Positions 1 through 34,019 of a stretch of DNA of 34,019 nucleotides are shown here, one piece after another. This stretch comes from Aliiglaciecola sp. (lineage in GTDB: Bacteria; Pseudomonadota; Gammaproteobacteria; Enterobacterales; Alteromonadaceae): NCBI GenBank assembly GCA_028356795.1, contig JAOMVH010000011.1:1-34019 (forward strand), written 5' to 3'. Positions within the stretch are counted from its first letter, which is position 1. Every line of letters begins with the position of its first letter. Position numbers and translations under genes: made by a program. Below the pieces are notes generated by a model that had not been told where the DNA came from, searched no databases, and was given only the letters and a program-made list of their open reading frames with translations.

Positions 1-173
1 AGTCTAAAAAAAAGTTAATACAGTAAGCATTGGGTGTTTCTAAGCGCTATTTTCTGAGAATAGATAAAATAGACGTTATTAAGGACATCAGTAGGCTAAT
101 ATTTTTGCTAAAAATGAAATGGGAGATGGATCTGGTTGGTCGCCTAGGCAGGAACCAAGTATTTGTAATATAA

Positions 174-204
174 AAAATCCGATGAGTATTTCCCATCGGA
201 TTTT
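174..204 (-). terminator. Rho-independent terminator of the sigma/DUF3379 operon
   Basis: An 11-bp stem (AAAATCCGATG against CATCGGATTTT) encloses a loop of about 9 nt and, read on the minus strand, runs into a T-rich tract. It lies about 30 nt beyond the stop of the DUF3379 gene, so it most likely ends that two-gene transcript. Nothing else in bases 1-173 could be assigned; that part is AT-rich and carries no convincing gene. Confidence 0.8.
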
Positions 205-233
205 GTCGGTCTTGATGCAGAGTGTGGCTATAA

Positions 234-947
234 CTAGGCTGAGAAAAGCATATTTTGTTTCAGTTTAAACTTAATTTCTTTAAGGGCCGCTTCTTTTTCT
301 CCCACGACTACCACACTTGCGTGATTAGCATCGAACATCTCACCCTGCATTTGGCCGTCACCAAAAGTATCTTCAAGGGTTAATCGGTCAGTGTGAGGGA
401 CAACAAACACGGTCACTTTTGCACCACTGGTGTCTTCCATCACCATATGATAACTTCTGATACCGTCAAAATTGCAAAAGTTTGCGTATAATATTCTGCC
501 GATGCTTTGTTTAAATTCAGCACCTAAGCTGGCCAGCTGAGTATTCACCTTGCCGATTTCAATGTTGCCACTGGCTTTTAAAGCATAGCCACCACCTTCT
601 TCATACACATGCGCCAATGCGTGCTCACCAAGATAAACAACGTTCTGCTGTTGCCATAATGTGAAATTTAATCCAAAGGTAAATACCACTGACGCAGCAA
701 TTGCTAGATGAATCTTGCGTTTGCGCTTATTGACGTTATGACTTTCCAACGACTGGCGCAAAATAAGTTTGCTAGCTAAGTCTTCTGGTACGCTCACTTT
801 TGCTGCTTGTTTAATCGCACCATCAAGCTGTTTCAACTCATTCCAGAATTCTTGCTTTTTTGCGTCAGAATCTGCCGCATTTTTTACGTTTTCGTCAGCA
901 CTATTTGGGGCTGCGTAAATGGTACGACGAAATTCTAAATCATCCAT
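234..947 (-). CDS. DUF3379 family membrane protein, probable anti-sigma or sigma-linked regulator
   Basis: A 237-aa protein recognised as DUF3379 by overall pattern and by position directly after an ECF sigma gene. The N-terminal ~75 residues are charged and cytosolic-looking; a single hydrophobic segment at about residues 80-98 (IAASVVFTFGLNFTLW) follows a basic KRKRK cluster, predicting N-in orientation with a ~135-residue external C-terminal domain. I chose the ATG at 947 rather than the in-frame GTG at 956 because an AGAGG ribosome site lies 8 nt upstream of the ATG. The gene overlaps the sigma gene by 8 nt, so translation is probably coupled. That topology and linkage fit an anti-sigma factor, but I see no zinc-binding HxxxCxxC motif, so this role is inferred from context. 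Confidence 0.75.
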   Translation of the reverse strand: MDDLEFRRTIYAAPNSADENVKNAADSDAKKQEFWNELKQLDGAIKQAAKVSVPEDLASKLILRQSLESHNVNKRKRKIHLAIAASVVFTFGLNFTLWQQQNVVYLGEHALAHVYEEGGGYALKASGNIEIGKVNTQLASLGAEFKQSIGRILYANFCNFDGIRSYHMVMEDTSGAKVTVFVVPHTDRLTLEDTFGDGQMQGEMFDANHASVVVVGEKEAALKEIKFKLKQNMLFSA

Positions 948-1497
948 TTTTAACACCTCTGCTGTTATCTGTCCTTTCTAATGACTCTTTCAATTGATTG
1001 CGTGCTCTAAATAAACGGGTCATTACCGTATTTTTATTTAAATCAAGCTGCTGCGCTATCTCTTCACCGCTATAACCAAAAATGATTTGCAGCATCAATG
1101 GCTCTCGGTATTCGTCACTCAATTCAGCCATTAGCCTTCTTAATTCACGATGTTCGATTTCAGTTTCATTTGACAAACTCTCGTCGGCAATAGACACATC
1201 ATCCATATCAACCAGGTCAAATTGTTTACGCTCAAAACGACGGGCGTTTTCGCGTCTCAAGATAGTTATAAGCCAAGACTTGGCAGCCTTCTCGTCTTTC
1301 AAGGAATCCAAAGATTTCCAAGCTCTTAAAAAGGTTTCTTGCACAATGTCTTCGGCGACGGCCTTATCTTTGACCGACCAATATGCATATCTGAATATGT
1401 CACTGTGAAGCGCATTGACCAGCGCCTCATAGCGTTTTTGTTTATTTGCCATGTCCTCAGAGACCGAGTCATTGGCAGGTTGCTTTCGAGAAAACAT
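940..1497 (-). CDS. ECF-subfamily RNA polymerase sigma-70 factor
   Basis: A 185-aa protein with the two conserved ECF regions. Region 2 spans about residues 22-90 and contains the core-binding/-10 segment AEDIVQETFLRAW. Region 4 spans about 118-172 with the helix-turn-helix GYSGEEIAQQLDLNKNTVMTR. Length is normal for ECF factors. It directs RNA polymerase to a regulon that cannot be read from here. The downstream overlapping DUF3379 membrane protein is its likely partner. The ATG at 1497 lacks a good ribosome site; an in-frame ATG at codon 16 (MANKQKRYE) has GAGG just upstream but only 2 nt away, so the start is uncertain. An 11-bp inverted repeat lies 36 nt upstream. Confidence 0.9.
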   Translation of the reverse strand: MFSRKQPANDSVSEDMANKQKRYEALVNALHSDIFRYAYWSVKDKAVAEDIVQETFLRAWKSLDSLKDEKAAKSWLITILRRENARRFERKQFDLVDMDDVSIADESLSNETEIEHRELRRLMAELSDEYREPLMLQIIFGYSGEEIAQQLDLNKNTVMTRLFRARNQLKESLERTDNSRGVKNG

Positions 1498-1533
1498 AGG
1501 ACTTTTTGCCTTTTTTTGTAAGAGACTGATAGT

Positions 1534-1563
1534 AAATGATTTTTATAAAAACAAAAATCATTT
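1534..1563. repeat. Perfect 11-bp inverted repeat upstream of the ECF sigma gene
   Basis: AAATGATTTTT (1534-1544) and AAAAATCATTT (1553-1563) are perfect reverse complements separated by 8 nt. The repeat sits in the sigma gene leader/promoter region on the minus strand, downstream of the preceding gene's terminator. It could be a protein-binding site or an mRNA hairpin near the sigma start. It is AT-rich, and no run of T directly follows on the minus strand that would make it an obvious terminator. Confidence 0.55.
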
Positions 1564-1584
1564 GCAACAGCAGCATTTCGCATA

Positions 1585-1609
1585 AAAAATCCGGACTTAG
1601 CCGGATTTT
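1585..1609 (-). terminator. Rho-independent terminator after the DUF885 gene
   Basis: AAAATCCGG and CCGGATTTT form a 9-bp stem with a 6-nt loop, followed on the minus strand by a T tract (TTTTTT). It lies about 40 nt past the stop of the DUF885 lipoprotein gene and separates the long moxR-bat transcript from the sigma operon. Confidence 0.8.
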
Positions 1610-1649
1610 CAAACAAAGATCGTTGCGAACTATCAGTAGCAATATACTT

Positions 1650-3503
1650 TTATTTCTGACTTGCTACCCATGACTGTATCTTGTTTTCTAAAATATTCAA
1701 TGGTACGGGTCCGTCTTTGAGGATCTCGTCATGGAAACCGCGATAATCGAATTTATTGCCCAACTGTTCCATTGCATTGGCTCTTAGCTCCATGATTTTT
1801 AATTTGCCTATCATGTAAGCGGTTGCCTGTCCTGGCATCGCAATATAGCGCTCGATGGCTTTCACAGAATCATTTTCTGGATTAGGCGTGTTTTCAATCA
1901 AATAGGCAATCGCTTCTTCACGGCTCCACTTTTTGGCGTGAATACCGGTATCAACGACTAAACGGCATGCTCGCCACAGTTCCATTGCTAAACGGCCAAA
2001 GTCTGAGTAGGGGTCTTCATAAAAGCCCATATCTTTTGCAAGCTCTTCTGTATATAGCCCCCAGCCTTCGGTATATGCGGTAAACGAAACATATTTTTGG
2101 AACTCTGGTATGCCGTCTAATTCTTGCGCAATAGCGCGTTGCATATGATGACCAGGGATCCCTTCATGATAGGCTAACGCTTCCATTTGATAAGTTGGCA
2201 TATCTTGCATATTGTACAAATTTGCGTAATAGGTACCCGGTCTCGAACCATCTTTTGATGGGCTTTGATAGAAGGCTTTTCCAGCTGATTTCTCCCTGAA
2301 TGCTTCTACCCGTTTAACCACCATTCTGGCTTCAGGAGTAAGACCAAAATATTCAGGAATTTTGGTTTCCATCTGATCGATCAATGCTTTGGCCTCAGCC
2401 ATGTAGCGTTGGCGACCTTCATCATTACTAGGATAATAAAATTGTGGGCTGGTACGCATAAACTCAAAAAATTCTTTTAATGAGCCTTCAAAGTTGACCT
2501 GCTTCATGATGTCTCGCATCAGAGTATGAATACGCTCTACATTTTCTAAGCCGATCTGATGAACTTGGTCAGCATTGTAATCGGTGGTGGTAAACCATGC
2601 CAAACGATTGTCGTACCACTTATCACCATCAGGAAGACGCCAGACACCGTCGCCATCAGGGGTTATCTGTCTTTGCTTTTGTAATTCCGCTATCAAGGCT
2701 TGATAAGCTGGTAGCACTGAATCTTGCAATGCTTGCCTGGCTTGAGCACTAAGGCCGGACTTTTCAGCGTTGGATATTTCCAATTTATCCAATTTTGCTT
2801 GAAAGTCGTTCCAAATGGTTGAGTCTTCAGCAGATTCAGCGAATGGATTACCACTAATGACATTTTGTGAAGCTTGGATCATTTGGTCGTATGACCATTT
2901 AGGCGGAAAAACACCTAGTTTTTCGCGGATCTGCAATTGCTCAATGGTTTGTGCGAATAGTGTTTCCACCCCGTTTAAGCGCGAAATGTAGTCTTCCGCA
3001 TCTTTCAGTGTATCAATTTTGTGTATATTGCTTAAAAAACTCGGCACCACAGTGTGGATGGCTCTAAATTGATGCATGATGTAGGTGTGATGTCTGAATT
3101 CATCATTAGCCAAACGTCTTTGTAAGTCGACGATAGCAATATCCAAGCTCAATTTTTGCTGGTCACTAAGCTGGCTTTTATCAAACCCCTTTAGATCTTC
3201 TAAGCGTGTCAGTTGAATTTGCTTTTGCTCATCATTGCTTGCTTCGCTAATGTCATTCCACTTATCGTAATCCCACTTGTATCCTAAGTAACTTTGATAC
3301 ATGGGCGAGCGCTTCAAATCCGCATCAAACATATTTTCAAAATAGCGAGTTAGACGAGCAGACTCAGTTTCAGGAGCTTGTTGTTTTTCCGCACTAACCT
3401 CTTGGGGCTGGGCCTGTGGCTGTGTTTGCTGTTCGGGCTGTGAGCACCCCATGAGCGACATCGCAAGAACGGATAACGGAAACAGTGTACGGGTAATTTT
3501 CAT
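1650..3503 (-). CDS. DUF885 family lipoprotein, putative zinc metallopeptidase
   Basis: A 617-aa protein. The N terminus is a lipoprotein signal: basic start, hydrophobic stretch, and lipobox LMGC with the lipidated cysteine at residue 20, followed by a Q/P-rich linker to about residue 45. The rest matches the DUF885 family. The signature HEGIPGHH is at residues 446-453 (HExxxH-type, His446, Glu447), with a downstream TEGW segment that supplies a further conserved Glu, the pattern seen in gluzincin-like peptidases. It is therefore expected to be an envelope-anchored peptidase; the substrate is unknown. It starts 29 nt after batD in the same direction with AGGA upstream of its ATG, and may be the last gene of that operon or have its own promoter. 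Confidence 0.88.
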   Translation of the reverse strand: MKITRTLFPLSVLAMSLMGCSQPEQQTQPQAQPQEVSAEKQQAPETESARLTRYFENMFDADLKRSPMYQSYLGYKWDYDKWNDISEASNDEQKQIQLTRLEDLKGFDKSQLSDQQKLSLDIAIVDLQRRLANDEFRHHTYIMHQFRAIHTVVPSFLSNIHKIDTLKDAEDYISRLNGVETLFAQTIEQLQIREKLGVFPPKWSYDQMIQASQNVISGNPFAESAEDSTIWNDFQAKLDKLEISNAEKSGLSAQARQALQDSVLPAYQALIAELQKQRQITPDGDGVWRLPDGDKWYDNRLAWFTTTDYNADQVHQIGLENVERIHTLMRDIMKQVNFEGSLKEFFEFMRTSPQFYYPSNDEGRQRYMAEAKALIDQMETKIPEYFGLTPEARMVVKRVEAFREKSAGKAFYQSPSKDGSRPGTYYANLYNMQDMPTYQMEALAYHEGIPGHHMQRAIAQELDGIPEFQKYVSFTAYTEGWGLYTEELAKDMGFYEDPYSDFGRLAMELWRACRLVVDTGIHAKKWSREEAIAYLIENTPNPENDSVKAIERYIAMPGQATAYMIGKLKIMELRANAMEQLGNKFDYRGFHDEILKDGPVPLNILENKIQSWVASQK

Positions 3504-3532
3504 AGTTTTTTCCTGAATGGCAACATACTTTA

Positions 3533-5254
3533 TTATTGATATAAAGGGGGGAGTTGCGTCGCCTGTTTATGTTGGTTAAGAATACGTTTCCGAACTTGTT
3601 CTAGTTCATCTATCAACGATTCGCTTTTCCAACTACTGCTGCCTTGAGCATACTCACTGGCGAACATGATTTCAATCTGACTATGCAAGTTTGCGTATTG
3701 CTGCCAATTTATCGGCTCACCGGCATCACGTTCACCAGCGTCAGTGATGCATGTTTTCCATGTTTCTATGGCTGCATGAATATCACCCGGCTTGCCATTT
3801 TTTGCCACAGACTTTAGCTGCTTCCAGTGGTCTTTTTCTGTTTGATTGACCATTTTTACTCGGGGAGCTTTTTGGGGATTACGATTAGCATGCCAGTACC
3901 ACGCAAATACCGTTAATATCCACATGCCTAATAGTAGCCAACTGCTAGCACTCCAAAATGTCGCGACTTCAACAGTTTTAATCGTTGGTGACAACGTGTT
4001 GTCTGTTATTTGTGCACTCGAATCGTCAGTAATGGGAGCGGGTGGGGTGGAAAGTGGCACAGTCGTGGTTCCCGTAGTCGACGGGGCAACTGCAATACTT
4101 TTAGCTGGAATTTGCGCAAATTCCATTTTCTGAGTTCTAGTGTTAAACCAGGCAACCTTCACCGGTGGCAGCACAAATTGTCCGGCTCGATTGGGAATGA
4201 TGGCGATATTCTCTACACGTTGTGCGATTAAATTGCCATCTTTCACCACAGATGCGGTTGTTGCCTGATCCGGATAAATCTTAAAATCAGGTGGATAGAT
4301 GCCCGTAATCTGAGGCAGTTGTTCCTCTGCTACACCTAACACTGAAAGCGTGAGAGTACGTGTAATTGGCTCACCAGCTTTTATCTCTGACAGAGCCGGT
4401 TGCCATTCTTCATTGAGTTGCACGTACTCACTGGGTAACCAGTGTTCGTTAAAGGATGGGGGGATTGGTTTTACCGTCAATGCTACATCTGGGGCTACAC
4501 GGTTAATGGGCCGCGTTTGATTGAAGTAACTAAAACTATTACGACTACGATCGATAATTTCAGCTTCAAATAAAGGCCCTTTAACGGTGATATCGCCACT
4601 GGCTTGTGGAATGATGCCGTAACGACGTTCGATGATTCGATAACGTTGGCCATCAACAATGTCAGAATATTCTTTGTCATCGCCAAGCTTTTTTATTTCA
4701 GCATTTTCAATCTGTGGGTTGGCAAGACTGCCTCTTTGAAGTTCTACCGCTAAATGAATTTTAACTGTATAGGTGATTAATTGCTGTACATAGGGCTGTT
4801 GGATATCTACCGATGTTGTTACAAATGCTTCCCGAGCTTTACCTGGGCTGCCCGCTGAAGCTGGGATAACACGGACCGTAATAGGCTCAGTTTGCTTACC
4901 GCCAATATTGAAGCTGGGTATATCAAAGGTCCCTTGTCTGCGAGGAATTAAGATGGTTGTCCAGCTAGTCGATCGGGTGGTATTAAAATTAATGACTCGA
5001 GTTTGGGTGCTGGTTGATGTTCTACCCACAAAAAAATTGTCTGACAATGAACTTGGATCAAATGAACTAGGATCCGCGTCACCAATTGCCACAACAGATA
5101 ATACAATCGATTCATCTGCCATCGCAGGGTTTTTGTCTACGTTTGCGTTAACGCTGGCCACTTGGGCGTGAGTGACAAAACTAAACGCTAAAAGTATCAG
5201 CGTCATCAACTTGATGACCATGTTGTTTTTTGAAACCGCTAACTTCATTACCAT
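3533..5254 (-). CDS. batD: BatD-like membrane protein (oxygen-tolerance family)
   Basis: A 573-aa protein with a cleavable-type signal peptide (hydrophobic LMTLILLAFSFVTHA at about residues 16-30), a long beta-rich extracytoplasmic region, and one transmembrane helix at about residues 435-455 (SSWLLLGMWILTVFAWYW), leaving a charged cytosolic tail. This architecture and the position after VWA/TPR genes identify BatD of the Bat (Bacteroides aerotolerance) group. It probably anchors or partners the VWA proteins at the inner membrane. The start overlaps the previous stop (ATGGTAA); an in-frame ATG at 5248 in a TAATG arrangement is an equally good start, and either leaves the signal peptide intact. 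A T/P-rich segment lies just before the membrane helix. Confidence 0.88.
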   Translation of the reverse strand: MVMKLAVSKNNMVIKLMTLILLAFSFVTHAQVASVNANVDKNPAMADESIVLSVVAIGDADPSSFDPSSLSDNFFVGRTSTSTQTRVINFNTTRSTSWTTILIPRRQGTFDIPSFNIGGKQTEPITVRVIPASAGSPGKAREAFVTTSVDIQQPYVQQLITYTVKIHLAVELQRGSLANPQIENAEIKKLGDDKEYSDIVDGQRYRIIERRYGIIPQASGDITVKGPLFEAEIIDRSRNSFSYFNQTRPINRVAPDVALTVKPIPPSFNEHWLPSEYVQLNEEWQPALSEIKAGEPITRTLTLSVLGVAEEQLPQITGIYPPDFKIYPDQATTASVVKDGNLIAQRVENIAIIPNRAGQFVLPPVKVAWFNTRTQKMEFAQIPAKSIAVAPSTTGTTTVPLSTPPAPITDDSSAQITDNTLSPTIKTVEVATFWSASSWLLLGMWILTVFAWYWHANRNPQKAPRVKMVNQTEKDHWKQLKSVAKNGKPGDIHAAIETWKTCITDAGERDAGEPINWQQYANLHSQIEIMFASEYAQGSSSWKSESLIDELEQVRKRILNQHKQATQLPPLYQ

Positions 5255-7104
5255 GTTCTCTTTGTTTCGTTTGGCGCGCGATTTTTGCGTCGCTGCTGAT
5301 TTTCTAGCATCATTTTTCTCTTCAATAAGAATGCCGGATCATCAGGCACCTTGTTCAATAGGTTTTGTAAGCGCTGCATTTGCTCTCTTTGTTCGTCAGT
5401 CATAGGTTGCTCAGACTGCTGCAGTTGTTCTTGTTGCTCTTGGCTTTCTGAATCTTTTTGTTCGGACTGTTGTTCAGATTGATCTGTTTGTTGTTCCGCA
5501 TCGTCGGGTTGTTGTTCAGAGTCTTGTTGTTCTTGTTCTTGTTCTTGTTCTTGTTCTTGTTCTTGATCTTGTGATTGCGACTCATTGTTCTGAGATTGTT
5601 GGTTTTGCTGTTGTTGATCTTGCTGTTCCTGTTGCTCAGAATCTTGTTGCTGCTGATCCTGGTCTTGCTCTGAATCTTCACTGTCGCCTTGATCACTGTC
5701 TTGATTTTGTTGTTGAGACTCTTGTTGTTCTAGCATTTTCTCTAACAAGGATTTATTCGCTGCGGCTTGCTCATGGCCAGGTTCTTCCATCAATACTTCA
5801 TTGTATGCTTCAATGGCTTTTTCCAACTCACCCAGTTGCGCTAAAGTATTGCCTTGGTTGTATATTGCCTCAATGCCTTGTGCGTCAGAATATGCCTGCA
5901 AGGCACCTTCATAATCGCCTTGGCGGTATAGTGCTGCACCTTTCCAAAGGGGATCCGTGAATTTTTCAGCGGCTGCGTCATATTGCTCTTGTTGAAACGC
6001 GCTCTGTCCTTGTTGGTTGTCATTTTTGAACCAGTCTTGCCATTCAACAGCGTAAGTCGGCTTAGCAATAAAACTAGATGACATTAGCCCCACCAAGAAC
6101 ACCGTGATATACCCTCTGCGAAAAGCATAGGCGGCAAGAGGAAGTAGCAAAAATAGCAAGTAGGGGCCGTCTTCTCTCCATTCATCGCCAAATTTATCAT
6201 CGGCTGATGAATTTGATTCCGTGTCTCTTTCTAACAGGGGTTGACTAACCAAGTTGTCAATATCCGAGTCGTCAGCTGAGATGGTCGCGTATCTACCACC
6301 GCTTCTTGATGCCAGTGCTGATAGCTGAGCTGCATCAAGTTTTGGGAGCACGATTGCGCCTCGATTATTTTTGAGGAAGTCACCGTCGAGTAGTTGAATA
6401 GGTGCGCCTTGGGAGGTGCCAACCCCAAGAATCGAAATGCGATAGTTTAATGACGATATTAGTTGATTGAGCTGGGCCACCTGAGACATCTCGATACCGT
6501 CAGTAACCCAAAATATTTCTCCGTCAAAATAACCCGCGTTTTCAAGCAAATCGGCTGCCATTTGAATGCCCAAGATAGGATCACTGCCTGCCACTGGCAT
6601 AATCTCTGGTGACAAACTGGGCAGCAGGGTCGTCAGGTTTTGCGCATCGGAGCTCAGCGGACTGATCCTGAATGCGTCACCCGCATAGGCCACAAGACCA
6701 ATATCACCTTCAGCTAACTCATTGATCAAATCAATCGTCTTAAACTTGGCTCGGCTTAATCGATTTGGTTTGATATCGGTAGATCTCATTGACATGGACA
6801 TATCTATAACAATGACCTTTCCCGCGTTTAGTTGAAACACTGGTCGAGGAAGTTTTTCCCATGTTGGTCCTGCTAGCGCAGTAACAGCAATGATCCAAGC
6901 AATGGCGAGCAGGCTAAAAGGGGGCCGATGATGAGAAGCTTGTTGCCCAGAAACCAAATGTTGGTATAGGTGGGAGGGGAGTACCCCTTGCCAGCCTGAC
7001 TGGCTGCGTTTTATTTTTACTACTATCAACACCAAGAGTAAAAGCGGGATCAATGCATAAAACCAGTCTGGACGAAGAAAATGAAATTGTTGCCAATCAA
7101 TCAT
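5248..7104 (-). CDS. batB/batC: Fused BatB/BatC: VWA domain plus TPR membrane protein
   Basis: A 618-aa protein. Two hydrophobic segments near the N terminus (about residues 15-31 and 62-80) precede a von Willebrand A domain with an intact MIDAS motif D101-M-S-M-S105 and a later TDG loop. A further hydrophobic region lies at about 312-350. Then come TPR-like repeats (about 360-445; GDYEGALQAYSDA, GELEKAIEAYNEV) and an extremely Gln/Glu/Asp-rich tail (about 455-585). In some bacteria the VWA and TPR parts are separate BatB and BatC proteins; here they are one chain. Start ATG overlaps the batA stop by ATGA, so coupled translation is likely. The VWA metal site should bind partner proteins, plausibly regulated by MoxR. 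Confidence 0.88.
   Translation of the reverse strand: MIDWQQFHFLRPDWFYALIPLLLLVLIVVKIKRSQSGWQGVLPSHLYQHLVSGQQASHHRPPFSLLAIAWIIAVTALAGPTWEKLPRPVFQLNAGKVIVIDMSMSMRSTDIKPNRLSRAKFKTIDLINELAEGDIGLVAYAGDAFRISPLSSDAQNLTTLLPSLSPEIMPVAGSDPILGIQMAADLLENAGYFDGEIFWVTDGIEMSQVAQLNQLISSLNYRISILGVGTSQGAPIQLLDGDFLKNNRGAIVLPKLDAAQLSALASRSGGRYATISADDSDIDNLVSQPLLERDTESNSSADDKFGDEWREDGPYLLFLLLPLAAYAFRRGYITVFLVGLMSSSFIAKPTYAVEWQDWFKNDNQQGQSAFQQEQYDAAAEKFTDPLWKGAALYRQGDYEGALQAYSDAQGIEAIYNQGNTLAQLGELEKAIEAYNEVLMEEPGHEQAAANKSLLEKMLEQQESQQQNQDSDQGDSEDSEQDQDQQQQDSEQQEQQDQQQQNQQSQNNESQSQDQEQEQEQEQEQEQQDSEQQPDDAEQQTDQSEQQSEQKDSESQEQQEQLQQSEQPMTDEQREQMQRLQNLLNKVPDDPAFLLKRKMMLENQQRRKNRAPNETKRTW
5530..5571. repeat. Hexanucleotide tandem repeat (TTCTTG)6 within batB/C
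   Basis: Six perfect TTCTTG units occupy 5530-5565 and a seventh unit has one change (ATCTTG). On the coding strand this is CAAGAA, giving an alternating Gln-Glu run inside the acidic, Gln-rich tail. Because the unit is 6 nt, slippage would lengthen or shorten the tail without changing frame. Confidence 0.9.
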
Positions 7105-8105
7105 GTCACGCTCCTTTTAACCTTGCCCAATAGCCAAATGAACAAGGTGCGCATGGCAATGATGACAGTGATTAATAAGGCAAATGCCAAGGGGTAATAA
7201 TACAAAGCTTGTAGCGGGCGCATTTGACGACTTTCTCTTTCGATAGGTTCTAGCTCATCCAAAATCGCATATATTTGTTGTAACTCTTGTGTGTCTTTGG
7301 CTCTGAAGTAACGGCCCCCTGTCGACTCTGCTAACGTTGTTAACATGCCTTCATCCAAATCTCTTGAAGGGTTGGTTCTGCGCATGCCAAAAAAGCCTTG
7401 AGTGACCATTGATTCAGCGCCTACACCGATAGTGTAAATCGTGACATCATTATTGATTGCAAGCTCATTGGCTTGTTCCGGTGTGATATTACCCACCGTA
7501 TTTTGACCATCTGTTAATAGAATGACGACCTTATTGGATTCTTCTTTATTGGCGAAACGTTTTATCGATAGGCCAATGGCATCGCCAATTGCGGTTTGTT
7601 CACCAACAAGTCCTATTTGGCTTTCTTTTAACAGCGTTTCGACGGTTTTTCTGTCATAGGTTAGTGGTGCTTGCAAATAGGCCGTATCGGCAAACAAAAT
7701 CAGGCCAAGTCGGTCACCCACGCGGCGCTCTATAAAATCTCCCAAAACTTCTTTTATCATCGTTAGGCGGTTAACTTGACGGTTATTCACCACCATATCT
7801 TCTTGGTTCATGCTACCGGATAAATCGACTGCCAACATCAAATCTCTGCCTTGTGAAGGTATGCTGATGGGCTCTCCTAACCATTGAGGCCTTGCGGCGG
7901 CGATAACGAGCGCGATCCAACCAATGATGGCAAGGAGCAAATTGATTCTACTAGGACGGTCTTTTTTGAGGTTAGCAGGTATGCCTGCGGTAAGCGAAGG
8001 TACTCGCAATGCAGCACCCTTTGCACGCGGCTTGGCGGGCAGTATTAACATAAAAAAGGGCAGAGGAAGAAACAGTAAGGCCCACAACCAAGCAAACTCA
8101 AACAT
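7101..8105 (-). CDS. batA: BatA-like VWA domain membrane protein
   Basis: A 334-aa protein counted from the ATG at 8105. A longer frame reaches 8147, but the ATG at 8105 has a GAGGT ribosome site 6-7 nt upstream and begins with the MFEFAWLWALLFLPLPFF membrane segment typical of BatA. A second helix lies at about residues 54-70, then the VWA domain with intact MIDAS D94-L-S-G-S98 (AVDLSGSM), a TDGQN loop, and a C-terminal membrane helix (about 305-328). It overlaps the DUF4381 gene by 8 nt and batB/C by 4 nt (ATGA). The VWA domain faces the cytoplasm or periplasm depending on helix count; I predict N-terminal hairpin then domain, then final anchor. Confidence 0.9.
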   Translation of the reverse strand: MFEFAWLWALLFLPLPFFMLILPAKPRAKGAALRVPSLTAGIPANLKKDRPSRINLLLAIIGWIALVIAAARPQWLGEPISIPSQGRDLMLAVDLSGSMNQEDMVVNNRQVNRLTMIKEVLGDFIERRVGDRLGLILFADTAYLQAPLTYDRKTVETLLKESQIGLVGEQTAIGDAIGLSIKRFANKEESNKVVILLTDGQNTVGNITPEQANELAINNDVTIYTIGVGAESMVTQGFFGMRRTNPSRDLDEGMLTTLAESTGGRYFRAKDTQELQQIYAILDELEPIERESRQMRPLQALYYYPLAFALLITVIIAMRTLFIWLLGKVKRSVT

Positions 8106-8604
8106 GTGATACCTCGCGTGTGTTGTTAGCAACGGCGCTGGCGCCATGCACCGGCAAACACGTTTCTATCCACAAAGTTGCAAGGGCAACACAAGGAATA
8201 TCCTGCCTTTGTGTTGCTGCGCAATAAAGACCTGCTTGGAGCTTTTCAAAATCCTGTTTAAATGTTGATTGATGGTTTACTGGTAATTGGGTCGTTAAAA
8301 ACTCGGTCCAGTCGCTTCCATGCATACTCGCAATGGAGATATCTGGATAATAGTGCATGCAAACCCGTTTTAGCAGGCCATTAACCTTAGCTTGTATCGA
8401 TGGCTCTGAGGTGTCGTATTGCGATAACTCAAGCAAGGCTGCCTTTTTAACTTTGCGAATAGTAACGTATCGTCTTATCCACAAAACGCCAAGGATCAAT
8501 AGGCCCAGAGCTATAACGATTAATACCCACCAACCCCAGGCTAATGGCCAGGGACTGACCGTTTGTGGAAGATGAATGTCTTTTAGTTGATCCAATGGGT
8601 TCAT
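8098..8604 (-). CDS. DUF4381 family membrane protein of the bat operon
   Basis: A 168-aa protein with one transmembrane helix at about residues 25-43 (WGWWVLIVIALGLLILGVLW) followed by a basic stretch and a soluble, helix-rich domain. DUF4381 proteins are regular members of moxR-DUF58-VWA operons; their biochemical job is not established. The short proline-rich N terminus (DIHLPQTVSPWPLAWGWW) is typical of the family. Start and upstream stop overlap by ATGA, consistent with tight co-translation with the DUF58 protein. Confidence 0.85.
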   Translation of the reverse strand: MNPLDQLKDIHLPQTVSPWPLAWGWWVLIVIALGLLILGVLWIRRYVTIRKVKKAALLELSQYDTSEPSIQAKVNGLLKRVCMHYYPDISIASMHGSDWTEFLTTQLPVNHQSTFKQDFEKLQAGLYCAATQRQDIPCVALATLWIETCLPVHGASAVANNTREVSHV

Positions 8605-9548
8605 TGCTCACCTTTATGGGGGCGACCCAATTGTGCTTCTAATGCCGATGCTGCGCTTATCGGTAAGGTTTGCACCTTACATTGGCGCAAAATGTGAGCA
8701 AGTTGCTCGAAGTGCTGTTGGTGGCTGGCTTTATAGGCCTTGGCGACACTTTTTTCACCCAGTATCAGACTTTGTTGATCCATTCCGTCGGTCACTTCGA
8801 GCTTTTGCACTGATGCCGTGTCTGGTAACTCATGCTCAAAGGGATCGGTAATTGAGTAGGCGATGACTTCACTGTGTTTGGCAATTCGGCTCAAATGTTG
8901 TTTTGTGGCTTCATCTAGTTGTTTGAAGTCACTTAACACAAATATCAGGCTACCCGGGTGCACAAGCCTGCGTAAACGTGCGCATGCATCTGAAAGGGTC
9001 AGCTGGCCAGTGGATAAATCACTGGGACTGTGCATATCCATTAGCCCGTGGAGCAGACCAAGCACGGCTTTTTTACGCGTAAACGGTTTAAGCTCAAGAT
9101 GTTTATGTTGGTTGAAAATCAACCCGCCAATTCTATCTCCACGGTTTGATGCCGACCACGCAATTAAAGAGGCTAGGTGAGCAACCTGCACTGATTTAAA
9201 CAAAAATTGGGTGCCAAAGTGCATTGATGCTGACATGTCTGCAAGCACAAAGATAGGGCGCTCTTTTTCTTCTCTGTAGAGCTTGGTATGGGTTTTACCT
9301 GTTCTAGCCGTAACGCGCCAATCAATCGCCCGTATGTCATCACCAGGTTGATAATGGCGAGCCTCATCGAACTCCATACCCCGGCCTTTGGTTTTGGCCA
9401 GGTAGCTGCCTGCCAATTTAGATTGGATAGTTTTACGGGGGGCCAAATTCATCAGGCTGGTTTTAGCCTGATAGTACAACAGTTGTTGAATTGACAACGA
9501 CACCCCGTCGGCGTGCAGTTTTGTTAACCACTTATTGACATCTTGCAT
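8601..9548 (-). CDS. DUF58 domain protein
   Basis: A 315-aa soluble protein. The DUF58 hallmark is seen as GRGMEFDEARHYQPGDDIR followed by AIDWRVTARTGKTHTKLY, then a degenerate VWA-like fold with ADMSASM (DxSxS type) and LIFVLSDF. I use the ATG at 9548; an in-frame TTG at 9554 gives only two extra residues. It lies 10 nt after moxR and overlaps the DUF4381 gene. DUF58 proteins co-occur with MoxR ATPases and are thought to be their client or adaptor partners; the exact role is inferred from this family context. Confidence 0.92.
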   Translation of the reverse strand: MQDVNKWLTKLHADGVSLSIQQLLYYQAKTSLMNLAPRKTIQSKLAGSYLAKTKGRGMEFDEARHYQPGDDIRAIDWRVTARTGKTHTKLYREEKERPIFVLADMSASMHFGTQFLFKSVQVAHLASLIAWSASNRGDRIGGLIFNQHKHLELKPFTRKKAVLGLLHGLMDMHSPSDLSTGQLTLSDACARLRRLVHPGSLIFVLSDFKQLDEATKQHLSRIAKHSEVIAYSITDPFEHELPDTASVQKLEVTDGMDQQSLILGEKSVAKAYKASHQQHFEQLAHILRQCKVQTLPISAASALEAQLGRPHKGEQ

Positions 9549-9558
9549 GCTCAAACCG

Positions 9559-10515
9559 TTATGGTACCGGAACCAATTTTAGTATTTGGCCAAGTAACTG
9601 ATTGGTATCAACCCCTTCAGCTTCGGCTTCATAACTTAATAAAATACGATGGCGCAACACATTATGGAAAACCGCTTGAATGTTATCGGGCCCAACAAAA
9701 TCTCGTCCCATTAACCACGCATGAGCTCGGGCACATTTATCTAATGCGATGGTGGCCCTTGGACTTGCACCAAACTCAATCCAACTAGCCAATTTTGCGT
9801 CATATTTTTCTGGAGAACGTGTGGCAATGATCAATTCAACTAGATAGCGTTCCAATGACTCGGCAAGGTGAATTTGCAGTAGTTCTTTTCGAGCGGCAAA
9901 TATTTCGGTTTGGGGGATGGCAACCGCTTCTTGTTGTTTCTCATCAAGGGCTTCACTGCGAGTGAGTTTCAATATTTCTAGTTCAGTTTGTGCGCCTGGA
10001 TAATCAATTTCCAAGTGCATCAAGAATCGATCGAGCTGCGCTTCAGGCAACGGGTAGGTGCCTTCTTGCTCTATGGGGTTTTGTGTTGCCATAACCAGAA
10101 ACAACTCCGACAGCGGATAGGTTTTGTTGCCTACGGTAATTTGTCGTTCCGCCATGGCTTCCAATAACGCGGATTGGACCTTAGCGGGGGCTCGGTTGAT
10201 TTCATCTGCCAACACAAGATTGTGAAACAAGGGACCTTTTTGGAAAACAAACTCGCCGGTTTCTGGTCGATAAATATCGGTACCTGTCAGATCTGCAGGC
10301 AATAAATCTGGGGTAAATTGAACACGGTGAAAATCCCCTTCTAACCCTTGGGCAAGGGCATTTACCGCTCTGGTTTTAGCCAATCCCGGCGGACCTTCAA
10401 CAAGCAAGTGGCCGCTGGCCAGCAAGGCAATGAGAATATTGTGGGTTAGGTTACTTTGCCCAAGAACCTGAGTGTCCAAATAGGCTTGTAACTGCTTAAA
10501 TTTTTCTACCGCCAT
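9559..10515 (-). CDS. moxR: MoxR family AAA+ ATPase
   Basis: A 318-aa AAA+ ATPase. Walker A is GPPGLAKT at residues 41-48 and Walker B is LVLADEINR with D104-E105; the sensor region ATQNPIEQEGTYPLPEAQLDRF is the characteristic MoxR signature, followed by the C-terminal lid domain. MoxR proteins act as chaperone-like ATPases that activate VWA-containing partners, several of which are encoded immediately downstream. It is the first gene of the operon; TAGGAT upstream of the ATG serves as ribosome site. Length is normal. Confidence 0.95.
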   Translation of the reverse strand: MAVEKFKQLQAYLDTQVLGQSNLTHNILIALLASGHLLVEGPPGLAKTRAVNALAQGLEGDFHRVQFTPDLLPADLTGTDIYRPETGEFVFQKGPLFHNLVLADEINRAPAKVQSALLEAMAERQITVGNKTYPLSELFLVMATQNPIEQEGTYPLPEAQLDRFLMHLEIDYPGAQTELEILKLTRSEALDEKQQEAVAIPQTEIFAARKELLQIHLAESLERYLVELIIATRSPEKYDAKLASWIEFGASPRATIALDKCARAHAWLMGRDFVGPDNIQAVFHNVLRHRILLSYEAEAEGVDTNQLLGQILKLVPVP

Positions 10516-10576
10516 GTATTTATCCTACCGCTGTTTTTTTTGATGCGCTAAAAGCACATAACTGACCATCAAAAGG

Positions 10577-10604
10577 TATATATGGTTCCCTAACAAAAAC
10601 ACAA
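10577..10604 (-). promoter_or_regulatory. Candidate sigma-70 promoter for the moxR-bat operon
   Basis: On the minus strand TTGTGT (10604-10599) and TATATA (10582-10577) are separated by 16 nt and placed about 60 nt before the moxR ATG. Matches are moderate, so this is a candidate by position and sequence only. Confidence 0.35.
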
Positions 10605-11043
10605 TGTTACATCTTCCATTGAGCTGTATTTTTTAACAGGAAGTATTTTGGGCTTTTGAAGCGTATTGTCATTATGCCAAGGGACTACTTGTTACTAATC
10701 GTGCTAAACACTTAGATAGTCTGTCGAGCTTTGTTTCGGGCTTTTAAATTAGAACCAGCAGGTCTTCATACCCATGCTGGGATCAAAAGATACACAAGCA
10801 GAACGAAATTCACACAGAAAAGACTAACAGGCTCTACACTATCAGTATCGAGATGAACAACAAACCACAACAAGTTAACCCGCAAGTTTTTGCGATAATT
10901 GGTTTAAAATAGCTTTTGAATTGAGGTAGCCAACGCAGAGTAAAATCTAACTACCTAATTGTGATAGAGAAATTGGATAATGCGATGGTAAAACAAGCAA
11001 AATTTGAATTTTCTACAGCACTCTGTACAATCAACGCATCTTT

Positions 11044-11058
11044 ACAGGTCAGACCACT
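11044..11058. promoter_or_regulatory. FadR-like operator in the fadI leader
   Basis: ACAGGTCAGACCACT has a perfect 9-nt core palindrome GGTC-A-GACC and agrees with the enterobacterial-type FadR pattern ACTGGTCnGACCAGT at all but two positions. It lies 23 nt upstream of the fadI ATG, as expected for an operator on a fatty-acid degradation operon. Some Alteromonadales use PsrA for these genes instead; I did not find a convincing PsrA-type site. Confidence 0.45.
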
Positions 11059-11081
11059 CTGGCGGAACACGAGGACAGATG

Positions 11082-12392
11082 ATGTCAGCAACACAAACAG
11101 TTACTACCCGCAGCGGTGATAGAATCGCTATTGTCGCAGGATTACGGACACCTTTTGCCAAGATGGCAACGTATTTTCATGGTGTACCAGCCGTTGATTT
11201 AGGCAAAATGGTCGTTAACGAAATGCTTACTCGTAACAACCTAGATCCAAACTTAGTCGATCAATTGGTCTTTGGGCAAGTGGTACAAATGCCAGAAGCG
11301 CCGAATATTGCTCGAGAAATTGTGCTTGGTACTGGGATGAATGTGCACACTGATGCTTATTCTGTATCTAGAGCTTGTGCTACAAGTTTCCAATCAACGG
11401 TTAATATTGCCGAATCTATGATGGCTGGAAACGTTGAAATAGGTATCGCCGGTGGTGCCGACTCAACCTCGGTATCTCCAATCGGTGTGTCTAAATCCTT
11501 GGCTCGCGCGCTTACGGATCTGCAGAAAACCAAAACAATGGGACAAAAGTTTAATGTTCTCAAAAAGCTGAAGTTCAAAGATTTGTTGCCTGTTCCTCCG
11601 GCTGTGGCTGAATATTCAACTGGTTTGTCAATGGGACAAACGGCTGAGCAGATGGCCAAAACACACGGTATTAGCCGTCAGGCACAAGATGAATTAGCGC
11701 ATCGCTCTCATTCACTTGCCGCGCAAAACTGGAATGATGGCAACCTTGATGGTGAAGTCATGACATCTTATGCCGAACCTTTCAAAGGTGCGCTAGATAA
11801 AGATAACAACGTAAGATTCGATTCTAAGGTTGAAGGTTACGCGAAATTGCGACCTGTATTTGATAAAAAACACGGTACAGTCACTGCTGCCAATGCGACG
11901 CCTCTGACTGATGGTGCATCTGCCATTATCATGATGTCAGAAAGTCGCGCTAAAGCGCTTGGTTATACTCCACTTGGTTATATCAAGAGTTATGCTTTTG
12001 CAGCCATTGATGTGTGGGAAGATATGTTGATGGGACCTTCATATGCGACACCTATCGCACTAGATAGAGCGGGAATGACGTTAAACGATTTAACCTTGAT
12101 TGAAATGCACGAAGCGTTTGCAGCGCAAACATTATCTAATGTGAAAATGTTTGCTAGCGATAAATTCGCCCAAGACAAGCTTGGACGCAAAAAAGCCATT
12201 GGTGAAATCGATATGGATAAATTTAACCAAATGGGAAGTTCAATAGCTTACGGTCATCCATTTGCTGCGACAGGAACCCGTATGATCACGCAAATGTTGA
12301 ATGATTTGAATCGTAAAGGTGGCGGAACAGGCCTATTGACAGCTTGTGCAGCGGGTGGCTTGGGTGCTGCAATGATCGTAGAGACAGAGTAA
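11082..12392 (+). CDS. fadI: 3-ketoacyl-CoA thiolase FadI (anaerobic beta-oxidation)
   Basis: A 436-aa thiolase, the same length as I recall for E. coli FadI. It cleaves 3-ketoacyl-CoA to acetyl-CoA plus shortened acyl-CoA, in complex with FadJ. Active-site residues are visible: nucleophile C99 in [16 protein letters not shown] and YGHPFAATG histidines, and the C-terminal [12 protein letters not shown] cysteine. An open frame reaches back to 11004, but the start is taken at the second ATG of ATGATG (11082) because GAGG lies 7 nt upstream, the family N terminus (RxGDRIAIVxGLRTPFA) follows directly, and the extra 26 codons cover the FadR-like box. The gap to fadJ is 12 nt, so the two form an operon. 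Confidence 0.95.
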
Positions 12393-12404
12393 GGAGAACT
12401 GACT

Positions 12405-14558
12405 ATGTCCAATGAAGAAAATATAATCGAAAACAATGACACATCTAGCGCGTTCAGCCTCGAAGAAAGAGATAATGGCGTAGCAATATTGAGCATGGAT
12501 GTCCCCGGCGAGTCAATGAATACGCTGAAAATTGAGTTCTCGGAGCAGATTTCCGAGATGCTTGATCAAATTGAACAAAACAAAAACATCAAAGGCGTGG
12601 TTGTGATTAGCGGCAAAGATAATTCTTTTGTTGCCGGAGCTGATATCTCGATGTTGGCGTCTTGCACGACCGCAGAAGATGCCGAAACTATTTCTAAAGG
12701 TGGTCAGGATATTTTCCAAAGAATGGAAGATATGCAAGCTCACTTTGTTGCTGCAATTCATGGACCGGCACTTGGTGGTGGTCTTGAATTGGCTTTAGCA
12801 TGCCATTCACGGGTGTGCAGTGATGACGCAAAAACCCAAGTGGGTTTGCCGGAGGTGCAGTTAGGTTTGCTTCCAGGAAGCGGCGGTACACAGCGCCTAC
12901 CAAGATTGATTGGTATCCAAAAAGCGATGAAAATGATGCTGACAGGGGGCCCTGTAAGAGCTAAGCAAGCATACAAATACGGCATTGTTGATGATTTAGT
13001 TCCTCACTCTATTTTATTGGATGTGGCGATTGAAACTGCATTAAAGAAAAAGCCGTCTCGGCATGAGCCCAAATTGGACTTGATGGGTAAGTTCCTTGAG
13101 AAAACACCTTTCGGCCGGAACACCTTATTTGGCCAGGCGCGTAAGCAAACGATTGGCAAAACCAAAGGCAATTATCCCGCACCAGAGCTAATTATTGACT
13201 GTATTGAAGCCGGACTCAGCAAAGGTATTGAGCAGGGCATGGCAGTGGAAGCTAGAAACTTTGGTCAGTTGGTAATGACGCCCGAGTCGGCAGAGTTGCG
13301 CAACATATTTTTTGCTACCACTGAAATGAAGAAAGAAACCGGCGTAGAAGGTGTTGACCCTGGTCAACTTAAAAAAGTCGGTGTACTTGGCGGTGGGTTG
13401 ATGGGCGGTGGTATTGCGTTTGTCACCGCAACCAAAGCAGGATTACCTGCCCGTATTAAAGATATCCGCGTTGAGGGTATCGCCAATGCGATGAAGTACT
13501 CCTATGATATCTTGAATAAAAAGGTCAAACGCAGATTCATGCGCAAATCAGAGATGCAGAAACAAATGTCTCTGTTAACCGGCAGTGTTGACTATTCGGG
13601 CTTCGGAGACGCGGATGTGGTGATTGAGGCTGTGTTTGAGGATTTGGGCCTTAAACAAACCATGGTGAATGACGTTGAGACAAATTGTAATGAAAACACC
13701 ATTTTTGCTTCAAATACCTCGTCAATTCCAATTGGTCAGATTGCTGAAAAAGCAGCTCGTCCGGAACAAGTGATCGGCCTACATTATTTCTCTCCAGTAG
13801 ATAAAATGCCTTTAGCTGAAGTAATTGCCCATGACAAAACCTCTGATCAAACTATTTCAACTACCGTGGAGTTGGCTCGCAAACAGGGCAAAACACCAAT
13901 TGTTGTTAAAGATGGCGCAGGATTCTACGTTAACCGTATTTTAGCGCCTTATATGAATGAAGCCGCAAATGTACTACTAGCAGGTGAACCCATCGAGCAC
14001 ATTGACAAATCACTGGTTAAATTTGGCTTTCCTGTTGGACCGGTTAAATTGCTAGATGAAGTCGGTATTGATGTTGGTACAAAAATCATCCCTATATTGA
14101 TGGCGCAATTTGGCGATCGGTTTAAATCTGCCGAGGCCTTTGACAAAGTCTTATCTGACGATAGAAAAGGTAAAAAGAACAAACGCGGGTTCTATGCTTA
14201 TTCGGGCAAAAAACCGGGTAAAGACGTCGATGAGAGTGTTTACACCTTGCTAGGTATTACGCCCTCACAAGGTCTTAGTGGCAGTGAAATTTCAGAGCGT
14301 TGTGTGCTTATGATGTTGAACGAAGCGGCAATGTGTCTTGACGAGGGAGTTATTCGCAATCCTCGAGATGGCGATATTGGTGCCATCTTTGGCATTGGTT
14401 TCCCGCCTTTCTTGGGTGGTCCTTTTAGATATATGGATAAATTAGGCGCGAAGCATGTTGTTGAAAAGCTCAACCACTATCGTTCTCAGTTTGGTGACAA
14501 GTTTACGCCAGCCGAAAGATTGGTAACGATGGCGGAAGATGGTGAAACCTTTTATTAA
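12405..14558 (+). CDS. fadJ: Fatty acid oxidation complex alpha subunit FadJ
   Basis: A 717-aa bifunctional enzyme with enoyl-CoA hydratase (about residues 15-205) and 3-hydroxyacyl-CoA dehydrogenase (about 320-700) parts. In the hydratase the oxyanion/catalytic segments are intact: [11 protein letters not shown] with Glu128 and [18 protein letters not shown] with Glu150. The dehydrogenase has a Rossmann loop [13 protein letters not shown] and the catalytic-His segment [18 protein letters not shown] precedes the ATG. The name fadJ rather than fadB rests on partner FadI lying upstream (fadB is followed by fadA) and on overall similarity. It ends before a strong terminator. Confidence 0.95.
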
Positions 14559-14620
14559 TTTTGTCTCAGCATACATTGCTAAGGGTAAATTATTAATTAA
14601 CCCTGCGTAAACAAAATGTT

Positions 14621-14647
14621 AAAAACCGGGCTTTGCTCGGTTTTTTT
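14621..14647 (+). terminator. Rho-independent terminator of fadI-fadJ
   Basis: AACCGGGC and GCTCGGTT pair through eight positions (one G-T wobble) around a TTTG loop, followed by seven T. It lies about 65 nt past the fadJ stop. Confidence 0.85.
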
Positions 14648-14690
14648 GTATTTAAGCTATGAAATAGGATGTTTAGGTGGGTTTTTAGGG

Positions 14691-14696
14691 TATAAT
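14691..14696 (+). promoter_or_regulatory. Promoter -10 box (TATAAT) of the 65-aa membrane protein gene
   Basis: A perfect TATAAT preceded by GGG and followed by the GC-rich segment TCGGCC, 37 nt before the start codon. The -35 region is poor (no TTGACA-like hexamer at 16-18 nt). The same GGGTATAAT-plus-CGGCC arrangement precedes ffh. Confidence 0.55.
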
Positions 14697-14733
14697 TCGG
14701 CCACTTAATTTTTGTTGTGTTGGGTGAGTCATT

Positions 14734-14931
14734 ATGTTTCTTGCGGTTGTGGTTAGCTTGTTATGTAGTGTGTATTACTATGTCGAGTCTTTTAAAAGTG
14801 CATTACCTGCTAAAAGGTGGGCTATGGCTGGCTTAGTGTTCGGTCCGCTAGTTTTCCCCGTATTTACTATTTCTCAGCATGTTGCGTTGCGTCATGCCCA
14901 AGGTTTCCAAAATACCACAATTAGAGCATAA
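14734..14931 (+). CDS. Small (65 aa) predicted membrane protein
   Basis: A 65-aa protein that I do not recognise as a named family. It has two hydrophobic segments, about residues 2-17 (FLAVVVSLLCSVYYYV) and 29-47 (WAMAGLVFGPLVFPVFTI), joined by a short basic loop (SALPAKR), and a polar C-terminal tail. Support for it being real: GGTGAG ribosome site 7-8 nt before the ATG, a TATAAT box at proper distance upstream, and a terminator hairpin starting immediately after the stop. It forms its own single-gene unit between fadJ and a convergent tiny gene. No function can be assigned from sequence. Confidence 0.75.
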   Translation: MFLAVVVSLLCSVYYYVESFKSALPAKRWAMAGLVFGPLVFPVFTISQHVALRHAQGFQNTTIRA

Positions 14932-14960
14932 AAAAAGAGAGGTATCTCTACCTCTCTTTT
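14932..14960. terminator. Bidirectional terminator between two convergent small genes
   Basis: AAAGAGAGGTA and TACCTCTCTTT form an 11-bp perfect stem with a 4-nt loop, flanked by an A tract on the left and T on the right, so it can end transcription from both sides. It starts right at the stop of the 65-aa gene and is 45 nt beyond the stop of the minus-strand 49-aa gene. Confidence 0.85.
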
Positions 14961-15004
14961 GAAGAACAATCCGTGTGGTCCACTAAAATCCAATGCATCA
15001 GCAC

Positions 15005-15154
15005 TTAAAGTCCAACACCCCAACCTAGGCCTTTGTTTACAGGCTCAGTTTTAGTGATAATTGGCTTCTTTTGCTCTGCCTGCTTGGCGCCATCTTGTGC
15101 GTCAGTTGCAGGAGTAGTGGTAAGCATGAGTGCTACAGCATAAGCTTTTAACAT
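15005..15154 (-). CDS. Small (49 aa) predicted secreted/periplasmic protein
   Basis: An open frame of 49 residues, unrecognised. It begins MLKAYAVALMLTTTPATDA, which reads as a signal peptide with a possible cleavage near residues 17-19, leaving about 30 mature residues: a polar K/Q/E part (DGAKQAEQKKPIITKTEP) and a Gly-rich end (GLGWGVGL). A strong AGAGGA ribosome site lies 8 nt before the ATG, an AT-rich region with promoter-like hexamers lies further up, and a bidirectional terminator follows. Those flanks make a real gene more likely than chance. Function unknown; the mature peptide is too short for an enzyme. The hydrophobic core is short, so secretion is an inference. Confidence 0.6.
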   Translation of the reverse strand: MLKAYAVALMLTTTPATDAQDGAKQAEQKKPIITKTEPVNKGLGWGVGL

Positions 15155-15177
15155 CTTTGGGTTCCTCTTTGATACTT

Positions 15178-15208
15178 ATTATAATATTTTAATTAAAATA
15201 ACCGACAA
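15178..15208 (-). promoter_or_regulatory. Candidate promoter of the 49-aa gene
   Basis: On the minus strand TTGTCG (15208-15203) precedes TATAAT (15183-15178) by 19 nt, with an overlapping TATTAT at 16 nt spacing, in a very AT-rich stretch. The start codon is 24 nt downstream of the -10. The rest of the 269-bp gap up to 15423 shows no gene. Confidence 0.45.
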
Positions 15209-15423
15209 TATTCTGTCAGTCTCCTATGTATCTGCGAAGTCCGTGCCAACTTTAGCTAGCGATAGAAAAATATTTACCCACCCAAAATCTTATTGCTAAG
15301 TGTTTGTCTGTGCATTTGTAATCACAACAGATTCAATTTTTCTGCTGGGAAGTGCTCTGGCAAGTGTTATGTGGGGAAAATTACTTACTGATGTTGCTAT
15401 TAGACATACAATGGAGGGTGAAA

Positions 15424-18400
15424 CTAGGTGGCGTTAATTAGTTGGCTGATGTGTAGGTTTTCAGTCAGTAGACGTTCAAATTTGGCAGCGCTTAGCGGCT
15501 TGCTATATAGGTAACCTTGCAGCATTTCGCAATCATACCTGCGCAGTATTTCAAGCTGTCGTTCCTGCTCCACGCCTTCTGCGACAACCTTAAGGCCTAA
15601 GTTATGAGCAATATTTATAATGGCCGCAGTCATATGTTTATCCACACTACTTGTGGCGATGTCATCGATAAATGCCTTATCAATTTTCAACGTGTTGATT
15701 GGGAATTTTTTCAAGTAAGCCAGTGATGAGTATCCGGTTCCAAAGTCATCTAAGGCTAAATGTATGCCTTTTTCACGAAGTCGTTGCATCATTTGCAGTG
15801 CCTGATCGGGATTTTGCATTAATGTGCCTTCGGTTATCTCGCACTCTAGATGCAGGGCAGACAACCCAGCCTTTTGCAATATTCTCGATATTTTGTCATC
15901 TAAATCGGGTAGTTCAAACTGACGCGCCGAAATATTGACGGCAACGCGACCTGTGAATAGCCCTTGTGATACCCAACGTTTAGTATCTTCGCAAGCTTTG
16001 CGCAGAACTTGCTCACCAATCTCAATAATTTGGCCTGTTTCTTCCGCTAAGGGGATGAACTGTGCAGGGCTGACAATTCCCTTTTCTGGATGTTCAAACC
16101 TTACTAGCGCTTCCATGCTGACCAACTTACCTGTCGCAATATCGACTTTGGGTTGATAGAACACAGTAAACAGATCTTCTTTCAAGCCATACCGAATGAG
16201 GTTTTCAATTTGCAACTGGCGAACGGCGTTTTGATTCATTTCACCACTGAAAAATTGATATTTGTTACCACCTGCATTCTTAGCGAAATACATTGCTGTA
16301 TCTGCATTTTTTAGCAGTTCTTGGGGGGAGTTTCCATCTTCCGGGTAAAAGGCAATACCGACACTAGCGCTCAATACAAACTCTTGTTTGTTAATAATGA
16401 ATGGATGCGCCATTTGATCTAAAACACGCTGTGCATATTGGTTAATTCGCGACATCTGCTCTTCATCATCGATTAGTATGCTGAACTCATCACCACCAAG
16501 GCGATAACAGGTTGCATAGGTTCCAACAATCTTTTGCAGTCGCCTACCTATTTGCTTTATTAGAATGTCGCCGGTTTGATGACCTAACGAATCATTAATC
16601 TTTTTAAAGTTGTCCATATCCAAGCAAATTAGTGCGTGGGGAACGTCTTTTCTAACTAGGTTATTATGACTTGCCTGGAAAAAAGAGCGATTTGGCATAT
16701 CAGTTAAGGGGTCAGTATTGGCTAGTTTTAACAGCTCTTTTTCAGTGCTTTTTCGTGATGTGATATCTGAAAATACACCAACATAATGGGTTGTCTTGCC
16801 ATCTTCTCCTTGAATAGCATCCACGTTGAGTTCCATTTCATAACGTTCACCATTAACGCGGCGAGACTCAACTTCACCGTTCCAGTTTCCTCTTTGGCGA
16901 AGAGACTTTTTAATCTCTTCGGTAAAGGCTTCTGGGTATTGATTAAACTTCAAATAACTTGCTAAACCTTGTTCCCGTGTTTCACCGGTATGCTCGCAAT
17001 AAGAATGATTGACTGAAATAAATTTAAAGTTGGTGTCTGCGATGAATACACCATCGGAGATTGTTTCAATCGAACGTTCATAAAGCTTTAATTGTTCTTC
17101 AGCTTGCTTGAGATGGCTAATGTTTTTAAGCGTACCTGTCATCCGTAGAGGTTGATCATTATTGTCCCTTTTTACAATCATACCGCGGTCGAGGATCCAT
17201 ACCCATTCACCTTTGAAGGTGCGCGCTCGATAGGTTACTTCAAAGTGCTCGGACTCTTTTTTGATATGCTTGTTTAATGCTTCTTTCACGCGATTGACAT
17301 CATTCTGATGGATGTTGGCTTGATAGGAGCTGTTGGAGCGAATGTCATCTTGGGGGAAGTCCATAGTACCCCATGTATTGGCTCGATAAACTTGGCCACG
17401 GTATACGTCCCAATCCCATAGTTCATCGCCGCTGCTCCACAACGTCAACTTGAGTCGTTCTTCACTTTCTCGAATCGAATTTTGAATGGCTAACTTGCGT
17501 TTATATTGGCGAAGAATTAACAACAGGACAATAACGGCCATTAGCCCATAAAAAGCCATCGCTGGTTTGTCTAACCAAAATGGAGGCGAAATAAAGATGC
17601 CTAGCGTGCGAGGCTCAGACCAATCACCTTCTCCGATACGCCCTTGTACTTCGAAGGTATGGTTTCCATAGGTTTCAACCGTAAATGACGCTGACCGCTC
17701 TTCAAATCCGGTTTCAAACCAAGTATCTCGCCAGCCCAATAGACGATAACGGTAGTTTATCTGGTCATTGGATAAAGAATTAATATTGCCAAAGTGCAAG
17801 GTAAATGGCACATCCCGATGAGAAAGCTCGATTTTTTGGGTAAGCCAAATAGGTAGGGTTAGTGGCGAGTCTTCGGAGTTGATGGTTACTAGTTTGTTGA
17901 GGATTTTCAGCTCAGTCAATTCAGGTTGGTCGAGTTGAATGTTGGTATTATTCTGGGTGTTAAATATGCTCACTCGACCACTATTTAATTTAGCCGGTTC
18001 GAAAATATGAAATCCACTCGCGCCCCCAACAAGCACTTTACCGTCTTGTGTCGTTAACATTGCACGCTGATTCAAATCATTGAAATCCAACGTACTACGG
18101 CCAATTTCGCGAATTATCTCGCCACTCTCTAGAGAAATTTGAAATATTTCTGATTGGGTACTTTGCCAAACGCTATCTTGGTTTTCACCAAACAGCACTG
18201 AGTTGAGGACTACACCCCTAACATCATACCCTCTAGGGTGGACATGCTTGACTATTTTCAGTGACCTTTTGTCTAACTTGAATAGGCCATGTTTACCCGT
18301 TGAAACCCAAAATCCATCCGCAACTTCGTGCACGTTAAAAACTTTTGGATCAACATCGGCGACAAAGTTTCTCAACTCAATTTGTTTGAACGAGTTGGAG

Positions 18401-19950
18401 TTGTTCATTTGAACAACAAGATCAAAGTTTGATGTGAGCCATCGATTACCTTCGCTGTCTACAAATAATGCGGATATATTACTGAGTTGACCCAAATCGA
18501 CTTCTGAGTAGGAAAGTTTATCTTCATCAAGGTTGAATGCAAACTGCTTGTTAAGGGCATCACGAGCCCACATTTCGTTACCCATCGGGAGGATTTCGAT
18601 AATTCGCATTCCGCTAAAAAATGTATGTAACTTAACTAGTTCGCTATCGTTGTATTCATAAATATTAAGACCATTGTCAGTCGACACCCAAACTCTATTA
18701 AAGTTATCTATCTCAATATCCCAAATGACACTGTTTTTGGTGTTTTGAAACTGTTTAAAGCTACCGTTTTTCACATCAAATAATGAAATGCCGCCAGTTT
18801 GTGTAGAAATCCAAACGGTTTCGTCATTATTGTGTGAAAATGCCCAAACGCTGTTATTGGTTCCCAATAAGTTGTTGGTATCGATTCTCTTGAAATGTTT
18901 AATTGCGGCAAATTGAGGGTGGTATTGAAATAACCCCGAGTTAAATGTACCCAGCCAAATTGACTGATTACTATCTTTAAACGCTTTTAAAATAGCGTCA
19001 CTGTCTAAATCTGTATATATTCCATTGGTTTGGTCAACTGAAAAAACCGTTTGTGTTCTCTTGTTGTAAATACTCAACCCATTGGTGGTAGCGATCCAAA
19101 TCTTGTCAGGCCCATCAGTGACAATTGAACGAACAATATTACTGACAACTTTTAATGGCGAATCTGGCGATGTGTTAAGACGCTTGGATTCAGAAAAGTC
19201 AGCGTTTAGTACAATAACCCCTTGTTCTGTTCCGAGCCAATATTGATTATCGATGATTTTGATATCAAATAGGTTGTTAGCACCTAGTATTATATTCCAG
19301 GGGTTTTGCTCGTTTAAACTGAATAATTCATTGGTGTTTAAATCCGCCATGTAAATGCCAGCGGTATAGGTGCCAAGCCACATTCTGTCATCGTCAACAA
19401 TGATGGTTTGAACTAGCCCTTTAATATCCTGTTTGTTGCTAAATTCGAATCGGTCAAAATTGTCTTTGCTTGCATTGTATTGATACAAGCCATCATCGCC
19501 AGAAACAATTAATTCTCCTGACGGTAACTCGGCAAGACCCCAAAATGACGTTGAAGCGAGATTGCTGTCTTTGGAGGTATAGACTTGAAAAGCATCTTTT
19601 TCTGGAACGTACTTAGCGACACCACTAAGTGAGGTCAGCCACAGGGTATCTGATGAGTCGATGAAAAGCTTACGAATAAATTCAATAGGAAGTTTGTTGC
19701 CGCCGGTCATGCGAGGAAAGTATTGAGTAAAGGTCTCGCCATCAAATCGATTTAAACCTTCACCGGTGGCTAGCCATATATAACCATCTTTATCTTCGAT
19801 GATATCTATGACAGTACTTTGGGAAAGACCATTTTCAACATTGTACTTTTTGAATTGAATTTCAGAGACGTTGGCGCGACAAAATAGCGACAAGAATGCT
19901 AAACATACAAGTAATGCAACTGACCAAGTTGTTTTGTACACATGACTCAA
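15424..19950 (-). CDS. Periplasmic propeller sensor with PAS-PAS-GGDEF-EAL (cyclic-di-GMP turnover)
   Basis: A 1508-aa inner-membrane receptor. A signal segment (about residues 8-26) is followed by two-component-regulator propeller repeats (about 35-680; recurrent blocks such as DGYIWLATGEGLNRFD and DKIWIATTNGLSIYN), a Y_Y_Y domain (about 724-790; YRYRLLGW, TYGNHTFEVQG), and one membrane helix (797-814). Cytoplasmic parts are two PAS/PAC units (about 828-945 and 950-1065), GGDEF (about 1075-1235; RLGGDEF with G1152-F1156) and EAL (about 1245-1495; E1280-A-L, DDFGTGYSS at 1401-1409). Both active-site motifs look intact, so it may make and degrade c-di-GMP, most likely in response to an extracytoplasmic ligand such as an oligosaccharide. 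The RxxD inhibitory site before GGDEF appears absent. The gene is monocistronic, 192 nt after the M16 gene. Confidence 0.93.
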   Translation of the reverse strand: MSHVYKTTWSVALLVCLAFLSLFCRANVSEIQFKKYNVENGLSQSTVIDIIEDKDGYIWLATGEGLNRFDGETFTQYFPRMTGGNKLPIEFIRKLFIDSSDTLWLTSLSGVAKYVPEKDAFQVYTSKDSNLASTSFWGLAELPSGELIVSGDDGLYQYNASKDNFDRFEFSNKQDIKGLVQTIIVDDDRMWLGTYTAGIYMADLNTNELFSLNEQNPWNIILGANNLFDIKIIDNQYWLGTEQGVIVLNADFSESKRLNTSPDSPLKVVSNIVRSIVTDGPDKIWIATTNGLSIYNKRTQTVFSVDQTNGIYTDLDSDAILKAFKDSNQSIWLGTFNSGLFQYHPQFAAIKHFKRIDTNNLLGTNNSVWAFSHNNDETVWISTQTGGISLFDVKNGSFKQFQNTKNSVIWDIEIDNFNRVWVSTDNGLNIYEYNDSELVKLHTFFSGMRIIEILPMGNEMWARDALNKQFAFNLDEDKLSYSEVDLGQLSNISALFVDSEGNRWLTSNFDLVVQMNNSNSFKQIELRNFVADVDPKVFNVHEVADGFWVSTGKHGLFKLDKRSLKIVKHVHPRGYDVRGVVLNSVLFGENQDSVWQSTQSEIFQISLESGEIIREIGRSTLDFNDLNQRAMLTTQDGKVLVGGASGFHIFEPAKLNSGRVSIFNTQNNTNIQLDQPELTELKILNKLVTINSEDSPLTLPIWLTQKIELSHRDVPFTLHFGNINSLSNDQINYRYRLLGWRDTWFETGFEERSASFTVETYGNHTFEVQGRIGEGDWSEPRTLGIFISPPFWLDKPAMAFYGLMAVIVLLLILRQYKRKLAIQNSIRESEERLKLTLWSSGDELWDWDVYRGQVYRANTWGTMDFPQDDIRSNSSYQANIHQNDVNRVKEALNKHIKKESEHFEVTYRARTFKGEWVWILDRGMIVKRDNNDQPLRMTGTLKNISHLKQAEEQLKLYERSIETISDGVFIADTNFKFISVNHSYCEHTGETREQGLASYLKFNQYPEAFTEEIKKSLRQRGNWNGEVESRRVNGERYEMELNVDAIQGEDGKTTHYVGVFSDITSRKSTEKELLKLANTDPLTDMPNRSFFQASHNNLVRKDVPHALICLDMDNFKKINDSLGHQTGDILIKQIGRRLQKIVGTYATCYRLGGDEFSILIDDEEQMSRINQYAQRVLDQMAHPFIINKQEFVLSASVGIAFYPEDGNSPQELLKNADTAMYFAKNAGGNKYQFFSGEMNQNAVRQLQIENLIRYGLKEDLFTVFYQPKVDIATGKLVSMEALVRFEHPEKGIVSPAQFIPLAEETGQIIEIGEQVLRKACEDTKRWVSQGLFTGRVAVNISARQFELPDLDDKISRILQKAGLSALHLECEITEGTLMQNPDQALQMMQRLREKGIHLALDDFGTGYSSLAYLKKFPINTLKIDKAFIDDIATSSVDKHMTAAIINIAHNLGLKVVAEGVEQERQLEILRRYDCEMLQGYLYSKPLSAAKFERLLTENLHISQLINAT

Positions 19951-20142
19951 AATCTAAATCTGCCTATATGTGATGTGCTGCTTTTATTATTTTAATTATT
20001 TACATCAACGGTTTTTGGCGCACGGATATTTTCCAACCCTTATACTGCCGAATTTTTGCTTTTTCTACAACGTTTAGGCGGTCAATTCTTCGTCAAACTA
20101 ACACATTTTTAATTTTTTGCCTGAAATCTGTTCAAATCTAGA

Positions 20143-22905
20143 TCAAACCATATATCTCGCTTCTGATTTAAATGTGGCCAAGTCTGTGATTTTGTCACCA
20201 CTAATAGGCGCAGCGTCGTTGTTTTCCCCCTCGCAATATAGAATAAGCGAGCCGAAATTTTCTGTTCGTCGCAGGTTCTTTGCAAAATTACATATATCAT
20301 CAAACGTTAGGCTTTGTAATTCTTCAATCAGCGCTTGTTGTTGATTAAAGTCATGATCATCGTTTCCTATCGCTAGCCATAACCTTTGGCTCTTTACTGA
20401 TAAGCTTGTGTCATTGTCATCTAATTGTTTAATGATGTTGTTTCGCACATGGGGCCAGATATCTTTCATGTCAGATATGTTGGTTGTCATTTCAGATAAA
20501 AAATCATCAATTTCTTGCAATAGCCCCTGAGCTTGCTGATGAGGAGATTGAATATAAAATACCATGCCCGGGTGTTGATTTAGAGGTAAATAACCACTGC
20601 CAACCAGGTACCCCAATTGTTTAGTATTGCGCATCTCGTGGAAAAAAGGAGATGCAAACAGTTGCTCAACTAAAATCGTCAATGCTATTTCTTTTTTCGA
20701 TGCCGATGGTGTTTGTAGATAAACCACTATCGCAGCATCTGCATGTTGGCTTTGAACTTCATTGATAAACCGCTGTGGATTTTTCAAATCTACTACATCA
20801 CGTTTTATCCTGCTCCCCTGTGTAGTATATCCAGTTAAGTCTTGTAGTGATGACGCGAAATTTATGACCTGTTCTGGAACCCAATTTCCACATGCAAAAA
20901 CCTCAACAAAATAATTTTCAAGTAGTCGGTCTCTGGTTTGATAAAGCGCTTCCAAGGTGGTGTTTTGAATGCACGCTAGCAACTCAGTTGGCGCGTGGGA
21001 ATAGCGTTGAACGATGCCAGACAATCGATTGAATAGTCTGTTTATTGGCTTGTTGAGTAGGGTGTTTTGCAGGTTTTGAATATGACGATGTTTGACTTGT
21101 TCAAATAAATTGCTTAAGTCAGGTTTGACAAAAATTTGTCTTATTATTGCTTCTGCGAGTCCCATTTGTTTTTCGCTAAAGCCACTGGTGTGAAGAGTAA
21201 ATCCGCCTTGATGTGGATATAAGTGATAGTTAAGGCCCGCGATACCAGCTGCATAAAATTGATCATTGATATGCTCAGCCATCAAGCCAATCCATAACCT
21301 TTTATGGGCTGAAATCATGGCCCCTTGAGAAACCGCGGCACAGTCAAATGAAATAAAACAATCACCTTTGGGTTGTCGAAATACATCATCTTGGGCAAAC
21401 CATACGTCGAGTTGGCCTAGTTGACGGATAAATTGCGGCTCAAGGAACTCTTTGCGAACTGGATGTGTGATGCATTGTTCAACAATGTAGCTATTTTTTT
21501 GTGGAAGCTGAATATGCGCAATTGGTGTTGGTTGGCTAAAACATTTTAGGCGTTCAGGGTGGAGAGGTTCGACTTTATAGGGCGTATGATACCAAGCTGA
21601 TTTGCGGTCAGTTTCAACATCTTTACATATTAGCTTTAATCGCATATTTTCGGGAGACAAGTAAAATAAACACTGCTCAATATCCTCGGTTGAGGTATTA
21701 GTGACTAAATAGTCACCTGAAAGCACTTCATCGCTAGGATAGTGAAACATTTGATTAGATATATGTTGCGCTTCATCGACGGGTTTACTTGGCTCTGAAT
21801 AATCAAACGCCAATTGGCTCAACGCCGCTTTTTCTTCAATTCGCCAAGTCTCATTCAGGTTGTTTTTAATTAAGGAGACAAAATAAAACAGTGCATTGAG
21901 AATGCCATCTATGTGCTCTTTGCCTAATTTCGTTAACTGCAAATTTATATTGAAGTCTTTAAAATTCGTACCATTGATACCACCCCCTGCGGACAGATTG
22001 GTTACCCAATTCTGACCTTTTAAAAAGCACAGCAAGCCACCTTTTCCTTCATCGCCAATTAAATGACTAATCAACTCCAGTGGCTTACTTTTATACATGG
22101 ATTGAACATCCGGGAGAGCAAAGCTGACAATTAGTCTGCGGGCGTCCTTAATAGGATTAATGCTGATTAATACGCCCAATTGTTTGGGCAAATACAGTGG
22201 TGGCAATGACGATTTTATGCCTAGGTGTGTTGCCTCAGTCAAAGGCGAAAATGTGTCAATTATCTGTGAGATAATTTCTTGTTTAGGTGAGTTGCTAATA
22301 ACACATAGGCAACAATTTTGTGGCACATAATGGTGGTGATGAAAACGCTTTAGAAGATTCTGTAGTTCACTTGTTGTATAGGCGGCGAAAGAGTCACTAT
22401 TACCAACTGAGAATTTGCTAAAAGGGTGTGCGGGGTTGCATGTTTCTTTGTGAACTTGATAAAGCCGTCTTAAATCATCGTTTATCTTCAACTTAAATTC
22501 ATCATCAATTACGCTGACTTCTTTTTCAATGCTCACTGTTGTCAATGTTGGATAAAAGAGCATGTCTTTGAAGTAATCGAGTGCGTTTTGCAGGTTTGCA
22601 TGACTTACATCAAAATGATAGTTGGTGTATTCAGTCCCCGTCCATGCATTGACACTTCCTGTATGCATGCCTAAATACTGGTTAAACTCATCGGCGTTAG
22701 GATATTTAGCGCTGCCATTGAAGAGCAGATGTTCAAGGAGGTGAGCGAGACCACAGCATGTTTGTGGGTCATCGAAGTGGCCTGCATTGACACTTATCGA
22801 CGCCGCGGACTTTTTACAATCAGGATCAAACACAGCGATGCATCGCATGCCGTTTTCTAAGACTTGGTACGCATATTCACGTTTGTCGTTATGGCTTACC
22901 TGCAA
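20143..22905 (-). CDS. M16 family (insulinase/pitrilysin-type) zinc metallopeptidase
   Basis: A 920-aa peptidase of insulin-degrading-enzyme size, with four expected M16 half-domains. The inverted zinc motif HLLEH is at residues 55-59, and Glu136 lies 77 residues after the second His, the spacing of the third zinc ligand in pitrilysin, so the site is probably active. The later C-terminal half contains the substrate-cleft type segment TKQLGYLVGSGY. No signal peptide is visible, suggesting a cytoplasmic enzyme. The start is a TTG at 22905: an in-frame TAG lies four codons upstream, the next ATG is inside the conserved N-terminal strand (residue 20), and AGGT lies 7 nt before the TTG. The same-direction sensor gene follows after 192 nt. 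Confidence 0.92.
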   Translation of the reverse strand: MQVSHNDKREYAYQVLENGMRCIAVFDPDCKKSAASISVNAGHFDDPQTCCGLAHLLEHLLFNGSAKYPNADEFNQYLGMHTGSVNAWTGTEYTNYHFDVSHANLQNALDYFKDMLFYPTLTTVSIEKEVSVIDDEFKLKINDDLRRLYQVHKETCNPAHPFSKFSVGNSDSFAAYTTSELQNLLKRFHHHHYVPQNCCLCVISNSPKQEIISQIIDTFSPLTEATHLGIKSSLPPLYLPKQLGVLISINPIKDARRLIVSFALPDVQSMYKSKPLELISHLIGDEGKGGLLCFLKGQNWVTNLSAGGGINGTNFKDFNINLQLTKLGKEHIDGILNALFYFVSLIKNNLNETWRIEEKAALSQLAFDYSEPSKPVDEAQHISNQMFHYPSDEVLSGDYLVTNTSTEDIEQCLFYLSPENMRLKLICKDVETDRKSAWYHTPYKVEPLHPERLKCFSQPTPIAHIQLPQKNSYIVEQCITHPVRKEFLEPQFIRQLGQLDVWFAQDDVFRQPKGDCFISFDCAAVSQGAMISAHKRLWIGLMAEHINDQFYAAGIAGLNYHLYPHQGGFTLHTSGFSEKQMGLAEAIIRQIFVKPDLSNLFEQVKHRHIQNLQNTLLNKPINRLFNRLSGIVQRYSHAPTELLACIQNTTLEALYQTRDRLLENYFVEVFACGNWVPEQVINFASSLQDLTGYTTQGSRIKRDVVDLKNPQRFINEVQSQHADAAIVVYLQTPSASKKEIALTILVEQLFASPFFHEMRNTKQLGYLVGSGYLPLNQHPGMVFYIQSPHQQAQGLLQEIDDFLSEMTTNISDMKDIWPHVRNNIIKQLDDNDTSLSVKSQRLWLAIGNDDHDFNQQQALIEELQSLTFDDICNFAKNLRRTENFGSLILYCEGENNDAAPISGDKITDLATFKSEARYMV

Positions 22906-23241
22906 AGGTTTGACCTACATTTGTATGTAATTGAAATAGAAGCATAACTCAATCTGGCTTTTTTTAAATATAGTTACGCAAAAACCGTCCGAAAGTTCAG
23001 TGGATAACTATCACGTTAGTAGATTTTTGTTACATTGATTCATCTTATTTAGTGTGAATAATCATCCATATTGATGGTGATGGGGAAGTTATTTTACCTA
23101 TTTTGGCACCAATAGGTCGTGGGTTAAAATTAATACTCAAAAGCCAGCAAAAACAATAGTTTTTCCTAGTTTAGCGCTTTATGATACTCGCATAACGAGC
23201 GCGAACCAGCGGGTTGAGATCTGGTTTATTGGGATATACCT
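22906..23241. other. Divergent intergenic region between the M16 gene and sixA
   Basis: A 336-bp AT-rich region that should hold both promoters. TATGAT at 23180-23185 is a possible sixA -10 but lacks a good -35. I see no hairpin, short gene or repeat. Confidence 0.5.
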
Positions 23242-23718
23242 ATGTTTATATTTGTCATGCGTCATGGAGAAGCTGTTCATACATTCAACGTGGATGAACA
23301 TAGGCCATTGACGAGCCGCGGAGATGGGCAATCTCAAAAAGCTGCTAGATGGCTAAAACGGTATCAAACGTCACAAAATATGACGATAAGTCACGCATTA
23401 GTGAGTCCGTTTTTGCGAGCACAGCAAACTTACCAACACATAGACCATTTATTGGATATTAAATTCAATCAGACCGCCGAGGATATTGTCCCGTCTGGAG
23501 ATATTCATATTGCTCATGACTTCGTCGATGCATACTGTCAGTCATCAAGTCCAGTATCTGGTTTGTTGCTTGTTAGTCATATGCCATTCGTGAGCTATTT
23601 TATTGACGAGTTATGTCAATCCCAAATGTCTCGGATCTTCACTACTGCTTCGATTGTTTGTATTGATTATGATTTATCTACATCAAAAGGGCAGCTAGTC
23701 GCAGAGTTTTCACCATAA
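23242..23718 (+). CDS. sixA: Phosphohistidine phosphatase SixA
   Basis: A 158-aa histidine-phosphatase fold enzyme. The RHG motif is at residues 7-9 with catalytic His8, SPFLRAQQT supplies the second Arg (R59), and VSHMPF supplies His113. Length and the N-terminal MRHGEA pattern fit SixA, which removes phosphate from histidine of phosphotransfer proteins (in E. coli, ArcB and the nitrogen-PTS protein NPr). In E. coli sixA lies beside fadJ; here the M16 and sensor genes stand between, so the neighbourhood is partly kept. An ATG at 23242 follows GGGATATACCT, a weak ribosome site. Confidence 0.88.
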   Translation: MFIFVMRHGEAVHTFNVDEHRPLTSRGDGQSQKAARWLKRYQTSQNMTISHALVSPFLRAQQTYQHIDHLLDIKFNQTAEDIVPSGDIHIAHDFVDAYCQSSSPVSGLLLVSHMPFVSYFIDELCQSQMSRIFTTASIVCIDYDLSTSKGQLVAEFSP

Positions 23719-23866
23719 CTTTATATCTAGCCAAGTGCCATCATCCGTTCTGCAAATCAAAGCAATATAGTGACCTTGTTGTTTTAAAATATAGCCCGCT
23801 AATTCGCTAAAATTATCCTTCAGTTTTTATTTTTTCTTCCGATAGAATCTATGAGAGGTGAGGGGT

Positions 23867-24046
23867 ATGTCTGGTAATAATTTGCCTGCGCATTTGCAGC
23901 AGGTTTTACAAAAGCACGTAGAAGAATCTGAATTGACCCATGATGATGAGTTAGAGGGGATCTACACTCGCTTGTCAAATCTTAACGATCGGGTTGAGAT
24001 GATGAAAAAACAGATTCTACTAAATCGGCTCAATAAGCAAAACTAA
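23867..24046 (+). CDS. Small (59 aa) helical protein of unknown function
   Basis: A 59-residue protein with no family I can name. It is charged and heptad-like in its second half (LEGIYTRLSNLNDRVEMMKKQI), suggesting a short coiled coil, and lacks a signal or membrane segment. The start is placed at the ATG at 23867 because GAGGTGAGG lies 3-12 nt upstream; an in-frame GTG at 23858 lies inside that ribosome site and is unlikely. It lies 148 nt after sixA on the same strand and may share its transcript. Function unknown. Confidence 0.65.
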   Translation: MSGNNLPAHLQQVLQKHVEESELTHDDELEGIYTRLSNLNDRVEMMKKQILLNRLNKQN

Positions 24047-24464
24047 AACCCAATTCTGTGTGCTTTACAAACACCCGCTCAACTATTTATCACGTGACCT
24101 TTCATTCCATTTAAACCCAAAATCGAACAGACACAAATCAAAGCTCTGTGTTTCACTTAATGAGGTGTGTAACGAGTTATTCTTTTCAGTGGTTGATAGG
24201 GGCTTTTATAAATTTGTAAAAACTGGAATTCATTGCTGGTTATGCGATCAACTAGAGCAGCGACAACAAGATAAGCTATTTCGAAGGTCATCCTTTCTTA
24301 CCAATCTAATTTGCTAGTTGTATGTTACCTTTATGTTCATCAATTCGTATACAAGCTTGCGCCATTGAGCAGGATGCAAAGTGGCGTATGATGTTGTTTT
24401 GTTTTATTGTTAAGTGGTTGAATATATTGATGATTATTTTAGTGCGGCAAGGTGGGTATAGTTT
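24047..24464. other. Intergenic region with a candidate promoter
   Basis: A 418-bp gap. Its right half holds a candidate promoter for the acetyltransferase gene. An 85-codon open frame from a GTG at 24060 has no ribosome site and a composition unlike its neighbours, so I do not call it a gene. Confidence 0.5.
24365..24392 (+). promoter_or_regulatory. Candidate sigma-70 promoter of the GNAT gene
   Basis: TTGAGC (24365-24370) and TATGAT (24387-24392) are spaced by 16 nt; the start codon is about 70 nt downstream. Confidence 0.45.
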
Positions 24465-24953
24465 ATGGAAACGTCGAACGTAACGGTTAGAAAAGGCAGT
24501 GATTTTGATATCCCTTTTGCTTTGGAATTAAGTCCTGTCTTAGCTGGTGTGGCAGTTTTGCCTTGGCATAGCAGTGAGGTTATTGAGGAGTTTCAAACCA
24601 ATTACATCAATAAAATGCTGTTGAATAAAAAACACAATTCAGCATTCTTCATTGCCGAAGATCAAGGAAAGCAATTGGGTTTTATTTATGTGTGTGAACA
24701 CCAGGATGAAATCTCTGGTGAAAAATCTGCCACCATACCTTTGCTTGCCGTTGAGTCGGGTTCACAGGGGAAGGGGGTTGGCAACAATCTACTTCACAAG
24801 GCTGAAACATGGGCGCTTGAACAAGGGTTTAGACTGCTTCATTTGGAAGTGTTTAGCGCCAATGAAAATAGCTTGAAGTTTTATCATCGCAATAACTTTA
24901 AAGCCGATACGCTGTCGATGATAAAACAGTTAACTTACACCAATACACCTTAA
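24465..24953 (+). CDS. GNAT family N-acetyltransferase
   Basis: A 162-aa protein with the GNAT fold pattern: strand-rich middle FFIAEDQGKQLGFIYVCE, then motif A with the acetyl-CoA pyrophosphate loop QGKGVG at residues 101-106 following LLAVESGS, and motif B LEVFSANENSLKFYHRNNF. It transfers an acetyl group from acetyl-CoA to an amine; the substrate (small molecule, peptide or ribosomal protein) cannot be deduced. AAGGTGGG precedes the ATG. It converges on corB with 149 bp between and no clear shared terminator. Confidence 0.85.
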   Translation: METSNVTVRKGSDFDIPFALELSPVLAGVAVLPWHSSEVIEEFQTNYINKMLLNKKHNSAFFIAEDQGKQLGFIYVCEHQDEISGEKSATIPLLAVESGSQGKGVGNNLLHKAETWALEQGFRLLHLEVFSANENSLKFYHRNNFKADTLSMIKQLTYTNTP

Positions 24954-25102
24954 TATACGCCATTTTAACTCTCGCTGGGTGAGCACATATTAGGGTGAAT
25001 TGGTATTAGTTCGTAGGCAGCAACAAGTGAATGCAGCAGCAATGGTAAAGGTGGTTTTAGCGAGCTAGGTAGCTTGTTTGTGTGGATTTAAACAATTATT
25101 TG

Positions 25103-26395
25103 TTAACTTGCGTCCTCGTCTTGCGGCTCTACAAAATAGGTAGGCAAAATTCTAACGGTTTTAATCATATTGTCTTTTATTTCGATAATCTCAATTGGAT
25201 AACCATGCAGCCTAACACTGATATTCGCGTCTGGGATGTCTTCTAAATGTTCAATGATTAAGCCGTTAAGGGTTTTGGGGCCCTCTGTGGGAAAGTGCCA
25301 ATCCAGTTCTTTATTTAACTCTCTTAAGTTTGCACTACCATCTACCAGCACACTACCGTCTTGTTGAATATGCGCTTCTTTGGAAGGAGTGGGAACAATG
25401 CTGGTTGTGAAATCACCAATGATTTCTTCAAGAATATCCTCAAGTGTCACCAAGCCTTGAATATCTCCATACTCGTCAACTACTAAGCCGATACGCTCTT
25501 TAGCGGCTTGAAACTGATACATCAAAGTGTGAAGTGGTGTGGACTCAGGAGTGAAATAAATTTCTCGCACCGCCCTGAGTAGACTTGCCTTGGTAAACTG
25601 GTCTTTAGATAGAAGCCTTAGGGCATCTCGCATGTGCACAAAACCTACAGCATCATCAATAGAATCTCGATAGAGTAATACGCGAGTGTGTTGCGCATTT
25701 ACGAGTTGCTTTTGAATGTCTTTCCAGTCGTCATTAATATCAATGGCCACAATTTCACTGCGCGGTATCATGATATCTTCGGCGGTGACTTTTTCTAAAT
25801 CTAGAATACCCACTAACATATCTTGGTGTTTTTGAGGTATTAGTGCGCCTGCTTCATGAACCACAGTGCGTAGCTCTTCTCGACTTAAGTTTTTACCTTG
25901 GTCATTCACAGGATTAATTCTAAACAACACCAAAATGCCATTGCATATTCCATTGATCAGGTAGACAAAGGGATACAACACAATCATTAAGGGAAGAAGA
26001 ATAAAAGAACTGGGGAAAGCTATTTTTTCAGGATAAAGTGCGGCCAGGGTTTTTGGTGTCACTTCAGCAAAGATGAGAATAATAAATGTTAGACCAAAGT
26101 TAGCCACCGCGAGTCCCCAGACATCGCCAAATAACCTTATACATAGAATCGTCGCCACGGAAGCCGCCGCGATATTAACTAGGTTGTTACCTATTAATAT
26201 TAGGCCAATTAGTCGATCTGGACGATCCAACAGTTTAGAAACTCGCTTGGCACCCTTATGTCCCTCATTATCGAGGTGTTTGAGTCGATACCGGTTTATC
26301 GACATCATGCCAGTTTCAGAGCTTGAAAAATATGCGGAAAGAAAAATCAAAATACCGAGTATCGTGAATAACGTACTCGTGGATATGTCGTCCAA
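25103..26395 (-). CDS. CNNM/CorB-type transporter (YfjD family, DUF21-CBS-CorC_HlyC)
   Basis: A 430-aa membrane protein aligned by eye with E. coli YfjD/CorB. The N-terminal DUF21/CNNM part (about residues 1-185) contains FSSSETGMMSINRYRLKHL and IGNNLVNIAAAS plus hydrophobic helices; two CBS domains follow (about 200-330; DIMIPRSEI, VVDEYGDIQGLVTLEDILEEIIGD) and a CorC_HlyC domain closes it (about 345-420). Family members are linked to magnesium/cobalt export. The start is TTG at 26395: an in-frame TAG is the preceding codon, AGGA lies 8 nt upstream, and the first residues MDDISTSTL match the family N terminus. It follows ypjD by 92 nt on the same strand, as in E. coli. Confidence 0.92.
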   Translation of the reverse strand: MDDISTSTLFTILGILIFLSAYFSSSETGMMSINRYRLKHLDNEGHKGAKRVSKLLDRPDRLIGLILIGNNLVNIAAASVATILCIRLFGDVWGLAVANFGLTFIILIFAEVTPKTLAALYPEKIAFPSSFILLPLMIVLYPFVYLINGICNGILVLFRINPVNDQGKNLSREELRTVVHEAGALIPQKHQDMLVGILDLEKVTAEDIMIPRSEIVAIDINDDWKDIQKQLVNAQHTRVLLYRDSIDDAVGFVHMRDALRLLSKDQFTKASLLRAVREIYFTPESTPLHTLMYQFQAAKERIGLVVDEYGDIQGLVTLEDILEEIIGDFTTSIVPTPSKEAHIQQDGSVLVDGSANLRELNKELDWHFPTEGPKTLNGLIIEHLEDIPDANISVRLHGYPIEIIEIKDNMIKTVRILPTYFVEPQDEDAS

Positions 26396-26487
26396 CTAGG
26401 TCGTCCTATCTATTAGTTCAGAAGTGAATGTATGTGTTACCGCTCAAGTATTCAAGGCTTAAGGTAAATTTGTTTCGAATTTATCCA

Positions 26488-27276
26488 CTAACCAATAATG
26501 ATTTCTCGAACAAAACGACTACCAAAATAAGCCAGAGTCAGAAGAAATGCACCGATAAAGGTCGCTGAAAGTACCGGTCTGCCGCGCCAGCCCCATTTTT
26601 GATGACCGACTGTGGTCACAAAGAAAACCAGCCAAGCAATAATAGATAGAACCGTTTTATGGGCTTGTTCTTTGGCCAACATGTTGTCTAAAAACACAAA
26701 ACCACTGACCAGTGACAAGGCCAATAGCACGGTACCTGCGAGTAACAATTTAAAAAAGATCGTCTCTACCGTCATCAGAGGGGGCAGAGAAGAATGCAAA
26801 ATAGCGGTTTTCTTTAGCTTGAGTCTGTTGTTAATGTATGCCAATTGCAGCGCATACAGCACCGCAATACTCAAGCAGCCATAAGCAAACAGCGCTAAAG
26901 TGATATGAATAATCAGTGCCGGCTGCATTTCAAGTTGGATTGACTGCACGTCGGGAACAACCAGACTAATTATCACCACGATTGCAGAGAAACTAAATAC
27001 CACGGGCATTAAGATTGCCGCAGAAAATGAAAAGGAGGCGAGGGTTAACGTGAGTGTCACTAACCAAGCGATGAGAGACGCAACGTTAATCATGCTCATA
27101 TTGGCACCATCACCTAGTATTATATCGAGTGACAATAAATACAAATGTGCGGTTAAAGCCAAAAATGCAGGAATAGCGGTAAGTTTTGGGTTGGGCCCTT
27201 GATGATGAAACAGGCGCGAGCCTACCCATACAGCGGAAGTAAGATATAAAACAATACAAATGATATGTATTAACAC
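26488..27276 (-). CDS. ypjD: YpjD-like CcsA/CcmC-type inner membrane protein
   Basis: A 262-aa polytopic protein with about eight hydrophobic segments and the family elements QPALIIHITLALFAYGCLS and WLVFFVTTVGHQKWGWRGR (the WGWRGR loop resembles the heme-handling CcsA type). Homologues are annotated as cytochrome c assembly-type proteins, but YpjD itself has no established heme role. Start is GTG at 27276 with AAGGG about 5 nt upstream; no ATG lies near. It is divergent from ffh, the order seen in E. coli (ypjD next to ffh). Confidence 0.85.
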   Translation of the reverse strand: MLIHIICIVLYLTSAVWVGSRLFHHQGPNPKLTAIPAFLALTAHLYLLSLDIILGDGANMSMINVASLIAWLVTLTLTLASFSFSAAILMPVVFSFSAIVVIISLVVPDVQSIQLEMQPALIIHITLALFAYGCLSIAVLYALQLAYINNRLKLKKTAILHSSLPPLMTVETIFFKLLLAGTVLLALSLVSGFVFLDNMLAKEQAHKTVLSIIAWLVFFVTTVGHQKWGWRGRPVLSATFIGAFLLTLAYFGSRFVREIIIG

Positions 27277-27407
27277 TGGCCCTTGACCCTTTGTTTTTTC
27301 ACGATATTACCTAATTGGGCACTAAAGTATATCTTGCGTCGACTAGTATCAACCAAAAATAATGACTTGAACATTCATCTTTGGTTCTTATCTCTTATTA
27401 CATTGGG

Positions 27408-27413
27408 TATAAT
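27408..27413 (+). promoter_or_regulatory. Promoter -10 box (TATAAT) of ffh
   Basis: A perfect TATAAT in the context GGGTATAATCCGGCCC, 32 nt before the ffh ATG. The -35 is weak. The GC-rich run just after the -10 resembles the discriminator of translation-apparatus genes. Confidence 0.6.
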
Positions 27414-27445
27414 CCGGCCCATAACAAATAGGAAATCGTGTAATT

Positions 27446-28837
27446 ATGTTTGAAAATCTCACCGAACGCCTTGGCAAAACCCTAAAAGATATTAGTGGTA
27501 AAGGACGTCTAACCGAAGACAATATTAAAGATACACTCCGTGAAGTGAGAATGGCACTGCTTGAAGCCGATGTTGCACTTCCTGTTGTACGTGAATTTGT
27601 TGCTCAAGTTAAAGAACGAGCCGTTGGCACTGAAGTAACTAAAAGTCTTAAGCCCGGTCAGGTTTTCATCAAGATAGTTCAATCAGAGCTTGAAAAAGTG
27701 ATGGGGGCTGCCAACGAGAAATTGAATTTGGCAGCGCAACCACCGGCTGTGATTTTAATGGCAGGTTTGCAAGGTGCCGGTAAAACTACCAGTGTCGGCA
27801 AGCTTGCCAAATTCCTTAAAGAGCGTGAAAAGAAAAAAGTGCTGGTTGTTAGTGCTGACGTATATCGTCCCGCGGCAATAAAGCAGCTACAAACCTTAGC
27901 CGATGATCTTGACGTTGGATTTTTCCCATCAAGCGCACTGCAGCGTCCTATTGATATTGCTAACGCGGCGATTGACCATGCAAAGAAACAATTTTTTGAT
28001 GTGCTGATTGTTGATACCGCAGGCCGTTTGCACGTTGATGGCGAGATGATGGGTGAAATCAAATCGCTACATGAAGCAGTTAAGCCAGTCGAGACCTTGT
28101 TTGTGGTTGATGCCATGACAGGTCAAGATGCAGCCAATACAGCCAAAGCATTCAATGAAGCCTTACCACTGACTGGTGTGATATTAACCAAAGCCGATGG
28201 TGATGCCCGAGGTGGTGCCGCTTTATCTGTTCGACATATTACTGGTAAACCCATCAAGTTTATTGGTATGGGTGAAAAACTTGACGCCCTCGAACCTTTC
28301 CACCCTGAGCGTATTGCTTCACGAATTTTAGGCATGGGCGATGTGCTCAGCTTAATTGAAGAAGTAGAACGTAAAGTTGATAAACAAAAAGCCCAGAAAC
28401 TTGCCGCCAAAGTGCAAAAAGGCAAAGGCTTTGACCTTCAAGACTTCAAAGAGCAGCTTGAGCAAATGCGCAACATGGGTGGCATGATGGGAATGATGGA
28501 CAAAATGCCGGGGATGGGCAATATGTCTGCGCAGATTAAAGATAAAGCAAACGATAAGTCGTTTAATCAAATGGAGGCCATCATTAATTCGATGACGCCG
28601 GGTGAACGCAAACGTCCGGATGTGATTAAAGGATCTCGTAAAAAGCGCATCGCTGCAGGGTCTGGTACCCAAATTCAAGACGTGAATCGTTTGTTGAAGC
28701 AATTTATGCAAATGCAAAAAATGATGAAAAAGATGTCAGGCGGCGGCATGAAAAAAATGATGCGTAATATGAAAGGTATGATGCCTCCAGGTGGACCGGG
28801 TGGTATGCCTCCTCCAGGCGGCATGTTTGGTAGGTAA
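27446..28837 (+). CDS. ffh: Signal recognition particle protein Ffh
   Basis: A 463-aa SRP54-type GTPase. N domain (about 1-90), G domain (about 95-295) with the P-loop GLQGAGKTTSVGKLA, DTAGRLHVD, TKADGDARGGAALS and GQDAANTAKAF, then the Met-rich M domain that binds signal sequences and 4.5S RNA (numerous Met from about 320, SGGGMKKMMRNMKGMMPP tail with a Pro/Gly/Met-rich end). Function: co-translational targeting to the membrane via FtsY. ATG at 27446 with AGGAAA upstream. It converges on a phosphoesterase gene 61 bp away; no clear terminator is visible between them. Confidence 0.97.
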   Translation: MFENLTERLGKTLKDISGKGRLTEDNIKDTLREVRMALLEADVALPVVREFVAQVKERAVGTEVTKSLKPGQVFIKIVQSELEKVMGAANEKLNLAAQPPAVILMAGLQGAGKTTSVGKLAKFLKEREKKKVLVVSADVYRPAAIKQLQTLADDLDVGFFPSSALQRPIDIANAAIDHAKKQFFDVLIVDTAGRLHVDGEMMGEIKSLHEAVKPVETLFVVDAMTGQDAANTAKAFNEALPLTGVILTKADGDARGGAALSVRHITGKPIKFIGMGEKLDALEPFHPERIASRILGMGDVLSLIEEVERKVDKQKAQKLAAKVQKGKGFDLQDFKEQLEQMRNMGGMMGMMDKMPGMGNMSAQIKDKANDKSFNQMEAIINSMTPGERKRPDVIKGSRKKRIAAGSGTQIQDVNRLLKQFMQMQKMMKKMSGGGMKKMMRNMKGMMPPGGPGGMPPPGGMFGR

Positions 28838-28898
28838 ATAAAGTAGGGGGCAGAGTTGAACTACTGCGACTATGACCCCAACTTAAACGTTCAGCTTT

Positions 28899-30071
28899 CT
28901 AATCCAGTTGCTCACGCTCTCCATCACTCATCAATCTATAATGCTCGCCATTTTGAATCAGTAATCCTTCTGAATATTTTGTTGGAAAGCTTGAACGATA
29001 GTCATCTGGATGTTTTACATCGATGGCAAATAGCTTGTTAGCGAATTGGGCGTTAACACTAAACTGAATGGTGTGACCGACAACCAACGCTTTTGCGTCA
29101 AATTTTTTCAAAATGGCATCGATTTGAGTTTGCGATATATCTTCTTGGAAATACCCTCGATACCATGCCGGACCAGTTTTGTCTGAAACAAGCAATGCCT
29201 CTTCTTGGTTTGTGAGTCCTGGATAATAAAATTGTCGATAATATTTGCGAACAACTTCATTAATGTCAGTGAGTCGCCAACCTTTGTCGGTTACATCAGG
29301 ATGAATGCCTCCGTGCACAAATATATAGCCGTTGATCATCTCAACGCTGTTTTTTGATCCAAGCCATCGGCCTATCAGCGCATCATTTGCGAATAAATCA
29401 GCTTGAGATTTACCTATCATTCCGGCAATGGGAATATATTTGTTTGCTGCAGAGCGAAAGTTGCCCTGCATGTTTTTTATTTCATGGTTGCCAATAATAT
29501 AATGTACCTGGCCACCCACCTTTGCCGCTTCTTGTTCCAATTTGTAAACAAACCACAGCAACTGGGTAGTTGAGTCTCCTCGGTCAACTAAATCACCAAC
29601 CAATACGAGATGACCTTTGTTAAAGACCCATGCTAAGTTTTCATCGATGACATTGTTAGCAATTAAAAAATCACGCAGCGCTTTATAATTACCCTCTAAA
29701 TCGGATATGGCTACGATTGGCTGACCATCATCATAAATGGATGGTGGGCTCTCAATGTCAGCAACTAGGTCAAATTGAAACGCGCTATCATCACCATGAA
29801 AGGTAACCTCTGCAGAGACAGTTCGGTCGATAGGGTGATATTGTCGTTCAATCGAAAACCCTTGCTCGCGATTTCCTTTGATATAAATGGTTTCGAGTTG
29901 ATCTTTGGTAAAAAACACGAACGGCCCTTCACCGTCTACTTTATTAGCAAGGGGATTGTCACCATAACTAATAGAGCCGTTCTGGCTGACTACAATCAAA
30001 ATTGCGATGACTAGTAGAAACAACCCAACAGCAAGAAAATGACCAATATATAACGCGATTTTTTTTAACAT
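28899..30071 (-). CDS. Membrane-anchored metallophosphoesterase of PPP type with variant first motif
   Basis: A 390-aa protein. One N-terminal helix (about residues 8-29) after a basic KK predicts an anchor with the rest in the periplasm. A ~80-residue beta-rich spacer is followed by the catalytic domain (about 117-360) with the calcineurin-like set: D124 in ISDLEGNYKAL, GDLVDRGD (D160, D163), GNHE (194-197), VHGG (H253), VVGHT (H333). In standard PPP enzymes the first motif is GDxHG; here it is SDxEG, with Glu126 in place of the metal-binding His. The start lies 8 nt after the HAAS gene in the same direction, third in a padR-led operon. Substrate unknown. Confidence 0.85.
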   Translation of the reverse strand: MLKKIALYIGHFLAVGLFLLVIAILIVVSQNGSISYGDNPLANKVDGEGPFVFFTKDQLETIYIKGNREQGFSIERQYHPIDRTVSAEVTFHGDDSAFQFDLVADIESPPSIYDDGQPIVAISDLEGNYKALRDFLIANNVIDENLAWVFNKGHLVLVGDLVDRGDSTTQLLWFVYKLEQEAAKVGGQVHYIIGNHEIKNMQGNFRSAANKYIPIAGMIGKSQADLFANDALIGRWLGSKNSVEMINGYIFVHGGIHPDVTDKGWRLTDINEVVRKYYRQFYYPGLTNQEEALLVSDKTGPAWYRGYFQEDISQTQIDAILKKFDAKALVVGHTIQFSVNAQFANKLFAIDVKHPDDYRSSFPTKYSEGLLIQNGEHYRLMSDGEREQLD

Positions 30072-30079
30072 GGCTTTAC

Positions 30080-30649
30080 TCAGTTCTTGCTATGGAATAA
30101 TTTTAGAATTTGCAAAATTCGGTGACTCAAAAGCAGCAGCAGATAGCCACAAAATATAAATAATAGTGTTAGCCAGAGACCGGTAAATACCTCCCCATCC
30201 TCGATATATCCGGGGGATGAAATAGTACCTACAACAAAGCTATTGCCATCAGCAACGGACCAAATTCCGATAGAGTTTGGAATGACCAGATTATAAAACC
30301 CTGCAAATATGAGAATGATCCCAAGTCCATAACCAAAAACAAACATGCTGTAATATAGGGTTTTAGAGACCCCTTTTCTCACCAATGAAATAGATCTGAA
30401 GCCCCTTGGTGGAGGTGCGCCATTGAGAATGTGACTGACATAACCTGAGGCCAGTTCTCGAGGCGGGCCAAAGCCTTGCAAAATAGTTTCAACGTCAGCA
30501 ATTGAGCCTTTTGCTTCTGTTTGGTCAATGGCATCAAAAATATGGGATTCTATTTCCTTAACCACCTCGTTTGCTTCGTCCTGATTAAGTCTGGCCAAAT
30601 AAAGTTCGAGGTCTTTCAAGTAGTTTCTTAATTTGTAGTTATCAGACAT
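30080..30649 (-). CDS. HAAS-domain membrane protein linked to PadR
   Basis: A 189-aa protein from the ATG at 30649 (an in-frame TTG at 30673 overlaps the padR stop but has no ribosome site; GTGGAA precedes the ATG). The N-terminal ~75 residues, MSDNYKLRNYLKDLELYLA through ETILQGFGPPRELASGYV, match the HAAS (DUF1700-like) helical domain with its G-P-E/R-x-L-A element. Two hydrophobic segments follow (about 98-123 and 155-182) with a polar loop in between. HAAS membrane proteins are commonly encoded right after PadR regulators and are thought to transmit or respond to a membrane signal. It is gene two of a three-gene operon. Confidence 0.8.
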   Translation of the reverse strand: MSDNYKLRNYLKDLELYLARLNQDEANEVVKEIESHIFDAIDQTEAKGSIADVETILQGFGPPRELASGYVSHILNGAPPPRGFRSISLVRKGVSKTLYYSMFVFGYGLGIILIFAGFYNLVIPNSIGIWSVADGNSFVVGTISSPGYIEDGEVFTGLWLTLLFIFCGYLLLLLSHRILQILKLFHSKN

Positions 30650-30669
30650 GGGCAATTCCACTGTGTTTT

Positions 30670-31014
30670 TCAATTAGTTTTGGTACGTTTTAACAACGCG
30701 TGAATGTCGTTAACTGATTGCTGCCAACGTGCATTCATGTCAGTTAGTCGTTGCTGGCCTTGTTGATTCAGCGTGTAATACTTTCGAGGTCGCAGCTCGC
30801 CTTCTTGAACCCAGTTTGCATCGATAATGCCTTCGCGCTTAAGGCGATCCAACAACGGGTAGAGGGTTCCTTCGCTAATTTTCATAGTCTCAAACTCATG
30901 TAAGTAGTTGAGCAACTCTAGGCCGTACAATGCTTTAGGTTGCAATGCGGCAAGGATCACTAACTCCAGTGAGCCTTTGCGTAATTGCACATCCCATTTA
31001 GATTCTGCTTTCAT
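30670..31014 (-). CDS. PadR family transcriptional regulator
   Basis: A 114-aa winged-helix protein. The DNA-binding part has LRKGSLELVILAALQ, ALYGLELLNYL and the wing EGTLYPLLDRLKREGII, all PadR hallmarks, followed by RPRKYYTLNQQGQQRL and a C-terminal dimerisation helix. I use the ATG at 31014 (AAGGTG 11 nt upstream) over an in-frame GTG at 31029, which would sit inside that ribosome site. Predicted role: repressor of its own padR-HAAS-phosphoesterase operon, binding the palindrome 34 nt upstream. The inducing signal is unknown. Confidence 0.92.
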   Translation of the reverse strand: MKAESKWDVQLRKGSLELVILAALQPKALYGLELLNYLHEFETMKISEGTLYPLLDRLKREGIIDANWVQEGELRPRKYYTLNQQGQQRLTDMNARWQQSVNDIHALLKRTKTN

Positions 31015-31047
31015 AAATAACCGGTGCACCTTGATACTTGGTTTTAT

Positions 31048-31074
31048 ATTATACTTTGTAGTACAAGGTATAAT
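31048..31074. promoter_or_regulatory. 27-bp palindrome: candidate PadR operator overlapping -10 boxes
   Basis: Half-sites ATTATACTTTGTA (31048-31060) and TACAAGGTATAAT (31062-31074) are reverse complements at 12 of 13 positions around a central G. Each end carries TATAAT: one on the minus strand (31053-31048), placed correctly for padR about 34 nt before its ATG, and one on the plus strand (31069-31074). Binding here would block the padR promoter. The -35 hexamers are weak on both strands. Confidence 0.75.
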
Positions 31075-31253
31075 GTAGTGTTTAGTCTTTTACTATGCAA
31101 TGCTATTTTTACGCACATTGTAAATAAGTGTGTCAGTCGAGCTTTTGAATCAAAATTGATGGTCTAAGTGAGAGTTCTCGCCTACTTAAATAAAGCTTTG
31201 ACCACTCAGTGCAATAGTCCTTGTGAGTAATTGATTAAAACCTGCTTTTTAAC

Positions 31254-31281
31254 TTGCATAACACTTTCATTCCCGTATAAT
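31254..31281 (+). promoter_or_regulatory. Sigma-70 promoter of the rpsP-rimM-trmD-rplS operon
   Basis: TTGCAT (31254-31259) and a perfect TATAAT (31276-31281) are 16 nt apart, followed by CTCGCGG, a GC-rich discriminator as in growth-rate-controlled ribosomal promoters. The start codon of rpsP is about 87 nt downstream. Confidence 0.8.
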
Positions 31282-31368
31282 CTCGCGGCCTTGATTTTCG
31301 GTACGTTTGTATTGAAAACCGAGGAAAACAAGTTAACAGTATCGCTATTACGAGTTTGAGGCATACAT

Positions 31369-31620
31369 ATGGTTACTATTCGTTTACAGCGTGGTGGCGC
31401 TAAAAAGCGTCCATTTTATCAAGTAGTGGTTGCAGACAGTCGTCGTGCGCGCAATGGCAAGTTCATTGAAAACATCGGCTTCTTCAATCCAACAGCACAA
31501 GGTCAAGCAGAGCGTTTGCGTTTAGATCTTGAGCGTGTTGAGCACTGGGTTGGACACGGCGCAAGCTTGTCTGAGCGTGTTGCTCGCTTGGTTAAAGATG
31601 CACAAAAAACAGCTGCATAA
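31369..31620 (+). CDS. rpsP: 30S ribosomal protein bS16
   Basis: An 83-aa protein with the bS16 pattern [19 protein letters not shown] and [19 protein letters not shown]; length matches the family. GAGG precedes the ATG. It is a small-subunit assembly protein and the first gene of the conserved rpsP-rimM-trmD-rplS operon; 27 nt separate it from rimM. Confidence 0.98.
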
Positions 31621-31647
31621 GCACTGTTTAGATAGATTGAGGTATAG

Positions 31648-32172
31648 ATGAGTCAAGCGTCTGACACAATAGTGATTGGCAAAATCGGTGCACCTTATGG
31701 TGTGAAAGGTTGGGTTAAAATCACTACCTATACTGACGAAATACAAGGGGTATTTGACTATTCGCCATGGCTTTTGGGTGATGGCAAGAAAGAATACACC
31801 GTTGACCACTGGAAAACGCACAATAAAGGCGTGGTTGCGAAACTAATTGGGGTTGAGACCCGAGATGATGCTGAAAGTATCAAAAACCTTGATGTCTCTA
31901 TCAAAGCAGAAATGCTACCTGAATTGGCCGACGACGACTATTACTGGCGAGATTTGGTCGGCATGCAGGTTATGACTGATAAAGGTTATAACTTGGGTGT
32001 AGTGAAAGAACTGTTTGAAACGGGCGCGAATGACGTAATGTTAGTCAAAGCCAATTTAAACGATGCTTTTGGTCAAAAAGAACGCATGTTGCCTTTCTTG
32101 CGCGAGCAAGTCATAAAAGAGGTAGATATGCAGGCGAAAACAATCACAGTTGATTGGGATCCCGGGTTTTAA
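31648..32172 (+). CDS. rimM: Ribosome maturation factor RimM
   Basis: A 174-aa protein with an N-terminal barrel ([23 protein letters not shown]) and a C-terminal PRC-barrel domain ([38 protein letters not shown]). The YYW-x-D-L motif that contacts S19 in 30S maturation is intact. A TTGAGG ribosome site precedes the ATG. Its stop overlaps the trmD start by one base (TAATG), so trmD translation is probably coupled. Confidence 0.97.
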
Positions 32173-32969
32173 TGAACCCACCAGTGTCACAGCAAGAGTC
32201 GAACACTCTTTCTCAACGTTGGTTTGGTGTGGTAAGTCTGTTTCCAGAAATGTTTGACAGTTTTACTCAGCAAGGGGTGACAGGGCGAGCGGTGAAAAAC
32301 CGCTTGTTGCAGGTAGAGTTTTTTAATCCAAGAGACTTTACCCACGACAAGCATCGCACTGTTGACGACCGGCCTTACGGCGGTGGTCCAGGCATGCTGA
32401 TGATGGTTCAGCCGTTAAAAGACGCTATTCACGCTGCAAAAACTGCGGCGGGAAGAAAAACTAAGGTGATCTATTTATCACCTCAGGGAAAAAAGTTAGA
32501 CCAAGCCGGTGTCAAAACATTGTCTGAGAATGACAGCTTAATTTTTGTCGCTGGTCGCTATGAAGGTATCGACGAAAGAGTCATACAATCACAAATCGAC
32601 GAGGAATGGTCGATAGGTGATTATGTACTCAGCGGTGGAGAACTTCCGGCAATGGTGCTAATGGATGCGATATCGCGTTTTGTACCCGGTGTTTTGGGAC
32701 ATCAACAGTCAGCTGAACAGGATTCGTTCACTGACGGTTTATTAGATTGTCCACACTACACGCGGCCAGAATGTTTGGATGGAAGCAGTGTTCCTGAGGT
32801 TTTGTTAAGTGGTAATCACGAAAAAATTAGGCAGTGGCGGTTACAACAGTCGTTAGGTAGAACCTGGCAACGACGCCCTGAATTGTTAAATGACCTAGCT
32901 CTGACTGAGGAGCAAAAACGTTTATTGAACGCGTTTCAAAAAACGTTGGCGCAGCAAGATGACAGTTAA
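32172..32969 (+). CDS. trmD: tRNA (guanine37-N1)-methyltransferase TrmD
   Basis: A 265-aa SPOUT methyltransferase that makes m1G37 in tRNAs reading CNN/GG-type codons, preventing +1 frameshifts. Motifs seen: [58 protein letters not shown] and the C-terminal [10 protein letters not shown]-like and [13 protein letters not shown] segments. A longer frame starts at a TTG (32154), but the ATG at 32172 overlapping the rimM stop is the likely start. It still gives about 16 extra residues ([16 protein letters not shown]) before the usual family N terminus, rich in Ser/Gln/Asn. Confidence 0.97.
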
Positions 32970-32987
32970 CTAGGATGAGAGGATATG

Positions 32988-33347
32988 ATGAGCAAAATCA
33001 GTCAAGATATCATCAAGAAAATTGAACAAGAACAGTTAAAAACTGATCTTCCGAACTTCGGTCCGGGTGACACAGTTGTTGTTAAAGTACGAGTTAAAGA
33101 AGGCGAAAAAGAGCGTCTTCAGGCTTACGAAGGCGTTGTAATCGCTAAGCGTAACCGTGGCCTACACTCTGCATTCACTGTACGTAAGATCTCTAACGGC
33201 GAAGGTGTTGAACGTGTTTTCCAAACACACAGCCCTGCTGTAGCTTCTATTGAAGTTAAGCGTCGTGGTGCGGTACGTCGAGCTAAGCTTTATTATCTCC
33301 GTGAGCGTTCAGGTAAATCTGCACGTATCAGAGAAAAGCTTAACTAA
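32988..33347 (+). CDS. rplS: 50S ribosomal protein bL19
   Basis: A 119-aa bL19 with [39 protein letters not shown] in pattern, and the basic tail [19 protein letters not shown]. It sits at the 30S-50S interface. Two ATG codons are adjacent (32985 and 32988); I take the second since GAGAGG lies 5 nt before it, though the first cannot be excluded. It is the last gene of the operon and is followed by a strong terminator. Confidence 0.97.
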
Positions 33348-33379
33348 GATTTTAATTTACGCGTTATTGTTAACTTGTG

Positions 33380-33407
33380 AAAAACCCGCCATCTGGCGGG
33401 TTTTTTG
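33380..33407 (+). terminator. Rho-independent terminator of the rpsP-rplS operon
   Basis: AAACCCGCC and GGCGGGTTT form a 9-bp GC-rich stem with an ATCT loop, followed by a run of T. It lies about 32 nt after the rplS stop. Confidence 0.95.
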
Positions 33408-33613
33408 TTTTGATGTTAGCTACAACCTTAACATCAAATACCCATCCAGCTTATTTAAACTTCAACACACTTGACTAAGCAACTCTATTATCCAGCATAA
33501 AAGCAGTGATATTTAAATCAACATTCTAAGGTGAATTGGTATAACCATAAAATGAACCACTAAAAGAGAAAAACGCGAATAGTGTGGTGACTTATTTATA
33601 ATCAGTTGAAGCC

Positions 33614-33964
33614 ATGATTGCTCTCCTACAAACGATAGACCCTGGAAAGTCGCCATCAGGTGTTGGTAATGCTATTGCATTGACGTAGGTACAAAATCAA
33701 AATGTATCGAGATTAGGTTTTTGTCGAATAAGCAAATTAGAGGTTGATGAAAATGAAGTCGTTGCTCTGGATATGTCTGGCGATGGCATTGCTTTAACAT
33801 ATGCTGGTGCGGAGCTTTTCACTACGGGTGTTGATTCTCGTAACCAACAAAGCTCAGTAATAGCCCTTCCTGATACCGCTGTAGCGGTTCCAAATCCTGC
33901 AACGTTAGCATTAATGCTTATTGGTTTTGTTGGTCTAGATCTGAGCCGGAAATTACAGCGTTAA
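33614..33964 (+). pseudogene. Remnant gene with PEP-CTERM-like C-terminal sorting signal
   Basis: A single reading frame runs from an ATG at 33614 to the stop at 33962-33964, broken once by an in-frame TAG at 33686-33688. Upstream of the TAG it reads MIALLQTIDPGKSPSGVGNAI; after it, 91 residues end in VPNPATLALMLIGFVGLDLS followed by RKLQR. That tail fits the PEP-CTERM layout: P-x-P, a hydrophobic helix, and a short basic cluster (VPNP replacing VPEP). No signal peptide is visible in this frame, so the 5' part of an exported protein has probably been lost. A shorter open part begins at an ATG at 33773 without a ribosome site. I infer a decayed exosortase substrate gene; no exosortase gene is present in the window. 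The bases 33408-33613 before it hold nothing I can name. Confidence 0.6.
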
Positions 33965-33986
33965 TTTAAAACACTGTTATAATACC

Positions 33987-34012
33987 AAACGGCTCATTTG
34001 AGCCGTTTTTTG
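33987..34012 (+). terminator. Rho-independent terminator at the right edge
   Basis: AAACGGCTC and GAGCCGTTT form a 9-bp stem around ATTT, followed by further T. It lies about 25 nt after the stop of the PEP-CTERM remnant, suggesting the remnant was once a complete transcription unit. Confidence 0.85.
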
Positions 34013-34019
34013 GTTTTAC

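Follow-up and report, generated by a model that had tools for sequence, protein, structure and literature searches.

A conserved palindrome upstream of a HAAS-linked padR gene is probably the autoregulatory operator of a padR-HAAS-phosphatase operon

A near-perfect palindrome of 27 bp located at positions 31048–31074 of the window (the whole 34,019-nucleotide stretch of Aliiglaciecola DNA analysed here) very probably acts as the main autoregulatory operator of a padR-HAAS-phosphatase operon, at which, judging from its conservation among relatives, the PadR protein would repress its own operon. Direct reading gave ATTATACTTTGTA-G-TACAAGGTATAAT, with 12 of the 13 pairs matching around the single central base 31061, just as an earlier sequence-only reading had described. 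The outer six bases are also TATAAT on opposite strands, as that reading stated (31069–31074 on the plus strand and 31053–31048 on the minus strand). The palindrome belongs to neither strand in particular, and extension of its arms reached 16 nt at 88% complementarity (31045–31060 and 31062–31077). Among all odd-centred 27-mers in the 34-kb window it was the only one reaching at least 12 of 13 pairs, against a chance expectation of 0.03 (mean of 100 dinucleotide shuffles of the window). When up to three mismatches were allowed on both strands, the letters of the palindrome matched only themselves in the window, and its central 23 bp matched only themselves in the whole assembly (59.56% complete). 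We had also considered a repeat element, a reading rejected because the palindrome is single copy in this 59.56% complete assembly.

The three genes that the operator would control are all encoded on the minus strand. The first one, padR (30670–31014; 114 aa from the ATG, with an alternative GTG start at 31029), matched PF03551 with 72.5 bits (cut-off 27). It is followed by a gene for a HAAS-domain protein (30080–30649; 189 aa with hydrophobic stretches; PF22564 with 57.2 bits, cut-off 27) and by one for a calcineurin-like phosphoesterase (28899–30071; 390 aa with an N-terminal hydrophobic stretch; PF00149). The PadR protein matches solved chains of 110 to 117 aa over most of its 114 aa, to be compared with the about 100 residues and one short C-terminal helical part that define the small subfamily PadR-s2/PadR-2. 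The two signature tyrosines of its DNA-binding motif, in YGLEL and GTLYPLL, align with those in YGYEI and GTVYTIL of 6abq, which we take to be LftR, and it also matches PDB 5dym (E 7.9e-9), presumably cdPadR1. The HAAS protein contains GFGPP, which may correspond to the GxP of the kinked third helix characteristic of HAAS-PadR dyads, and the position of this PF22564 gene beside a stand-alone padR is the arrangement of such dyads. As for the phosphoesterase, its nearest solved chains (2z72, 2zbm, and 1v73; E about 2e-48) carry the names psychrophilic phosphatase I and protein-tyrosine-phosphatase; we assume that the nearest one is the Shewanella enzyme that founded the 'Shelph' phosphatases.

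Evidence for an operator came from the orthologous padR loci. We searched for them in 60 relatives (padR at E 1e-5 in 13 of them, own genome included) and then in 395 genomes of the family (padR at E 1e-10 in 125, own included), and defined as close those loci with tblastn E below 1e-30, namely 37 with the window and hence 36 others. The 300 bp upstream of each close padR were scored against the consensus TACYWTGYANTRCAWRGTA of a 19-bp core, which in the window spans 31052–31070, is assigned to neither strand, and has the padR-strand sequence TACCTTGTA-C-TACAAAGTA. The core occurred with at most one mismatch upstream of 32 of the 36 close orthologues (28 with none and four with one), the remaining four having three mismatches (three loci) or four (one locus). 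By comparison, among 299 further 300-bp windows taken from these loci, none contained it at two mismatches or fewer, and four did at three. At the level of genomes, a perfect core was present in 29 of the 35 family genomes with a close padR versus 4 of the 360 without; these orthologue and genome counts are partly circular, as the consensus derives from the family loci that it scores, and many of the padR loci come from few genera and are not independent events.

Since the consensus had been drawn from the scored family loci, we searched 394 genomes of the order as an independent test, finding padR at E 1e-20 in eight of them, four of which had already been seen or were our own. The three close orthologues found out of sample (tblastn E below 1e-30) represent two other families; all had the core (3/3, with 0, 1, and 1 mismatches), and each of them also had the HAAS and phosphatase genes behind padR; a more distant out-of-sample padR (L109) had a site with three mismatches. 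The sequence-only reading had suggested a PadR operator at the gene's own promoter and had named a lack of conservation upstream of orthologous padR genes as one result that would refute it. Conservation is instead what we observed, within the family and beyond it, and it makes the operator the most likely explanation of the palindrome.

The core appears to be linked to padR and its partner rather than to a genomic neighbourhood. The HAAS gene lies behind padR in all 36 close loci and the phosphatase gene behind HAAS in 25 of the 36 (within the 1.5 kb examined), and the core accompanies padR-HAAS across differing neighbourhoods and in other families. One of these orthologous loci is found in Marisediminitalea aggregata (Alteromonadaceae). 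In 25 genomes checked for perfect cores we found 15, all of them at padR. Conversely, seven of eight genomes of the same genus lack both padR (E 1e-5) and the phosphatase (E 1e-40), and in these seven genomes the core was absent even at one mismatch. In the window, the padR-HAAS-phosphatase block (28899–31029) sits between ffh, beyond the phosphatase gene, and the plus-strand genes rpsP, rimM, trmD, and rplS, on the other side of the palindrome (names taken from reading the translations). Three of the eight same-genus genomes (L067, L069, and L073) have ffh within about 0.6 to 1.0 kb of rpsP, and the 1.5 kb examined contained no ffh in the remaining five.

This linkage weighs against the idea that the site is the operator of some other regulator, with padR as a bystander. 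Such a reading could invoke the five perfect copies located away from padR in the 395 genomes and the fact that PadR binding is predicted only, but we consider it very improbable, given that the site is missing from the padR-less genomes of the genus, tracks padR-HAAS through changing surroundings and families, and is lacking where the PadR protein itself differs. In fact, the core-less orthologues (L025, L027, L038, and L047) belong to a single genus and have in common several residues unseen in the 33 others, among them residue 48 of the recognition helix, which is D in the four core-less PadRs and E in all 33 others. These four loci keep one or two copies each of the inner motif TTGYANTRCAA, without the outer TAC/GTA, and where the inner motifs are paired they stand 18 bp apart. 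That operator and recognition helix differ together is suggestive, and it probably represents one event.

Of the five perfect cores away from padR, three (in G077, G266, and G369) fall within coding frames. In another genome, G088, which has no padR at E 1e-10, the perfect core (L093:1828–1846) is found between two unrelated genes. A perfect core was present in four genomes that lack a close padR, in three cases inside a coding frame. The remaining copy, in G202 (L096:1797–1815), is located 60 bp before the ATG of a stand-alone orthologue of the phosphatase (L096:1876–3150), and is the best hint that the phosphatase may belong to the PadR regulon, although it comes from one genome. Near the phosphatase paralogues of G002 and G165 (35 and 33% identity), we found no site better than five mismatches in the DNA examined, and the 1-mismatch sites examined in G002, G026, G110, G338, and G227 had no adjoining match to PadR, HAAS, phosphatase, or RpsP. 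In four distant padR paralogues (L016, L054, L056, and L057), a 1-mismatch site (TACCTTGTATTGCTAGGTA) precedes the match by 225 to 247 bp, which we interpret as a related operator at another distance. Other distant PadRs are preceded by palindromes of the TACT/AGTA type with a different inner sequence; for L011, L013, L015, L017, L058, L063, and L064, neither the core nor the TACT/AGTA pattern was matched.

We also looked for the promoter on which such an operator would act. A simple sigma-70 scan of 30500–31600 found no promoter because the candidate -35 hexamers fall below its threshold. Scoring of 33 operator-bearing loci (window included) with a sigma-70 matrix pointed to a putative minus-strand padR promoter, with a -35 box TTGCAT (31095–31100, at a similar position in relatives) and, after a 17-bp spacer, a -10 box TACATT (31072–31077) that abuts the core; the predicted start would fall near 31065, inside the operator. 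This -10 box is the second-best padR-ward candidate in the window, with a score of 6.8 versus 7.2 for the TATAAT within the palindrome. Since the window alone slightly favours TATAAT, the upstream placement rests on the relatives: of the 33 loci, 22 have their best predicted -10 beginning 16 to 24 bp ahead of the operator centre, whereas 60 shuffles of the flanks averaged 3.4 such loci and never exceeded 10. The interval, as well as the choice of the padR-nearest operator where there were two, was picked after seeing the promoter scores; moreover, the loci are related to one another, and the shuffles take no account of the A+T-rich repeats of the half-sites.

The sequence-only reading had envisaged one operator lying over two divergent -10 boxes, one for padR and the other for an unlisted transcript toward rpsP. 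TATAAT is indeed present on both strands, with the best padR-ward score in the window and the second on the plus strand (7.7), and T occupies position +10 in 25 and position +13 in 24 of the 33 loci. However, neither box has a recognisable -35 (ATTATA and ATATTA). At the homologous places of the 33 loci, counting the window, the padR strand has an exact TATAAT in 7 and the other strand in 4, and the predicted -10 boxes are concentrated upstream of the operator. On the opposite strand, the best -10 positions are more scattered, the commonest one (-14) accounting for 6 of the 33 loci. A divergent promoter should leave both a conserved gene and a conserved -10 box on the opposite side, and an RpsP match near padR was found in the window only (0/36 relatives). 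Moreover, rpsP has its own conserved promoter, TTGCAT-N16-TATAAT (31254–31281, plus strand), separate from the palindrome, of which TTGCA and GTATAAT are invariant in the nine genomes compared (our own and eight of the same genus); no operator was found upstream of rpsP in these eight relatives. We consequently regard the divergent arrangement as unlikely and do not retain the transcript toward rpsP. Of the minus-strand promoter first proposed for padR, the location of the operator at that promoter most likely holds, while the palindromic TATAAT as its -10 box is disfavoured by the relatives; conservation probably does not reside in the striking TATAAT ends.

It might also be thought that the palindrome works as an RNA hairpin, either a leader structure or a terminator. 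The plus-strand RNA has a predicted folding energy of -14.3 kcal/mol (z -5.08), a strong fold because the sole mismatch becomes G-U on that strand. Nevertheless, folding is expected of any DNA palindrome of this kind, and the cores conserve their letters beyond mere pairing. The halves of the core are unequal in the relatives, with a bias on the padR strand toward G-U (27 unequal pairs) over A-C (8), in addition to 18 others, among 29 distinct sites; this could suggest a stem on the padR strand, but the padR-strand RNA of the window has A-C, contrary to the majority, and folds weakly (-6.3, z -2.33), so that a stem is not consistently preserved on either strand. The palindrome's stem is also A+T-rich, unlike the likely terminator at 33383–33406. 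An RNA role for the palindrome appears highly improbable to us, and we continue with the DNA operator as the preferred reading.

Around the core, additional and weaker copies of the inner motif may provide further PadR sites. A scan of all offsets in the 33 loci gave +17 and -17 bp as the two best (an offset of 18 had first been judged by eye), with on average 3.1 and 3.6 mismatches, respectively, compared with a mean of 6.1 over all offsets (sd 0.87); copies with at most two mismatches were found at +17 in 17 of the 33 loci and at -17 in 15. In the window, the putative satellites, both assigned to the minus strand, are located 17 bp upstream (31073–31083, two mismatches to WTGYANTRCAW) and 17 bp downstream (31039–31049, three mismatches, perhaps by chance) of the core centre. 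This spacing suggests PadR dimers bound side by side. A more elaborate model, possible rather than probable in our opinion, would make the palindrome the central site of a three-site array with 17-bp steps that steers a circuit of PadR repressor, HAAS sensor, and membrane-anchored PPP-type phosphatase, the latter being kept under the operator even when unlinked. Such a PadR-HAAS-phosphatase membrane signalling circuit is, apparently, one that we have not seen described.

The comparison provides conservation, padR linkage, near-uniqueness in genomes, and one copy before an unlinked phosphatase gene, and from these we infer how the operon might work. A PadR dimer would bind the 19-bp core, which would cover the transcription start because it lies directly downstream of the predicted -10 box. 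Bound PadR would then block RNA polymerase and repress its own operon, and the HAAS protein may relieve this repression upon an envelope signal.

An operator of this kind resembles several known ones. According to the available text on the small PadR cdPadR1 of Clostridioides difficile, this protein binds TACT(N11-12)AGTA in its own promoter, forms several shifted complexes, with more than one site per promoter, and has 200 reported motif matches (PMC5050560). The likeness includes the size of the protein, an inverted repeat in its own promoter, near-identical outer letters with 11-bp spacing, and multiple sites. In the window, where binding is only predicted, the letters are TACT-N11-GGTA, one letter off, and the exact TACT-N11-AGTA lies within the core of 11 of the 36 orthologues. 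Unlike in the cdPadR1 site as presented there, an inner sequence of the TTGTA-N-TACAA type is also conserved, and perfect sites number about one per genome, against those 200 motif matches. The classical PadR/LmrR operator, ATGT-N8-ACAT, is likewise an inverted repeat at an autoregulated promoter in the sections available (PMC4517056, PMC3506622), as the one proposed here would be; its letters were not found upon direct reading of the 27-mer at 31048–31074.

The gene order has parallels as well. In Listeria monocytogenes, as far as the consulted account goes, the padR-DUF1700 operon of LltR (lmo0599) is up over 100-fold in a padR mutant (PMC6624303). It combines, in a self-repressed operon, a padR with a following gene for a membrane protein of DUF1700, from the HAAS superfamily, and differs in its third gene, which encodes a DUF4097 protein there and the phosphatase here; the consulted account names no operator for it. 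Coupling of a HAAS protein with a stand-alone PadR, as in the window, is also the basis of the HAAS-PadR-like wHTH dyad, for which it has been proposed that a membrane signal releases or reconfigures PadR; the main text of that work does not mention the terms operator, palindrom, phosphoesterase, or Alteromonad (PMC11237479). In the portions of the literature covered on HAAS-PadR systems, PadR operators and autoregulation, PadR of Alteromonadales, and links with phosphatases, there is no evident description of the 31048–31074 site. The operator is of a known type and, for a specialist, expected rather than surprising. What it offers is a concrete 19-bp candidate operator for PadR regulators linked to HAAS proteins in Alteromonadaceae and relatives, naming a site where the HAAS-PadR literature, in the parts available, proposes a signalling role without one, together with a hint that a membrane phosphatase forms part of the HAAS-PadR circuit.

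Two other features of the window are located on the far side of the rpsP genes. After rplS, a G+C-rich hairpin with a run of T behind it (33383–33406) is likely the terminator of the rpsP-rimM-trmD-rplS operon; it probably accounts for the one even-centred palindrome of comparable kind, centred at 33392. Further on, a small ORF (33773–33964) ends in a tail (VPNPATLALMLIGFVGLDLSRKLQR) that we take to be a PEP-CTERM-like motif.
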